Source: Sphingorhabdus sp. Alg231-15
GTDB taxonomy: Bacteria > Pseudomonadota > Alphaproteobacteria > Sphingomonadales > Sphingomonadaceae
Assembly (NCBI RefSeq): GCF_900149705.1
Contig: NZ_LT703001.1
Location: 248,001 to 312,000, forward strand
Length of the DNA: 64,000 bases
Reading direction: 5' to 3'
Numbering within the stretch: the first letter of the stretch is position 1; the number at the start of each line of letters is the position of its first letter. Under the pieces are notes generated by a model. The model was not told the origin of the DNA and made no database searches. It saw only the letters and a list, made by a program, of their open reading frames with translations. Below, piece by piece: positions 1 through 64,000 of this stretch. The translations under genes were made by a program, and so were the position numbers.

Positions 1-1782
1 CTGAATTTCTCACCTTCTTCCGGAGGTGGTACCAGTATCGACGGACGCTTGATATTATCCGGGCCGTTGCCCGATGGGCAGGTCACGGGGCTGCAAGTGC
101 CTATTGACGGAAGCTTTAACTCCGCTGGCAGCCTCACCTTGTTTCGCAAATGTGTGGATCTGCAGTTTGCGAGCCTCCGGATGGCCTCCTTTATCGCTGG
201 TCCGACGCAGACACGAATATGTCCTGTTACACGTGGTGGAATTGTATCGAACAGTGGTCGCGGCTTGAACATTGCAGCTCAAGCACCGTCATTCAATTTA
301 ACAGGAACGGTTGACGGAACACCTTTGTCGCTGACCAGCGGAGTAGTTGGTTTGTCGTTGGCGAAAGGCATGACGGCAGAAGATATTTCGTTTCGCATGG
401 GGACTGCGGACAGCATGACCAGATTTGATATGGCATTGCTGAGTGCCGCCTTTGGTCGTGACATAACGGGCAAGGTTTCGGGCGCTAACGGACAGATTGC
501 AAGCGTCCCTCTGTTACTAGAGAATATTGAAGGCGACTGGAGCTTTGCTGACGGTGAATTGTTGGCCGATGCCAAGCTGAGTGTCCGGGACGAACAGCAA
601 GTCGAGCGGTTCCGCCCTCTGATCAGCGATGACGTCAAACTGAAATTCGTGGAGGGCAAAATTGTCGCGGATGGTATGCTGCGCGAGCCCAAAACGCAGC
701 GGCAGGTCGCGATGGTGAACCTGCTGCACACGCTCAACAATAGCACCGGTCACGCGCTTTTGAATATTGAATCACTGACATTTGATGACACATTACAGCC
801 AGAATTACTGACTCCGCTGACACTTGGCATTATCGCCAATGTCGCGGGCACGATTACTGGCTCTGGCCAGATCAATTGGGACAATAAGAGCGACGGTATT
901 CGCAGTACTGGATCGTTCCGGACTGATTCCGTCAATCTGGCTGCAGCTTTTGGCCCTGTGACAGGGCTTTCAGGCGAAATCAGTTTCTCGGATTTGTTGG
1001 GGCTTGAAACCGAAGAAGGGCAATTGCTTCGCATGGCGGAGGTTAATCCGGGTGTGGCTGCGTTTAACGGACAGCTTTTCTATCGCTTGTTGCCCGACTA
1101 TAAAATGCAGATTGAGGGAGGCCAGTGGCCTTTCGCAGGAGGAATGCTCTATCTGGAGCCAACCACATTCGATCTGGGTGAGGAAGCGGAGCGGCGGCTG
1201 GAGTTTACTGTGGTCGGCGTCGATGCTGCTCAGTTTCTGACGCAGTTTGATTTTGAGAATATAACGGCTTCCGGCGTTTTTGACGGCAGATTGCCAATGG
1301 TCTTTGATCAGGATGGTGGACGTATTGCTGGCGGTTATCTGACGGCACGCAAAGGTGGTGGCTCGCTCTCTTACATTGGCGAATTGACCTATGAAGATAT
1401 GGGAACCTTCGCCAATTTCGCCTTTAATGCGCTGAAATCACTAAAATATGAACAGCTTACTATAGGTATGGATGGTGCCATTGACGGCGAAATCATCACC
1501 GAAGTGAAATTTGCAGGGTTGCAACAAGGTGATAGTGCGAGCAAAAATTTCATCACAAAGCAGATCGCCAAGGTTCCGCTCGAATTCAACGTTCGCATCC
1601 AGGCACCGTTCATGCAGCTTATGAGTAGTGCGAAAGCCTTTTACGAGCCGGAAATATTGGTCGGCCAGAATTTACCGGCCCTGTTAAGAGCCCAGGAAGA
1701 GCGGGCTTCAGAGGCCGCAAAAGCACTAGAAGACAATCCTGAATCAACTGTTCAGCCACGGGAAAGCGATAATGAGCCATAA
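1..1782 (+). CDS. ydbH: YdbH family intermembrane phospholipid transport protein (5' end outside window)
   Basis: The reading frame is open to base 1, so the gene starts upstream; 593 C-terminal residues are visible. A TTG at 49 is only an internal codon. The sequence has the long, low-complexity beta-rich texture of the YdbH/TamB (AsmA-like) group, and the last third carries the YdbH C-terminal pattern (GGG.LSYIGELTYEDMG, then a stretch on aL..L.Y..L). In Escherichia coli YdbH spans inner to outer membrane and moves phospholipids redundantly with TamB and YhdP; that role is family knowledge. The following ynbE and ydbL genes are its usual partners and support the call. The low-charge C-terminal tail (about residues 550-593 of the visible part) is Glu/Ala/Pro-rich. 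Confidence 0.85.
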   Translation: MNFSPSSGGGTSIDGRLILSGPLPDGQVTGLQVPIDGSFNSAGSLTLFRKCVDLQFASLRMASFIAGPTQTRICPVTRGGIVSNSGRGLNIAAQAPSFNLTGTVDGTPLSLTSGVVGLSLAKGMTAEDISFRMGTADSMTRFDMALLSAAFGRDITGKVSGANGQIASVPLLLENIEGDWSFADGELLADAKLSVRDEQQVERFRPLISDDVKLKFVEGKIVADGMLREPKTQRQVAMVNLLHTLNNSTGHALLNIESLTFDDTLQPELLTPLTLGIIANVAGTITGSGQINWDNKSDGIRSTGSFRTDSVNLAAAFGPVTGLSGEISFSDLLGLETEEGQLLRMAEVNPGVAAFNGQLFYRLLPDYKMQIEGGQWPFAGGMLYLEPTTFDLGEEAERRLEFTVVGVDAAQFLTQFDFENITASGVFDGRLPMVFDQDGGRIAGGYLTARKGGGSLSYIGELTYEDMGTFANFAFNALKSLKYEQLTIGMDGAIDGEIITEVKFAGLQQGDSASKNFITKQIAKVPLEFNVRIQAPFMQLMSSAKAFYEPEILVGQNLPALLRAQEERASEAAKALEDNPESTVQPRESDNEP

Positions 1783-1828
1783 GATATGCCAATTGACGGA
1801 TCGGTCTGGAAATGCGATTCGATCAATT

Positions 1829-2026
1829 ATGAAGAGTAGGAAGACAACCGGCCTGATATCGGGTGTCGCCTTGGGGCTGAGTGCCGTTCTGGCAGGATGT
1901 GTGCAGGTTTCTGCGCCGGATAAACCCATCGTGATCAACTTGAATATCAATATCAAGCAGGAGGTCGTGTATCGTCTGGATGGCGATGCGAAGGATTTGA
2001 TTAACAGTGAAGCGGAGATTTTCTGA
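1829..2026 (+). CDS. ynbE: YnbE-like outer-membrane lipoprotein
   Basis: A 65-residue lipoprotein. From the ATG at 1829 the signal peptide is basic-hydrophobic and ends in a lipobox LAGC with the lipidated Cys at residue 24. The mature part is only about 42 residues and has the YnbE-like segment KPIVINLNINIKQEVVYRL. The frame also has a start at 1772 inside the end of ydbH, but that would add 19 polar residues before the signal peptide, so 1829 is preferred. YnbE is an outer-membrane anchor thought to complete the YdbH bridge. The stop codon overlaps the next start (TGATG), so it is translationally coupled to ydbL. Confidence 0.85.
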   Translation: MKSRKTTGLISGVALGLSAVLAGCVQVSAPDKPIVINLNINIKQEVVYRLDGDAKDLINSEAEIF

Positions 2027-2421
2027 TGTTTGAGTTTATACGGAAAAATAAGGCGGCTGCCGTAGTTGGCGGCTTGGCTTTGACCGCAATTGTAGCAACC
2101 CCGGTCATGGCGCAACGTGACCCTGCTTATGCTGCGGCACGAGCTTCTGGTGCGATTGGTGAAAAGCCCGACGGTTATCTTGGTTATGCCACATCGCCAT
2201 CGGCATCTGTGAAAGCCATGGTGGAAGATTTGAATATCAAGCGTAAAGCGGCCTATACCCGCAAGGCGCAGGAAACAAACTCGACTGTGGAGCAGTTCGC
2301 TTTTACGTCGGGCTGCAACCTAATCATGCGCACGGTGTCGGGCGAGAAATATCAGGCTCCTGATGGCAGCTGGCAGACCAGAACGTCAGCCGCGCCAACG
2401 CGTGACTCGCGCTGCCCATAA
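2026..2421 (+). CDS. ydbL: YdbL family (DUF1318) periplasmic protein
   Basis: A 131-residue secreted protein: hydrophobic signal peptide ending near residue 29 (VMAQ), then a short alpha-helical domain of the DUF1318/YdbL type (ARASGAIGEKPDGYLGY, with VEDLNIKRKAAYTRKA typical). YdbL is thought to regulate or chaperone YdbH-YnbE assembly; that comes from the Escherichia coli system. Its start shares the A of the ynbE stop. The C-terminal 30 residues, with two Cys (in SGCNL and in the terminal RCP), extend beyond the usual YdbL domain. A strong terminator follows at 2450-2481, closing the three-gene unit. Confidence 0.8.
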   Translation: MFEFIRKNKAAAVVGGLALTAIVATPVMAQRDPAYAAARASGAIGEKPDGYLGYATSPSASVKAMVEDLNIKRKAAYTRKAQETNSTVEQFAFTSGCNLIMRTVSGEKYQAPDGSWQTRTSAAPTRDSRCP

Positions 2422-2449
2422 GGTGGATTGAGGATATTATTATGACATT

Positions 2450-2481
2450 GGGCGCGCCGCCAAAATCGGCGCGCCCTTTTT
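2450..2481 (+). terminator. Rho-independent terminator after ydbL
   Basis: A perfect 10-bp GC-rich stem (GGGCGCGCCG at 2450-2459 with CGGCGCGCCC at 2467-2476) encloses a 7-base loop and is followed by a run of five T. It ends the ydbH-ynbE-ydbL unit before the ATP synthase operon. Confidence 0.9.
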
Positions 2482-2658
2482 CGTTTCAAATCACTGATTT
2501 TTTGTCGAATTTTCTGCAGTGCAGCATCGCTGTTGACTTGGCGCACCCGCTTTTCTAAACGGGCGCGGTTAGCGGGGCTGCTCGCTGTCGTGAGTAGAAC
2601 CAGATTAATCGGCTTTTCCGCTGATTTTCAATAGTTTTGCAAAGAATCACGGCAGAGA

Positions 2659-2973
2659 ATGGACCTGGTAAATCTGATGGACGATGATGCGAAGATAGAG
2701 GCGCTGAAAAAGCGGATCGATCAGGCAACATCAGAAGAGGCGGTCAGATCAGGCAAAACCCAAAAAGGGGTCGATGATAATTATCGGCTCGGAAATCGGG
2801 TTTTGGCGGATTTGATTGCAGGCATTGGTGGTGGTGCTTTGGTCGGCTGGGTGCTTGATCATTTTATCGGGACTTCGCCTTGGCTTCTTTTGGTTTTCCT
2901 GTTTCTGGGGATCATCGTGGCATTCAGAAATATTATTAAACTCTCGAACGAGAGCGCAGAAAAACACAAATGA
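2659..2973 (+). CDS. atpI: F0F1 ATP synthase assembly protein I
   Basis: A 104-residue membrane protein with a polar N-terminal third and two C-terminal transmembrane helices forming a hairpin (about residues 52-70 and 75-93), typical of AtpI/AtpQ. It starts with GTDRRLGNRV-like residues NYRLGNRVLADLIAGIGGG before the first helix. AtpI assists assembly of the c-ring and is first in the F0 operons of Alphaproteobacteria. It is followed after 36 bases by atpB. About 240 bases upstream (2482-2658) hold no gene and probably the operon promoter; a TTGACT at 2533 is a possible -35 but no convincing -10 follows. Confidence 0.88.
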   Translation: MDLVNLMDDDAKIEALKKRIDQATSEEAVRSGKTQKGVDDNYRLGNRVLADLIAGIGGGALVGWVLDHFIGTSPWLLLVFLFLGIIVAFRNIIKLSNESAEKHK

Positions 2974-3009
2974 TTTTTGCGCACCGTTCAGAAAACAGGG
3001 GTCCCTTGC

Positions 3010-3792
3010 GTGGCGACTGAAGAAGGTAAAATCGATCCAATGTACCAGTTTGAGGTACAGACGATTTTGGAAGGCTTTTCACTAGGCGGACAGCAGATTG
3101 CGTTCACCAATAGCGCGGTCTGGATGCTGGTTGCAGTGGCCGGACTGTGGGTGTTTATGCTTGGCGGCATGAAGCGCGAACTGGTTCCCGGTCGCTGGCA
3201 GATGATGGTTGAGGGCTTTACCGGCTTTATCGACAACATGATGGAGGCCAATATCGGCCCGGCTGGCCGCAAATATGCGCCCTACGTCTTCTCTTTGTTC
3301 ATGTTCATCCTCTTCTCGAACGTTTTCGGCTTGCTACCAGTTGGCGTCTTGGGATTGCATCCTTTTACGGTAACGAGCCATCTAACTGTTACCGGCGTAT
3401 TGGCGATTATGAGTTTCTCGATTGTGTTGATCGTGGGCTTCGCGAAGCATAAGCTTCATTTCTTCTCGCTGTTCATTCCGGACGGAACGCCGCTTCCAAT
3501 GGTTCCCTTCATCTTCATTGTTGAGTTGTTGTCCTTTCTGGTACGTCCTTTCAGCCTGGCGCTTCGGCTTTTTGTCGCGATGACCGCTGGTCATATTTTG
3601 CTGAAAGTTCTGGCCGGTTTCGTGATCAACAGCACCAACGCTGGTGCCGGTTACGGCGTGCTGGTTGGTATTCCAAGTTTTGCGTTGATGATTGGTATCA
3701 GCGCTCTCGAATTGCTGGTGGCGGTGGTGCAAGCCTATGTCTTTGCATTGCTGACATCGCTTTACATAAACGATGCAGAAAACCTGCATTGA
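3010..3792 (+). CDS. atpB: F0F1 ATP synthase subunit a
   Basis: Subunit a (260 residues) forms the proton half-channels beside the c-ring in the inner membrane. Several hydrophobic helices are visible, and the essential Arg lies in the SLALRLFVAMTAGH segment; the next conserved helix is LELLVAVVQAYVFALL. I chose GTG 3010, which follows an AGGGG ribosome site at 2995-2999 and gives the usual short N-terminus ending in KIDPMYQF. A longer frame to TTG 2977 lacks a ribosome site. ATG 3040 is a shorter alternative. It lies between atpI and atpE. Confidence 0.93.
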   Translation: MATEEGKIDPMYQFEVQTILEGFSLGGQQIAFTNSAVWMLVAVAGLWVFMLGGMKRELVPGRWQMMVEGFTGFIDNMMEANIGPAGRKYAPYVFSLFMFILFSNVFGLLPVGVLGLHPFTVTSHLTVTGVLAIMSFSIVLIVGFAKHKLHFFSLFIPDGTPLPMVPFIFIVELLSFLVRPFSLALRLFVAMTAGHILLKVLAGFVINSTNAGAGYGVLVGIPSFALMIGISALELLVAVVQAYVFALLTSLYINDAENLH

Positions 3793-3844
3793 TTTGAAAC
3801 AAGACTATTTTTCCAAACGATATTTTTGAACAGGAGTTATTATC

Positions 3845-4072
3845 ATGGACGCAGAAGCAGCAAAATTATTGGGCGCAGGTCTGGCAGCAATTGGTGCCGG
3901 TGTAGCCGCCGTAGGTGTGGGTAACGTATTCGGAAGCTTCCTGGAAAGCGCTCTGCGCAATCCATCCGCCGCTGACGGCCAACAGGGCCGTTTGTTCATC
4001 GGCTTTGCTGCTGCCGAGCTTTTGGGTCTGCTGGCATTTGTTGTCGCAATGATCCTGATTTTCGTTGCCTAA
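3845..4072 (+). CDS. atpE: F0F1 ATP synthase subunit c
   Basis: A 75-residue two-helix hairpin proteolipid forming the rotor c-ring. The glycine-rich first helix (GAGLAAIGAGVAAVGVG), the polar loop RNPSA and the proton-binding carboxylate Glu58 in AAAELLG are all present. A good AGGAG ribosome site lies at 3832-3836. Glu rather than Asp at the ion site and no sodium-ligand pattern suggest proton coupling. A stable hairpin follows the gene (4083-4121) before atpF', which may help set the high c-subunit yield. Confidence 0.96.
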   Translation: MDAEAAKLLGAGLAAIGAGVAAVGVGNVFGSFLESALRNPSAADGQQGRLFIGFAAAELLGLLAFVVAMILIFVA

Positions 4073-4082
4073 TATATGATAT

Positions 4083-4121
4083 GAAACTGGCGGGGTAGCC
4101 CTAGCGCTACTCCGCAGTTTC
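4083..4121 (+). promoter_or_regulatory. Intra-operon stem-loop between atpE and atpF'
   Basis: The segment reads GAAACTG-GCGGGGTAGC, a short loop, then GCTACTCCGC-AGTTTC, forming a nearly complete stem of about 16 bp with one bulge and one mismatch. No T-run follows, so it is more likely an mRNA processing or stability element than a full terminator. Confidence 0.6.
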
Positions 4122-4144
4122 AAACTATTGGAGCCTCTGGTTCG

Positions 4145-4639
4145 ATGCCACAAATTGATCAAATTGCCCTAACTTATGGATCCCAGATTTTCTGGCTTTT
4201 GTTGACTTTCGGGTTCACATTCATTGTCATTGGTTTGGGCATGTTTCCGAAAATCCAGGGAACGGTTGATGCGCGGGATAAGCGGATTGCGGACGATCTA
4301 GAGGCGGCTCGGTCGGCTAATACCAAAGCGGATGAGCTAGAAGAGAGCTATCGCGTCAAAATGGAAAAAGACCGAGGTGAGGCTCAGGCTGTGGTTGAAG
4401 CCAGCAAGGCCAAAGCCAGCGAGGCTGCTGAGAAGCGAAAGACTAAGGCCAGTACCGATATTGCCACAAAACTCGCAGCTGCGGAGGCGGATATTAAAGC
4501 ACGATCCGCTGAAGCTCTGAAAGAGATTGAAGGCGTTTCCGCAGAAGTCGCACAAGATATGGTTGCCAAGATCTCTGGCGCGAAAGTGACCAAAGCGGCA
4601 GCTCTCAAGGAAACAAAGGCAGCTTTGAAACATGGTTGA
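4145..4639 (+). CDS. atpF2: F0F1 ATP synthase subunit b' (AtpF2/AtpG)
   Basis: A 164-residue stator subunit with one N-terminal transmembrane helix (about 14-33, FWLLLTFGFTFIVIGLGMF) followed by a long charged Ala/Lys/Glu coiled coil. Photosynthetic bacteria and Alphaproteobacteria carry two different b subunits, b and b', that heterodimerise as the peripheral stalk; the two adjacent b-type genes here fit. Its end overlaps the atpF start by 8 bases, pointing to coupled translation and equal amounts. Confidence 0.9.
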   Translation: MPQIDQIALTYGSQIFWLLLTFGFTFIVIGLGMFPKIQGTVDARDKRIADDLEAARSANTKADELEESYRVKMEKDRGEAQAVVEASKAKASEAAEKRKTKASTDIATKLAAAEADIKARSAEALKEIEGVSAEVAQDMVAKISGAKVTKAAALKETKAALKHG

Positions 4640-5210
4640 TTTCACTATTCTCGCTACCGCCGCGACTGACATCGCCATGCTGGCATCTGGTGCTGGCGAA
4701 GAGCATGTGACGCCGTCGGTATTCGGTATCTTCAATGCGACAGTTTTTGTTTCGCTGTCGATGCTGGTCGTTGTGGGCTTGGTTATCTGGAAGAAAGTTC
4801 CAGCCGCCATCGGAGCGTCGCTCGACAAGAAAATTGCAGATATTCGCGAGCAATTGGACGAAGCCAAAAAGCTGCGTGAAGAATCAGAAGAGTTACGCGC
4901 AAAATATGAATCTCGTCTGCGGGCTGCAGATGACGAAGCCGCTGAAATTTTGGCACAGGCTGAAAAAGAAGCAGAGCTGGTTGTTGCTGATGCGAAAAAA
5001 GCGACCACCGATCTGATTGCGCGTCGCAAGAAGATGGCGGAAGACAAGATTGCCGCCGCAGAACGTTCCGCTATTGCTGATGTTCGTGCCAAGGCTGCAG
5101 GCGCTGCAACAATTGCCGCGCAGAACCTGATTGCCGCCAATCATGACGCAGCCGCTGACAAAGCAGTGATCGATAAAACGATCAGCGATCTCGGTACGAA
5201 GCTCAACTAA
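4632..5210 (+). CDS. atpF: F0F1 ATP synthase subunit b
   Basis: A 192-residue stator subunit: about 30 residues of N-terminal extension, one transmembrane helix (about 33-54), then a long coiled coil (LDKKIADIREQLDEAKKLREE onward) reaching toward F1. It starts inside the last codons of b'. It is the last F0 gene here; no F1 genes (atpHAGDC) follow because uvrC comes next, so F0 and F1 are in separate operons as in other Alphaproteobacteria. Confidence 0.93.
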   Translation: MVDFTILATAATDIAMLASGAGEEHVTPSVFGIFNATVFVSLSMLVVVGLVIWKKVPAAIGASLDKKIADIREQLDEAKKLREESEELRAKYESRLRAADDEAAEILAQAEKEAELVVADAKKATTDLIARRKKMAEDKIAAAERSAIADVRAKAAGAATIAAQNLIAANHDAAADKAVIDKTISDLGTKLN

Positions 5211-5275
5211 TATAAGACAAATTTGGTTTCGACTGGGTGCTGGTAATCATCAGCGCCTGCGCCTAGATATATTCT

Positions 5276-7192
5276 ATGTCCGGCCCGCAATCACCCGACC
5301 GATTTAACGAAGAAAAAGCCACCTATTCGGTGCGCGGTAACGAGACGCCGGACCTCGAAACCGGCATGGCAGCGATCCGTGAAACGTTAAAAACCCTGCC
5401 AACGCGGCCTGGCGTCTATCGGATGCAGGATAGTCGCGGTGATGTGCTCTATGTGGGCAAGGCGCGGTCGCTCAAAAATCGTGTTGGTTCCTATGTTCAG
5501 ATGAACCGGCTACCCCATCGATTGCTGCGGATGGTCGCGCAAACCCGGTCCATGACAATCGTGACGACAGGCAGTGAAGCCGAGGCGTTGCTGCTGGAAG
5601 CACAGCTGATCAAGAAGTTCCGTCCGGCTTATAATGTACTGCTCCGCGACGATAAGAGCTTTCCGTTCATCCTGCTGCGCGAAGATCATGACTTTCCGCG
5701 CATTCAAAAACATCGCGGCGCGCAAAAAACGATAGGCAAATATTTTGGTCCTTTCGCTAGCGCTGGATCGGTAAACCAAACGCTTAACGCCTTGCAAAAG
5801 CTTTTCCTGCTTCGATCCTGTACAGACAGCTTTTTCAGCAACCGCTCGCGGCCCTGCTTACTCTATCAAATCAAACGCTGTTCTGCCCCTTGTGTGGATC
5901 GGATTACCAAGGAAGACTATGCGGAGCTTGTTGAGGATTCGCGGAACTTCCTCTCCGGCAAATCGACCGAAGTGCAACAGAAGCTGGGTGCGCAGATGGA
6001 AAAAGCCTCCGAAGCGCTCGATTTTGAAATGGCGGCTTTGTACCGGGACAGACTGAAAGCATTGACTTTCATCCAAGGCAATCAGGCGGTTAATGCAGCT
6101 GGCTTACCTGACGCCGATATATTCGCGTTGGCGGCTAAAGGTTCGACTGTTTGCATACAGGCTTTTTTCATTCGAGGCGGCCAGAACTGGGGACATCGCA
6201 GCTTTTTCCCCGCCCATACGAGTAATGTTGAGATCGAGGAGGTTCTGTCCAGTTTCCTGATGCAATTTTACGATCGGATGCCGCCGCCAAAACTGGTGCT
6301 GCTAGACCGTGAACTGCCGGATGAGCAATTGTTATCCGAAGCATTGGGTACGCGAGCAGATTATAAAGTCAGCGTATCCCGCCCTCAGCGTGGTGATCGT
6401 CTGAAGTTGCTGAAACAGGCCAGCCGCAATGCGGAGGAGGCGCTCGACAGGCGGCTTGCAGAATCCTCTACTCAGGCAAAAATCATGCGCGAGATGGTCG
6501 ATCTGTTGGAGCTTGATACGGTGCCGGATCGCATCGAAATATACGATAACAGCCATATACAGGGGACGAATATGGTTGGCGGAATGGTGGTCGCCGGGCC
6601 GGAAGGCTTTCGGAAGAGCGCCTATCGCAAGTTTAACATCAAAAATCCTGATACCAAACCGGGTGACGATTTTGCGATGATGCGCGAGGTGCTGGAACGC
6701 CGTTTCGCCCGCGCGCAAAAGGAAGACCCCGATCGTGAGAAGGGTGAATGGCCCGATCTCGTACTGATTGACGGAGGTAAAGGGCAGATGAGCGCCGCCA
6801 AGGACGCACTGGCGGAAATCGGAGTAGAAGACGTCAACATGATCGGCGTGTCCAAGGGACCGGATCGGAACGCGGGGCGTGAGACGTTTCACTTCATGGA
6901 TGGACGTGAGCTGAATCTGCCGATTAACAGCCCGGTATTATTCTATTTGCAGCGCTTGCGAGATGAGGCTCATCGCTATGCGATTGGGGCGCATCGTCAG
7001 AAGCGCGCAAAGTCTATTGGTCATAGTTCTCTGGATGACGTCCCTGGCATTGGACCTGCGCGAAAGCGGGCGATGCTGCTACATTTCGGAACGGCTCGAG
7101 CAGTCAAAAACGCATCATTGGAAGACCTTCAAGGTGCACCGGGTGTTTCCGCGACTGTAGCGCAAAAAGTATATGATTATTTTCATGGCTAA
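5276..7192 (+). CDS. uvrC: UvrABC nucleotide excision repair endonuclease subunit C
   Basis: UvrC (638 residues) makes both incisions around UvrB-marked DNA lesions. Visible modules: GIY-YIG nuclease (GVY at 46-48, YVG at 59-61, Arg64 in KARSLKNR), a UvrB-binding UVR motif near 240 (EKASEALDFEMAALYRDRL), the RNase H-like second nuclease (DNSHIQGTNMVGGMVV) and C-terminal helix-hairpin-helix DNA binding (VPGIGPARKRAML). A polar extension of about 40 residues precedes the nuclease. The end overlaps recO by 8 bases, so the two repair genes are probably coexpressed. Confidence 0.96.
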   Translation: MSGPQSPDRFNEEKATYSVRGNETPDLETGMAAIRETLKTLPTRPGVYRMQDSRGDVLYVGKARSLKNRVGSYVQMNRLPHRLLRMVAQTRSMTIVTTGSEAEALLLEAQLIKKFRPAYNVLLRDDKSFPFILLREDHDFPRIQKHRGAQKTIGKYFGPFASAGSVNQTLNALQKLFLLRSCTDSFFSNRSRPCLLYQIKRCSAPCVDRITKEDYAELVEDSRNFLSGKSTEVQQKLGAQMEKASEALDFEMAALYRDRLKALTFIQGNQAVNAAGLPDADIFALAAKGSTVCIQAFFIRGGQNWGHRSFFPAHTSNVEIEEVLSSFLMQFYDRMPPPKLVLLDRELPDEQLLSEALGTRADYKVSVSRPQRGDRLKLLKQASRNAEEALDRRLAESSTQAKIMREMVDLLELDTVPDRIEIYDNSHIQGTNMVGGMVVAGPEGFRKSAYRKFNIKNPDTKPGDDFAMMREVLERRFARAQKEDPDREKGEWPDLVLIDGGKGQMSAAKDALAEIGVEDVNMIGVSKGPDRNAGRETFHFMDGRELNLPINSPVLFYLQRLRDEAHRYAIGAHRQKRAKSIGHSSLDDVPGIGPARKRAMLLHFGTARAVKNASLEDLQGAPGVSATVAQKVYDYFHG

Positions 7193-7919
7193 CCTGCGAA
7201 CCTCGGCCATTATTTGCTCTGTTCGGCAGCACGGAGAGCATGGCGCGGTCGTGCGGTCCTTGACGCCAGAAAATGGCTTGATTGCCGGGTATGTTAGGGG
7301 TGCACGGTCGCGAACCATGCGGCCTGTATTGATTCCGTCCAACATCGTTCAGGCGGATTATCGTGCGCGGACCGAAGATCAATTGGCGTCGATGACTGCC
7401 GAGCTGCAACAAAGCCGTGGCCCGTATCTTGGCGAACCGCTCGCTAGTGCTGCGCTCGAATGGGTTACTGCGCTAACAGCTGCCATTCTGCCCGAAGAAC
7501 ATAGCTATCCACAACTACACAGTGCGCTATCCGCATTGCTTGAGGCGATATGTGGAGCACCGTCTGCCAAGGGCTGGACCGTGGCGCTCGTACGTTATGA
7601 ACTACTCCTCTTGTCGGAATTGGGCTTTGGGCTGTCGCTCGACAAATGTGCTGTGACTGGTGATGCAGATGACCTAGTGTTTATCAGCCCCAAGAGCGCG
7701 ACTGCGGTAAGTTTGGGGGCAGGGCAGATTTACAAGGACAAGCTCTTACCATTTCCGCCCTTTTTGAAGGAATCTGATATTCCCGATTGGGATGATATTT
7801 TTGACGGTTTGAAGGTGACCGGGTTTTTCCTCAAGCGTCATTTCTTCGAGGATCGTCGCAATGACGTCATGGCGTCTCGCACGGTTTTGGTAGATCGTCT
7901 AAAAAGGGTGGTTGCCTAA
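7185..7919 (+). CDS. recO: DNA repair protein RecO
   Basis: RecO (244 residues from ATG 7185) helps load RecA on SSB-coated single strands in the RecFOR pathway. The N-terminal OB-fold begins with the RecO-typical segment about the need to capture a signal from growth (HGEHGAVVRSLTPENGLIAGYVRGARS). The helical C-terminal domain has CAVTGDADDLVFISPKSATAVS, keeping only the first Cys of the zinc cluster found in some RecO proteins. A start at 7173 is possible, but ATG 7185 gives the common MANLRT-type start. Confidence 0.92.
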   Translation: MANLRTSAIICSVRQHGEHGAVVRSLTPENGLIAGYVRGARSRTMRPVLIPSNIVQADYRARTEDQLASMTAELQQSRGPYLGEPLASAALEWVTALTAAILPEEHSYPQLHSALSALLEAICGAPSAKGWTVALVRYELLLLSELGFGLSLDKCAVTGDADDLVFISPKSATAVSLGAGQIYKDKLLPFPPFLKESDIPDWDDIFDGLKVTGFFLKRHFFEDRRNDVMASRTVLVDRLKRVVA

Positions 7920-7966
7920 TCTCCTCGAGCGCGGCAGGGATGCGCGCAAAGAGTTGAGGAAAAAAC

Positions 7967-9016
7967 ATGCATATTGCGGTTCTCGCTGGCGACGGCATAG
8001 GTCAGGAAATCATGGTAGAAGCCTTGCGCGTCCTGGAAGCGCTGGGATTGCCTGATTTGAAGCTCGATCAAGCTGATGTGGGCGGAGTGGCCTATAAAAA
8101 CCACGGTCATCCGCTGCCGCCTGCGACGCTCGAATTGGTGATGGCTTCTGATGCTGTCTTGTTCGGGGCGGTTGGTGATCCCGATTGCGATGATCTGAAC
8201 CGTCACTTGCGCCCTGAACAGGCCGTACTTGGATTGCGCAAGGAAATGCAAACATTTGCAAACCTGCGCCCAGCCAAAGCCTTTACTGGTCTTGAAAACC
8301 TGTCGGCCTTGAAACCGGATATTGCTGGTGCGATCGATCTTCTGATCCTGCGGGAACTGACCGGCGATATCTATTTCGGTGAAAAGGGGCAGCGAACGAC
8401 GGATACCGGCTTGCGGGAGGGCTATGATATCATGGCCTATGACGAGGAAGAAGTCAGTCGTATCGCGCATGTCGCTTTCAAGGCGGCTCAGGGGCGGCGT
8501 AAAAAACTATGTTCTGTAGACAAAGCCAACGTTCTGCAAACATCAGTGCTCTGGCGCGAAGTCGTCAACGAAGTCAGCGCCGATTATCCAGATGTCGAAC
8601 TTAGTCATATGTATGTGGATAATGCAGCAATGCAGCTCGTACGCAATCCAGGCCAGTTTGATGTCATGCTTACCGGCAATATATTTGGTGATATCTTGTC
8701 CGATCAAGCAAGTATGTGTGTGGGCTCGATCGGCTTGCTGGCGTCAGCCTCCTTGGGTAGCGGAAAAAAGGGCTTGTTTGAACCAATCCACGGCAGTGCC
8801 CCCGATATTGCAGGGCAGGGCATTGCCAATCCTTCTGCGATGATATTGTCCGCTGCGATGATGTTGCGCCACAGTTTTGCGATGGAGGAAGAAGCTGCGC
8901 GGATTGAGCAGGCCGTCGCCGATGTATTGCAGCAAGGCACCTTAGGGCACGATCTCGGTGGTAGTGCCTCAACACGAGAAATTGGCGATGCGGTTGTTGC
9001 GCAGCTTGCCAGTTAA
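7967..9016 (+). CDS. leuB: 3-isopropylmalate dehydrogenase
   Basis: LeuB (349 residues) oxidatively decarboxylates 3-isopropylmalate with NAD in leucine synthesis. Family hallmarks are the N-terminal [13 protein letters not shown], the arginine-rich substrate loop (LRPAKAF ... [17 protein letters not shown]), the [13 protein letters not shown] lysine region and the signature [25 protein letters not shown] ribosome site lies about 10 bases upstream. It is followed by metZ, so amino-acid synthesis genes are grouped, but leuC and leuD are not in the window. Confidence 0.96.
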
Positions 9017-9042
9017 GCGCCGTTTGGCTTAGGAAAACATAT

Positions 9043-10251
9043 ATGAAAAGAGATACCGGCCAAAATCGAGAGATTACGAAAAATTGGCGCCCTGCCACAA
9101 AGGCGATCCGCAGCGGCACCATGCGCAGTGAATTTGGCGAGACGTCGGAGGCGATGTTCCTCACCTCTGGTTATACCTATGATTGTGCCGAAGATGCCGC
9201 CGCGCGTTTCAATGGGGAACAATCGGGCATGACCTATAGCCGTCTGCAAAACCCGACGGTGCAGATGTTGGAAGAACGGATTGCATTGATGGAAGGTGCG
9301 GATGCCTGCCGGGCAACTGCTTCCGGGATGGCAGCAATGACGGCCGCTTTGCTATGTCAGTTAGAGGCTGGCGATCATGTCGTTGCCAGCCGTGCGCTTT
9401 TTGGTTCCTGCCGCTGGTTAACAGATACGCTTCTGCCAAAATTTGGTATCGAGACCACCGTCATTGATGGTCGTGATATTGATAATTGGGAGAAGGCGAT
9501 CACATCGAAGACTAAGGTATTTTTCTTTGAGACACCGGCCAATCCGACAATGGATGTTATTGATCTGCGGGGAGTCTGTGATCTGGCGCGTGCAAAAGGC
9601 ATTACCAGCGTGGTCGACAATGCTTTCGCCACCAATGTGTTGCAACGGCCGATGGAATTTGGTGCGGACGTTGTCGCCTATAGCGCGACCAAGATGATGG
9701 ACGGGCAGGGGCGCGTGTTAGCCGGTGCAGTCTGCGGTAGCGAAGAGTTTATCGAGGAAACCTTGCTTGCCTTTACGCGCAATACAGGCCCCACTCTCAG
9801 TGCTTTTAATGCCTGGGTTGTGCTGAAAGGACTCGAGACGCTCGATTTGCGGATTCGCAAACAGAGCAATAATGCCATCGAGGTGGGCAAGTTTTTAGAG
9901 CAGCGAGTAGAGAAAATATTGCATCCCGGTCTGCCAAGCCATCCGCAGCATAATCTGGCGATGAGCCAGATGGAAGCGACCGGGCCGATTTTCTCGCTCT
10001 ATGTAGGGGGCGGTCGCAAGCAGGCCCATAACATTCTTAACGCGTTGAATTTAATCGATATTTCGAACAATATCGGAGACAGCCGTTCCTTAATGTGTCA
10101 CCCGGCATCGACGACCCATCACGGCTTGGGCGAGGACGCACGATTGGAAATCGGGATAAGCGAAGACATGCTCCGGATTAATGTTGGACTGGAAGATCCA
10201 ATGGATCTGATGGAAGATTTAGATCAAGCCCTTTCGTCCGTTGGTCTTTGA
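9043..10251 (+). CDS. metZ: O-succinylhomoserine sulfhydrylase
   Basis: MetZ (402 residues) is a PLP enzyme of the Cys/Met metabolism family that makes homocysteine directly from O-succinylhomoserine and sulfide. The PLP-binding Lys217 sits in YSATKMMDGQGR, which is the MetZ version of the family motif; the tyrosine-containing substrate segment GMTYSRLQNPT and the phosphate-binding ATASGMAAM loop are present. It lies 26 bases after leuB and 12 bases before apaG. Cystathionine gamma-synthase is the nearest alternative, but the DGQGR sequence favours MetZ. Confidence 0.92.
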   Translation: MKRDTGQNREITKNWRPATKAIRSGTMRSEFGETSEAMFLTSGYTYDCAEDAAARFNGEQSGMTYSRLQNPTVQMLEERIALMEGADACRATASGMAAMTAALLCQLEAGDHVVASRALFGSCRWLTDTLLPKFGIETTVIDGRDIDNWEKAITSKTKVFFFETPANPTMDVIDLRGVCDLARAKGITSVVDNAFATNVLQRPMEFGADVVAYSATKMMDGQGRVLAGAVCGSEEFIEETLLAFTRNTGPTLSAFNAWVVLKGLETLDLRIRKQSNNAIEVGKFLEQRVEKILHPGLPSHPQHNLAMSQMEATGPIFSLYVGGGRKQAHNILNALNLIDISNNIGDSRSLMCHPASTTHHGLGEDARLEIGISEDMLRINVGLEDPMDLMEDLDQALSSVGL

Positions 10252-10263
10252 CGCTATTGTAAT

Positions 10264-10668
10264 ATGATGATGCAGGCGTTCTTTCCATTTTCAGAAACTA
10301 CCGAGGGTGTAACCGTTCGGGTGTCGGTCACATTTCTCCCGGAACAATCGGACATCGATGGTTTGCGCTGGTTTTGGGCTTATCACATTCGCATTGAGAA
10401 TGAACGCGACAGTGCGGTCCAACTTCTAACCCGACATTGGCGGATTTCGGATGCTCGTGGTGGGCTACATAAGGTGGACGGAGACGGGGTTATCGGTGAG
10501 CAACCGATCATTCAACCGGGCAAGGCGCATGACTATGTCTCAGGCTGCCCTCTGAATACGCCGAGCGGGGCTATGGCGGGACATTTCATGTTCGTCGGTG
10601 AAGAACCGAACGCTTTTGAAGTCCGCATTCCTCATTTTCCTCTTACTGCACCAACTGTAGAGCAATGA
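10264..10668 (+). CDS. apaG: ApaG protein
   Basis: A 134-residue ApaG/DUF525 domain of fibronectin-type beta fold. Typical blocks are VRVSVTFLPEQS, FWAYHIRIENE, LLTRHWRISDARG and VIGEQPIIQPGKAHDYVSGCPLNTPSGAMAGHF taken together. In enterobacteria it lies with ksgA and apaH and is linked to Co/Mg handling, but its biochemical role is unclear; here it sits between metZ and a LysR regulator. Its stop overlaps the next start (ATGA). Confidence 0.93.
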   Translation: MMMQAFFPFSETTEGVTVRVSVTFLPEQSDIDGLRWFWAYHIRIENERDSAVQLLTRHWRISDARGGLHKVDGDGVIGEQPIIQPGKAHDYVSGCPLNTPSGAMAGHFMFVGEEPNAFEVRIPHFPLTAPTVEQ

Positions 10669-11459
10669 AGCGTACCCATTTGCCGCTTAACGGGCTTCGT
10701 GTGCTCGATGCCGCTGCACGGCACCTCAGCTTTACACGAGCAGCCGATGAACTGGCCGTGACACCAGCGGCGGTAGGACAACAGATCAGGGCATTGGAAG
10801 ACATGTTGGGCGTGGTGATGTTTCGGCGCACGCCAAAAGGGTTGGAATTGACAGATGAAGCCGCTGCTGGCCTCGATGCATTGCGCTCCGGATTTCTGGA
10901 ATTTGAAGATTCGGTGCGCGCCATGCAGGCCGGCCAGTCATCTCATAAATTGACGATTGCAGCGCCGCGGGATTTGACTGCCAAATGGCTAAACGAACAA
11001 TTGGCGAAATTTTCACAGGACAATCCAGATGTCAGTTTTGCACTGGTAGCGTCGGAAGGCGGAGCGGATTTTACTGAAGCGAATCTCGATGTAGCTATTG
11101 GCCTGACGGATGGCCCGGGTGAGAATGAAGGCTTGATCATTGGCGACACATTGTTTGTCAAAGTCGCGGCACCCGGCGGACAGGCTGGTCAAAAAATTGA
11201 CTGGCCGGGCTGCCCCATATCAGAAGGTGAAGAGACGCTCATGCGGGTTGCTGATGGCGGCTTGGCGATTGAAGCTGCTGCCAATGGATTTGGTCATGCC
11301 TGGGTACCGAAAATGTTGGTTCAGCAGGATCTTGCAGCGGGTCGGGTTGAAGTGATCGGCGAGGATAGCAAATCCTCCCGCGGTTACTGGCTGGTTGCGC
11401 CGCTGCCCCAGTGGCGCCAAAAAAAGGTCAAGGCGCTGGTCGCCGCACTAACAGCATGA
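10665..11459 (+). CDS. LysR family transcriptional regulator (GcvA-like)
   Basis: A 264-residue LysR regulator. The N-terminal winged helix-turn-helix covers about residues 6-65 (LRVLDAAARHLSFTRAADELAVTPAAVGQQI), followed by a shortened effector-binding domain. The HTH wording is close to GcvA-type LysR proteins (LPPLNALRAFEAAARH-like). At 264 residues it is shorter than the usual 295-310. It overlaps apaG by 4 bases and the acetyltransferase by 4 bases, so unlike most LysR genes it is embedded in an operon. Target and ligand are not apparent. Confidence 0.88.
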   Translation: MKRTHLPLNGLRVLDAAARHLSFTRAADELAVTPAAVGQQIRALEDMLGVVMFRRTPKGLELTDEAAAGLDALRSGFLEFEDSVRAMQAGQSSHKLTIAAPRDLTAKWLNEQLAKFSQDNPDVSFALVASEGGADFTEANLDVAIGLTDGPGENEGLIIGDTLFVKVAAPGGQAGQKIDWPGCPISEGEETLMRVADGGLAIEAAANGFGHAWVPKMLVQQDLAAGRVEVIGEDSKSSRGYWLVAPLPQWRQKKVKALVAALTA

Positions 11460-11999
11460 CCTTCCCCATATTGTCGACAGAACGGCTGCGATTGCGCCCG
11501 CTCCGAGCCGATGATGCTGATGCTCTTCACCCCACTTTTGCAGATGCAGAGCTGTTGCGCTGGTGGTCTAGTGGACCGCATGAAACTATCGCAGAAACGC
11601 GGGACTACGTTGCGCAAAACTGTGAAGGCACGCGCTGGCAAACTTGGGCTATAACGACAGTTCGTGAGGACGCAGCTCTCGGTTGGGTTGTCCTTATACG
11701 TGAAGAGGACCGGCCGAATATTAGAGAGATTGGTTATATCCTCAACCGAGCGGCTTGGGGAAAGGGAATAGCGCGAGAGGCTGTGATCCGGGTGATCCAA
11801 TATGGCTTCGAAGAACTTGGTCTCCGCCGCATCTGCGCGGATGTTGATCCAGACAATCTGGCTTCGATCAAGTTGTTAAAACGTCTGGGCTTTCAACAGG
11901 AGGCGCATTTGCGACAGGAATGGGAGACGCATATCGGCATTCGAGACAGTTTGATTTTCGGCTTGTTGCGAGATGACTGGCAAAACGTCAGTCTTCAAT

Positions 12000-12007
<8 letters not shown>
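11456..12007 (+). CDS. GNAT family N-acetyltransferase (RimJ/RimL type)
   Basis: A 183-residue GNAT acetyltransferase of the RimJ/RimL branch: N-terminal TERLRLRPLRADDADAL, the middle IGYILNRAAWGKGIAREA acetyl-CoA loop (Q/RxxGxG/A variant GKGIA) and the C-terminal ASIKLLKRLGFQQEA. ATG 11456 overlaps the LysR stop (ATGA); an extended frame from 11411 lies inside the LysR gene and is not needed. The substrate, a protein N-terminus or a small amine, cannot be told. It converges on the serine hydrolase gene, overlapping its end by 8 bases. Confidence 0.85.
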
Positions 12008-15315
<3,308 letters not shown>

Positions 15316-15328
15316 TCAAAGTCTGACT

Positions 15329-15355
15329 GGCAAGAGGCTTATTGGGCCTCCTGCC
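15329..15355 (-). other. Stem-loop between gcrA and parE
   Basis: On the minus strand GGCAGGAGGC and GCCTCTTGCC form a 10-bp stem with one G-U pair around a 7-base loop. No T-run follows, so this is not a standard terminator; it may be a partial terminator or mRNA stabiliser between the two genes. Confidence 0.4.
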
Positions 15356-15389
15356 AAATGGTCTGTAAAATAATGTTTTATAGCCTGAT

Positions 15390-16064
15390 TTAGCGAACTC
15401 TCGGGCCGCCAAAGGGCAGGGGTGGTGGCGCACGCCGCGCGCCGCGCGGTAATTGTGCCTGAAATGCCCGGCCGCAATGTTCTACGCAGTATGGAAAGCC
15501 CGGGTTTACCTCTTCGCCGCAGAAATGAAAGTCGGGTTCGCCGGGATGGTTCATGGGCCAGCGGCAAATCTTGTCGTTCAAATCCAGTAGGCTGGTCTTG
15601 TCTGCCATCTCTTCGCTGGGTTTGGCAGGTACCAACCGCCGTGGCGGTGCCGGTGGAATTGGAGCTTGTTGATCACCGGGACCCTGACGCAAAAAGCCGC
15701 CTGGTCCGACGGAAACAATTTTCGGACCATCGGGTTTGGGCATTTTTGACTGCTGCGCAGCATGGGTGCGCGCAGCTGGTGTTGGTGGCGGCATCGCGCG
15801 GCGCGCCACATGTTCTTCCTTTTGCTTCGGCTTCTTCGTGGCTTTGGCTGCTGCCTTTTTGGGCTTGGCTGCCGGTTTATCGCCCTTCGCAGTCTTCGCT
15901 TTTGCCTTAACTGGTGATGGACGCGATTTTAGACCAAGACGATGTGCCTTGCCGATAACCGCATTTCGGCTAACGCCGCCGAGTTCTTCTGCGATTTGAC
16001 TAGCCGTTAAGCCTTTTTCCCACATCTGTTTCAGATGATCGATACGTTCGTCGGTCCAAGCCAT
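15390..16064 (-). CDS. gcrA: GcrA cell-cycle regulator
   Basis: A 224-residue GcrA. The N-terminal DNA-binding domain MAWTDERIDHLKQMWEKG followed by SASQIAEELGG-like LTASQIAEELGG and VSRNAVIGKAHRLGL is diagnostic. A Lys/Ala/Pro-rich linker (about 50-150) leads to a C-terminal part with CRWPMNHPGEPDFHFCGE and PYCVEHC, the RNA-polymerase-sigma70 binding end with conserved Cys/His. In Caulobacter GcrA binds sigma70 and promotes transcription at promoters with CcrM-methylated GANTC. The linker is longer than in Caulobacter. No GANTC stands out just upstream. Confidence 0.95.
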   Translation of the reverse strand: MAWTDERIDHLKQMWEKGLTASQIAEELGGVSRNAVIGKAHRLGLKSRPSPVKAKAKTAKGDKPAAKPKKAAAKATKKPKQKEEHVARRAMPPPTPAARTHAAQQSKMPKPDGPKIVSVGPGGFLRQGPGDQQAPIPPAPPRRLVPAKPSEEMADKTSLLDLNDKICRWPMNHPGEPDFHFCGEEVNPGFPYCVEHCGRAFQAQLPRGARRAPPPLPFGGPRVR

Positions 16065-16192
16065 GCAAAATCCTGTTCATTCTCAATTCCATATCAATAT
16101 AAGCCGTGTGGCCGTATTTTCAATCATACGGAATGAAGGCCGAAATAATATGGGGTTGTGATTGCTGTCTGGAGCCGATAGGCGAAAAGCCT

Positions 16193-17050
16193 ATGTTAGA
16201 CCAGCCCAAAAATAACGAATCTGATCAATCTGAATTTATCGCACAGACCTACGCGGAGCCAGGAGTAGCGGTTATCCGCGGTGTGAATTGGGGCGGCTTT
16301 CTGGCGCTCTATTGGAAAGAAGTACGCCGGTTTTTCAAAGTCCAACTTCAAACGGTCTGGGCACCTTCGATTACCACTTTGTTATTCCTAATCATTTTCA
16401 CTGTCGCATTGGGCAGGGGGGACCGCACTGTTTTAGGTGTACCTTTTGCTGATTTCATCGCTCCGGGGCTAATTTGCATGGGTATGATCCAGAATGCGTT
16501 TGCAAATAGCAGTTTCTCGCTTTTGGTTGGTAAGATTCAGGGAACAATCGTGGATTATCTCATGCCACCATTGTCTGTTGGTGAGTTGCTGGCCGGTTTG
16601 GTTGGAGCAGCGATAACCCGTGCCGCACTGGTCGGTTTTGCGGTCTGGCTCGCGATGGCCTTATGGCCCGGGGTAAGCGTGAGCGTGGAGCACTGGTGGG
16701 CCGTTCTCTGGTTTGGGTTCATGGGGTCCGCGATGTTGGCGCTTCTGGGTGTCATGACCTCAATCTGGGCAGAGAAATTTGATCACGCAGCAGCGGTTAC
16801 GAATTTCGTTGTCGCGCCCGCAGCCTTATTGTCAGGAACTTTCTATTCGATCGATCGACTGGCGCCAACATTCCAGGCCGTGAGCCATTTCAATCCGTTT
16901 TTCTATGCGATTTCCGGATTTCGGTACGGATTTCTCGGAGAGTCCGATTCGCCGGTTTTATTGGGTTCAATCATTCTACTGTGTATCAATGTAGCGTTGA
17001 CCGCAATTTGCTATATTTTGCTCAAAAAAGGCTGGAAGGTTAAGTCCTAA
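16193..17050 (+). CDS. ABC-2 type transporter permease
   Basis: A 285-residue six-helix ABC-2 membrane permease. A cytosolic N-terminal section holds the GFLALYWKEVRRFFKVQLQTVWAP interface helix; the signature LLSGTFYSIDRLAPTFQAVSHFNPFFYAISGFR follows, as in YadH-like and other exporter permeases. I chose ATG 16193; an extended frame from 16106 would add Cys/Trp residues that look non-coding. No ATPase is adjacent, and the next gene (hspQ) converges with 14 bases between, so its partner is encoded elsewhere. Substrate unknown. Confidence 0.85.
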   Translation: MLDQPKNNESDQSEFIAQTYAEPGVAVIRGVNWGGFLALYWKEVRRFFKVQLQTVWAPSITTLLFLIIFTVALGRGDRTVLGVPFADFIAPGLICMGMIQNAFANSSFSLLVGKIQGTIVDYLMPPLSVGELLAGLVGAAITRAALVGFAVWLAMALWPGVSVSVEHWWAVLWFGFMGSAMLALLGVMTSIWAEKFDHAAAVTNFVVAPAALLSGTFYSIDRLAPTFQAVSHFNPFFYAISGFRYGFLGESDSPVLLGSIILLCINVALTAICYILLKKGWKVKS

Positions 17051-17064
17051 TCTGATGAACCGGT

Positions 17065-17445
17065 CTAGTGCCGGTGGATGCGGTGTAATTTGTACTTACC
17101 GCCATCAACGGTCTTGAACATCCGGCCCACTTCCGGGTGCATAACGGGCTCACCACTGTCATCCTCGAGCAAGTTCTGCTGGCTGACATAGGCAACATAA
17201 CTGCTATCGGCATTTTCAGCGAGGAGATGATAGAAAGGTTGGTCTTTGGCCGGCTGCAGATCCTTTGGGATTGCATCGTACCATTCCTCGCTATTCGCAA
17301 AAACCGGATCAATATCATAAATGACCCCGCGAAAATCGAATAACCTGTGCTTCACCACATCACCGATTGTGAAGTTGGCATTCAGGACGGGTGGTGTGCC
17401 CTTAGGAAGGGGGTTGGTAGAAGCAAGATGTTTGTTTTGTGCCAT
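17065..17445 (-). CDS. hspQ: Heat shock protein HspQ
   Basis: HspQ (126 residues, YccV-like domain) starts with about 25 variable residues, then ANFTIGDVVKHRLFDFRGVIYDIDPVF and the block WYDAIPKDLQPAKDQPFYHLLAEN, both classic for the family. In enterobacteria HspQ is a specificity-enhancing factor and substrate of Lon and a DnaA regulator; for this organism that is inference. It converges on the ABC permease. Confidence 0.92.
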   Translation of the reverse strand: MAQNKHLASTNPLPKGTPPVLNANFTIGDVVKHRLFDFRGVIYDIDPVFANSEEWYDAIPKDLQPAKDQPFYHLLAENADSSYVAYVSQQNLLEDDSGEPVMHPEVGRMFKTVDGGKYKLHRIHRH

Positions 17446-17608
17446 GGCTATAATCTAGTTAGTTGACCGGAAGATGCAAGCGCGCGCTGTTTAACCCGGT
17501 TTAGAGTTGTTTCCCGCTTGGCAAACTAACAATCATGGTCTAAGCGCGCCGCACGTTTGACGCTTATGGTCTGTTGACCATGGTTTCCCAGGCAATTTGC
17601 CGATGTGC

Positions 17609-17698
17609 GGAGAGGTGCCAGAGTGGTCGAATGGGGCGGTCTCGAAAACCGTTGTGCGAGCGATCGTACCCAGGGTTCGAATCCCTGTCTCTCCGCCA
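17609..17698 (+). tRNA. tRNA-Ser(CGA)
   Basis: A 90-base class II tRNA: acceptor GGAGAGG pairs with TCTCTCC, followed by discriminator G and an encoded CCA. The anticodon loop is CTCGAAA, flanked by a 5-bp stem (GCGGT/ACCGT), giving anticodon CGA, which reads UCG. A long variable arm (GTGCGAGCGATCGTAC region) and a GGTTCGAATCC T-arm are visible. A 6-bp inverted repeat ATGGTC/GACCAT lies at 17566-17581 just upstream. Confidence 0.95.
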
Positions 17699-17720
17699 AA
17701 ACCGCATGCTACCGCAAAAT

Positions 17721-20339
17721 TCAGCCTACTTTGCGCTGTAACTCGGTTGGAGAAATCTCGACTATTTGAGGCTTTTGCGTGTCGGTTTCAGGTTTTTCCA
17801 AGATTGATTTGGTCGGTCTGGAAAACAGATAGCCTTGCAACTGCGTGCAACCAAGGTCGCGCATGACTGCCATTTCTTTTTCGGTTTCAATGCCTTCTGC
17901 CGTTGTTTGCATGCCCAGTTCTTCAGCCATGGATACAATCGCACGAATAATTGCCATGCTTTCGCTCGAACCGCGTGTTGCGGATTTTACAAAGCTGCGA
18001 TCAATCTTGATCGTCGAGAAGCTAGCGCGGCGAAGATAGCCGAGTGAAGAATACCCGGTGCCAAAATCGTCCAGAACAAGATTTATTCCAAGCGAACGCA
18101 AGCTCTCTAGCGTGGCATCAGTTTTCTCGTGATTATCGAGGAAAACACTCTCTGTGACTTCCAGCTCGAGCCTTTCCGGGCTAAGGCCGCTGGCCGCAAG
18201 GGCACCGACAATATTATTTGCCAAACCGCCACCTTCGACCTGCAACGCCGATACATTGACTGATAAACGTACGTGTTCCGGCCATTTCTTCGCTTGTGCG
18301 CATGCGGTGCGTAACACCCATGAACCAATAGTACCAATTAGACGGGCTTCTTCAGCAATTGGTATGAAAATGGCTGGAGATATCTGTCCACGCGTTGGAT
18401 GATCCCACCGCAGCAGAGATTCATATCCAATAATTTCTTCGCTACTTGCGTCCACAATCGACTGATAGGCAATCGATAAGTCACCTTGTTCCAGTGCATC
18501 ACGCAAATCATTTTCTAGAATGTGCCGTTCGTCCGCTTCGATTTGCATGAACTGTTTGTAACGAACGCACTGACCGCGACCTGATTCTTTGCCGTGATAG
18601 AGGGCTAAATCAGCGCAGCGTGTCAATGTCTGAACATTGTTACTGTCACTGGGCCCAACCGCTATGCCGATCGTCGCACCGATATTTACGGAAGTTCCGT
18701 TAATCGAGTGGACCCCACTCAGTCTTCCGATCACTTCTTCGCCAAGTTTCTCGAGCTCTATATCACTCTCAATGTCTGGTATAACCAAGGCAAATTCGTC
18801 ACCACCCAAGCGGACAGCACTGGCTTTGTTGCCTGCAGCTTCCTCTAAATGGGTGGCCACATGACAAAGCAATTGATCACCGATATTGTGGCCGAGTGTA
18901 TCGTTTACAGCCTTGAAGCGATCCAGATCGATTAGCATCACTGCACTGCGCGTACCGTTAGCCTGATTTTCCACCAATGCATCAGCCAGAAGAGTTCTGA
19001 AATATCCACGATTGGCGAGGCCGGTCAAAAGATCATGCTTGGCGGCGTGGGAAAGCTGCGCGTTGGCAGCGCTGACGGCTTTTCGCCTACGCCGGACCGA
19101 GACGACCGCAAAAAAGAGCGCGCCAATAACCGCAAAGGCAACGACGAGCAGTAAGCTGGTATAGCGCAAAATGGTTTGTGACTTGGCCAACATCAGATCA
19201 CGCTGTGCCTGTTTCGCCTCCAGTTTGGATATTTGCAGTTCCCGATTGGCATCATCAAACTGCGCCGCAAGCAAAGCAGAATTGGTCGATGCCGCCAGTT
19301 CGCGCCCGTTATCGTCCAGACGTTTAAAGGCACCTAGGTGCTGCAGCGCTTCTTTATGCCGGCCAATTGCGTTGAAAACCATATATGCAGTTTCATGGTA
19401 ATCGCGATAGGCCATGGTCGAGCTTTCCGGGTCGACACCTTTAAATGCCTTGCGAACGAAATTTTCAGCTTGCTGTAGTCTGTTCTCAGTCAAGGCGATT
19501 TGTGCTCTGGTACCCCATAGAAACGGTTCCCAGTCTGTTGCCCCAGCTTGGGAGATGCGCAAGCCTGAAACCGCAGTTTTCTCGGCTTTGTCTAGGTCTC
19601 CTTGCGCATATTGAGCAAAGGCTAGGTTGGTCAAAACTCGAGTCTGTAGAAGCGGGCTATCCATCTCTTTTGCAACGGTTAGCGCCTGCGCATATTCTTG
19701 CTCGGCTTCAGAAAACTTGCCCATATCACGTAGCGCATTGCCGCGGTTATTATGGGATGAAAGATTCAGTGCAGGATCATCTGCATAGACTGACTTGGCC
19801 TGATCATAATAGTCCAGAACACGCGGATAATCGCGGGCTTCATAGTAGATTGAGCCAATATTGTGCAAGATGATGGCCTGGCTGCGCTTCTGATCCAGTT
19901 TTTCATATATGCGATAGGCCGAATAGAGCGTCGACAGGGCCTGCTCGACTCCACCAGTCTGAATAGCGATAGCTGCGCTGGATTTTAGAAGATCGGCATG
20001 CAATTTGGTGTTTGGAGCCACCTGCTTCACAGTTTTAAGCGCGCGCGCAATCACCGGTTTAGCCTGTTTGGGCTTGTTCAGACGAGTTAGCGCTTCGCCC
20101 TCCAGCCATTGGCTGGTTGCGATGGCAAGCGCGGTGTCTGGTTTAGACATCGTGTCGGCGATCAGTGCGGCCTTGCGAGCCGATTTCAAAGCCTGGCTCG
20201 GGTCCGACATCATAGACGATTTTGTATCAGCAATCTGCGCCTCAAAGGCGGAAGACGCTGGTTCGGCTTGGGCATTGGCTGAAGGAATATGCCAGGCGGC
20301 GCTTAACAAAAGCGCGGCAGCTATTTTTCGTCCCAGCAT
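17721..20339 (-). CDS. Secreted-sensor TPR protein with GGDEF and EAL domains
   Basis: An 872-residue membrane protein: signal peptide (cleavage near SANAQA), periplasmic TPR-like helical repeats (about 30-370, e.g. LHNIGSIYYEARDYPRVLDYYDQA), coiled segment, one transmembrane helix near 395-417, GGDEF domain with intact GGDEF, then EAL domain. The EAL motif reads ESL, keeping the metal-binding Glu, and DDFGTGYSSL is intact, so both synthesis and hydrolysis of cyclic-di-GMP are possible. No RxxD inhibitory site stands before GGDEF (NKAS in that place). ATG 20339 is preferred over 20348. An S8 autotransporter is encoded just upstream on the same strand. Confidence 0.88.
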   Translation of the reverse strand: MLGRKIAAALLLSAAWHIPSANAQAEPASSAFEAQIADTKSSMMSDPSQALKSARKAALIADTMSKPDTALAIATSQWLEGEALTRLNKPKQAKPVIARALKTVKQVAPNTKLHADLLKSSAAIAIQTGGVEQALSTLYSAYRIYEKLDQKRSQAIILHNIGSIYYEARDYPRVLDYYDQAKSVYADDPALNLSSHNNRGNALRDMGKFSEAEQEYAQALTVAKEMDSPLLQTRVLTNLAFAQYAQGDLDKAEKTAVSGLRISQAGATDWEPFLWGTRAQIALTENRLQQAENFVRKAFKGVDPESSTMAYRDYHETAYMVFNAIGRHKEALQHLGAFKRLDDNGRELAASTNSALLAAQFDDANRELQISKLEAKQAQRDLMLAKSQTILRYTSLLLVVAFAVIGALFFAVVSVRRRRKAVSAANAQLSHAAKHDLLTGLANRGYFRTLLADALVENQANGTRSAVMLIDLDRFKAVNDTLGHNIGDQLLCHVATHLEEAAGNKASAVRLGGDEFALVIPDIESDIELEKLGEEVIGRLSGVHSINGTSVNIGATIGIAVGPSDSNNVQTLTRCADLALYHGKESGRGQCVRYKQFMQIEADERHILENDLRDALEQGDLSIAYQSIVDASSEEIIGYESLLRWDHPTRGQISPAIFIPIAEEARLIGTIGSWVLRTACAQAKKWPEHVRLSVNVSALQVEGGGLANNIVGALAASGLSPERLELEVTESVFLDNHEKTDATLESLRSLGINLVLDDFGTGYSSLGYLRRASFSTIKIDRSFVKSATRGSSESMAIIRAIVSMAEELGMQTTAEGIETEKEMAVMRDLGCTQLQGYLFSRPTKSILEKPETDTQKPQIVEISPTELQRKVG

Positions 20340-20369
20340 ATGTTCCACCCCGATTACTCAAACACACTA

Positions 20370-20404
20370 TTGGGGGTAGATATGGTTACAGATTTAACCC
20401 CCAA
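20370..20404. repeat. Inverted repeat upstream of the TPR-GGDEF-EAL gene
   Basis: TTGGGGGT at 20370-20377 and ACCCCCAA at 20397-20404 form an 8-bp inverted repeat with a 19-base spacer in the 73-base gap between two minus-strand genes. It could be an operator or a weak RNA hairpin. Confidence 0.35.
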
Positions 20405-20412
20405 ATAAGTCT

Positions 20413-23400
20413 TTAGAATGGCACACTTAGCAGCCCACCTGCTATTATTTGGTTAACACCAGCCCCGGAATTTGCATCATATTGAGCACGTCCAAAGAAG
20501 GACAGTTCACCGCCACCTTTTATCGGAGTGGCGTAGAGAAATTCGCCAGTGAATCGGCGGCTTTGGTCGGTGATACGGAAATCACGTGTCACATTCCCGA
20601 TTTCGCCGGTCGACCGATCGATTACCTCAACCGCACTATATTCCAAGGTACCGTTTTCGACATGCAGAGGCTGCGTGAAAGATAGGCGTAAACGGTCATC
20701 TTTGCGCATCAATCCCTGTTTGCCGATCGAGAAGGCATAAGCAGAGCTTCTCACATTCCCACTGGTCCGCAGGTTTTGATCGGTGCCACCATTTGACTTG
20801 GTAAGCGCGGCGGTTGCCGAAGCTGCGATATTGATACCGTGTGGCAAATCAAAACTCGCACCGACAGTCATGGTTCTACTCGTCGAACCGTGACGAAGAT
20901 CGTTATCCAACGCAGATTGTACGCCTAGCAGGCCGTCTTTTTCATTCAGCGTCGCAAAACTTACACTGACAGTCGCGGCTTTTAGCGGCTTATGGGTCAT
21001 ACGCAGGTTGAATGCGCTGGCCTGATAGTCTTTTGCACCACGCAATTGGCCGCGTTCTGCCTCAGTCAGCGCCATGTTCTCAGAATGATCAAGCCGACGG
21101 CTGGTCATACCAAATGCGATTTTGGTGTTCTTGGAAACTGCAAATTCAGCGTCGACAAAGCCGCCACCTGAGGCAAGACCCAATACGGGGTTCAAGCCAC
21201 CAGTGTCCGTATCATAATCGGACGTAAGCCCGAAAGAATTCTGACCAAGCAAGGCAATCGCGCCTTGGCCATAGCCTGCATTGAAAGAGAATTTACCAGC
21301 GGCATCACCGAATTTTACGGCGCTGTGTGGGATTTCACCCTGACGGCCATTGCGCAGATAAGCAGTCGGATTAGCTGCCGAAACTGCAAAGTTCCAACCT
21401 TCGCGCTTCGGGCTTGAATAGCTTGCGATATCTGTAAACCCGCCGCTTGCGTTGAGACCAGAAAAACCGGTACTCCAATCAACGAAACGCTGGGTGATGT
21501 ACGACTGAAAATACTCGTTTGAGCCTGTGACGTTTGATTTCTGGCCAATTAGCTGGCTGGAAAACGGAACGACAAAATCACGGTGAGTTTTACCAATATT
21601 CTCGAACATTGTCAGGAAAACACCTTCGGCGTTCCAGGTGGCGCCTACGCCGGTTTGTTGTAAATCAGCTGCCCTACGTTGAACTTTTTTGCCCCCACGA
21701 TGTTCATAAAAGCTGAGACTATCAAAGCTGAGCGGCGACTGGGATGCCTCAACATCCAGCAATCCTGCTCCATAGACATCATCAACACCAGGTGCGCCCA
21801 AATCCTGTGCGGAATCGAGAATGATGCGCACAGTTTCCTCAGGATGCTCGGCAAGCCAAGGCCAGCGATCATGCAATAGGGTAATGGCACCCGATACCAG
21901 CGGTGCGGCAAAAGACGTACCTGAACGACGGGTGACACCGCCATTGCCATCAGACATCAGAATGAGTTCGCCCGGTGCAACAATGAAGATATCTCTGAGA
22001 TGATAATCACTAACGCAATTGCCCTGATCGGTCAGACAGACGGAACCAGGTTTGTTGGACAAACTTGAAATATTACCCAAAGGATCAACGGCACCTACAA
22101 CGATCAAACCAATGTCAGAATTACGTTTAAATTCAACATTTTGTGTCTGTGTCATGCCGTCGTTTCCGGCTGCGATAACGAATACAGTATCTTTCGCGAC
22201 CAACTTGACGTTTGAATCATTGAAAACATTATTCCACTCAGGATGCAGTGTCCAACCGGAAACGCCAAGCGACATGTTGATGACGCTGGCATTGGCGCTC
22301 TTCAACGAGACTATGCCAGCACGGATGTCGGCCCAAGAAGCGCTTCCTGTATCATCAAATGGGTTATAGGTTGCAACCGATGCGTTGGGAGCAATGCCCA
22401 TGACGCCAAAGCCATCATGATCAGCAATTAACAAGCTGGCGACACCAGTACCATGGCCGCCGACATGCGCTTGATAGCCACCGGAATGGAAGACGTTGCC
22501 TTCGAGATCCGGGTCATTGACGATGGATGAATCCAATATACCGATAACACTATCGGCGCCGCTGCCTTGAATTTTTGTCAGTTCTGGCGTCCAGTTGATG
22601 GTTCTCATCCAGTGATCGACACGATCATTGCCGCTATATTGCATCAGGCCATCAAACCATTCGGTGACCAGTTGTGCGCGCTGCGCCTGACTGAGAGAGC
22701 GGAAGCCCCATACCCGATTATCGCTTATGCCAAATTTTGCGAACAGCGGATCGAGGAAACTCGCTTCGAAAGACTGTCCTGTGCGCGCTTGGATGGCGTT
22801 ACCCCAAACGTTTTGTGACTGGCTGATCAGGCTGTTGATCTGCGCTTCAAGCACATCTCTTTTTACTCCGGTATTACCATTTTCAGCAATGTCATTGAGC
22901 TGCAGATTGGTTTCTCTCCAGGTCGCACCGAAACTATGCCAAAAACCATTCATTTCCATGTAACTTGGCAATGTAGCGCCTGAAAGCGGATCGGTTTGGC
23001 CAGCAAATGGATCGAGATTTCCACGGAAAGGATCTACGTTTCCGGCAAAGGGATCAACATTACCCGCGAACGGATCCAGATTGCCGCCAAAGGGATCGAT
23101 AGCACCCCAAAGCGCCCGGATTTCACCATGGAACGGGTTCAGGTTGCCGGCAAACGGATCAATATTGCCTTCAAACGGATTGATATTGCCTGCGAAAGGA
23201 TCGATCGAACCGCTGAACGGATCAAGCGAACCGGAAAACGGATCGATGCTGCCTGAGAACGGATCAATGCTACCACCCATGGGGACAATTGGGCGTACAT
23301 CTTTACTTGCCTGTACAGACTCTTGCGCACCGTTTGTATCGGCCACGACGCTGTCGGCGACAGAATCCGTCGTTTGTGCAAGCGCCGGCACTGCTGTACC

Positions 23401-23457
23401 GAATATGATTGTTGCTATAGCCAATTTGCTAGAGCGAATATTAGATGGTCGTTTCAT
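20413..23457 (-). CDS. Subtilisin-like (S8) autotransporter serine protease with N-terminal heptapeptide repeats
   Basis: A 1014-residue exported protease. ATG 23457 follows a GGGGA site; the frame extends to a GTG at 23472. The signal peptide ends near PALAQ. Then come 14 tandem seven-residue units (about residues 62-159) of the form G-[SN]-[ILV]-[DN]-P-F-x. The S8 domain follows with Asp309 (GILDSS), His335 (GGHGTGV), AAGN for the oxyanion hole and Ser515 (SGTSFAAP), all intact. The last third is an autotransporter-like beta-barrel ending in a Phe (LLSVPF). It probably translocates itself and acts at the cell surface. The substrate is unknown, and the N-terminal repeat is unusual. Confidence 0.88.
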   Translation of the reverse strand: MKRPSNIRSSKLAIATIIFGTAVPALAQTTDSVADSVVADTNGAQESVQASKDVRPIVPMGGSIDPFSGSIDPFSGSLDPFSGSIDPFAGNINPFEGNIDPFAGNLNPFHGEIRALWGAIDPFGGNLDPFAGNVDPFAGNVDPFRGNLDPFAGQTDPLSGATLPSYMEMNGFWHSFGATWRETNLQLNDIAENGNTGVKRDVLEAQINSLISQSQNVWGNAIQARTGQSFEASFLDPLFAKFGISDNRVWGFRSLSQAQRAQLVTEWFDGLMQYSGNDRVDHWMRTINWTPELTKIQGSGADSVIGILDSSIVNDPDLEGNVFHSGGYQAHVGGHGTGVASLLIADHDGFGVMGIAPNASVATYNPFDDTGSASWADIRAGIVSLKSANASVINMSLGVSGWTLHPEWNNVFNDSNVKLVAKDTVFVIAAGNDGMTQTQNVEFKRNSDIGLIVVGAVDPLGNISSLSNKPGSVCLTDQGNCVSDYHLRDIFIVAPGELILMSDGNGGVTRRSGTSFAAPLVSGAITLLHDRWPWLAEHPEETVRIILDSAQDLGAPGVDDVYGAGLLDVEASQSPLSFDSLSFYEHRGGKKVQRRAADLQQTGVGATWNAEGVFLTMFENIGKTHRDFVVPFSSQLIGQKSNVTGSNEYFQSYITQRFVDWSTGFSGLNASGGFTDIASYSSPKREGWNFAVSAANPTAYLRNGRQGEIPHSAVKFGDAAGKFSFNAGYGQGAIALLGQNSFGLTSDYDTDTGGLNPVLGLASGGGFVDAEFAVSKNTKIAFGMTSRRLDHSENMALTEAERGQLRGAKDYQASAFNLRMTHKPLKAATVSVSFATLNEKDGLLGVQSALDNDLRHGSTSRTMTVGASFDLPHGINIAASATAALTKSNGGTDQNLRTSGNVRSSAYAFSIGKQGLMRKDDRLRLSFTQPLHVENGTLEYSAVEVIDRSTGEIGNVTRDFRITDQSRRFTGEFLYATPIKGGGELSFFGRAQYDANSGAGVNQIIAGGLLSVPF
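22981..23274 (-). repeat. 14 tandem 21-bp (heptapeptide) repeats inside the S8 autotransporter
   Basis: Fourteen in-frame units of seven codons encode GSIDPFS, GSIDPFS, GSLDPFS, GSIDPFA, GNINPFE, GNIDPFA, GNLNPFH, GEIRALW, GAIDPFG, GNLDPFA, GNVDPFA, GNVDPFR, GNLDPFA and GQTDPLS. Only the eighth and last are degraded. The first four units use Ser and the later ones mostly Asn at position 2. The phase is kept throughout with no insertions. Confidence 0.95.
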
Positions 23458-23811
23458 TTTGTCCCCGTTCACCCACGAACTTATAATGAACGAAATAGGG
23501 GTCGTTTGTTAACCAGCGCGAAAAAAGATGGATTAACAACATTGTAACCAAAGCGCGTCGCAGATTTCCAACCAGTCTAAAAAATAAAGATGTCATTTTT
23601 GTCTGTCTAACGGCCAGAAATTGCACAGTTTTGTATATATTTTCCGGGATTCGGGCACAGTTTGTTAAAGGCTATGGCCGCCTCAAAGCTGGACATGTGG
23701 TATTTGTTAGTAGCTTAATATGACTCGATGCCAATAAAGGCTGTAAAGACCGGCATTTTTTTGGCAGGATGGCTTCCGGCCGATGGGGCCAGAATGATTT
23801 TGAGGGACGAT
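23458..23811. promoter_or_regulatory. Divergent intergenic region between the S8 autotransporter and the lipid locus
   Basis: About 350 bases, AT-rich, with no supported gene. It must contain the promoters for the protease (minus) and for the lipid locus (plus). Short GTTAAC/TTAACA motifs recur near 23509, 23533 and 23663. A TGGACA at 23690 and TAATAT at 23716 are a possible but poorly spaced promoter for the plus side, and one GACTC site (a GANTC) lies at 23722. I see no terminator. Confidence 0.45.
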
Positions 23812-25620
23812 ATGGCTGACCAGGATTCTCATCTGCAGGACGTACTCAAGGCACCCAATGGGCCACATATTGCGGCACTTTTTGATTTCGATGGCACAAT
23901 CATTTCGGGATATTCCGCGACGGCCATGTTGTGGGAAAAAATCAAACGCCGGGAAATGACGGCTGAGGAACTTGTCGAAACCGCCAATGTCATGGCGCAA
24001 TATAGCATGGGAAGCATGGGGTTTTCGGGCCTTATGATGGCGGCTTCGAAATTCATGAAAGGCGTAACTGAAGACAGCTATTTCGAGTTTGGTGAAGAGC
24101 TCTACCAAAAACATATTGCCCGCAAGGTCTACCCGGAATCACGGGCGTTAATCGAAGCCCATATGGCAAAGGGTCACACGGTAGCGATTGTGTCATCCGC
24201 GACCATCTATCAGATAGAGCCGACAGCCCGTGACCTGAATATCGAGCATGTCCTATGTTCTCAATATGAAGTCGAAAATGGCGAGTTTACGGGAAATATT
24301 ATCCGTCCGCTGTGCTTTGGCGAGGGGAAGGTTATAGCCGCCGAAAAACTGGCAGAGGAATATGAGCTCGATCTTAAAAAGAGCTACTTTTACTCAGACA
24401 GTTATGACGATATTGAACTGCTTGAACGGGTTGGTAAGCCTCGGCCATTGAACCCCAATGGCAAGCTCAGGGAAGTTGCCATGGAGCGCGGTTGGCCGTT
24501 GCAAAAGTTCGACAGTCGAGGGCAGGGCAAGCCAGTTGAATATCTCAGAACTATATATGCAACAGGTTCCCTGGTTACGTCATTTGTCGCAGGACTACCT
24601 ATCTGGGCGCTGACCGGATCACAGCGTGAGGCGACAAATTTCTCAACCGGCCTGTTCGGTGATGTTGCGACCGCTCTGACGGGCGTCGAGCTGGACGTGC
24701 ATGGAGAAGAGAATCTTTGGGTGAACCGGCCCTGTATCTTTGTTTTCAACCATCAAAGTAAAGCTGATGTCATGATCATGGCTAAGCTGGTGCGAAAAGA
24801 TGTCGGGGGAATTGCCAAGAAGGAAGTGAAGGATACCCCGATAATCGGCAAAGTGATGGAGATGGCCGGAACTGTGTTTGTCGATCGTGCTGATGGCAAA
24901 AATGCTATTAAGGCAATGGAGCCACTTATAGATGCGATCAAGATTGATGGAAAATCAATCTGCATTGCGCCCGAAGGAACACGGACTCTATCGCCGAAAA
25001 TTGGGCCGTTTAAGAAAGGCGCATTTCACCTTGCTATGCAAGCCGGTGTGCCAATGGTTCCAATTGTGATCCATAATGCCGGTGATGTAGCTCCGAAAAA
25101 TGAATTTGTGATGCGGTCTGCCACCGTAAAGGTCGATATCCTGCCACCGGTCGATACCAGCAAATGGAAGAGAGCAACTTTAGATGAGCATGTTGCCGAG
25201 GTCCGCAACATGTTTCTGGATGCATTGGGGCAATCAGACGAGGAGATCGAGATCGCCGAAGTGGCCAAAGGGCAGTCATCTCCATCTAGACAAACGCCAG
25301 CGAAAAAGACGATGCCTGCCAAATCCAAAACCAAAAGGGTGGCGGCAAAGAATCGCCCCCAAAAAGTCAGCGCGACTGCCCGAAAACCGGCGCAGCGGAA
25401 AAAAGCTTCCGCTAGTAAAGCGACAACGGCACCAAAGACAAACCGCTCAGCCCCGACCAAAAAAAGGACAGCCCGCAAACCGGCGTCGCCCAAGGCTGCC
25501 ATCAAGAAGCCCGCGAGCAAATCCCCGGCGGTGAGGAAAGTGGCGGCAAAGAAAACTCCGGTAAAGAAACCCGTTGTCCGTAAGACGACGTCCAAGAAAA
25601 CAGCGGTGTCAAAAAAATAG
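23812..25620 (+). CDS. plsC: HAD-IB phosphatase / 1-acylglycerol-3-phosphate acyltransferase fusion with a basic tail
   Basis: A 602-residue two-domain enzyme. The N-terminal HAD-IB (SerB-like) phosphatase has the nucleophile Asp25 in DFDGT and a lysine-Asp end block (SYFYSDSYDDIELL). The second domain is a PlsC acyltransferase with NHQSKAD (His314, Asp319, HX4D) and PEGTR at 387-391; it would make phosphatidate from lysophosphatidate, and the HAD part may then release diacylglycerol. The last 117 residues (486-602) hold about 30 Lys and 10 Arg with no Asp or Glu. ATG 23812 follows GAGGGA; an extended frame from 23728 is unlikely. Mycobacterial PlsC (Rv2483c) has the same HAD-acyltransferase fusion, from memory. 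It is first in a lipid operon. Confidence 0.88.
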   Translation: MADQDSHLQDVLKAPNGPHIAALFDFDGTIISGYSATAMLWEKIKRREMTAEELVETANVMAQYSMGSMGFSGLMMAASKFMKGVTEDSYFEFGEELYQKHIARKVYPESRALIEAHMAKGHTVAIVSSATIYQIEPTARDLNIEHVLCSQYEVENGEFTGNIIRPLCFGEGKVIAAEKLAEEYELDLKKSYFYSDSYDDIELLERVGKPRPLNPNGKLREVAMERGWPLQKFDSRGQGKPVEYLRTIYATGSLVTSFVAGLPIWALTGSQREATNFSTGLFGDVATALTGVELDVHGEENLWVNRPCIFVFNHQSKADVMIMAKLVRKDVGGIAKKEVKDTPIIGKVMEMAGTVFVDRADGKNAIKAMEPLIDAIKIDGKSICIAPEGTRTLSPKIGPFKKGAFHLAMQAGVPMVPIVIHNAGDVAPKNEFVMRSATVKVDILPPVDTSKWKRATLDEHVAEVRNMFLDALGQSDEEIEIAEVAKGQSSPSRQTPAKKTMPAKSKTKRVAAKNRPQKVSATARKPAQRKKASASKATTAPKTNRSAPTKKRTARKPASPKAAIKKPASKSPAVRKVAAKKTPVKKPVVRKTTSKKTAVSKK

Positions 25621-25629
25621 TGAAGCAGA

Positions 25630-27975
25630 ATGGATGAATCAACGGCAATAGCGAAAACGATGCCTCTGCTATCGCAGGGGCCAAAACTATTTGTCATCGA
25701 TGCGCGTAACCGCGTCGAACGTCGCTATCTGCTAGATTGGCTGCACACTTCACTTGCTGAGGGCGGTCCCGGGAGGGAAATCAACTGGATCAGTCTACCA
25801 ATATCTGATGAACGCGCGCGTTTGCGGTTGAAAGAGTTGAGCCGCAAACTGGATGCTGAGCCCGACACGCTGGTAATACCAGTGCGCATAGCTTGGCGGA
25901 TCCCCAATTTTGAAAAGAGCAGGGCCCTGAAGAAGCGGCACGCCCTTTTCGGTGATCCTCGAACACCCGGTAGTTTTCGAGCGCGCATGATTTTGCTCCG
26001 CAACAAGCGCCGGGCACATTGCTTGACCGGGAAGCCTGCCACAATTGGTGATCTGAAACAGCGTTTTGAGCAGCAAAACACTCTCGAGATGCACGGCGAT
26101 GACAAACAAGAATTCGCGGGATTTGTGGTTCGCCAAGCAAGTCTTGTTCTCGATATTGAAGAACGTGGTCTTCGTGGGCGTCGCTATAAAGTGCCTCGCT
26201 TTGTTGCAGATGGATTGCGTACCAGCCCGAAGTTCCGCACTGCAATGACCGAATTGTCGACCGATCTGAATAAATCAGAAGCTGCGCTTTACGAAGAAGC
26301 TGGCAAATATATGAAAGAGCTGATTGCCAGGCCGAGCGCTTTCTTCATTGACATGAAGGCACGACTGGATCGCTTCATGCTGTCGCAGGGTTATGAAGAT
26401 GAGGTGGTGTTCGACAAAAATGAACTGGCACGGCTGCGTAAGACGATGCGCGACCACCCAACTCTACTTCTTTTTACGCATAAGACCTATATCGACGGGG
26501 TAACACCAACTGATCTCGCCTATCAAAATGACTTGCCTATGGTGCACGTTTTCGGCGGGATTAATCTGGATTTCTTTGGTTTGGGCTTTGTCTTGCGCCG
26601 TGCAGGGACAATATTTATTCGCCGCAGCTTCGAAAATAATCCGGTCTACAAGCTCGTGCTGCGCCATTATGTCAGCTATTTGTTGGAAAAGCGCTTTCCG
26701 ATGACATGGGCCTTTGAAGGCACGCGCTCTCGGCTCGGTAAACTCATGCCGCCGCGTTATGGCTTGCTGAAATATGTTATGGATAGTGCCAATCTGAATG
26801 ACATAGAAAATGTCCATATCATTCCTGTTGTGACCAGCTTCGATCTGATCCGCGATGTCGAGGAATATGCGACCGAACAAACTGGGCGCGTCAAAAAGGC
26901 AGAGTCATTGAGCTGGTTTGTCGGCTATTTGCGAAGTCTGCGAGAGCCCATGGGCAAAGTCTATGTGGATTTTGGCAAACCGGTGGTTGTTAAAAAAGCG
27001 CCTGAACCTGATGATCGCATAGGACTATCGAAGATTGCCTTCGAAGTCGCGGTTGAAGCCAACAGAGCGACGCCGTTAACGCTGACATCTCTAATGTGCC
27101 TCAGTTTGCTTGGTACGGCGCCGCGTGCGATGACCGCGGAAGAATTGCGCGCAGTGATCAATTTTTTCGTCAAATGGGCAGAAGAGCGCAACATCAGGTT
27201 TAGCGATGATTTGACCAGACAAAATCTGGAAGGCATCCAAAAGGTTGTTGATACGCTGGTCAATAGTGGATTGTTTGTGCGCTATGATCAGGGATCGAGC
27301 ACTGTTTATACGATCCAACCAGAGAAGCATCCGCTGGCCAGCTACTATCGTAATTCAATCATTCATCATTTTCTCGATAAGGCGATTATCGAGCTTTCAC
27401 TGCTCAAAGCCCGCGAAGATAAGGACAAAGTTGCTGCTGATGTGTTCTGGGCGGAAACGGATAGACTGCGTGATTTGTTCAAGTTTGAATTTTTCTATCC
27501 TCCCAAAGAAGAATATCGGGAAAACCTAAAAGCTGAATTGACGCGTGCTTGCCCTGACTGGGAGATGAAACTGGATCAGGGTGGTGTCTTGCTAAAGAGT
27601 CTAACCAATCGGTTCCAACCTCTTATAGGTCATGCGGTTTTTCTACCATTCGTTGAATCCTACACGGTGGTGCTAGATATATTGTCTCGCTTGGAGCCTG
27701 GTCAGGTGATCGACAAGAAGCAATGCGTCGAAGAAGCATTGAAAGAGGGGCGCCAAGCCTATTTATTGCGGCGGATTACCAGTGAGGCTTCAATCGGAAA
27801 AATTCTGTTTGAAAATGGCTTTAAGATGGCGGCGAGCCAGGATTTGACTGGCGAAACGACCGAAGAAACTACTGCCAAACGCAAGGCTTTGCTTCGCAAA
27901 TTTCGAGCCTTGTCAAGGCGGATGGAAAAATCCCGCCTTGAGGTTTTGAGCCTCGCTGACAAGATATTCGACTAG
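25630..27975 (+). CDS. plsB: Glycerol-3-phosphate 1-O-acyltransferase
   Basis: PlsB (781 residues) acylates glycerol-3-phosphate at position 1 with acyl-ACP or acyl-CoA at the inner membrane. Motifs: HKTYIDG with His284 and Asp289 (HX4D), GGINLDFFGLGFVLRRAGTIFIRR in part, and FEGTRSRLGK (Glu363) with PPRYGLL. The length is close to Escherichia coli PlsB (807) and mycobacterial PlsB2 (789, from memory). It starts 9 bases after the HAD-acyltransferase gene. Most Alphaproteobacteria use PlsX/PlsY instead, so a PlsB here is notable. Confidence 0.93.
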   Translation: MDESTAIAKTMPLLSQGPKLFVIDARNRVERRYLLDWLHTSLAEGGPGREINWISLPISDERARLRLKELSRKLDAEPDTLVIPVRIAWRIPNFEKSRALKKRHALFGDPRTPGSFRARMILLRNKRRAHCLTGKPATIGDLKQRFEQQNTLEMHGDDKQEFAGFVVRQASLVLDIEERGLRGRRYKVPRFVADGLRTSPKFRTAMTELSTDLNKSEAALYEEAGKYMKELIARPSAFFIDMKARLDRFMLSQGYEDEVVFDKNELARLRKTMRDHPTLLLFTHKTYIDGVTPTDLAYQNDLPMVHVFGGINLDFFGLGFVLRRAGTIFIRRSFENNPVYKLVLRHYVSYLLEKRFPMTWAFEGTRSRLGKLMPPRYGLLKYVMDSANLNDIENVHIIPVVTSFDLIRDVEEYATEQTGRVKKAESLSWFVGYLRSLREPMGKVYVDFGKPVVVKKAPEPDDRIGLSKIAFEVAVEANRATPLTLTSLMCLSLLGTAPRAMTAEELRAVINFFVKWAEERNIRFSDDLTRQNLEGIQKVVDTLVNSGLFVRYDQGSSTVYTIQPEKHPLASYYRNSIIHHFLDKAIIELSLLKAREDKDKVAADVFWAETDRLRDLFKFEFFYPPKEEYRENLKAELTRACPDWEMKLDQGGVLLKSLTNRFQPLIGHAVFLPFVESYTVVLDILSRLEPGQVIDKKQCVEEALKEGRQAYLLRRITSEASIGKILFENGFKMAASQDLTGETTEETTAKRKALLRKFRALSRRMEKSRLEVLSLADKIFD

Positions 27976-28000
27976 ATAATCTGATTTAAAGGAACCGCAT

Positions 28001-29545
28001 ATGTTGCATCAACTCAGTGCCCAAGACGCCCAGTTCCTTTATATTCAGACTGCAGAAAACCTGACTCACGTCATGGCGGTATATGTCTACGACCCCTCCA
28101 CGGCACCTGGCAAGAAGGTCCGCTTCAAGGATATTATCGAGCATGTCCGGAGCCGGCTGCACATTTCTCCGGTTTTCAAGCGCAAGCTATATCGCCTGCC
28201 GTTTGATATTGATCATCCTTATTGGGTGGAGGATCAGCATTTTGATATCGAAGCCCATATCTCTCATGGTAGATTACCGGAACCTGGTGATTGGCGTCAA
28301 TTTTGTATCCATGTCGCTCGTCATTTCAGCAAGCCAATGGATATGAACCGACCACTTTGGGATATGTATGTGGTTGAGGGGCTGGACCGGGTTGAAGGCT
28401 ATGGAAAGGGCAGTTACGCTATTTTGACGCGAGTTCATCATTCTGCGATAGACGGCGCATCTGCTGCCTATTTTTTTACAGCGCTCAGTGACATGGATAA
28501 CAAGGGCACGCCTGCGATAGAGGTGCCAACGTCGGATTGGGACTATGGCGACGTACCGTCATCGTCGGACGTCATGAATAGGGCTATTTCGAGTAATCTG
28601 TCCTCTCCCGTTAAGCTGGCCAATGCGATGATAAAGCTGACACCGACGCTTTGGGATGCAACTCAGAAGAATATTGCTGGAGAAGGCGAGGGCGGCAGTC
28701 TCACGGTTCCGGAAACCCGGTTTAATGGCGCCGTTTCGCCGCATAAAATGTTTGAGGCCGTTAGTTTTGACCTCAACGACCTGAAAACCATGAGAACGAA
28801 AGTGGAAGGCGCGACGATCAATGACGTGGTGTTGACCATTTGTAGCGGCGCGTTGCGCAAATATCTTATGAAGCACAAGGAATTACCAAAAGAGACACTG
28901 GTTGCTGTGGCACCTGTCAATGCCCGGAAACGTACGGGTCAGGAAAATACACCAGGTAACAAGATTACGGCGATGACGGTCAAGCTCTGGACCAATATTG
29001 CCAATCCTTTGGAACGGTTGGAAGCAGTTCGCAATACGACGCGGGAGACAAAGGCGGCTAAGTCAGGCCTTAGTGCCCGGATTATGACGGACCTTACCCA
29101 GCATATTCCCGGTGCAACGATGGCCGGGGTGGCTAAAATCCTAACCAGCGAGCGTTTTGCACCGAAGATGAGTAATGTCTTCATTTCCAACGTGCCGGGG
29201 CCGCAAATGCCCATGTATATGAATGGTGCAGAACTTACGCACCAATATGGAATGGCGCCGCTGGGCAATGGAATGGGGCTGTTTATTGCAACGCCTAGCT
29301 ATAATGGCACCATGTCCTTTGCAATTACCACTGACAGGCGAATCATGCCGGATATCGAATTTTTCCGCGAATGCATTCAATCGGCTTTTGATCAATTGAA
29401 GGGTGCAAAACCCTTAACGGGCAGACGCAAAGCCAAGGCCAAAGCACCATCGGTCAAAAAGGCAACAGAACCTAAAGATGCTTCGGTGATGTACCGACGG
29501 GTGTCCAAGACGCCAAGAAGGGCACAGCCGGACAAAGCAAAATAA
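28001..29545 (+). CDS. WS/DGAT family wax ester synthase / diacylglycerol O-acyltransferase
   Basis: A 514-residue bacterial WS/DGAT acyltransferase that joins acyl-CoA to diacylglycerol or a fatty alcohol, making triacylglycerol or wax ester. The catalytic motif HHSAIDG lies at 146-152 (His147, Asp151), and the second conserved block NVFISNVPGPQMPMYMNGAEL contains the PGP-type ending; the N-terminus begins MLHQLSAQDAQFL like most members. The last 45 residues are basic (GRRKAKAKAPSVKKA ...). It starts 25 bases after plsB. Whether triacylglycerol or wax ester is made cannot be told. Confidence 0.93.
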   Translation: MLHQLSAQDAQFLYIQTAENLTHVMAVYVYDPSTAPGKKVRFKDIIEHVRSRLHISPVFKRKLYRLPFDIDHPYWVEDQHFDIEAHISHGRLPEPGDWRQFCIHVARHFSKPMDMNRPLWDMYVVEGLDRVEGYGKGSYAILTRVHHSAIDGASAAYFFTALSDMDNKGTPAIEVPTSDWDYGDVPSSSDVMNRAISSNLSSPVKLANAMIKLTPTLWDATQKNIAGEGEGGSLTVPETRFNGAVSPHKMFEAVSFDLNDLKTMRTKVEGATINDVVLTICSGALRKYLMKHKELPKETLVAVAPVNARKRTGQENTPGNKITAMTVKLWTNIANPLERLEAVRNTTRETKAAKSGLSARIMTDLTQHIPGATMAGVAKILTSERFAPKMSNVFISNVPGPQMPMYMNGAELTHQYGMAPLGNGMGLFIATPSYNGTMSFAITTDRRIMPDIEFFRECIQSAFDQLKGAKPLTGRRKAKAKAPSVKKATEPKDASVMYRRVSKTPRRAQPDKAK

Positions 29546-29632
29546 GCAGTGGATAACTACCGATATATTGCCGTTAACGGGTGTCTTTCTACAAAGATGC
29601 GTGTATTCCGTCTTACAGTAAGCGAGTAAAAT

Positions 29633-31111
29633 ATGATTTTGAATACCACTTTGAAGATGGAAAAGGCGATGAGCCAGGCGGAAAACTATTCCGACTGGTC
29701 TGATGCGGCTGCCGCACATGATCGTTCCACGGGTGTCGATAAATGGAAGGCATCTGACGAAAGCAAGCATTTCGACAATGTTTCCATACGGCGACGGCTG
29801 AAACGCCTGTCAAAGCTCTGGAAGGCCCAGGATAATGCGGGTCTACTCTACGCACTGAATGAGGGCATTCATGGTAACATGGATGGTATGGGTAATGATC
29901 GCCTGCACCAGAAGGCAAGATTTGGTACCAAGCAGCTCATTCAGGATTATGTCGACGCCATCGTTAACTCGCTGGAATATCTGGCCAGCGATAAGGTTGA
30001 TGACATTCCTTTTGAAGAGAAGCTAGATTTCTTTCGCCGGGCGCAACATTGTTATGGTCGTTCGGCTTTCCTAATGAGCGGCTCCGGTGCCTTCCTCTAT
30101 TTTCATATGGGCGTGGTCAAGGCCTTATGGTCAGAAGGGCTGTTGCCGCATATCATGTCTGGGTCGAGTGGCGGATCCGTGGTTGGTGCGCTGATCAGTA
30201 CCCACATGGATGATGAAATCCCTCCCTTTTTTGATCCAGAAAATCTCGTCACGGATGGCCGGAGTGATGAAACCGGGCAGAATGGTATCGGTCTCTTCGG
30301 AACCACAAGGCGTCTTAAGGTTGACGAAATTCGCGAGCGGATTTCTACAATGATTCCGGATCTGACTTTCCAGGAGGCGTATGAGCTTACTGGCAGGCAT
30401 CTTAATGTTTCAATCGCACCGGCGGAAAAGCATCAGACATCGCGTCTTTTGAACGCGATTGCATCACCCAATGTCTATATTCGCGAAGCAGTGATGGCAT
30501 CCTGTGCCGTGCCGGGCGTATATCCGCCTGTAACACTGGCAGCCAAAGATCATACCGGTGAACGCAAACCTTATCTGCCCAATAGGAAATGGGTGGATGG
30601 TTCGGTCACCCATGACCTGCCAGCCAAACGACTTGGCCGGCTATATGGGGTCAATCATCACATCGTCAGTCAGGCAAATCCGCTGATCACGCCCTTTGCA
30701 ACGGACGTTAAACAGCAAAGAACACCGATTTCTGCGATTAGAAATGCGACGACCTCAACAATGAAGGCTTGGCTCAATGCCAATGTTGAGATCATGCAGA
30801 AACCATTGTCCTATTTCCCGCGGCTGAACAGCATGGCCAATATGACACTTTCAGTAATCAACCAGGACTATACCGGTGATATTAACATCATTAGGCCGAC
30901 CATGTTCTGGAGCCCTGCGAAAATTCTCAGTGATTTGTCGGTAGAGGAGATTGGCGAGCTCATTCAGTTGGGAGAGCGCACGACGTGGCCGAAGATTGAA
31001 ATGGTCCGTACGCAAACCAAAATTAGTCAAACACTGGACCGCATATTGTTCGAGTATGAAACCGAATTGGCGCATGATCATATGATTGCGATGAAAAGGA
31101 AAATCGCTTGA
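29633..31111 (+). CDS. DUF3336-patatin phospholipase/triacylglycerol lipase
   Basis: A 492-residue lipase with an N-terminal DUF3336 region (about 20-130) and a patatin domain. The nucleophile Ser179 lies in GSSGG (GxSxG), the oxyanion stretch GSGAFLYFHMGVVKAL is before it, and the catalytic Asp322 is in VDGS. The DUF3336-patatin pair is the architecture of yeast Tgl3/4/5 and plant SDP1 triacylglycerol lipases (family knowledge). ATG 29669 (MSQAENYSDW) is an alternative start with a GGAAAAGG site before it. Its stop overlaps the next gene's start. Confidence 0.88.
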   Translation: MILNTTLKMEKAMSQAENYSDWSDAAAAHDRSTGVDKWKASDESKHFDNVSIRRRLKRLSKLWKAQDNAGLLYALNEGIHGNMDGMGNDRLHQKARFGTKQLIQDYVDAIVNSLEYLASDKVDDIPFEEKLDFFRRAQHCYGRSAFLMSGSGAFLYFHMGVVKALWSEGLLPHIMSGSSGGSVVGALISTHMDDEIPPFFDPENLVTDGRSDETGQNGIGLFGTTRRLKVDEIRERISTMIPDLTFQEAYELTGRHLNVSIAPAEKHQTSRLLNAIASPNVYIREAVMASCAVPGVYPPVTLAAKDHTGERKPYLPNRKWVDGSVTHDLPAKRLGRLYGVNHHIVSQANPLITPFATDVKQQRTPISAIRNATTSTMKAWLNANVEIMQKPLSYFPRLNSMANMTLSVINQDYTGDINIIRPTMFWSPAKILSDLSVEEIGELIQLGERTTWPKIEMVRTQTKISQTLDRILFEYETELAHDHMIAMKRKIA

Positions 31112-31962
31112 AGCACCAGGAAGGCGCACTAACATTACCCGCACCGTCTGAAGCGGCAGGGGCAAAGCTCTATTGTCAAAGCTGGACTCCCGAACAGACC
31201 CCGAAGGCAGTTATTGTCCTTGTCCACGGTTATGATGAACATAGCGGGCGCTACGCTTATTTCGCCGAACATTGCACCAAGAAAGGCTTTGCGGTGCACA
31301 GCCTTGATCATTGGGGACACGGAAGATCGGATGGAGTTAATGGCTTTGTTCCCAATTTTTCGGTCTATCATGACGGTTTAGATGCGCTGATTGAGGAACT
31401 ACCAGCTGAACAAAAGGGGCTACCAATAGTTCTGGTCGGCCATAGTTTGGGCGGACTGATCAGCGCCACATATTTACTGAAAGACCAGACCCGCTTTGTC
31501 GCAGCGGTCTTGTCTGGACCAGCGATAAAGGCAACCGAAGAACCATCATCATTCATGAAGGGATTGAGTAAGCTCCTGTCCAGTATTGCTCCGAAAATGG
31601 GAGTATTGGGGCTTGATGCGAATGGTGTGAGCCGTGATCCAGCGGTTGTTGCAGACTATCTTGCCGACCCATTGGTTTCTGGCACGAAGATCAGTGCGCG
31701 GTTGGCCGCTGAAATGATGGCAAATATGGAAACAGTTCAAGGTCAGGCAACGAAAATCACATTGCCCATGCTCCTGCTACATGGAGAAAAAGACAGATTG
31801 ACCGCTCCGGAAGGTTCGGTGTTCCTACATGAGAATATCGCCTCCGAAACAAAAATGCTGAAAATCTATCCTGAGTTATTTCATGAGATTTTTAACGAAC
31901 CTGAGAAAGATGCGGTGCTTTCTGACATGACGAACTGGATCGACTCCATATTGGCGGGTTAA
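31108..31962 (+). CDS. Monoacylglycerol lipase-like alpha/beta hydrolase
   Basis: A 284-residue serine hydrolase (Hydrolase_4 / monoglyceride lipase type): HGYDEHSGRYAYFAEH with the HG oxyanion start, HWGHGRSDG, nucleophile Ser113 in GHSLGG, Asp229 in HGEKDR and His259 in FHEIFNEPEK. This is the wording of monoacylglycerol lipase. It would finish triacylglycerol breakdown after the patatin lipase. The start is a TTG at 31108, overlapping the previous stop, with AAGGA 8 bases before it; no other good start exists until well inside. Confidence 0.88.
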   Translation: MKHQEGALTLPAPSEAAGAKLYCQSWTPEQTPKAVIVLVHGYDEHSGRYAYFAEHCTKKGFAVHSLDHWGHGRSDGVNGFVPNFSVYHDGLDALIEELPAEQKGLPIVLVGHSLGGLISATYLLKDQTRFVAAVLSGPAIKATEEPSSFMKGLSKLLSSIAPKMGVLGLDANGVSRDPAVVADYLADPLVSGTKISARLAAEMMANMETVQGQATKITLPMLLLHGEKDRLTAPEGSVFLHENIASETKMLKIYPELFHEIFNEPEKDAVLSDMTNWIDSILAG

Positions 31963-31993
31963 CTCAGAAAACTGCGAACGGGGGAAATTCGCA

Positions 31994-32923
31994 ATGATGA
32001 TCATATTATATATTCTCGGAGCCTTTATTCTGGCGCTTCTCGCCGGATATTTCATTCTGCCGAAAGCTCTTTATGACCTAATGACCGCACTGCTCCGTTT
32101 TCGTGGGGGGATGCGGCAAAAGTCGGTCAAAGTTGGAGATAATGTCTGGCCTTATCTGGAAGGAGGCCGCCGCGATGGCGTACCAATGGTCTTGCTGCAT
32201 GGTTTCGGCGGCGACAAAGACAACTGGTCGATCTATGCACCGCATATTACCAAACATCTCCGACTAATCGCACCGGATTTGCCTGGCTTTGGTGAAAATG
32301 ACAGATCTCTTGATCGTGATTACGATATCGCGTCGCAAGTCCATCGATTGAGCGCTTTTCTCGACGCCATGAATATCCCGCAATGCCATATTGGCGGTAA
32401 CAGCATGGGCGGATTTATAGCGCTGCAATTTGCGATGGAATATCCGGATAAGGTTTCATCCTTAACCCTATTCAACAATGCCGGCGTGGTGGGAGTCGAC
32501 AAAAGTGAATTGGCAATTGCAGCTGAAAAAGGTGAAAATTCGTTGGCCTTGACCGACCTAGCCGATGTTGATCGGCTTATGGCATTTATATCGTACAAAC
32601 CGGTGCCTATGCCCAAAAACTTCAAGAAAATTTTCTTTGCGGAAGCAGAAGCACATAGAGAATTGCTTGATAAGATCTTTTGGCAGATCGCCGGTGCTGG
32701 CATAAATAACCCGCTTAATGACCGTCTTGGAGAAATTGCGGCGCCAACGCTCATCATCTGGGGACGTCATGACCGTCTGATTGACGTTAGCTGTGTTTCG
32801 GTCCTGGAGACAGGGATCAGGAATAGTGAATCTTTCATTCTGGAAGAAACAGGGCATGTTCCTATGATCGAGAAGCCCAAAGAAACGGCTGCTCGACATA
32901 TTGCATTTCTTGCCAAACACTAA
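31994..32923 (+). CDS. Membrane-anchored alpha/beta hydrolase
   Basis: A 309-residue alpha/beta hydrolase with one N-terminal transmembrane helix (about 3-24, then KALYDLMTALLRFRGG). The hydrolase has HGFGGDKDNW for the oxyanion loop, Ser137 in GNSMGG, Asp in WGRHDRLI and His in GHVPMIEKP. The substrate is unknown. Placed in the lipid operon (31 bases after the monoglyceride lipase), it is probably another lipase or esterase anchored to the inner membrane. Confidence 0.85.
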   Translation: MMIILYILGAFILALLAGYFILPKALYDLMTALLRFRGGMRQKSVKVGDNVWPYLEGGRRDGVPMVLLHGFGGDKDNWSIYAPHITKHLRLIAPDLPGFGENDRSLDRDYDIASQVHRLSAFLDAMNIPQCHIGGNSMGGFIALQFAMEYPDKVSSLTLFNNAGVVGVDKSELAIAAEKGENSLALTDLADVDRLMAFISYKPVPMPKNFKKIFFAEAEAHRELLDKIFWQIAGAGINNPLNDRLGEIAAPTLIIWGRHDRLIDVSCVSVLETGIRNSESFILEETGHVPMIEKPKETAARHIAFLAKH

Positions 32924-32979
32924 TTTTCCCGCCAGTTTAGTCAGATAGAACTCCCCAAGCAGGGGAGTCGCGAGAAAAA

Positions 32980-33996
32980 ATGGGGGACGAGGCTGTGAAA
33001 TTGCGAGTTGGGCTACTGGGTGGCGGTTCGTGGGGGACAACAGTGGCTTCACTGGTATCACGCAATGCTCCCATCAAGATATGGGCTCGAGACACCGAAA
33101 CTGTTCAGGATATCAACCAAAACCATCGCAACAGCAAATATCTTCCCGACGCAGAATTGCCAGCAGCATTAAAGGCGACAGATGCCATTGGTGACGCGGT
33201 CGCAGATGCAGATGTCCTGGTCATGGGCATTCCATCAAATAATTTTCGAAAGGTTCTTGAGGAAGCCAAGCCATTTTTGCGGCCTTGGGTACCGGTGATA
33301 AGTCTCACCAAAGGCCTTGAGTTATCCACTGGAAAGCGCATGACCGAGGTTATCGAAGACGTTCTGCCAGGTCATCCGGTGGGCGTTCTAACTGGTCCCA
33401 ATCTAGCGCGAGAAATCATGGCCGGCCAGGCGGCGGCGAGTGTGATTTCAATGGAAGATGAAATCATTGTCAAACAGCTTCAGCAGCTGTTCCATTCGGG
33501 ACTCTTCCGCGTGTATACCAATACTGACCTGCTGGGTTGTGAGCTGGGCGGAGTACTCAAAAATATTATCGCGATCGCTGTTGGAATGGGCGATGGATTG
33601 GGGGCAGGAGACAATACCCGTTCTGCTCTAATCACGCGTGGGCTTGCAGAGATCACGCGGCTTGGTGTCGCAATGGGTGGGCGACCTGAAACTTTTGCGG
33701 GCCTAACCGGAATGGGTGACATGATTGCGACATGCACAAGCCCGCTAAGTCGAAACCGTCATGTCGGTGTGGAGCTGGGCAAAGGGCGTAATATTGATGA
33801 AATCATAGAAGAAATGCTCATGGTGGCTGAGGGTGTGAAGAGTGCGCCAACGGTGATGGCCTTAGCTAAAAAATACAATGTCGCTATGCCCATAGCCGAG
33901 GATGTTTTCGAGGTAACCAAAGGCACCAGGACGGCTATACGCGCCTATCGCGGCCTGATCAGCGCATCTGCCGGATCCGAAGCAGAAGCAGGGTAA
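32980..33996 (+). CDS. gpsA: Glycerol-3-phosphate dehydrogenase [NAD(P)+]
   Basis: GpsA (338 residues) reduces dihydroxyacetone phosphate to glycerol-3-phosphate for phospholipid and triacylglycerol synthesis. The N-terminal dinucleotide fold GLLGGGSWGTTVASL, the GLELSTGKRMTEVIED stretch, TGPNLAREIMAGQ and GVLKNIIAIAVGMGDGLGAGDNTRSAL with the catalytic Lys are all present. It starts 56 bases after the membrane hydrolase. Its position next to plsB links glycerol-3-phosphate supply with acylation. Confidence 0.96.
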   Translation: MGDEAVKLRVGLLGGGSWGTTVASLVSRNAPIKIWARDTETVQDINQNHRNSKYLPDAELPAALKATDAIGDAVADADVLVMGIPSNNFRKVLEEAKPFLRPWVPVISLTKGLELSTGKRMTEVIEDVLPGHPVGVLTGPNLAREIMAGQAAASVISMEDEIIVKQLQQLFHSGLFRVYTNTDLLGCELGGVLKNIIAIAVGMGDGLGAGDNTRSALITRGLAEITRLGVAMGGRPETFAGLTGMGDMIATCTSPLSRNRHVGVELGKGRNIDEIIEEMLMVAEGVKSAPTVMALAKKYNVAMPIAEDVFEVTKGTRTAIRAYRGLISASAGSEAEAG

Positions 33997-34040
33997 CCAA
34001 TAGCCATAAGAATTATTTTTCTAACTACAGAACCTGATTT

Positions 34041-34158
34041 GAAAGGGATTAAATAAGAGGCACTATTTGTTCGATTTATTTTCAGTTTTACCAGATTTTA
34101 CAATCGCTTATTTACCATTAAGTGCCGCAAAAGATTGGGAATCTGAAAGGGTGATTAA
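34041..34158 (+). repeat. Direct repeats upstream of the DSF synthase gene
   Basis: GAAAGGGATTAA at 34041-34052 and GAAAGGGTGATTAA at 34145-34158 share the same pattern, differing by a two-base insert, in the 289-base AT-rich gap between gpsA and rpfF. They may be regulator binding sites. I see no terminator for gpsA here; a TTGACT at about 34176 is a possible -35 for rpfF. Confidence 0.35.
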
Positions 34159-34285
34159 GGTCAATAGTTAACTTTTTGACTTTTACTTGCTTCTTTTTGG
34201 GGCGTGCCATAAAAATATGTCCCAAGCACTTCGGAAATTGTTACGCCAGAGTTTCGACGTAACCCCGATTATGTGGAGAGTATAT

Positions 34286-35239
34286 ATGGATTTAAGAAGC
34301 CAAGCCGTGAATGATATTGATGCCGATCTGGTCATTGATGGGACCGATGCATTGATCACATCGGAGCATGGTTTTGGTCAGGATATACTCACACAAAAAT
34401 TCAACGAAATAGACCTGCGGTTCGATAAATCCGACGAAATCTTCTGGTGCTATATGAACCAGAAATCCCGACCTAGTTACACTTATGAATTGGGTGATGA
34501 GATCCAGTTGGTGCAGGATTGGGTGCACACGAATTACGCCATGGACGCAAGTCACGCGGTCGATCCCCTAAGATATTTTGTATGCGGTTCACATACGCCA
34601 GGAATATATAATCTGGGTGGTGATCTAAAGCATTTTGCGGATTGCATAAGACGCCGTGATCTAGGCGCTTTAAAAAAATACGCACGCACATGTGTTCACA
34701 TGCAATTTGCCAATAGCACTGGCTTTGGAGCTCCTATCATCACTATGGCGTTGGTGCAGGGCGATGCTTTAGGTGGCGGATTTGAGCATGCCTTGGCCTT
34801 TGACATTTTGGTTGCCGAAAAAAGTGCGCGATTGGGTTTGCCGGAAATTTTGTTCAATCTTTTCCCGGGAATGGGTGCCTATAGCTATCTCCGGCAACGA
34901 TTGAGCCGGCGTGATACAGAGCAGTTTATTCTCGAAGGAAAGTTGTTCTCGGCTGAAGAACTCTATGACATGGGCGTTGTCGATATACTCGCTGAAGATG
35001 GCCAGGGTGAGGCCGCGATTGTTGAATATACCAAACAGAATCGTAAACGCTTTCATGCCGAACGTGCAGTCTACAAGGCGCGGCGCCTTGCTAATCCGGT
35101 GACTATTGATGAGTTGCTCGAGATTACTGATATGTGGGCAGAAACGGCGTTGCATCTGGAAGAGGCCGACGTCCGCAAAATGGAGCGTCTAGCCATGGCG
35201 CAGGAACGCAGAATAGAACGCTCGCTTCGCACCGTTTAG
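34286..35239 (+). CDS. rpfF: RpfF-like DSF (diffusible signal factor) synthase, crotonase fold
   Basis: A 318-residue crotonase-family protein that I identify as an RpfF-type synthase of a cis-2-unsaturated fatty-acid signal. The signature LVQGDALGGGFE and LPEILFNLFPGMGAYS matches RpfF closely; catalytic glutamates are Glu167 and Glu187, 20 residues apart as in RpfF (Glu141 and Glu161). RpfF dehydrates 3-hydroxyacyl-ACP and releases the acid with its thioesterase activity (family knowledge). ATG 34286 follows GGAGAG at 34275-34280; longer frames reach TTG 34187. It is 318 against about 289 residues in Xanthomonas, the extra being N-terminal. It converges on the RpfC-like kinase with 7 bases between. 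Confidence 0.88.
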   Translation: MDLRSQAVNDIDADLVIDGTDALITSEHGFGQDILTQKFNEIDLRFDKSDEIFWCYMNQKSRPSYTYELGDEIQLVQDWVHTNYAMDASHAVDPLRYFVCGSHTPGIYNLGGDLKHFADCIRRRDLGALKKYARTCVHMQFANSTGFGAPIITMALVQGDALGGGFEHALAFDILVAEKSARLGLPEILFNLFPGMGAYSYLRQRLSRRDTEQFILEGKLFSAEELYDMGVVDILAEDGQGEAAIVEYTKQNRKRFHAERAVYKARRLANPVTIDELLEITDMWAETALHLEEADVRKMERLAMAQERRIERSLRTV

Positions 35240-35246
35240 ATATAGG

Positions 35247-37832
35247 TTATCCTGCTGCACTGACGTCTTCGCTGGATTCACTATCTGTGTGCTCTTTCTG
35301 ACCGTTCAGAAATGCGGTAATTCGTGACAATTCTTTTTCAATTTGAGCAAGATATTCCAAACGGTTCTCATTGAAATCGGCTTCCGTCACAACTTCGAGC
35401 TTACCGCACATTTGTGCGAGTCTGCAGGCGCCGACATTATTGGCACCGCTCTTGAAGGCATGCGCCTGAAAGCGGAAGTCAGCAACATCACGGTTTTTTA
35501 TCGAATCTTCAAATGCAGCCATCACTTCTAACGTGTCATCGAGATAGGCATCTATGATAGACTGCACGAAGGTTTCGTCGCCTATTGATCTGAGATAGTC
35601 CATCTGTTCGTTGTCAATCGGTGGTTCCAGCTCATCCGCAGATTTCGCGTTTATCGAGCGAACAACGTTAAACGGATCTGCATCACCATTGATTTGGGCT
35701 TCGTCTGCAGTCAAAAAATTGCCTGTTTGTTCAGCCACTGTGTCCAACAGAAGGCCTGCTTCAATAGGTTTGGTCAATCGAAGATCCATCCCGGCGTCGA
35801 GACATCTCTTCTCAGTTTCAATCGTCGAATCTGCCGTCAAGCCAATGACCGGAACATGATTTCGGGGGCCTTCAATCTGTCGCCATAGCTTACAGCACTC
35901 TACGCCTCCCATGTTGGGCATGTTCACGTCGAGGAATACGATATCAAATGCTTGTTTCTCAAGCTCATCCAATGCTTGTTCGCCATCGGAGACCACGACC
36001 ACCTGGTGACCTGCATTGACCAATATCGTTTGCAATACCATCTGATTAGTGCGGTTATCGTCGGCAACCAGGACGTTCAAGCTCACCGATGTCCGAATTA
36101 TCTGGTCGGGATCAACATCAGTTTTCTTACCGACGCGGTTGAAAGAACAACCAATTTGAATGACGCTGCGCACCGTGTCGAAATCGGGTGACGCTGGTAA
36201 GACTGAAGCAAAGGCAGCACGCAGTTTGATTTCATCCAGACTTTTGCTGCTATTTCTGGACAGAAGAACTGGTGGAAGATTGGCCTCACGGAAGTGATTC
36301 CAGAATATCTCATCGTCCTTATGCTGTTCAGCTATTTCTTCATCAAGTAGAGCCAAATCATAGGAGGAGAGGGGATGGTTCTTAAGGATCGTTTCCAACC
36401 GGTCATCTTTAGCACATTGAATATGGTTGACCCGAGCATTGTTGCTTTCTTTTTTGGAGATATCTGGACCGTTCAATCCAAAGCCCAATGACAGTATCTT
36501 GAAACTATCTTCGCCAGGTGCTTCTTCTACGCTGGCAACAAGGTCAATAGGACAGTTTAAGGTGAAGGTACTGCCTTCTCCAATCGCACTTTCCAGGTCA
36601 ATGTCGCCTCCCATCTGCCTCGCCAACTGCTGGCAGATCGCAAGTCCCAATCCGGTGCCGCCGAACGTATCAAGGATACTGTCGTCCGCCTGTTGAAAAA
36701 CGCCAAAGATTTTTTCATGAGCTTCGGCCGCGATTCCAGGGCCCGTGTCGGTTACGGAACACCACAATTGTGGCACTTCTTCATTCTCATCTATGCCGCA
36801 TTTCAGAACAATCGCCCCGGTTTCTGTGAACTTCACGGCATTGCTGGTAAGATTGATCAGGATGTTCCGAATATAGTCCAACTGACCCGCGATCAACTGA
36901 TCGCTCATGGCTTCGGCTTGCAGGTGGATTTGCAAGCCTTTCTCTGTTGCGGCCAGTTGCATGATGTCTCTGACGTCAGTCAAGACATCCACGACACTAA
37001 ATTCCTTGGGTTCAGGCAGCTCTTCCTGCGTATCCGATTGGGCAAAACTCAAAAGCTGGTTGATCAAATGAAGCAGATGCTGACCGGCAGAAACGCTCGT
37101 ACCCACCATCTGCTGCTGTGCCTCGGGCAACTTCATATCAAGGAGATGCGTACCGTAGCCGATGATGGCATTGAGGGGGGTCCGCAGTTCGTGGCTAATG
37201 CTGGCGAGGAAAAGACTCTTTGCTTTATTGGCTTCCTCAGCTTCTTTCGTCGCTTTTGAAATCTTGATGATTAGCGTCGAGCAATAAGCTGGCACGACAA
37301 TTAATCCGATTAGAAGCCCTGAAGATAGCGACATATTCTGATGCCAATAGGGATCATTGTAAACGGTCCAGCCAAAGGAGATTGTCCCTAGAGTGGCCGC
37401 GATGCCAAGCCATTTGACGCCAAAACGAAAACCGTAACCTAGTATAACCCACAGATATAAGGGATAGAGCGCAGCTACCGCGCCGCCGCCAATGTCGAAC
37501 AAATAAGTTGCAACACCAAAATCTACGATAAGTCCTGCGAGCCGCCTGGGATTGCTTGGTTGGGGGTTGAACCGATAAGCGATCATGATCGCTAAACTAC
37601 CCATAAGGTGCAATTGGAAACCAAACACAAGATGGGGTGCCGCATCAAGAAAGAACGTGATGGTGAGGGCGATGATAATCAGCACGAGGCGATTGATAAT
37701 CATTTCCCGCTCACGGTCCCGACCGCGCGTAATTACATCATTATGGTGCCGGTTATGATGGTGCCCGGACCGTTTGTGTTTATGACTGTTTTTGTGACTA
37801 TTTTTACGCGTGCTTGACGTGAAGGACAGCAT
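35247..37832 (-). CDS. rpfC: RpfC-like hybrid histidine kinase (sensor, HK, REC, HPt)
   Basis: An 861-residue hybrid kinase. A basic, His-rich cytosolic start (8 His in residues 13-30) precedes a membrane sensor of about five helices (47-190). The sensor has RpfC-like wording: RRLAGLIVDF, LYPLYLWVILGYGFRFG, PYW and SSGLLIGLIVVPAY. Then H-box His214 (SHELRTPLN), ATPase with N (NLTSNAVKF) and G boxes, a degenerate receiver-like stretch (about 440-560), a true receiver with Asp635 (FLDVNMPN) and an HPt domain with His791 (HAFKSGANNVG). RpfC senses DSF and binds RpfF through its REC domain in Xanthomonas. It is 5 bases after the REC-PAS-GGDEF-EAL gene, so the two form an operon. Confidence 0.85.
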   Translation of the reverse strand: MLSFTSSTRKNSHKNSHKHKRSGHHHNRHHNDVITRGRDREREMIINRLVLIIIALTITFFLDAAPHLVFGFQLHLMGSLAIMIAYRFNPQPSNPRRLAGLIVDFGVATYLFDIGGGAVAALYPLYLWVILGYGFRFGVKWLGIAATLGTISFGWTVYNDPYWHQNMSLSSGLLIGLIVVPAYCSTLIIKISKATKEAEEANKAKSLFLASISHELRTPLNAIIGYGTHLLDMKLPEAQQQMVGTSVSAGQHLLHLINQLLSFAQSDTQEELPEPKEFSVVDVLTDVRDIMQLAATEKGLQIHLQAEAMSDQLIAGQLDYIRNILINLTSNAVKFTETGAIVLKCGIDENEEVPQLWCSVTDTGPGIAAEAHEKIFGVFQQADDSILDTFGGTGLGLAICQQLARQMGGDIDLESAIGEGSTFTLNCPIDLVASVEEAPGEDSFKILSLGFGLNGPDISKKESNNARVNHIQCAKDDRLETILKNHPLSSYDLALLDEEIAEQHKDDEIFWNHFREANLPPVLLSRNSSKSLDEIKLRAAFASVLPASPDFDTVRSVIQIGCSFNRVGKKTDVDPDQIIRTSVSLNVLVADDNRTNQMVLQTILVNAGHQVVVVSDGEQALDELEKQAFDIVFLDVNMPNMGGVECCKLWRQIEGPRNHVPVIGLTADSTIETEKRCLDAGMDLRLTKPIEAGLLLDTVAEQTGNFLTADEAQINGDADPFNVVRSINAKSADELEPPIDNEQMDYLRSIGDETFVQSIIDAYLDDTLEVMAAFEDSIKNRDVADFRFQAHAFKSGANNVGACRLAQMCGKLEVVTEADFNENRLEYLAQIEKELSRITAFLNGQKEHTDSESSEDVSAAG

Positions 37833-37837
37833 GGAAA

Positions 37838-39994
37838 CTATCCTTCGGCCGAGCTAGAAACATGTTTGCGCTGTGCTTGAAACAGCTTAGGCAAGTCTTC
37901 CGCACGTTGTGGCCGGGCAATCTTAAAACCCTGGATTTCGTCACATCCTGATACCTGCAGTAGCTCAAGTTGAGCATCATTCTCGACACCCTCGGCTATC
38001 ACCCGCATATCTAACGCGTGGGCAAGATGCGAGATCGTACCAATAATGGCCCGATCAGCAGCAGAATGTTCAATCCGCGATATAAAAGTGCGGTCAATCT
38101 TGAGGCAGTTTGCCGGAAGATCACGCAGATATTGCAGCGAGGAATAGCCGGTTCCGAAATCATCAATAGAAATGCCGACACCGGCCTTGCGCAATCGATG
38201 TAATGTCTGGCTCACGTGATCATTGTTATGGAGCAAGAGTTCTTCGGTAATCTCCACCACGATTTTCGACGGATCAATATCATTCAGTTCGATATTCTTG
38301 AGTATGTCTTCACAGACATTCTGGTTCTGAAACTGTCTTGGAGACACGTTTATGGCAACGCGGGGAAGCTCGACGCCCTCATCCGCTGATTGCCGAATCT
38401 GGCTGCAAACCTCTGCGATAACCCATTTGCCCAGAGTGTCCATAATCCCGGTGTCATCGGCTACACGGATGAACTGAACCGGCAGCAGACGTCCGCGGGT
38501 CGGATGATCCCAGCGGATCAAGGCTTCCAACCCGACATAGTTTAGTGTTTTTGCATCCACTATCGGCTGATATTCAAGGACGAACTGATTTTGACTCAAC
38601 GCATCCCGCAGTTCAATCTCTAGCGCAGCGTCAGCCTGTGCGATCTGGTTCATTCCCTCAGAGAAGAAGCGATGGCAATTGCGGCCATTGGCTTTTGCGT
38701 CATACATGGCCAGATCGGCGAGCCTTAGCAGTTCTTCATATTCATTGCCGTCTGAAGGGATTAAGCTGACACCGATGCTGGCGCCGATTACCTGTTCAAT
38801 GCCGCTGATTGAATAGGGCTCGTTGATCGCTTTCAGGATTTTGGTGCAACGAGAATTGATCGTATCAGCACCATCAACCTCGCCGAGAATAATCGCAAAT
38901 TCGTCCCCGCCAATCCGTGCTGCAAAATCATCGGGACCGATAATATCCAACAATCTTTCTGCAACTTCCCGCAAAAGGGTGTCGCCGCTATGATGGCCTC
39001 TTGTATCGTTAATCACCTTGAACCGGTCGAGATCAAGCAAAAGAAGCGCGGCCTCTTTTCCCGATTTCTGGCAGGTGTCGATTGCCTTGCGAACCTTTTC
39101 TGCAAGCAAGGCGCGATTGGGAAGCCCGGTTAGCATGTCATGCAAGGCCAGATGGGTGCGATGCTCTTCAGCAAATTTACGGGCGGTAATGTCAACCGCT
39201 GTTGTCAATACGCCAATGGTTTCGCCCTTGTGATTGAGCAGCGGAGATTTGTTGCAATGGAAAATAAGCTCCACACCGTCACTGGTGAACTTCTCTTCAT
39301 AATGAGGAATGGGCTGTTCAGATCTCAGAACGACCTTATTTCGACGGTCAGAATTTCGCGCTAATTCTGGGCCCAGCAAATCGCCAAAGTCTCTTCCGAC
39401 CATTTCATCTGGCGTTTTATCAAACAGTGCCGATTGATAAGCGTTGGTGAACAGGCATCGTCCCGAACGATCTGTAGCATTGATCATGATCGGTATCGTA
39501 TCGATGATCTGTTCCAACATGCTCTTGTTTGTTGGAGCGCTATGTTCGGTATTGTCAGTAACCGACGCGTGTTTGCGCTCAATCTCGGAAGCGCGCTTGC
39601 GCAGATTGACACTTTTCTCACTTTTGGTGAGCAATGACATCGCTCTTTTGCAAAATTCTACATGCGAAACCGGGCTTTGAAGAAAGTCAGTGGCTCCAGC
39701 ATCGAGTGCGGACAGCCGACATTCACGGTCCTGATGCGCCGTAATGACAATCGCCGGTACATCACTGCAACTCGACATTTTGCGGACTTTTTTGATGAAT
39801 TCTGCACCATTCATCTTGGGCATGCGATAGTCCACAACCAGCAACTCAGCCGTATTTTTGTGTAGCCAGTCTAGCGCTTCGACAGGATCAGCAAATGTCA
39901 CGGAAGAGTATTTCTCCCCCATGATTGTCACGAACTGGGCATAAATCCTGAGATTTGTAGGCCGGTCATCAACGATAAGAACACGCGTGGTCAT
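37838..39994 (-). CDS. Response regulator with REC, PAS, GGDEF and EAL domains
   Basis: A 718-residue cyclic-di-GMP enzyme: REC (1-120) with acidic pair VDDRPTN and phospho-Asp55 (VVDYRMP), PAS (about 145-270, with DRSGRCLFTNAY), GGDEF (about 280-440, GGDEF intact, no RxxD before it) and EAL (LEALIRWDHP and DDFGTGYSSL intact). The conserved REC lysine (KP) is replaced by Ser107 in FLQSPV. ATG 39994 (MTTRVLIVDD) is the sensible start; the frame runs to 40114 but the extra residues lack REC pattern. It stands in the rpfG position beside rpfC, so it is the likely partner of the kinase. Confidence 0.9.
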   Translation of the reverse strand: MTTRVLIVDDRPTNLRIYAQFVTIMGEKYSSVTFADPVEALDWLHKNTAELLVVDYRMPKMNGAEFIKKVRKMSSCSDVPAIVITAHQDRECRLSALDAGATDFLQSPVSHVEFCKRAMSLLTKSEKSVNLRKRASEIERKHASVTDNTEHSAPTNKSMLEQIIDTIPIMINATDRSGRCLFTNAYQSALFDKTPDEMVGRDFGDLLGPELARNSDRRNKVVLRSEQPIPHYEEKFTSDGVELIFHCNKSPLLNHKGETIGVLTTAVDITARKFAEEHRTHLALHDMLTGLPNRALLAEKVRKAIDTCQKSGKEAALLLLDLDRFKVINDTRGHHSGDTLLREVAERLLDIIGPDDFAARIGGDEFAIILGEVDGADTINSRCTKILKAINEPYSISGIEQVIGASIGVSLIPSDGNEYEELLRLADLAMYDAKANGRNCHRFFSEGMNQIAQADAALEIELRDALSQNQFVLEYQPIVDAKTLNYVGLEALIRWDHPTRGRLLPVQFIRVADDTGIMDTLGKWVIAEVCSQIRQSADEGVELPRVAINVSPRQFQNQNVCEDILKNIELNDIDPSKIVVEITEELLLHNNDHVSQTLHRLRKAGVGISIDDFGTGYSSLQYLRDLPANCLKIDRTFISRIEHSAADRAIIGTISHLAHALDMRVIAEGVENDAQLELLQVSGCDEIQGFKIARPQRAEDLPKLFQAQRKHVSSSAEG

Positions 39995-40091
39995 AGGGAT
40001 GCAATAGGCTGCGATAATCAAAATAAGGTTAACACATAATTGGTTGTGTAAAGCTCTGAATTCTATGCACCCAGATGTGGAAAAACAGCGC

Positions 40092-43000
40092 TCAAGCGTT
40101 GAGCAGAAAAACATCCCCGCCAGCGGCGGCCGTATTACATGTCACAGTCTTTTCGTGGACGAAACGATCATGTGAGTCCTGCAGTGTGAGAATTGGCAAT
40201 ATTGCTCCATTTCTTTCGGCAATTGCTGCTCCTAAGGCAATCATAGCTGGATCGATCGGGTCGACGATGATTCCGCCGATTAATCCGGCCTGTAGCTGAC
40301 GGAAAATATCTTCCGGTTCTGAGATCGCAGATTGTTGTACCAAATTATCAATGCCGGTTATTTCATTGATCGCGTTGCTCAGCTGTTCAACATTCCCATC
40401 GGATTGTTGCCGATCAATCTGCAGGAAACTGTTTCCGGTGACCAAGGCACGAGCGCAGGCAGTTAAGACAGCCGTTTGATCTTGAAGCAAGGAAACAACA
40501 AGGCCGCGCCCTTTGATACTATATATATTCGTTTCTCCTGCGGGAGACGCGAGGGAGATATTTGTGGTTAGGATCTCATTTCGAAGTGAGCGTTCGCGAC
40601 TTAGGATTTGTCCGAATTTATCTGGAGCAGCTTCCGTCAAAAGAGTCAGGCCATTGTCGTCAGACGAAATAGCACTCCATTGATCGTGAGACTTGATCCC
40701 AGCTGCGATCGAGTTCGCAAAATTGACAGAGGGAACGCGTTGATGCTCCATTGGTTCTTTGATGGGCTTTTCCACCATCATATTTTCGTCAGACTTTTCA
40801 CCTTTGGAAAGCCTCAGCAAATATAGCGGTCCTCCAGCTTTTGGACCTGTTCCTGACAGCCCTTGGCCACCGAATGGTTGAACGCCTACGACGGCGCCAA
40901 TCTGATTGCGGTTGATGTAAATGTTGCCCACTTGAGCGCGTTCAGCCATGTCTTCGGATAATCCGTCAATGCGACTGTGAATTCCCAGAGTCAGCCCAAA
41001 TCCACTATTGTTGATTTTATCAATCACAGCCATTTTCTCATCTGCCTTAAAGCGGACAACATGCAGTACGGGACCAAAAATCTCGCGATCGAGATCGGAA
41101 ATGTCATTGAGCTCATATGCGACCGGATTAACAAAGTGTCCTTTGTTTGATTGACCATCTTCCATAATGAGTTCTGATGAGACGCCGATTTTTCGTCCTA
41201 TCTCGTCCAAGCGGTCCAAATGACTGGTGATGTTCTGTTTGGCTGCTGCATCAATAACCGGACCAACATCATTGGATATATGCCAAGGATCGCCAACTTT
41301 AAGGGCCTGCATTGCTCCGCGAAGCAAGTCGATAAACTGGTCGGCGATGTCGTCCTGTACGCACAATATTCGCAGGGCTGAGCAACGCTGTCCGGCGCTT
41401 TGAAAAGCAGATGAAATGACAGCGTCTACAGTCTGCTCTGGGAGTGCCGATGAATCGACAATCATGGCATTGATACCACCGGTTTCAGCAATTAACGGAG
41501 TCAGCGGTCGACCGACCTGAGCCAATCTTCGCGTAATGCGTTTGGCTGTGGTCGTGGATCCGGTAAAGCAGACGGCTGCTGCCAGCGAATGGGAGATCAA
41601 TGCCTCGCCTATTAGCGCGCCAGAACCCGGAAGCAAGTTAACCGCTGCACCATCAATTCCGACATCATGCAATAAGCGTATGGCTTCCGCAGCAATAAGC
41701 GGCGTCTGTTCGGCAGGTTTGGCGACCACCGTGTTACCTGCGGCAAGTGCTGCGGTGATCTGGCCTAGAAAAATCGCAAGTGGGAAGTTCCAGGGCGAAA
41801 TACATATGGTCACGCCCAGAGGTTGGCGCTTGCTGAAAGACGGTGCTCTTGCCTGCTCAGCATAGTATCGACAAAAATCCACGGCCTCGCGGACCTCGTC
41901 AATTGCGTCACCCCATGTTTTTCCTGCTTCCTTGATCGCAAGATAATGAAAAAGACCGGATCGTTTTTCCAAAAGATCGGCCGCATCTTCAAGTAAGCCG
42001 GCGCGTTCTGCCGCGGAGCGACGGGACCAGCTTTTAAATGCTTCCTGAGCCGTAACCATCGCAATATTAGCCGCATTCTCGTCCGCGATAACAACAGAGC
42101 CAATTTGTTCTGAGGTTATCGCTGGATTAAATACAGGTGCTTCATCGCCTTGAATTTCCGCACCTGCGATGATCGGGGCGGAGATATGTGTTTGTTTCGC
42201 CGCGGTATTGAGTTCTTCTTGAAATCTCAAGCGATGCATCGAGTTCGCTAAATCCCAACCTTTTGCGGTTTTTCGTTCACTACTCAGATACTGTTTCGGC
42301 GGCGGGATTTTTTGGTTTGCGATGGTCGGATGTTGCGCCAATGCTGCAATCGGATCACGAATCAATGTCGATAATTCAATATTTGGATCGGCCAGCTTGT
42401 GCACAAACGAACTGTTGGCTCCGTTCTCCAACAATCGCCGAATAAGATAAGAGAGTAAGTCTTTCTGGGTGCCAACCGGCGCATATATTCGACTGTAGAT
42501 TTGGGGTTGGTCGAGAAGTCCATCATGCAGTTCTTGTCCCATGCCAAACAGCCGTTGGACTTCGATCGGGCGCTCGGGACCTGCGAGTTCCTTCACAGCA
42601 GCAATGCTATCGGCATTATGTGTGGCGAACTGAGCCACAAAGTGATCAGGGCTGGCTAACAATTTTTGTGCGCAGGTGAGATAGCTGAGATCGGTCATCT
42701 CCTTACGGGTAAAAACCGGGTAGGTTTCGAGTCCCATTTCCTGCGCGCGCTTTATCTCACTATCCCAATAAGCACCTTTGACCAGACGAATGAAAAGCGG
42801 TGCCTGCAATTGAGCGGCTTGCTTGGCCAACCAATCGATCAAGGGCAGGGCGCGCCTTTGATAAGCCTGAACTACGAACCCCAAACCTTTCCAGCCTTTC
42901 AGCTCGGGCGTGGCGACAAGCATGGCAAGAACATCCATCGATATGTCGAGCCGTTCTGTCTCTTCGGCATCAATCGTGATCTGGATGTTGGCCGCTCGTG

Positions 43001-43829
43001 CTTTAATCGCCAACGGAAGCAGCATTGCCGCTATTTCCGGAACAGCATGCTCTGCCTGTGCAAATTCATAACGCGGGTGAAGCGCAGATAGTTTGATGGA
43101 GATGCTATGATTTCTGCTTGGGTCATCGGAGTCTGCGTGGGCAGCAACCCGATCCAATGCATCGGCATATGACTTATAATATTTTTGCGCATCGGTTGCC
43201 GTGCGTGCGGCTTCGCCCAGCATATCAAAGGAAAAAACATAGCCTTGGCGACTATATTTCTCGCCTCGCCTGATTGCGCTATCCAGTGTTTCTGCGAACA
43301 CAAACTGGGAAGAAAGCGCTTTGATTGCGGTGCGGATCGCGAAGCGCAATTTGGCATTGCCTATTTTTGCAATGACTTTTGTGAGCGGGTTACTGGCGCT
43401 TTTGTTCCAGTGTAGCCAGCGATCAGTCAGATGGAGTAGTCGCCCTGACAGGCTCATCGCTAGCGTATGTCCGACGCCGCTATGAGACAGCCAGTCGCGG
43501 CCGATTAGCTTGTCTTGGATAAGTTCGTCAGCGGTAGTTGCATTCGTGGTCCGCGATAGTGCTTCGGCCAATCGCATCAGCTGCACCCCTTCGTCACTCG
43601 ACAAACCATATTCTGTCAAAAACTGATCGATCAAAGGCCGATTTTGAGAATGACGGAGCTGTTCAACCAGCAAGGTGCTAGCCTCTGATATCCGGTTCCA
43701 CGCAGCGCGATCGAGATTAAGCTCTCTTTGCATCTGCTCATGCAAATCGCGCTCGCTCCGCCACGTAGCGGAGGCCATTTTTGTTCGGAGGTTATTATCG
43801 ACCTTGGTGATAGCGAGATGTTGATTCAT
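40092..43829 (-). CDS. putA: Bifunctional proline dehydrogenase / delta-1-pyrroline-5-carboxylate dehydrogenase
   Basis: PutA (1245 residues) oxidises proline to glutamate in two steps with substrate channelling, at the inner membrane face. The PRODH barrel (about 140-440) includes HPRYEFAQAE, the RLVKGAYWDSEIKRAQ strand and LFGMGQELHDGLL-type residues; the P5C dehydrogenase part has PWNFPLAIFLGQITAALAAG, ETGGINAMIVD (Glu) and GQRCSALRILC (Cys). The N-terminus lacks a ribbon-helix-helix DNA-binding domain, so unlike Escherichia coli PutA it is not a self-repressor. An Lrp-type regulator lies divergently upstream. The C-terminal 200 residues form the usual non-catalytic extension. Confidence 0.95.
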   Translation of the reverse strand: MNQHLAITKVDNNLRTKMASATWRSERDLHEQMQRELNLDRAAWNRISEASTLLVEQLRHSQNRPLIDQFLTEYGLSSDEGVQLMRLAEALSRTTNATTADELIQDKLIGRDWLSHSGVGHTLAMSLSGRLLHLTDRWLHWNKSASNPLTKVIAKIGNAKLRFAIRTAIKALSSQFVFAETLDSAIRRGEKYSRQGYVFSFDMLGEAARTATDAQKYYKSYADALDRVAAHADSDDPSRNHSISIKLSALHPRYEFAQAEHAVPEIAAMLLPLAIKARAANIQITIDAEETERLDISMDVLAMLVATPELKGWKGLGFVVQAYQRRALPLIDWLAKQAAQLQAPLFIRLVKGAYWDSEIKRAQEMGLETYPVFTRKEMTDLSYLTCAQKLLASPDHFVAQFATHNADSIAAVKELAGPERPIEVQRLFGMGQELHDGLLDQPQIYSRIYAPVGTQKDLLSYLIRRLLENGANSSFVHKLADPNIELSTLIRDPIAALAQHPTIANQKIPPPKQYLSSERKTAKGWDLANSMHRLRFQEELNTAAKQTHISAPIIAGAEIQGDEAPVFNPAITSEQIGSVVIADENAANIAMVTAQEAFKSWSRRSAAERAGLLEDAADLLEKRSGLFHYLAIKEAGKTWGDAIDEVREAVDFCRYYAEQARAPSFSKRQPLGVTICISPWNFPLAIFLGQITAALAAGNTVVAKPAEQTPLIAAEAIRLLHDVGIDGAAVNLLPGSGALIGEALISHSLAAAVCFTGSTTTAKRITRRLAQVGRPLTPLIAETGGINAMIVDSSALPEQTVDAVISSAFQSAGQRCSALRILCVQDDIADQFIDLLRGAMQALKVGDPWHISNDVGPVIDAAAKQNITSHLDRLDEIGRKIGVSSELIMEDGQSNKGHFVNPVAYELNDISDLDREIFGPVLHVVRFKADEKMAVIDKINNSGFGLTLGIHSRIDGLSEDMAERAQVGNIYINRNQIGAVVGVQPFGGQGLSGTGPKAGGPLYLLRLSKGEKSDENMMVEKPIKEPMEHQRVPSVNFANSIAAGIKSHDQWSAISSDDNGLTLLTEAAPDKFGQILSRERSLRNEILTTNISLASPAGETNIYSIKGRGLVVSLLQDQTAVLTACARALVTGNSFLQIDRQQSDGNVEQLSNAINEITGIDNLVQQSAISEPEDIFRQLQAGLIGGIIVDPIDPAMIALGAAIAERNGAILPILTLQDSHDRFVHEKTVTCNTAAAGGDVFLLNA

Positions 43830-43880
43830 TGGGTGAATTTATCATTCAGCCGCAGGAATTCAGAGGTTGATATTTGAGCT

Positions 43881-43893
43881 ATTGTAGAACAAT
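43881..43893. promoter_or_regulatory. Palindromic operator candidate between putA and the Lrp-type regulator
   Basis: ATTGT-AGA-ACAAT is a perfect 5-bp inverted repeat with a 3-base centre, in the 76-base AT-rich gap between the divergent starts. Lrp-type proteins often bind such AT-flanked palindromes near the promoters they control. Confidence 0.5.
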
Positions 43894-43905
43894 ATACTAA
43901 ATAGC

Positions 43906-44418
43906 ATGCATAAAATAGACCAAATGGACCATAAAATGAATGATGTGAGGGGCCTCGATAAATTTGATTGGCGTATATTGGAGGCCGTTCAGAATGACGG
44001 ACGGCTTTCTCTTTCGGCGCTATCGGCACATGTAGGTTTATCCAAGACGCCGTGCCAGGTCCGCCTCAAGCGTCTGGAGGAAGAGGGGTATATAACGGGC
44101 TATCATGGGCGTCTTAACATGCGCAAAATTCGGAGAAATTATGTTGTATTCATTCAGGTAAAGCTGGAAGCAACCAGCCGCCGCCATTTAGAACAGTTTA
44201 ATGTTGCAGTTAGCAAGATGGATGCGATTCAATCCTGCTACATGATGGCTGGCGGTTTCGATTATTTGTTGAAGGTCCGCTGCCGCAACATGGAGGAGTA
44301 TCGCATCATCCTCACCGACGATATCAACAGTCTTCCTGGCGTGTACCAAACAACTACCTTTCCGGTTATGGAAGAGGTGAAGCGGACCCTGGGTGTTGAT
44401 CTTAGTGGACAAATATAG
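43906..44418 (+). CDS. putR: Lrp/AsnC family regulator, probable proline-responsive activator of putA
   Basis: A 170-residue Lrp/AsnC regulator: HTH about 20-70 (LDKFDWRILEAVQNDGRLS ... LSALSAHVGLSKTPCQVRLKRLEEEG) and an Asp-rich RAM ligand domain (SYMM-like CYMMAGGFDYLLKVRC). It is divergent from putA. In Agrobacterium and Rhodobacter the PutR Lrp protein activates putA with proline; the gene order suggests the same. ATG 43924 or 43936 are alternative starts (the last is closest to the HTH). The gene name is inferred from context. Confidence 0.85.
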   Translation: MHKIDQMDHKMNDVRGLDKFDWRILEAVQNDGRLSLSALSAHVGLSKTPCQVRLKRLEEEGYITGYHGRLNMRKIRRNYVVFIQVKLEATSRRHLEQFNVAVSKMDAIQSCYMMAGGFDYLLKVRCRNMEEYRIILTDDINSLPGVYQTTTFPVMEEVKRTLGVDLSGQI

Positions 44419-44593
44419 GTGTTTATGAGGATGATTGTCCCATCTCCAGAGCCTCCGCGTCGAGATTAGTCCAATTTGGTTTCAATGTTCCTTGTTAAAA
44501 CAGGTGGAATTGAGCAGTCGGTGAACGGGTTTAAGACAAGAACAATGATGTTCATCAGTTTCTTGTCGACATTTGTTGCCGAGGGGGCTGGCT

Positions 44594-45178
44594 ATGGAAT
44601 TCACACATGCCGAGATACTGGACATATTATCCACCAAACATAAGGTGATAGAAGCCAAACAAGTCGCTTTTCGGGGAAGGTTGCAGCATTTTCAGCGCCT
44701 TGGTTTTCCCGCCGGTGCCAACACAGGAAAGGGAAGGGTGGCTTCCTACTCGTGGCCTGAGCTGTTTCTGATTGGTCTGGCCTTGGACTGCTTGGAAATT
44801 GGTTCCACCCCAGACCGGAGCGTAAATGAAATCATAAAATTTGAGGATGTTTTTTTGTCGGCGGTAGCAAGCGTTGCTATTGGCAATTCAGATGAAGCGA
44901 ATGAAGATTTTCGATGCTTCCTGATTGTGGAATTATCCAACCTGATGTCCTTAAAAGAGGAAAAAGATTGGAGCCAGACCGTCAAGCTGCTCTCTCATAA
45001 AAATATGATGGAAATTCTCTCCCCCGAGGGGTTGGACGCGTTCCGCTCACCCTATGCACTGATAGATCTGCGTCAGTTTCTGGCGGCAATACTGAATGGT
45101 GTTTTTGGCTGTGCCGACCGGTCGAAGAAAAGGATTTTGAATGATCTTAAGGCTTGGGCGATCGGCCAAGCGGAATAA
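44594..45178 (+). CDS. Hypothetical protein with a MerR-like HTH segment
   Basis: A 194-residue protein I do not recognise by name. The part GRLQHFQRLGFPAGANTGKGRVASYSWPELF (about 28-60, split here) resembles the MerR-like helix-turn-helix and wing pattern seen in small sphingomonad proteins of unknown role, and the middle (ALDCLEIGSTPDRSVNEI) looks like its following helices. No membrane segment. ATG 44594 has GAGGGGG just before it; the frame reaches 44573. Neighbours are the Lrp regulator and thyA, both on +, with gaps of about 175 and 137 bases, so it is probably a single gene. Confidence 0.6.
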   Translation: MEFTHAEILDILSTKHKVIEAKQVAFRGRLQHFQRLGFPAGANTGKGRVASYSWPELFLIGLALDCLEIGSTPDRSVNEIIKFEDVFLSAVASVAIGNSDEANEDFRCFLIVELSNLMSLKEEKDWSQTVKLLSHKNMMEILSPEGLDAFRSPYALIDLRQFLAAILNGVFGCADRSKKRILNDLKAWAIGQAE

Positions 45179-45315
45179 TCTCTTGCGGCTTTAGGGCGTT
45201 CTGATCACCTATTCAGGCCTTCAGCTTGGAAACCGGTTGATCCAATCCAATTGTGAGGTTGAGGATATCGGTTGAGCGGTATAGCGTCGTACGAAACCTA
45301 TTTGGAGTAAGAGTT

Positions 45316-46248
45316 GTGATTCCTGGCGAGCATTATGAGCAGCAATATCTCGATCTAATGCGTCACATTTGGACTCATGGTGATGAGCGGACGGATCGTA
45401 CGGGCGTTGGAACGAGATCAATTTTTGGAGCGACAATGCGCTTCGATCTGGCAAATGACTCGATTCCGCTCCTTACAACCAAACGGGTCTTCTGGAAGAC
45501 AGCCACTCGGGAGATGCTTTGGTTTCTGACTGGAGACACCAATATCCGATCACTGGTAGAGCAGAAAGTCCATATTTGGACCGACTGGCCGTTGGATAAA
45601 TATCGGAAAGAAACCGGCGAAGATATTGATCGCGATGCTTTTGAGCAGCGGATAGTTGAAGACGATCAATTTGCAAAACAATGGGGTGATTTAGGGCCGG
45701 TTTACGGAACGCAATGGGTTAACTGGCCTCGCTATACGCCGGCAGGCGAGGGGCTTTACCGCCGCGAAGAGAAAGGGATCAATCAAATCAAGCTGTTGAT
45801 TGATGGATTGAAGCATAATCCGGGTTCGCGGCGGCATATCTTTACGGGTTGGAATGTTGCTGAGCTTGATCAGATGGCACTGCCGCCCTGTCATAAAACA
45901 TATCAGTTCTATGTAGCTGGCGGAAAATTGTCTGCAGTGCTTTATCAGCGCAGTTGTGACCTCGGGTTGGGTTTTGCATTTAATGTATATTCAGCCGCCT
46001 TGCTCGTTCGCATGATTGCACAACAATGCGAACTTGAGCCTGGTGAACTAGTTTGGAATGGCGGAGATGTCCATCTCTATCTGAATCACGCGGAGCTTGT
46101 TGAGGAGCAATTATCACGTCAGCCATCAGGACAGCCCAAGTTCAAAATACTACGCAAACCTGAATCCATTTTTCACTATCAAATTGCCGATTTTAAAGTT
46201 GAGGATTATGCTCCACAGGCCCATATTTCTGCGCCTGTAGCTGTCTGA
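45316..46248 (+). CDS. thyA: Thymidylate synthase
   Basis: ThyA (310 residues) methylates dUMP to dTMP with methylenetetrahydrofolate. The catalytic Cys192 is in LPPCHKTYQFYV, the phosphate-binding QRSCDLGLG is present, and NVYSAALLVRMIAQQ with WNGGDVHLYLNHAELV completes the fold. At 310 residues it has the insert of about 50 residues before GTQW (KYRKETGEDIDRDAFEQR part) found in longer ThyA such as that of Lactobacillus casei. GTG 45316, with GGAGTAAGA in front, is the chosen start; a TTG-type frame from 45253 is less likely. folA does not follow. Confidence 0.95.
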   Translation: MIPGEHYEQQYLDLMRHIWTHGDERTDRTGVGTRSIFGATMRFDLANDSIPLLTTKRVFWKTATREMLWFLTGDTNIRSLVEQKVHIWTDWPLDKYRKETGEDIDRDAFEQRIVEDDQFAKQWGDLGPVYGTQWVNWPRYTPAGEGLYRREEKGINQIKLLIDGLKHNPGSRRHIFTGWNVAELDQMALPPCHKTYQFYVAGGKLSAVLYQRSCDLGLGFAFNVYSAALLVRMIAQQCELEPGELVWNGGDVHLYLNHAELVEEQLSRQPSGQPKFKILRKPESIFHYQIADFKVEDYAPQAHISAPVAV

Positions 46249-46438
46249 AAGACAAGTTCTGGAAAAGTCAAAATATTGCGCCAACCAGTTACTGCCGGAC
46301 AAGGTTGAGCAACTTTATTGCGAGCTGGGAATGTAAGTTTACAATAAAGTATGATATTAATATCGAATTGACGAGTCGTAGGGGATTCTCAATAAATAGT
46401 AGTGCGGAGTAGTTCATCCAACTTTAGGGAGAGCTGAA

Positions 46439-49400
46439 ATGCCACTTCAAACCATTAGTCGTGCCTTATTCGTAACTGTATCTGCAACAGCTTGTGTCGC
46501 CGGATTGGCGGCAACTGCACAAGCTCAAACAGAACTGAACGTAGCAGACAATACTGCACAATCTCGTCCCGTAATGGTTGAAAATGCTCCCAGTATTGTA
46601 ATTCGGGACGATCTTACTTTAGATGACCCGCCCCCGGTCGGTGTCTTTGACAATATTGTAGATGTTACAGGCGTCGGACAAATGACCACGCGACCTGACC
46701 AGAATACTTTTGGGCTTGGCCTATGCACTGGCACATTGATCAATCCTCGGACGGTTATATTTGCAGCCCATTGTGTGAATAGCCAAGCGGCCGAAAGCTA
46801 TGGATTTGCAACGGGTGGTACAGCGATTGCGTTCGGTTTTAGCGCTGATAATCTTCCTGCTGTTAGACGGTGGGTCGGACTTGATGGTGGCGCCGCAAAT
46901 CAGACTGACGTCGATTTCAATATCTATAATGTGGAGCAAGTCTGGTATGATGAACGTTCAATTCCAACCGGATTCCTCGAGGCAGATGTTGCTCTTGCGA
47001 CGCTCGATACACACGCTGATGGGGTTCCGACCTGGACGCTCCTATTCTCTCCTTTGAGAGAAGAAACACACGGTGTTATCAATGGGTATGGCGCGCGAGG
47101 ATTAGGGCCTGACGGTTCCAATCTTGGAATTGATTTCCGTCGCCGTATTGCAGAGAATATGATTTCGTCCGCTAGCTCGCTAGATGACAGGAACAATTTT
47201 CTCTTCGGCCCCGGTGATCCAGCATTACCGCAAACCCTTTACAACACGGATTTTGACAGCCCGGACGGCGAAGCAGTATTTGACTCAACAGATGGTCGAT
47301 TTGATTTCGATCTTTACGATGGGGCTGCACTGCCACGTGAAGGAACTACTGCTGGCGGTGATTCCGGCAGTGCATTGGTCGCGGACGAACTTTTCGATAC
47401 GCCTGTGATCACGTCGGTATTGTCCGGTGGTTCCAGATTTTTCGGAAGTGATCCCGAGGATCCACTGACATTTCAACCCTTTTCGTCTTACGGGACACAG
47501 AGCTTCTATCAGCCGCTTTATCTGTTCTGGGATCAGATTGTTGCAAATAACAGCTATGTCTATGCTTCCAGCCGCGCCGGAACGCGCAATTGGATGAACC
47601 CTCGTCATTGGGTGCAGGATATGGATCCGAACTATGGCATTAGTGTTGATGGTGAACTCGTCAACGCCTTGCCTGGATTTGAGGCACCAGGCGTCACGGG
47701 TGACACACCCAAATTCGGGAATGTGTGTTTTCTGGACGACTGTCTGGATCTCTCAACACTCAGCGTAGAATTTGATGAAGGAACACCAAATAGTGTCTTC
47801 ATAGAAGGTGGTCCGGGTAGCCGCAATTTTGTGCCGAATAATGTGGTCGCTGATCCATCAGCTGGCGTTCGCGCACGCTATTTTGAAGTTACATTAGCGG
47901 CAAACGGAGCGACAAGGCTTCGCGACGATGTGACGATCGACCGGCTAAATATCGAAGGCGCTGCTCGGCTCGACATTCGTAGGCGTGGGAACCTCAAAGT
48001 CTGGGGTGATTATACACAGACCGGTGGCTGGCTCGATCTTCGGGGCACCCTGACAACCGGTGAAGCCTTCCTCGGTGTAGGACTAATAACCGGTAATGGG
48101 TTGTTCGATCCGACATTCCTGACGTCTGTCAATGGTTCGATAGCGCCTGGTCGCAACTTTGGAGACAGGGGAACTCTGACGATTGCAGGCGATGTCATAT
48201 TTGCTTCCGGAACATTGGCAATTTTTGATGTCAGCCGGCGCGGTAATGACAAGCTGGCAGTGATCGGCGACGCGGATAACTCCGGCATCATTTCGCTAGG
48301 CGGTACCGCAGCTGTGGTGAATGCCTTTGGGCGCCGTAGTGCTCGCTTTGGTCAGACGTTTGAGATTATTACGGCCGAAGGTGGTGTTGAAAACACCTTT
48401 GATGATGTTGTGGGCCGGATTGGTGTTCTTTATCCGGAGCTGATTTACGGTTCGAACAACGTTACCGCCAGAATGCGGGCTCTCCGTTTCTCGGATTTCT
48501 TCAACAGTAACGGTGTCACCAATCCATTTTCATTGGCGTTTGGCCGAGCGCTTGATGGAGCTCGCGGCAGTTCCTACTCTGACTTGAGTGATGTGTTTGG
48601 GTTGATTGATGTCATGGAGGCAGGTCAGTTGAACGCTACCTTCCAAAGTCTATCGGCGACCCAGGCGGGCCGTACAACGACGCTCGATCAACAACAAAGT
48701 TCTGCTATGCGCAGTCTTGTGTCTGATCGGCTGTCGCTGTTGGGTGCCAAAGACGGTGTGAAAGGCAGGATCAAGATTATTGGTGCTCCAGGGGTTTTGA
48801 ATAACCGACAGATTACCAATAGTTCGGCCTCACAACTTAGCTTTGCCGGAAACTACCAGTCTTCAAACTGGAATGCAGTCCAATTGCCAGAGAATATGAG
48901 CGGCTTTATGTCGGCTGGATATAACCAGTCTACATTGGCCTATGGTGGCAATGGTGCGGAGGACAGACAGGGAAGCTGGCATATCGCGATGGGGCTAGAA
49001 TTCGGTCTGGATGACCGCACAACTTTCGGGACGGCCTTTGGCTACGCTGATGGTGCCCAGCAAGTGAGCGGTAGTCTGGCGAATGTTGAGACCAATCAAG
49101 CATCAGTCTATGGCAACTATCGTCTCGGTGGTAACTTCTATATCGGCGGTCAAGCATCCATGTCTCATTCCCGGATCGGTTCCGACAGCAGGGTTAGCAG
49201 TGGAACTGCTCTGAATAATCTGGATACGAGTTCCTTGGCTTTTGCGAGCGAGATCGAGGCTGGCTATAATATCGATGTTGATGGTTTGCTGCTCACGCCG
49301 CGCGCCAGTATCGGTTATTCGTCCTATAGTGTTGATGGCTTCCGCGATAACGCCGGGAGTCTTGCAATGGCTGTGGATGAAATCAGCCGGTCTGGTCTGG

Positions 49401-49720
49401 AGGCCAAAGTTGGGCTTAAGATTTCCGGTAACACAAAAATGGGTTTTGCGTCGGGATGGTCATTCCAGCCTGAAATGAAACTTGACTATGTGAACCGGAT
49501 TTCAGGGAATGATACAGACTTTAATGTGAGATTCCTGGATGCCGAAAACTTGCCGTTCGCATTACCCATAGGATTGCAGGATGCGTCTTATGGTGAGATG
49601 AAGGGAGGATTTAATCTGACCAACGGCCCATTGAGTTTCGGTGCTGCCATAGAAACTAGGCTGGGTCAGCAGATCTATAGAGATGATCGTGCAGTCGTGA
49701 ATATGGCTATACGCTTCTGA
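46439..49720 (+). CDS. Trypsin-like (S1) autotransporter serine protease
   Basis: A 1093-residue surface protein. A signal peptide (about 1-30, cleavage near AQAQ) is followed by an S1 protease domain with His111 (AAHC), Asp183 (EADVALATLD) and Ser309 (GGDSGS), an intact triad. A beta-helical stretch (about 450-700) comes next, with repeats like LTTGEAFLGVGLITGNG, then a classic autotransporter barrel from about 820 to the end, closing with Phe (MAIRF). GGGAGA is the ribosome site. About 190 bases upstream (46249-46438) hold no gene. A perfect terminator follows. Substrate unknown. Confidence 0.88.
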   Translation: MPLQTISRALFVTVSATACVAGLAATAQAQTELNVADNTAQSRPVMVENAPSIVIRDDLTLDDPPPVGVFDNIVDVTGVGQMTTRPDQNTFGLGLCTGTLINPRTVIFAAHCVNSQAAESYGFATGGTAIAFGFSADNLPAVRRWVGLDGGAANQTDVDFNIYNVEQVWYDERSIPTGFLEADVALATLDTHADGVPTWTLLFSPLREETHGVINGYGARGLGPDGSNLGIDFRRRIAENMISSASSLDDRNNFLFGPGDPALPQTLYNTDFDSPDGEAVFDSTDGRFDFDLYDGAALPREGTTAGGDSGSALVADELFDTPVITSVLSGGSRFFGSDPEDPLTFQPFSSYGTQSFYQPLYLFWDQIVANNSYVYASSRAGTRNWMNPRHWVQDMDPNYGISVDGELVNALPGFEAPGVTGDTPKFGNVCFLDDCLDLSTLSVEFDEGTPNSVFIEGGPGSRNFVPNNVVADPSAGVRARYFEVTLAANGATRLRDDVTIDRLNIEGAARLDIRRRGNLKVWGDYTQTGGWLDLRGTLTTGEAFLGVGLITGNGLFDPTFLTSVNGSIAPGRNFGDRGTLTIAGDVIFASGTLAIFDVSRRGNDKLAVIGDADNSGIISLGGTAAVVNAFGRRSARFGQTFEIITAEGGVENTFDDVVGRIGVLYPELIYGSNNVTARMRALRFSDFFNSNGVTNPFSLAFGRALDGARGSSYSDLSDVFGLIDVMEAGQLNATFQSLSATQAGRTTTLDQQQSSAMRSLVSDRLSLLGAKDGVKGRIKIIGAPGVLNNRQITNSSASQLSFAGNYQSSNWNAVQLPENMSGFMSAGYNQSTLAYGGNGAEDRQGSWHIAMGLEFGLDDRTTFGTAFGYADGAQQVSGSLANVETNQASVYGNYRLGGNFYIGGQASMSHSRIGSDSRVSSGTALNNLDTSSLAFASEIEAGYNIDVDGLLLTPRASIGYSSYSVDGFRDNAGSLAMAVDEISRSGLEAKVGLKISGNTKMGFASGWSFQPEMKLDYVNRISGNDTDFNVRFLDAENLPFALPIGLQDASYGEMKGGFNLTNGPLSFGAAIETRLGQQIYRDDRAVVNMAIRF

Positions 49721-49751
49721 ATATAGACATCTCCCAAGATAAAGTGGAAAA

Positions 49752-49779
49752 GGGGAGCAGATATCTGCTCCCCTTTTTT
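49752..49779 (+). terminator. Rho-independent terminator after the S1 autotransporter
   Basis: GGGGAGCAGAT at 49752-49762 and ATCTGCTCCCC at 49763-49773 form a perfect 11-bp inverted repeat with no unpaired loop bases, flanked by A on the left and six T on the right. It closes the gene in the plus direction; the A-run would also let it work on the minus strand. Confidence 0.9.
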
Positions 49780-49890
49780 ATTGAAGGCGCATAGGACAGC
49801 GACATTGACCTTTTTGATGATTTGAAATAATATAACAACCGATTGAAACAATTGTTGCACCGCAGCAATTGGCTAAACAGGAGATTTTGG

Positions 49891-51180
49891 ATGGCTGACG
49901 AAAATAGCAAAGCCAATTTGCCGCCACTGTCCTTGCATGTTCCCGAACCCAAATATCGTCCAGGCGACGCGGTTGACTATAGCGATGTCGAAATTCCTAA
50001 GGCCGGCGACCAACCGCGGCCTGATGAGAGCAGTGACCCGGCGAGCATGCGCGATATGGTGTACGACATGGTGCGTGTGTTGGATGATGACTATAAAGCG
50101 GTTGGTCCATGGAATCCGAAGCTTTCTGACGACACGCTTCTCAAAATGCTCAAAACCATGGCGCAGGTGCGTGCCTTTGACGACCGATTGCACCGAATGC
50201 AGCGCCAGGGCAAAACCAGTTTTTACATGAAATCGACGGGTGAAGAAGCGACGTCAGTTGCGGCAGCCATGGCCCTGCATAGCGATGATATGTGTTTTCC
50301 GAGCTATCGGCAGCAGGGCATACTTTTTGTCCGGGGCTATCCAATGGTCGATATGATCAACCAGATTTTCTCCAATCGGGAAGACAAGTTAAAAGGCCGC
50401 CAGCTTCCCATCATGTATTGTTCGCGGCGACTGGGATTTTTTTCCATTTCCGGCAATCTCGCGACACAATATCCGCAAGCTGTTGGATGGGCGATGGCTA
50501 GCGCTGCCAAAGGCGATACGCGTATCGCAGCAACGTGGTGCGGTGAAGGTTCTACAGCTGAAGGCGACTTCCACAGTGCGATGACCTTTGCGACGGTATA
50601 TAATGCACCGATTATCATGAATGTGGTGAACAACCAGTGGGCGATATCTTCTTTTTCCGGTTTTGCCGGCGGAGAGCGGACAACTTTTGCGGCACGGGCG
50701 GCAGGCTACGGCATTGCCGGTTTGCGGGTGGACGGCAATGATCCGCTGGCGGTTTATGCCGCGACCCAATGGGCAGCCGAACGTGCGCGCACCAATAATG
50801 GTCCGACCTTGATTGAACATTTCACGTATCGCGCGGAGGCACATAGTACCTCCGATGATCCGAGCGCCTATCGGAGTGCGCAAGAGCGCGAAGAATGGCC
50901 CTTGGGTGATCCGATAACCCGGCTGAAGCGGCATCTGATCCATCGCGGTGTATGGAGCAAGGAACAGCATGAAGCACTCGACAAAGAATGTATCGAGGCT
51001 GTGAAAGTGGCGACCAAGGAAGCCGAGAAAAATGGCATATTGGGTCACGGGCTTCACCAGCCATTTGAGACGATGTTCCAGGATGTCTTTGAAGAAATGC
51101 CTTGGCATCTGAAAGAGCAGAGCGAGCAAGCGAACAAGGAACGAGAAATCAAATGGCCAGATGCGGAGGCATCCAAATAA
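49891..51180 (+). CDS. bkdA1: Branched-chain 2-oxoacid dehydrogenase E1 subunit alpha
   Basis: E1alpha (429 residues) carries thiamine diphosphate and decarboxylates 2-oxoisovalerate and related acids from valine, leucine and isoleucine breakdown. The ThDP motif is GEGSTAEGDFHSA ... VVNNQWAIS (GDG-X-NN type), with YRQQGILFVRGYP and AYRSAQEREEWPLGDPI also typical of BCKDH-E1alpha rather than pyruvate dehydrogenase. ATG 49891 follows AGGAG at 49879; the frame reaches 49843. A long polar N-terminus (1-80) is usual for this family. First of a three-gene operon. Confidence 0.93.
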   Translation: MADENSKANLPPLSLHVPEPKYRPGDAVDYSDVEIPKAGDQPRPDESSDPASMRDMVYDMVRVLDDDYKAVGPWNPKLSDDTLLKMLKTMAQVRAFDDRLHRMQRQGKTSFYMKSTGEEATSVAAAMALHSDDMCFPSYRQQGILFVRGYPMVDMINQIFSNREDKLKGRQLPIMYCSRRLGFFSISGNLATQYPQAVGWAMASAAKGDTRIAATWCGEGSTAEGDFHSAMTFATVYNAPIIMNVVNNQWAISSFSGFAGGERTTFAARAAGYGIAGLRVDGNDPLAVYAATQWAAERARTNNGPTLIEHFTYRAEAHSTSDDPSAYRSAQEREEWPLGDPITRLKRHLIHRGVWSKEQHEALDKECIEAVKVATKEAEKNGILGHGLHQPFETMFQDVFEEMPWHLKEQSEQANKEREIKWPDAEASK

Positions 51181-52202
51181 TGGCAACCATGAACATGATA
51201 GAAGCCATTAATAGTGGCCTAGACAATATGATGGCGCGCGATGATGATGTCGTCATCATGGGTGAAGATGTCGGCTATTTTGGCGGCGTTTTCCGCGCGA
51301 CTGCTGGTTTGCAAGAAAAGCACGGTAAGACGCGCTGTTTCGATACACCAATTAGCGAATGCGGGATTATTGGTGTGGCCGTCGGCATGGCGGCTTATGG
51401 GATGCGGCCTGTTCCGGAAATCCAATTTGCCGATTATATCTACCCTGGGCTCGATCAGCTTGTGTCAGAAGCCGCGCGTCTACGCTATCGATCGGCGGCT
51501 GAATTCACCAGTGCTATCACGGTGCGCTCTCCTTTTGGTGGGGGCATATTTGGTGGTCAGACGCATAGTCAGTCGCCGGAGAGTATGTTTACCCATGTCT
51601 GTGGGTTAAAGACGGTTATTCCTTCGACGCCTTATGATGCCAAGGGATTGCTGATTTCGGCGATTGAAGACAATGACCCTGTAATGTTCTTTGAACCTAA
51701 GCGGATCTATAATGGTCCGTTTACTGGCTATTATGACAAGCCAGTGGAACCATGGTCGAAATTTGAGGCTTCAGAGGTCCCGGAGGACTATTACAAGATA
51801 CCGCTCGGCAAGGCGAACATTGTGCGGGAGGGCGAAGCGGTGACGGTTCTGGCTTACGGCACGATGGTGCATGTTGCTAACGCAGTGGTGGAAGAACATG
51901 GTATCGATGCAGAAGTCATTGATTTGCGCACACTGGTCCCGCTGGATATCGAGACGATTGAAGCATCGGTCAAGAAAACCGGGCGCTGCCTGATCATTCA
52001 TGAGGCAACGCGAACCAGCGGTTTTGGTGCAGAACTTTCGGCATTGGTGCAGGAGCGGTGCTTCTATCATCTGGAAGCACCCATTGAGCGGGTTACCGGA
52101 TTTGACACGCCTTACCCCCATTCGCTGGAATGGGCTTACTTCCCGGGACCGGTTCGGATTGGCGAGGCTTTGGATAAGATAGTCGGGGAGCTGACATCAT
52201 GA
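51180..52202 (+). CDS. bkdA2: Branched-chain 2-oxoacid dehydrogenase E1 subunit beta
   Basis: E1beta (340 residues) completes the alpha2beta2 decarboxylase. Typical parts are MGEDVGYFGGVFRATAGL, PISECGIIGVAVGMAAYG, FADYIYPGLDQLVSEAARLRYRS and the C-terminal transketolase-like LVPLDIETIEASVKKTGR. The start ATG 51180 shares the last base of the E1alpha stop; a frame from 51102 lies within E1alpha. The stop overlaps E2 by 4 bases (ATGA). Confidence 0.94.
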   Translation: MATMNMIEAINSGLDNMMARDDDVVIMGEDVGYFGGVFRATAGLQEKHGKTRCFDTPISECGIIGVAVGMAAYGMRPVPEIQFADYIYPGLDQLVSEAARLRYRSAAEFTSAITVRSPFGGGIFGGQTHSQSPESMFTHVCGLKTVIPSTPYDAKGLLISAIEDNDPVMFFEPKRIYNGPFTGYYDKPVEPWSKFEASEVPEDYYKIPLGKANIVREGEAVTVLAYGTMVHVANAVVEEHGIDAEVIDLRTLVPLDIETIEASVKKTGRCLIIHEATRTSGFGAELSALVQERCFYHLEAPIERVTGFDTPYPHSLEWAYFPGPVRIGEALDKIVGELTS

Positions 52203-53500
52203 GCATATACACTTTTAACCTGCCGGATATCGGCGAAGGCATTGCTGAGGCGGAGATCGTTGCTTGGCATGTGAAGGTTGGTGACCGGGTTGAGGAAGAT
52301 GACCAGATTGCCGACATGATGACCGACAAGGCGACGGTTGAAATGGAGGCGCCGGTATCAGGAACGGTTGTTGCTGTTGCTGGGGAAGAGGGCGACATTA
52401 TTGCGATTGGTTCGATGTTGGTTCAGATAGAGTCTGAAGTTGACGAAGGGGCCGCGGAAGAGGACATGGCGCAAAGTCGCGCGACGGCCGAGAGTGACGC
52501 TATGACGCCACCACAAGTTACTGAAATAAAAGACGAAAGTACGCCAAAGGCCGAAGCTCCAACGCCGGCGCCCGAAGTTGCCAAAGACGCGGTGGAACCA
52601 CCACAAAGTGACGTCATGGCAGCAGATAACGCACCATCGGCAAAGGTTCTCGCGACCCCCGCTGTGCGCAAACGCGCTGCGGATCTGGGCGTCGATCTGA
52701 GCCTGGTAAAGGCTCAGGGTGAGCATATCCGGCATAGTGATCTGGACGCTTATCTGAGCTATGGCAGCGGGCAGGGCTATCGTCCCGCTGGCGCCTCTCA
52801 GAAGCGTGATGACGAGACAATCAAGGTCATCGGCATGCGCCGCAAGATCGCTCAGAACATGGCGGAATCGAAGCGCCATATTCCGCATTTTTCTTATGTC
52901 GATGAGATTGATATGACAGCGCTGGAGGACATGCGCGCGGACCTTAATGCCAATCGTGGTGACCGGCCAAAGCTGACTATGTTGCCTCTGATGATCGTTG
53001 CGATTTGCAAATCCTTGCCGCAGTTCCCGATGCTCAACGCGACCTATGACGACGAGGCTGGCCTTGTGACGCGTCATGGCGCTGTGCACCTGGGCATGGC
53101 CACCCAGACGGAACAGGGCCTCATGGTGCCTGTTATACGGGATGCACAGGACAAGAATATATGGCAATTGGCGGCAGATATCGGCCGTTTATCGGCTGCT
53201 GCGCGCGATGGTAGTGCAAAAGCAGATGAATTGTCGGGATCGACGCTGACATTGACGTCTCTGGGGCCTTTGGGTGGCATTGCGACCACACCCGTGATTC
53301 AACGTCCGCAGGTCGCCATTATCGGCCCTAACAAGATCGTCGAGCGCCCCATGATCATTGACGGCGAGATTCAAGCGCGCAAGCTTATGAATCTGTCGAT
53401 CTCGTGTGATCACAGGGTCGTGGACGGCTATGATGCCGCCAGCTATGTGCAAGCGCTCAAGCATTTGCTCGAGACACCTGTTTTATTATTCGCTGACTGA
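52199..53500 (+). CDS. bkdB: Branched-chain 2-oxoacid dehydrogenase E2 (dihydrolipoamide acyltransferase)
   Basis: E2 (433 residues): one lipoyl domain (about 1-80) with lipoyl Lys44 in DKATVE, an Ala/Pro-rich linker (about 85-150), a peripheral-subunit-binding domain (about 155-190, TPAVRKRAADLGVDLSLV), and a catalytic acyltransferase domain ending with His405 in CDHRVVDG. It moves the acyl group to CoA. E3 (lpd) is not in the window. It converges on the giant barrel gene with about 30 bases between. Confidence 0.94.
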   Translation: MSIYTFNLPDIGEGIAEAEIVAWHVKVGDRVEEDDQIADMMTDKATVEMEAPVSGTVVAVAGEEGDIIAIGSMLVQIESEVDEGAAEEDMAQSRATAESDAMTPPQVTEIKDESTPKAEAPTPAPEVAKDAVEPPQSDVMAADNAPSAKVLATPAVRKRAADLGVDLSLVKAQGEHIRHSDLDAYLSYGSGQGYRPAGASQKRDDETIKVIGMRRKIAQNMAESKRHIPHFSYVDEIDMTALEDMRADLNANRGDRPKLTMLPLMIVAICKSLPQFPMLNATYDDEAGLVTRHGAVHLGMATQTEQGLMVPVIRDAQDKNIWQLAADIGRLSAAARDGSAKADELSGSTLTLTSLGPLGGIATTPVIQRPQVAIIGPNKIVERPMIIDGEIQARKLMNLSISCDHRVVDGYDAASYVQALKHLLETPVLLFAD

Positions 53501-53531
53501 AAGGCAGTGAATATTAGACGCAACTAACCCC

Positions 53532-56500
53532 TTAAAGCCCCAAACTTCCTAAGGTTTGCTGGTCAAATTTCAGGCGGAAGGTGATGAAGGGTCCATCTCT
53601 GGTATAGCGGCTTTCTTCAAAGTCGCGGTCTTCAAAACCCACCACATTATAGCCGAGCGAGATATAACCGTTTTTAAACGGCGTGATCCCGATGCTCGGT
53701 CCCCCGCTATAGGCAACGGACTCGAAATCCGTGCCTATCCGCGCAGTCGCCTGGCCGCCGATATCAATGGTGTCGGATAGGTCGAACTTGACGTCCGCAC
53801 CGACCACATTGCTCCAGCCTTTGACATCATCTTCACCAAATTTATCGAAAACATAGCGGCTTCCCCAAAAGAAGCTATATTCTCCGGATTCAGTGAAAAT
53901 TCCGTCATCCGCGTCAATCGGCGTATAATTGACGCTTAAACTATTGATAATTCTACGAGAAGTAACGTCACCGTTGACGAGAAGCGGTGCGCCGCCAATC
54001 GGTCCGGACGTGCCCGCGGTCGCATTGCGCACCCGGTCCTCGCGGAACTCGAGTTTTTCAAGCCACGACCAACGGCTGTCGGCTGGACGATGGGCCCAGC
54101 TGGCTTCCGCTTCGATCACCCTCGTGCTGGTGCCGGTTTCGTCTTCGGCAACAAAGATGCTGCCCAATGCTCCCAAAGCACTGCCTTCACCGATCTGTTT
54201 CAAAACGGCCGAGGTGAAACCATAGCGTTCCGAAATATCGCCATCGCGATATTCTGCCCGCGATACCCAGCTCCAATCATCGGTGCGGAAGGTCGCACCA
54301 GCGGTGACGGCGACGAAATCTTCCGTCAAACTACCATCATTGCCGAGAAAACCGCCGGAAGCAACAGGCTGTTCGTCGTTAATCACATCGCTGCGGTCAA
54401 AACCCCCCAAGGTTTCGTTGCCATCGAGTGAGAAATCGATCGTCCACTTGTCATCCAGCGGTATCGACTGGGTTAGACCGTAAGCCGCAAAAGTGCGCGG
54501 GCCAAATTCGGTAATTTCCTGTTGATTGGCGCTGACCACGGCGCGGGCCCCATCCCACGGCGCGACATCGACACCGATACGCGCGGTGCGTGCATCGATA
54601 TTTTCACCGTCAGCAATCTCATAGGTACCGACCAATTTGATATCGTTGGTGATCGCATAGCGAGCGGTCACGCTGTGACGGGCCGGGAAGTCGATGCTTT
54701 CATCCTGACCGCCCAATGCGAACTCGGTTTGTGCGTCCAGTTCCAACTTTCCGTCGAATAGTTTTTGTGTTGCGCCAAGGCGGGCGAGTGTAGAGCGATT
54801 GACGCTGCCGTCAGACAATCTGTCTTCCGCATGGACGACACCGGCGCGCAAGGCCGTATCATCGCTGCGATATTCAATCTCTGCTGTTCCCGAACGCCGG
54901 CGCGCATCGGTGGTCAGGAAATTCTCTTGATAGCCGCTGGCGGATAGCGAAAGTTTGTCGCTCAAGCGTACCCGCGTATCGATGCCGAATTTGCGTGTGC
55001 CGCTTTCTGCCGCGTTGAGCTGTCCCAGGCCAAAGCCAGCGGATTGCTGACGTACATAGGCAAGCACATCGAAATTCGAACCATGATGCTCAGCCTCGAC
55101 GAGCCAGGCCACAGCGCTATCTGCTCCGCGCTGCTCACCATTTAGCACATCGGCGGTTTTGTCTTCGCTGTCGCTGGACGCCACTTCTGCACGGAATTCG
55201 GTTTTCAGATTAGGACGATAGCGAACATCCACTCCTAGAAGATCGCTTTTGACGCTTTCATTCTCATCGTGGATTGCCGTCGCGCCGATTTTGAACTTCT
55301 TGTCCTTGGACTCGTAAGTCAGCCGGCCGCCGGCATTGAGATCACGTCCACCCACGCCCAACACTTCATATTCGGCGATGATGAATTGTGGATCCAGACC
55401 GCTGCTGCGGCTCAAAATCGGTTCACGGAAACGCAAGGTGCCAGCGAGATAGTCGATATCATAATCGATATGACGGGTTAGTTCTTTGCGCTCAACAATC
55501 CGGTCAGAACGCAGACGGTCGCGGGTTTCCAGCGTAATTCGTTCGCTATTCGCGATTATGTCACGTGTGGAGAGAGCGTAGGGACCGGACAGGCCATTGC
55601 CCTGAATTTCCTCACGACGGAAACGATTGGCGGCATCCGCGCCAAAGGCTAGCGCACTGACCTGTTCGCTGCGATATTCGGCTTTCACGCCGTTAAAGGC
55701 ACGCTGGTAGCGAGCCAGTTCCGGTTCGTTGATGCCGGTTTCATAGTCACCGAACAGCGCATAAAATTGCGGACGTTCGAGCTTGAGATACAGGCGGCGA
55801 ACCGATGCGGCATCGTAGCGTTGCTCGGAACGGTCGGCATAAACCGTGTAATAGCGGCGCGGGTCAATCACCCCGGCAAAGCGGGTTTCATCTTCTTCCT
55901 TGTCCGTGTCATAGGCGAGTGTCATCAGCCATTTGCCGGTGACACGGCCTTTGGCGTAAAGGGCGACGCGGCCATCGAGATTGATATTGTCATCATCCTC
56001 CGTGAGGTCTTCCAGGCGCTCGTCAAGGGTGTTGAAGCCGACGGTACCTGCTGCAAAACCGACCACAGTCCATGGGCGATCGCCGGGATCAAGCCAGGTT
56101 TCGATACGCTGCTCACGCGTTACTTCGCCGTCGCGGAACGGGAAGGTGACGCTGACAGAGCCAGATGCGGTTGTCGGAGCGAGTTCGATATAGGCAATGC
56201 CCTCATCGCCCTCGACGCGCCACACCGGGGCACCGCGTTCGAGGCCGGAAAGCTGGTTCGCCTGTTGCGCATCCACCTCGATGGCGGGAGCATAGGGGGC
56301 AGGGACGCTGAAGTCGCCGGTTGCGCCATGATGGGCAGGGCGGCCGTCACGATCCGTCAGGCGCACGGCCAAAATGGGCCGGGTTACACCGTCTGCGATC
56401 AAAACAGATTTGTCTTTGAGCAATTCCGCGTTGAGCGGACTGGCCGAATAATGCACTTCGCGAGTCAATTCTTCGACCAGCGTGCCGTTTTTGTCCAAAA

Positions 56501-58682
56501 CGCGTGCAACAAGGGTGTTCTTGCGGTTTCTGATGTCCAGACCGCGCCATATGCTGACCTGTACCGACCCATTCGCGCTTTTCTCTTTGCCTTCAAATGA
56601 CAACGGATTGACCTTCTCTCCGTTCAGAGAGAGTTCCACGCGCTGGCCTTTGCCATGCTTTACCGCTGCCCGAAGTGACTTAACCCGGGGATTATAGCCG
56701 GTTTCAGGGAAAATAAACGCGATACCGGGTGCTTGCCCAGCCAGCCAGTTACGCTCAGCGCCGGCGGCCTTTGCATCCGAAGCAATGTCTGGTTTCTGAT
56801 AGGCTTGGATGGTCTGAATTTCCCGTGCTGCCACTTTGTGAGCCCGGAAATCTGCGCGTTTCAGTGCGCCGCCACGGCCTTCGACAAAGCGTGATATATC
56901 ACTGCCAGCGGCGCGGGTATTCTGCGCGCAGTTAATCGGGGCCATATCGGCAGGGAAGGTCGATGGATCGACCTGTACGACGTGCAAGCCGGGCCTGATT
57001 CCTTCAAAATGATAGCGACCGTCTTCATCGGTAACGGTATAGGTTCCATCCTGCAGCATGACCCGAATTCCGCCAATTCCTGCGGCTTTACGAGGATCTA
57101 CACTGCATCCGCCGTCGGTAATACGGCCGATAATGGTGAATCTTTCGGAGATGCCGTCCCTTTCAATACGCACGGGCACACTGGCGACAAGGCTTTCGGC
57201 ACCGCGATTATCGCGGGCTTGAGCGATGTTTATTGCATCTCCAGGCTGGGCATCCTGACGGACTTCAGCCAAATAAGTGAGTAATCCGCTGCCCGCGGGT
57301 GCGAGAGCGGGCACGGTGACAGAAAATTCCTGTCCGTTGGGCCGCACAATGGGCGTTACGAGAGATCCGTTATAGCGAACGGTATCGATGCGCAGGCGCA
57401 TCGCGTTCGGCAGCTGGTCCTCGATCGTAATCGCACCGGTTGTGCGCACCGGATCGCTGTTCTGCACGGTCACCCGATACTGAATGGCATCACCCGGCAC
57501 GGCAATCGCAGTGGATACCTCCTTGGTGATGGTTATCGGTACGCCGGGCCTGTCCAGCGGGACGTCCACCCGCACCGGTGCCGGATCCTCTAGCGTTATG
57601 ATCCCGCCATAGGAGCCATCCACAATGGTGAAAGGCAGACCGTCCGTGCGCCGGAAGCCTGCGAGCTCCTCGGGCGTGGCCGCCGATGGCGCTGTATAGG
57701 GCGCTGGTGGCTCTATCAGCAGCCTATACTGGCCGGGACGGGCAAACGGGAAGCGATAGAAGCCTTCGGTGAAATCATACACATTGCCGCCGCTGTCGGT
57801 CACAGATCCGCCGGAAATCACTGTGCTGGGGAACACAGAAACGCCGTCGTCGCCGAAAACTTCCGCTGGCAGGCCCGTAGCGACGTTTATGAGCGTCACT
57901 CGTGTGCCATCGACAGGGGCACCATCGCCGCTGTCGAAAGTTTCACCAAAGGGATCGATCAAAATCCCGAGTTCGACTGTGCCAATGGCACTACCGCTGA
58001 CCTCATCAATACCGACATTGAGCTGATCGCCAGGCTGCACGGACAGGACGCAATCGCCCTGAACCGGCGCAGGCGGTATCGCTGCGGTATTGATCATGCC
58101 AACGAAACGGCCGCTATTTACGTCAGTTTCCACGATATTGATCGTCTCACGGTCGCCAGAGGGCGTGGTGAGGACAATATCGAAACTGTCGATAGCGGCA
58201 CTACTCAAATTCTTGTTTGGGGCAAGAACTGAGACAATTAATGGTTCTCCGGCGCGGATACTATCGGTTGTGGCGATAGCAGCCGGATCGGTATTGGTTC
58301 CGGCAAACACACCGCGAAGCTCTACGGGGACATTGCCGCCGGAGCCTCTGCAGATGGTGCCTGGAAGGCGAAGCTGTTCCGCACCTGGCGGATCATCAAA
58401 ATGGTATAACGTGATCTCAGGCGGCACTGTTGGGGGTGCTACGACCTGAATGTCGACGCGATTGGACGGGGTTTGCAGGCGGCTACTGCCCACATCCCAT
58501 TCGGCCTCCGCAACATTGGTTATGATTGGGAAGCTTTGGGCATGCGCAGGAATCATAGAGGCAGGCGCGATCATCGCTCCTGCAGCAAGTGCCAGACTGA
58601 CTGGCTTAATGAGATTGGTTAACCAACGCATCCAAAAAAGGGGAAGCGGCGGCTTTCCGAAACTACCGGAAAGCCGCCGCAT
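53532..58682 (-). CDS. Giant DUF11-containing outer-membrane beta-barrel protein
   Basis: A 1716-residue protein. Signal peptide (cleavage near IPAHAQ, residue about 49); N-terminal Ig-like region; a DUF11 module near 395-510 (ITITKEVSTAIAVPGDAIQYR ... in part); a carboxypeptidase-regulatory/SdrB-like module near 525-600 (TYTVTDEDGRYHFEGI); then from about 900 to the end a very long amphipathic region with strand pattern (YTVYADRSEQRYDAASVRR) typical of an outer-membrane barrel. ATG 58682 follows TTGAGGA directly; ATG 58631 is an alternative that gives a normal signal peptide (1699 residues) but has a weak site. It is the last gene of a four-gene operon. Function unknown. Confidence 0.75.
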   Translation of the reverse strand: MRRLSGSFGKPPLPLFWMRWLTNLIKPVSLALAAGAMIAPASMIPAHAQSFPIITNVAEAEWDVGSSRLQTPSNRVDIQVVAPPTVPPEITLYHFDDPPGAEQLRLPGTICRGSGGNVPVELRGVFAGTNTDPAAIATTDSIRAGEPLIVSVLAPNKNLSSAAIDSFDIVLTTPSGDRETINIVETDVNSGRFVGMINTAAIPPAPVQGDCVLSVQPGDQLNVGIDEVSGSAIGTVELGILIDPFGETFDSGDGAPVDGTRVTLINVATGLPAEVFGDDGVSVFPSTVISGGSVTDSGGNVYDFTEGFYRFPFARPGQYRLLIEPPAPYTAPSAATPEELAGFRRTDGLPFTIVDGSYGGIITLEDPAPVRVDVPLDRPGVPITITKEVSTAIAVPGDAIQYRVTVQNSDPVRTTGAITIEDQLPNAMRLRIDTVRYNGSLVTPIVRPNGQEFSVTVPALAPAGSGLLTYLAEVRQDAQPGDAINIAQARDNRGAESLVASVPVRIERDGISERFTIIGRITDGGCSVDPRKAAGIGGIRVMLQDGTYTVTDEDGRYHFEGIRPGLHVVQVDPSTFPADMAPINCAQNTRAAGSDISRFVEGRGGALKRADFRAHKVAAREIQTIQAYQKPDIASDAKAAGAERNWLAGQAPGIAFIFPETGYNPRVKSLRAAVKHGKGQRVELSLNGEKVNPLSFEGKEKSANGSVQVSIWRGLDIRNRKNTLVARVLDKNGTLVEELTREVHYSASPLNAELLKDKSVLIADGVTRPILAVRLTDRDGRPAHHGATGDFSVPAPYAPAIEVDAQQANQLSGLERGAPVWRVEGDEGIAYIELAPTTASGSVSVTFPFRDGEVTREQRIETWLDPGDRPWTVVGFAAGTVGFNTLDERLEDLTEDDDNINLDGRVALYAKGRVTGKWLMTLAYDTDKEEDETRFAGVIDPRRYYTVYADRSEQRYDAASVRRLYLKLERPQFYALFGDYETGINEPELARYQRAFNGVKAEYRSEQVSALAFGADAANRFRREEIQGNGLSGPYALSTRDIIANSERITLETRDRLRSDRIVERKELTRHIDYDIDYLAGTLRFREPILSRSSGLDPQFIIAEYEVLGVGGRDLNAGGRLTYESKDKKFKIGATAIHDENESVKSDLLGVDVRYRPNLKTEFRAEVASSDSEDKTADVLNGEQRGADSAVAWLVEAEHHGSNFDVLAYVRQQSAGFGLGQLNAAESGTRKFGIDTRVRLSDKLSLSASGYQENFLTTDARRRSGTAEIEYRSDDTALRAGVVHAEDRLSDGSVNRSTLARLGATQKLFDGKLELDAQTEFALGGQDESIDFPARHSVTARYAITNDIKLVGTYEIADGENIDARTARIGVDVAPWDGARAVVSANQQEITEFGPRTFAAYGLTQSIPLDDKWTIDFSLDGNETLGGFDRSDVINDEQPVASGGFLGNDGSLTEDFVAVTAGATFRTDDWSWVSRAEYRDGDISERYGFTSAVLKQIGEGSALGALGSIFVAEDETGTSTRVIEAEASWAHRPADSRWSWLEKLEFREDRVRNATAGTSGPIGGAPLLVNGDVTSRRIINSLSVNYTPIDADDGIFTESGEYSFFWGSRYVFDKFGEDDVKGWSNVVGADVKFDLSDTIDIGGQATARIGTDFESVAYSGGPSIGITPFKNGYISLGYNVVGFEDRDFEESRYTRDGPFITFRLKFDQQTLGSLGL
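58646..58680 (-). promoter_or_regulatory. 14-bp hairpin at the start of the giant barrel gene
   Basis: GCGGCGGCTTTCCG and CGGAAAGCCGCCGC pair perfectly around a 7-base loop. On the minus strand the stem is followed by TTCCCC and six T (58634-58639), so it resembles a terminator. It lies between the stop of the small DUF11 gene and ATG 58631, and inside the first codons if ATG 58682 is used. It could limit barrel expression relative to the small genes. Confidence 0.6.
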
Positions 58683-58692
58683 TCCTCAATTC

Positions 58693-59790
58693 CTAGTCAA
58701 CCGTTGCCCGGAAGAGCAGCGTTTCGGTGACGCCTGCGGCGACATCGCCGAGATCACCGGTAATCACGCCGCCAGCTTCTGCGAGCGTGCCCGCATCAGC
58801 ATTGGTACCCGTGCCATCACATGCCAGGGCAGAACGAACACCGTTCGCAGCCGGAATTGTGGCCGGGCCTGTTCCAGGCGCCGTTGCATAGAATGATAGG
58901 TCCAGAGCGGAGATATCATCCGAAATGCTAACGCTTGTGGCGGTTGCACTGCCAGTCGCGTTGGTCACGGCGATACAATATTCGATAACCGCACCCGGAA
59001 TGGATTTCGGGTTGGTGCTACCGTTTACTGGATCCCAAAGCACCGAACTGGACTTCACTACGCTGACATTTGCAGCGGAAATGACGAAGTTATCGGTGTC
59101 GGATGCCGATGCATTGACGAATACGTTATCGATATTCGCTGCGTTGACCGTACCATCTTCGGTGTTGGTCGCGCTGACGGTGTAATCACCACCAAGGCTT
59201 CCGCCCGTAGCACCTTCTTTGATGTCTGCGGTCAGCGTGATACCTGCGGCATCGCCAGTGGCTAGTCCAAGAGGAATATTGCCCACAACATAGACGGTTG
59301 CATTGGCGTCTTCAGCCAGCTCGTCGATGAACGTCGCGGTGTCTTCCGCTGGCTGATAGCCAGGAGTTGCGCCGGATTCTACGAAAATCAGCAAGCCCGT
59401 GACATCAAAGTCATCGGTGCCACTAAATGGCGTTGCCGTGCCGGTGGTCTGCTGAGCAGCGCTCAGTTCAAAGTCAACCACATCGTTGGAATCGTTGGTA
59501 ACCGTATAGGTCAGGAAAGCCGGGTTCGGCGCGCCTGCTGTTTGGCCTGGCGTAACCGATTGGGCCGCGCCATTGGCTTCCGAAACGGTCAGGTCTAGCT
59601 TACGGTCAACCGTGAACGTGTCAGAATCGGTTTCCGCCGTCTGAGATACGCCGCCAACCTGATAGTTTACGGTAACATTATTGGTAATCGCGTCGCCTGC
59701 GGTTGTTCCTGCAGCAAAAGCCGGGTTTGCACCCAGCATTGCGGCAGTAACAGCGCCAGTGGCAACGAGAAGTTTCAGTTTACTGGTCAT
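58693..59790 (-). CDS. Secreted DUF11-type repeat protein
   Basis: A 365-residue exported protein: signal peptide (about 1-26, NPAFA-AGT) and beta-rich Thr/Asp/Ala-rich sequence. The pattern AGDAITNNVTVNYQVGGVSQTAE and VDRKLDLTVSE, then a C-terminal DUF11-like module (VVKSSSVLWDPVNGSTNPKSIPGAVIEYCI split here), is shared with the first gene of the operon. It ends exactly at a last strand, LLFRATVD. GGAGATCAGTA precedes the ATG. Probably a surface or periplasmic structural protein; the real function is unknown. Confidence 0.72.
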   Translation of the reverse strand: MTSKLKLLVATGAVTAAMLGANPAFAAGTTAGDAITNNVTVNYQVGGVSQTAETDSDTFTVDRKLDLTVSEANGAAQSVTPGQTAGAPNPAFLTYTVTNDSNDVVDFELSAAQQTTGTATPFSGTDDFDVTGLLIFVESGATPGYQPAEDTATFIDELAEDANATVYVVGNIPLGLATGDAAGITLTADIKEGATGGSLGGDYTVSATNTEDGTVNAANIDNVFVNASASDTDNFVISAANVSVVKSSSVLWDPVNGSTNPKSIPGAVIEYCIAVTNATGSATATSVSISDDISALDLSFYATAPGTGPATIPAANGVRSALACDGTGTNADAGTLAEAGGVITGDLGDVAAGVTETLLFRATVD

Positions 59791-59858
59791 TACTGATCTC
59801 CTGTTTCACTCAACTGTGGATCGCCTTCACCCCCGCGGCGATCCGATACGGTTTGCGG

Positions 59859-60353
59859 TCATTTTACTGTTCCGCGAAATACAAGTTTTCCTTCTGAACC
59901 CACTGAAAGGGCACGATTAAATTTCCACTTGATATGTGTAACGTCACTCATCAGGGCAGGGCGAACCTCCCCGTTTGCGCGCGTATATTTGAGGGCCGAA
60001 AGCGACCCCCAGCTTTTGCCTCCATCAATGGAGACAATTTCGGTGCCATCAGACGTTCCATTGAACGCGACCGCTTTGGGGAGCGGGTTGGTGACAGAGA
60101 AATCGGTTGCCGGCGTGCTGCCAACATTCTTATATTTGAGAACGAAGACGAGATTATCGCCCGGAATGACCGTTTTCGGCTCTTCCAGCATGACGGAAGT
60201 TTTTCCGTTCGGATTCTCGACCTTGCGTTCGACAAAAACGTCGCTCGTCAGTGCGACATTATTGGCAGCCAAAGCCATGCCAGGCGTGATGCCCGGGATT
60301 ACTATCGCTGCAAATGCTACTAAGCGTTTGAAAAAATTGATTTTCATCATCAT
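59859..60353 (-). CDS. Small secreted DUF11-like protein
   Basis: A 164-residue exported protein with signal peptide (about 1-29, MALAANN) and a single Ig/DUF11-like domain (VIPGDNLVFVLKYKNVGSTPATDFSVTNPLPKAVAF split here). It ends LVFRGTVK, like its neighbours. The start is one of three consecutive ATG after GAGGA, 3 bases from the stop of the upstream gene, so translation is coupled. A partner or subunit of the two repeat proteins on either side is likely. Confidence 0.72.
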   Translation of the reverse strand: MMMKINFFKRLVAFAAIVIPGITPGMALAANNVALTSDVFVERKVENPNGKTSVMLEEPKTVIPGDNLVFVLKYKNVGSTPATDFSVTNPLPKAVAFNGTSDGTEIVSIDGGKSWGSLSALKYTRANGEVRPALMSDVTHIKWKFNRALSVGSEGKLVFRGTVK

Positions 60354-60356
60354 TCC

Positions 60357-61391
60357 TCAATCTATCGTTACTTGAAAGGTGATGGTTCGGGTCTGGCCTC
60401 CCGAGACCGTGCCGAGAGCAACCGCAATTGCGCTGCCGTCAAAAGAGCCGGCATCAAGGTCGGCATCGCTATCGGTCAGGCCTGCGCCTTCCAATGTGAT
60501 GGTTTCTGCCGTGTAAGTGGTGTCTGCCGGGATATCGTCAGTGATATTCAGGTTGGTCAGACTGCCTGAGCCGGTAATGGTCGCTACCAATTGATAGGTA
60601 ATGGTCGCACCCGGAACAGGCTGGTTCCCGCCAAACTGATCGACGACCGTGGCACTTTTAACCACGGCAACCTGCGCGGCCTGTATCAGAAAGAAACTGC
60701 TGGCTTCCCCATCCGCACCTGTGGAGCCAACAACGGCGTCTCCGCCACCATCTCCTTGTCCGGCGAAGCTGGTGCCAGGAGTGCCGCTGCCGGTAATTGC
60801 TGCAGCGGACAGCTCGACTTCCGCGCGCTGGCCATCAGTGGCCGTGACGGGAATGTCGGAAAGAATGAAGATATTGACGCTGGCATCCGGCGCCAGAACG
60901 GGATCATTAGAGCCGGGGGAGTATAATGTGTCGACGCCGACATCAAAAACACCGTTATCGTTCGTATCTATGTAGATAACCGCATTGCTGGTGTCGAAGT
61001 CATCGCCACCTTTGGCGGTATCTGCAGTCAATGCGAATGCTTCGTTGCCATTGCCGGTATTGGTGACCTGATAAGATGTCACCTGCTGTGCCGCACCGCT
61101 ATCAGATGCAATATCGCCGGGATCACCGGAAGCAACCGTTACATCAAGCAGCTCATCAACGGTGATTGTTACGGTGTTGGAGTCAATAACCACCGGTCCG
61201 CTAGGGCCATCATAAGTTGCCTGCGCAGTATTGAGAATATCGGTTCCGGCAATTGTGCCAGCAGCCTGAGCTGTTGACGCACCGAATGCCATCGCAGAGC
61301 AGGCCGCAACCAAAGTCATGGCGGCACGCATGGCGAGTAGTCCAGAAGACCGTTTAGGGCCGGTCAAATTTGCTTTTGGTGCATAATTCAT
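60357..61391 (-). CDS. Secreted DUF11-type repeat protein (operon first gene)
   Basis: A 344-residue exported protein: an extended N-region and signal peptide (cleavage near STAQA-AGT), then beta-rich repeats like those of the 365-residue neighbour (AGTDILNTAQATYDG, VTVDELLDVTVASG) and a DUF11-like module (VVKSATVVDQFGGNQPVPGATITYQL) before the end ITFQVTID. It is the first gene of the minus-strand four-gene operon. ATG 61391 has a weak ribosome site. The pair of paralogues probably arose by duplication. Confidence 0.7.
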   Translation of the reverse strand: MNYAPKANLTGPKRSSGLLAMRAAMTLVAACSAMAFGASTAQAAGTIAGTDILNTAQATYDGPSGPVVIDSNTVTITVDELLDVTVASGDPGDIASDSGAAQQVTSYQVTNTGNGNEAFALTADTAKGGDDFDTSNAVIYIDTNDNGVFDVGVDTLYSPGSNDPVLAPDASVNIFILSDIPVTATDGQRAEVELSAAAITGSGTPGTSFAGQGDGGGDAVVGSTGADGEASSFFLIQAAQVAVVKSATVVDQFGGNQPVPGATITYQLVATITGSGSLTNLNITDDIPADTTYTAETITLEGAGLTDSDADLDAGSFDGSAIAVALGTVSGGQTRTITFQVTID

Positions 61392-61794
61392 GGGTTAGAT
61401 ATGCACGAGAAAGGCAAATATTTCGTAAAGATGACGTCAGAAACTGGTTGACGGCACTATCAGAAAATATCCCTGAAATCAGCGGTTTATGAAGTTGTTA
61501 AGACGCATTTTTCGGGTTTTGCTTAACGCTCTGTTAACTGTAACAAGTAGTAACATGGGTACAATGGTGTAAAATGGGCACCCGCAAATTTTCGTGCGGC
61601 GGGCGTAACGGGCGAACTGGCCGCACTCGTCAAATCGACGTCAAAACAGTCAATCTATTCGCGACAATTTTCCAAGCAAATCAACGTCAGGCAAATTTTC
61701 TTTGAATCTTTGCAAGAGTGTTGTTGACAGTCAGGCAGAGCTCTTATACTTGCGCTTCTCCACTGCATATCCCGGCGAACATGCCGGTGCATAA
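61392..61794. promoter_or_regulatory. Intergenic region with the tRNA-Asp promoter and DUF11 operon promoter
   Basis: About 400 bases without a gene. For the tRNA, TATACT at 61745-61750 is a good -10, with TTGTTG at 61721 (18-base spacer) or TTGACA at 61724 (15-base spacer) as -35. GTTAAC/TAAC repeats lie near 61530-61550. The minus-strand promoter for the DUF11 operon must also lie here but I cannot place it. Confidence 0.55.
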
Positions 61795-61870
<76 letters not shown>

Positions 61871-61871
<1 letters not shown>

Positions 61872-61890
61872 TTGCCTCAATCGAGGCAAT
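61871..61890. terminator. Small hairpin between tRNA-Asp and the DUF2842 gene
   Basis: ATTGCCTC and GAGGCAAT form a perfect 8-bp stem around a 4-base loop just past the tRNA end. There is no T-run after it on the plus side, so a terminator or processing role is only possible. It also lies after the end of the minus-strand DUF2842 gene. Confidence 0.4.
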
Positions 61891-61897
61891 TGGCGGT

Positions 61898-62149
61898 TCA
61901 GGAACGGAATTTCCCGGTATTTATCCAAAGCAGCAAGGGTTTGATCGGGTATATCCAGATAATCCCCGCGGTCACGTAGATCGGCAACTGCAACCAGAAA
62001 TTCAAATCGCTGATCCAGTCGATCAGGTTGACGATAATACCGCTCCAGATCAATATGAAGACCAGCATCAAGATTACCCCAACCGGTGCGCGCCAATTGG
62101 GGGCGTCCGGTGGATTATGGGGTGTATTTTTGTCTGGTTCTACCGTCAT
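61898..62149 (-). CDS. DUF2842 family small membrane protein
   Basis: An 83-residue protein with two transmembrane helices (about 25-45 and 52-74) after a polar proline-rich N-terminus; WIYPIKPLLLW is typical of the family near the end. DUF2842 proteins are a small alphaproteobacterial family of unknown role. Its ATG overlaps the ygfA stop (ATGA), so they form one unit with it on the minus strand. Confidence 0.8.
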   Translation of the reverse strand: MTVEPDKNTPHNPPDAPNWRAPVGVILMLVFILIWSGIIVNLIDWISDLNFWLQLPIYVTAGIIWIYPIKPLLLWINTGKFRS

Positions 62150-62730
62150 GACGTCATGCCAACTCTTTGAATTATTTCAGATTCTGTGACAATCATATCT
62201 AAAGTGACGTCATGGGACTGCATGGGGATATTCTCCGCTTCCTGGACAGACCATGCGAGCCCAATTCGGGTTGCATTGGGGTGCACCGCAAAGCTTCTGT
62301 CATAATGCCCCTTGCCTTGTCCGAGTCGTCCCATGGATCGGTCAAAGGCAATCATCGGTGTGATGATGAGATCAGGCGTTACGACTGGACAATCGGCTGC
62401 AGGCTCGGAGATATTCTGATATCCGGTTTCCAGCAATTCGATATTATCGACCTGGCGGAATTCCAATGGAGAATCGCCAATAACTGCGGGAAAAGCCAAT
62501 GTTTTTCCGATTTCGGTACAATATTCGGCGAGTCTTGCGGTCGGTGCTTCTGACCCCATGGCGCTATAAAGTGCGACGACGTCGCTCTGCTCTATCAGCT
62601 TGGCTAAAGGAGAGGGCGGACGGCGGAAAGCCAGGCCCTTTGTTGCTGTATCCAATTGACTGTAAAAGGCATCACGCCGCCGTCGATACTCTTCACGTAA
62701 TTTCTTCTTATTATCTGATAAGTTATTCAA
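62146..62730 (-). CDS. ygfA: 5-formyltetrahydrofolate cyclo-ligase
   Basis: A 194-residue 5-FTHF cyclo-ligase that converts 5-formyl-THF with ATP to methenyl-THF. It has the N-terminal KLREEYRRRRDAF, VVALYSAMGSEAPT, the GQGKGHYDRSF ATP loop with MGRLG before it, and the end IGLAWSVQEAENIPMQSHDVTLD with ITES-like TESEII. The order ygfA-6S RNA-zapA is widely kept in Proteobacteria. GGACC-type site before ATG is weak; the 6S RNA ends 24 bases upstream. Confidence 0.92.
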   Translation of the reverse strand: MNNLSDNKKKLREEYRRRRDAFYSQLDTATKGLAFRRPPSPLAKLIEQSDVVALYSAMGSEAPTARLAEYCTEIGKTLAFPAVIGDSPLEFRQVDNIELLETGYQNISEPAADCPVVTPDLIITPMIAFDRSMGRLGQGKGHYDRSFAVHPNATRIGLAWSVQEAENIPMQSHDVTLDMIVTESEIIQRVGMTS

Positions 62731-62754
62731 AGATTGGTCTTTCTTGGAGAAAGG

Positions 62755-62932
62755 TGACGGGACCGCCAGGGTCGTTTGCCGGAAAATCCTCTGACGCCAA
62801 TTACGTCAGGTGGGCGCCATATGCTTCGAACCCGACTTCCGAAAAGTCCGCAATCCGAGCAGGGACAGCTCCCTTGGATGTTATATCGCCTCAGGGATGT
62901 TCGCTTCTGGCTCGTGCCAGGCAGTACCCGTC
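62755..62932 (-). ncRNA. ssrS: 6S RNA
   Basis: A minus-strand RNA of about 178 bases between zapA and ygfA, the usual 6S place. CCCTGAGGCGATATAACAT near the 5' part matches the Escherichia coli 6S core CCCTGAGCCGATATTTCAT. A terminal stem closes it: GACGGGTACTGCC at the 5' end pairs with GGCGGTCCCGTC at the 3' end. The closing-region hairpin CCTGACG-TAATTGG-CGTCAG is also present. 6S RNA binds sigma70 RNA polymerase in stationary phase. Ends are estimates from the stem. Confidence 0.85.
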
Positions 62933-62941
62933 GAAAGATAT

Positions 62942-63307
62942 CTAGGGATTATTACCGGTTTGCTCAAGGCTGTTTGCAAAGGCTTCTGCGCGATCGGCCA
63001 GTTTTTCAAGCGCTAGCAATATCCGTTCATCCTCGGCATCGTTGGTTTTTTGCGGTTTAGTGGCTGGTGGAATGGCGGCCTGCGGTGCCGGGCTATTGCC
63101 CCGCACAGCTTTGGTGCCATGCAGCTCATCGGCGAGCAAAAGCGATGTAAACAGCAACATTCGGCTTTCCGTCAATCCGGCAGGATCGCCGGCTTCGCCT
63201 GCTTTTGCGTCAACCATGGCACCCAATTTGCCAAGATGTTCTTCCTCACCATCCTGACAGGTGACCATGAACGATCGTCCGCCAATTTCCAGCTTTACCT
63301 GTGCCAT
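62942..63307 (-). CDS. zapA: Cell division protein ZapA
   Basis: ZapA (121 residues) crosslinks FtsZ filaments at the Z-ring. Start AQVKLEIGGRSFMVTCQDGEEEHL is the family N-terminal globular head, followed by a short helix with RMLLFTSLLLADEL and an extended Pro/Ala linker, then a C-terminal coiled coil. It lies 1 base after a small coiled-coil gene on the same strand. Confidence 0.93.
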   Translation of the reverse strand: MAQVKLEIGGRSFMVTCQDGEEEHLGKLGAMVDAKAGEAGDPAGLTESRMLLFTSLLLADELHGTKAVRGNSPAPQAAIPPATKPQKTNDAEDERILLALEKLADRAEAFANSLEQTGNNP

Positions 63308-63308
63308 A

Positions 63309-63500
63309 TTAGCGCTCCTGTCGGGCGATCAGCCCGTCAATCGTATGAATAGCTTGTTTCATTTCTTCTTTCAGGGCCGCGTGGCGCTTTTCCAGCGCTG
63401 CATCAGGCTGATGGTTAGTCGCGGTTTCTTTGGCCGTTTCTATGCGGCTGAGCGCTCGTTCTATTCGGCCGATCGCTAGGATCACTCGTTCGTTTTCCAT
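63309..63500 (-). CDS. Small coiled-coil protein upstream of zapA
   Basis: A 63-residue charged helical protein (ENERVILAIGRIERALSRIETA, split here), possibly coiled coil throughout, with no membrane or signal segment. ATG 63500 is chosen; a frame to 63566 exists but is less likely. Such a small gene before zapA is common in Alphaproteobacteria, and a role in division with ZapA is inferred only from position (a gap of 1 base). Confidence 0.65.
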   Translation of the reverse strand: MENERVILAIGRIERALSRIETAKETATNHQPDAALEKRHAALKEEMKQAIHTIDGLIARQER

Positions 63501-63697
63501 GACTTGGTTCCGACATATAAGTTCTTGTGTTTCATTGGTAACAATCAATAGCCGCTGCGTAAACAACAGATCGGTGAAGCGCAGCCTTGACGATATGAGC
63601 GCAGGCCAGCAAAGGGTGTGTCAAATTGGCGAATCGGTAGATTTCCGAAGTCCACCGTTGTCATAAATTGATCACTGCTGGGGGATCCGAATATATT

Positions 63698-64000
63698 ATG
63701 ACCGTTTCCGATAATATAACTGAAAAAACCATGGCAAATGCCATTCGTGCGCTATCCATGGATGCGGTCCAAGCCGCTAATAGTGGGCATCCGGGGATGC
63801 CCATGGGTATGGCGGATGTCGCGACCGTGTTGTTCAGCGATTTTCTGAAATTTGACCCGAAAGCGCCAAAATGGGCGGATCGTGACCGGTTTGTCCTGTC
63901 TGCCGGCCATGGGTCTATGTTGATATATTCCTTACTCCACCTGACCGGTTATGAGCGGCCAACGCTTCAGGATATCAAGGATTTCAGGCAATTATCATCG
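63698..64000 (+). CDS. tkt: Transketolase (N-terminal part, cut by window end)
   Basis: The frame from ATG 63698 runs 101 codons open to the window end. It reads [19 protein letters not shown], then [19 protein letters not shown], then [25 protein letters not shown], the beginning of a transketolase with His of SGHPG. It is the ThDP enzyme of the non-oxidative pentose phosphate pathway. The gene points away from zapA and the intergenic gap is about 200 bases, which must hold both promoters. GGGGGAT lies about 10 bases before the ATG. Confidence 0.93.

What the first reader, a model, noticed from the sequence alone, without database searches (positions are those of the whole stretch)
34286..39994. 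DSF-type quorum-sensing locus: RpfF synthase facing an RpfC-like kinase and a REC-PAS-GGDEF-EAL output
Seen: an RpfF-like crotonase with Glu167 and Glu187 in the two RpfF catalytic motifs, 7 bases from the end of an RpfC-like hybrid kinase (membrane sensor, HK, REC, HPt), and a cyclic-di-GMP protein 5 bases upstream of the kinase in the same operon. Known: Xanthomonas has rpfF convergent with rpfGHC, with RpfG = REC-HD-GYP; Burkholderia uses RpfF with RpfR = PAS-GGDEF-EAL. Inference: this sphingomonad fuses both designs, a membrane RpfC sensor feeding a REC-PAS-GGDEF-EAL enzyme. I know of no described sphingomonad DSF circuit, but cannot search.
Basis: partly seen in the sequence, partly recalled or inferred. 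Interest (0 to 1): 0.88.

Follow-up and report, generated by a model that had tools for sequence, protein, structure and literature searches.

The report
Rewired DSF-type quorum-sensing gene cluster
A sphingomonad bacterium, like several other alphaproteobacteria, carries the gene set for a fatty-acid cell-to-cell signalling system best known from Xanthomonas, but its switch protein drives a different enzyme for the messenger cyclic-di-GMP, and its sensor has lost most of the residues known to detect the classical signal.

Summary
At 34286-39994 an RpfF-type crotonase converges, 7 bases apart, on an RpfC-like hybrid kinase lying 5 bases behind a REC-PAS-GGDEF-EAL gene. The crotonase groups with solved RpfFs and away from four of this genome's own hydratases. 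The kinase's sensor and receiver are RpfC-like. In 385 alphaproteobacterial genomes 24 have the crotonase, 24 the sensor, 22 both.

'Fusion of two designs' needs correcting. The receiver of the GGDEF-EAL protein is of the RpfG lineage (100/99), so the RpfC-RpfG relay is kept and its output exchanged; the EAL domain is not RpfR's. Other alphaproteobacteria have REC-PAS-histidine kinase in that place.

Against a simple DSF reading: of five RpfC residues essential for DSF sensing the window keeps two. All five survive in 1 of 47 anchored kinases of this output class, 13 of 16 with the kinase output and 12 of 22 with HD-GYP. A histidine-rich N-terminus precedes that motif in the window's clade. 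Signal, sensing and direction of c-di-GMP change are inferred. Ten open-access searches showed no such circuit. New variant of a known kind.

The parts
34286..35239 (+). RpfF-type crotonase (317 aa); Glu167/Glu187 correspond to Xcc RpfF Glu141/Glu161, Gly112/Gly164 to Gly86/Gly138 (offset 26)
   Evidence: Xcc residues named in passages of PMC9040811
35247..37832 (-). RpfC-like hybrid kinase (861 aa): helical membrane sensor, HisKA, HATPase_c, REC, HPt
37701..37832 (-). N-terminal 44 residues of the kinase: histidine-rich (8 His in residues 1-40), then the altered sensing motif GRDREREM (residues 37-44)
   Evidence: near-identical relative L059; AAGGA about 10 bases before the ATG
37838..39994 (-). 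REC-PAS-GGDEF-EAL protein (718 aa); receiver of the RpfG lineage; GGDEF motif present, RxxD inhibitory site not found, EAL motifs present

Best explanation
This is an alphaproteobacterial branch of the DSF (rpf) quorum-sensing system in which the output of the response regulator has been exchanged. Inferred working: the RpfF-type crotonase makes a cis-2-unsaturated fatty acid from a 3-hydroxyacyl-ACP. The RpfC-like membrane kinase responds to it, or to a related lipid cue, and passes phosphate through its own receiver and HPt domain to the receiver of the PAS-GGDEF-EAL protein, changing c-di-GMP. As in Xanthomonas (recalled), the kinase's receiver may also hold the synthase in check. Shown here: homology of all three parts, conserved convergent layout, co-occurrence of synthase and sensor across genomes, grouping of the output receiver with RpfG's, presence of the usual catalytic motifs. 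Not shown: the signal, its sensing, phosphotransfer, and whether c-di-GMP rises or falls.
For: Crotonase: 349 bits to PRK08788 (cut-off 177) and 223 bits to the RpfF model, against 65 bits for the best other hydratase model. A tree of 89 rows puts it with PDB RpfFs, apart from four own-genome hydratases, SH-aLRT 100. The first 12 Foldseek matches are RpfF, RpF-1 or DfsA entries, best 3m6m_C at E 2.3e-26, against 9.2e-15 for the first ordinary hydratase. Kinase: receiver's best PDB match is the RpfC receiver, E 1.8e-23; sensor aligns along its length with that of L148, whose crotonase passes NCBI's RpfF cut-off. Co-occurrence in 385 alphaproteobacterial genomes: crotonase 24, sensor 24, both 22 (hypergeometric P 2e-31, ignoring relatedness); neighbours in 17 of the 22. 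Family sample of 249: sensor 12, crotonase 92, both 10, all ten adjacent (P 0.001). Receiver: 45 RpfG-slot receivers form one group, 100/99, apart from 20 other receivers of this genome and 8 RpfC receivers. Motifs of HK, REC, HPt, GGDEF and EAL are present.
Against: The crotonase misses NCBI's RpfF equivalog cut-off (223 of 550 bits), although three RpfR-linked crotonases (180-188 bits) miss it too. Of five RpfC residues essential for DSF sensing the window keeps D17 and E19 and lacks R15, S18 and Q22 (residues from PMC5391125). 43 of 70 examined family crotonases show no such partner, so an RpfF-type crotonase alone does not imply this circuit. In G941 and G837 crotonase and sensor occur but lie apart. 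The receiver has Ser where RpfG receivers have Lys or Arg. The genome holds 10 other EAL matches. No chemistry was available.
Confidence: 0.7

Rival explanations
1. The circuit is of rpf descent but re-tuned: the window's clade no longer senses a classical DSF. The N-terminal stretch that binds DSF in RpfC has become a histidine-rich segment with a changed motif, so the kinase answers to another cue (another fatty acid, metal ions, pH), and the crotonase makes that other lipid or supplies a co-signal.
For: All five DSF-sensing residues kept in 1 of 47 anchored kinases with the GGDEF-EAL output, against 13 of 16 with the HK output and 12 of 22 with HD-GYP; Q22 kept in 1 of 47. Three or more His in the up to 40 residues before Glu19 in 21 of 47, against at most 2 in the 38 kinases of the other two output classes.
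Against: Crotonase and kinase stay adjacent in the clade's loci and the crotonase keeps the four named catalytic positions. Glu19 is invariant in 39 aligned sensors. The sister Sphingorhabdus/Novosphingopyxis kinases lack the His-rich stretch, so the system does not need it. The motif counts follow clades and are not independent events. Histidine-rich stretches can be mere linkers, and start codons of relatives were not checked.
Confidence: 0.2
2. The crotonase is a housekeeping acyl-CoA or acyl-ACP enzyme that happens to lie beside an unrelated c-di-GMP two-component system.
For: Many RpfF-type crotonases of the same family show no kinase or c-di-GMP neighbour (43 of 70 examined); near 39 such loci lie, in 31 each, clusters of an XrtA/PEP-CTERM-type amidotransferase and of an exosortase-like protein. 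No enzyme assay exists.
Against: Co-occurrence of crotonase and RpfC-like sensor in 22 of 385 genomes, with 24 and 24 in all, and the convergent layout across orders are hard to reconcile with chance neighbourhood. Its nearest solved folds are RpfFs.
Confidence: 0.07
3. It is an RpfF/RpfR system of the Burkholderia kind: the PAS-GGDEF-EAL protein itself binds the signal, and the kinase is accessory.
For: The output protein has PAS, GGDEF and EAL in RpfR's order.
Against: An RpfR N-terminal query (from L164) matched only the three RpfR-type loci, not the output proteins of the window's relatives (the window's own protein was not in that set, that of its near relative L059 was). RpfR EAL domains (3 rows) form their own clade, 100, apart from the window's; the window's crotonase lies outside the RpfR-linked clade; the protein starts with a receiver of the RpfG group.
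Confidence: 0.03

Closest known systems
Xanthomonas RpfF-RpfC-RpfG DSF system
   Same: rpfF convergent on rpfC, regulator gene upstream of rpfC in the same direction; RpfF-type crotonase; RpfC-like sensor, HK, REC, HPt; receiver of the regulator groups with RpfG's. Xcc layout as in PMC4504480 (passages).
   Different: HD-GYP replaced by PAS-GGDEF-EAL; three of five DSF-sensing residues changed; His-rich N-terminus; no gene between kinase and regulator where Xcc has rpfH; no HD_5 match in this genome.
Burkholderia/Cronobacter RpfF-RpfR system
   Same: RpfF-type synthase convergent with a gene for a PAS-GGDEF-EAL protein (for RpfR: PMC4504480, passages).
   Different: RpfR is itself the receptor; here there is a kinase and a receiver; EAL domain and synthase fall outside the RpfR-linked clades.
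Alphaproteobacterial RpfF-RpfC with REC-PAS-histidine kinase (seen here; in no paper listing that I saw)
   Same: Same crotonase and kinase pair; receivers form one group of 31 with the window's, 100/100.
   Different: Output is a second histidine kinase instead of GGDEF-EAL; all five DSF-sensing residues kept in 13 of 16 kinases.

Membership tests
RpfF, DSF synthase | Groups with experimentally studied RpfF rather than degradative hydratases | tested here: met
   the outgroup was four own-genome hydratases, all on long branches.
RpfF, DSF synthase | Glu141, Glu161, Gly86 and Gly138 of Xcc RpfF | tested here: met
   Glu167, Glu187, Gly112, Gly164 invariant in 48 sequences, offset 26; residues from PMC9040811 passages.
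RpfF, DSF synthase | NCBIfam equivalog cut-off NF053515 (550 bits) | tested here: not met
   222.7 bits. 3 of 398 phylum genomes pass; three RpfR-linked crotonases (180-188 bits) fail too. Filed therefore as RpfF-type, not as the NCBI equivalog.
RpfF, DSF synthase | Makes a cis-2-unsaturated fatty acid | not testable with these tools
   Needs enzyme assay or LC-MS.
RpfC, DSF receptor kinase | Multi-helix membrane sensor homologous to RpfC, then HK, REC, HPt | tested here: met
   model with five long helices, mean pLDDT 89.6.
RpfC, DSF receptor kinase | DSF-sensing residues R15, D17, S18, E19, Q22 | tested here: not met
   Window has G37, D39, R40, E41, M44 there: 2 of 5 (relatives). Filed as RpfC-like, not as an RpfC DSF receptor.
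RpfG | Receiver of RpfG lineage | tested here: met
   Group of 45 receivers, 100/99; comparison limited to 20 of 25 other own receivers (two of them identical) and 8 RpfC receivers.
RpfG | HD-GYP output | tested here: not met
   PAS-GGDEF-EAL instead; no HD_5 match in the genome. Not an RpfG.
RpfR | RpfR N-terminal region and RpfR-type EAL | tested here: not met
   N-terminal query found only the three RpfR-type loci, not the output proteins of the window's relatives; window EAL outside the RpfR clade.
c-di-GMP synthase/phosphodiesterase | Active-site motifs of GGDEF and EAL | tested here: met
   GGDEF 362, EALIR 490, NVS 549, EITE 581, DDFGTG 611, KID 632, AEGVE 667, QGF 688; RxxD not found; 350 bits to PDB 4rnh. 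The motif list is recalled. Activity itself not testable.

The most novel reading that the evidence does not exclude
In Alphaproteobacteria the RpfC-RpfG receiver pair is a fixed relay whose output is exchanged (HD-GYP, PAS-GGDEF-EAL, PAS-histidine kinase), and in the Parasphingorhabdus-type branch the exchange went with a rebuilt sensor tip: the DSF-binding motif decayed and a histidine-rich segment took its place, so that the kinase reads a new cue, such as a metal-dependent or different fatty-acid signal.
Probability: 0.2. Interest if true: 0.78.

Novelty: new variant of a known kind. Interest (0 to 1): 0.62.

Why it matters
The 2015 review names two core DSF pathways, RpfC/RpfG and RpfR (PMC4504480, passages). 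If the present reading holds, Alphaproteobacteria have at least two more. For one of their families, Sphingomonadaceae, a cited title on luxI/luxR was the quorum-sensing work that came up (reference list). It shows a signalling relay keeping its receiver while changing its enzyme, and it gives a natural series in which loss of DSF-sensing residues goes with the change of output, which makes ligand recognition by RpfC testable.

Tried and rejected
Considered and rejected: (a) crotonase as degradative hydratase; (b) RpfR-type system; (c) chance neighbourhood. Rfam gave only two tRNAs in the window. Promoter matches in 33990-40200 were below the shuffled mean (7 against 8.6) and terminator matches 9 against 5.8 (sd 2.0); I drew nothing from them. 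Two hydrolases and gpsA upstream of the crotonase were seen beside it only in loci near the window's genus, so I left them out of the system.

Literature: ten searches listed no paper whose title or abstract start describes an alphaproteobacterial RpfF/RpfC circuit. Three lists were capped (20 of 222, 15 of 22, 12 of 235). Only open-access papers are held. I read passages of three papers (PMC4504480, PMC5391125, PMC9040811) and none in full.

Limits: the receiver tree used 20 of 25 other own receivers. Neighbours were examined for 70 of 92 family crotonases; of the 43 without partner, L037 was seen with 1.5 kb flanks only. Several 'RpfC only' and 'none' loci end at contig ends (such as L050). 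The motif count is anchored on E19 and R26, so E19 is kept there by construction; one search shows it independently. Scripts took the longest open frame, so start codons of relatives are unchecked. Trees are quick ones with SH-aLRT only.
Full report
What is there. Pfam confirms the domains. The kinase has H, N and G boxes, a receiver Asp and Lys and an HPt His; the output protein has GGDEF, no RxxD in front of it, and the usual EAL motifs (motif list recalled). The kinase ATG has an AAGGA about 10 bases before it.

The crotonase is RpfF-type. It scores 349 bits with PRK08788 (cut-off 177), 223 with the NCBI RpfF equivalog (cut-off 550, not met) and 65 with the best other hydratase model. Three RpfR-linked crotonases also fail that cut-off (180-188 bits), and 3 of 398 phylum genomes pass. 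In a quick tree of 89 rows the RpfF-type crotonases, with three PDB entries (3m6m and 6dgn named RpfF, and 7zq7, titled RpF-1), stand apart from four hydratases of the same genome at SH-aLRT 100; those four sit on long branches. The predicted fold (mean pLDDT 89.9) has RpfF, RpF-1 or DfsA structures as its first 12 PDB matches. The four positions named for Xcc RpfF (PMC9040811, passages) are invariant in 48 sequences.

The kinase is RpfC-like. Its receiver's best PDB match is the RpfC receiver, E 1.8e-23. Its sensor aligns along its length with that of L148, whose crotonase passes the RpfF cut-off. AlphaFold gives five long helices (mean pLDDT 89.6).

The pair belongs together. In a sample of 385 alphaproteobacterial genomes 24 have the crotonase at E 1e-40 or better, 24 have the sensor at 1e-8 or better, 22 have both, in 14 family codes; two have the crotonase only (G041, G275) and two the sensor only (G667, G913). 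Of the 22, 17 have the two genes side by side, three have them on different contigs with the crotonase near a contig end (G759, G821, G922; a kinase fragment is visible beside the last), and two have them apart (G837, G941). In 249 genomes of the window's family 92 have the crotonase, 12 the sensor, 10 both, and in those ten they are neighbours. G042 and G224 have the sensor but no crotonase at that threshold.

Partners of the crotonase. Of the 79 loci, 40 have the window's layout (35 Sphingomonadales, 5 Hyphomicrobiales; the L081 output frame lacks EAL and the L069 kinase is split), 13 have kinase plus REC-HD-GYP, 11 kinase only (some cut by contig ends), 7 a membrane GGDEF-EAL protein, 1 a receiver fragment, 7 none of these within reach; five of those 7 have a same-strand GGDEF-EAL gene about 3 kb upstream and L050 is cut off. 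Of the 24 crotonase genomes in the class sample, 15 have kinase plus REC-PAS-HK or REC-HK (Pfam on five of them), 2 (own genome included) the window's layout, 1 a REC-PAS-HisKA_2 neighbour (L237), 3 are cut by contig ends and 3 show no such partner nearby. Of 70 family crotonases examined (of 92), 10 have the kinase, 17 an opposing GGDEF-EAL gene, 43 neither. Nine of the ten were seen whole with REC-PAS-GGDEF-EAL (window and L254-L261); G153 was seen with short flanks only.

The output was exchanged. In a careful receiver tree of 73 rows, 45 receivers from the RpfG slot (14 HD-GYP, 13 PAS-HK, 18 PAS-GGDEF-EAL including the window's) form one group, 100/99, with a long stem, apart from 20 other receivers of this genome and 8 RpfC receivers; the 31 alphaproteobacterial ones form a group at 100/100 (quick tree). 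The EAL domain does not group with RpfR's. So the simplest history keeps RpfC and the RpfG receiver and changes what follows it. The comparison set is small, which is the main weakness of this step.

The sensor tip has changed. The RpfC study names R15, D17, S18, E19 and Q22 as essential for sensing DSF (PMC5391125, abstract and passages). Anchored on E19 and R26, all five are kept in 13 of 16 kinases with the HK output, 12 of 22 with HD-GYP and 1 of 47 with GGDEF-EAL (a 48th could not be anchored), and in 3 of 12 with no output seen (three more not anchored). E19 counts as kept there by construction; it is invariant in the 39-row alignment too. The window has G, D, R, E, M. These counts follow clades and are not independent events. 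In the window's clade the residues before the motif are histidine-rich: 21 of 47 have three or more His in at most 40 residues, against at most 2 in the 38 kinases of the other two output classes; L055, a relative of the same clade whose output frame is cut, has 6.

Mechanism and how sure. Homology, layout, co-occurrence and receiver grouping are shown. That the crotonase makes a cis-2 fatty acid, that the kinase senses it, that phosphate flows to the REC of the GGDEF-EAL protein, and which way c-di-GMP changes, are inferred from RpfF, RpfC and RpfG. I put 0.70 on a DSF-type circuit with exchanged output, 0.20 on a re-tuned sensor for another cue, 0.07 on unrelated neighbours and 0.03 on an RpfR-type system.

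Novelty. Ten searches of the open-access library listed no description of such an alphaproteobacterial circuit (three lists capped). Subscription papers and preprints are not held, so a description there is not excluded. It is a new variant of a known kind.

Noticed in passing
L232-L236, L239-L248 (alphaproteobacterial genomes): In 15 of 24 crotonase-bearing genomes of the class sample the RpfG slot holds a REC-(PAS-)histidine kinase, an output of the rpf relay that I saw in no paper listing.
   Followed up: partly
L083, L085, L088, L107, L208, L262-L267, L159: In Sphingomonas and some other genomes an RpfF-type crotonase converges on a single protein with a 5-6 helix membrane region followed by GGDEF-EAL, with no kinase seen; a candidate one-component receptor.
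   Followed up: partly
L192-L231 except L208: Partnerless RpfF-type crotonases: clusters of an asparagine-synthetase-like and of an exosortase-like protein lie upstream on the same strand in 31 of 39 loci each; one representative of each passes the NCBI XrtA/PEP-CTERM amidotransferase or exosortase A cut-off.
   Followed up: partly
window 37713-37832; L039-L046, L048-L061 (most), L074: Histidine-rich kinase N-terminus seen only in the window's clade among the kinases counted.
   Followed up: partly
G042:C1:255717-256271 and G224:C7:16518-17072: RpfC-like sensor in a 561-residue frame in two family genomes without the crotonase; possibly a listener to foreign signals.
   Followed up: no
window 37841-39994, receiver: Ser (Thr in L063) in the 18 aligned receivers of this output class at the place where the aligned RpfG receivers show Lys or Arg.
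   Followed up: no
window 29633-33996: Patatin-like phospholipase, two alpha/beta hydrolases and gpsA upstream of the crotonase; hydrolases and gpsA were seen beside it only in loci near the window's genus.
   Followed up: partly
window 40092-43829: Large gene upstream of the c-di-GMP gene on the same strand, PutA-type by eye (not scanned); seen there in several of the nearest relatives.
   Followed up: no
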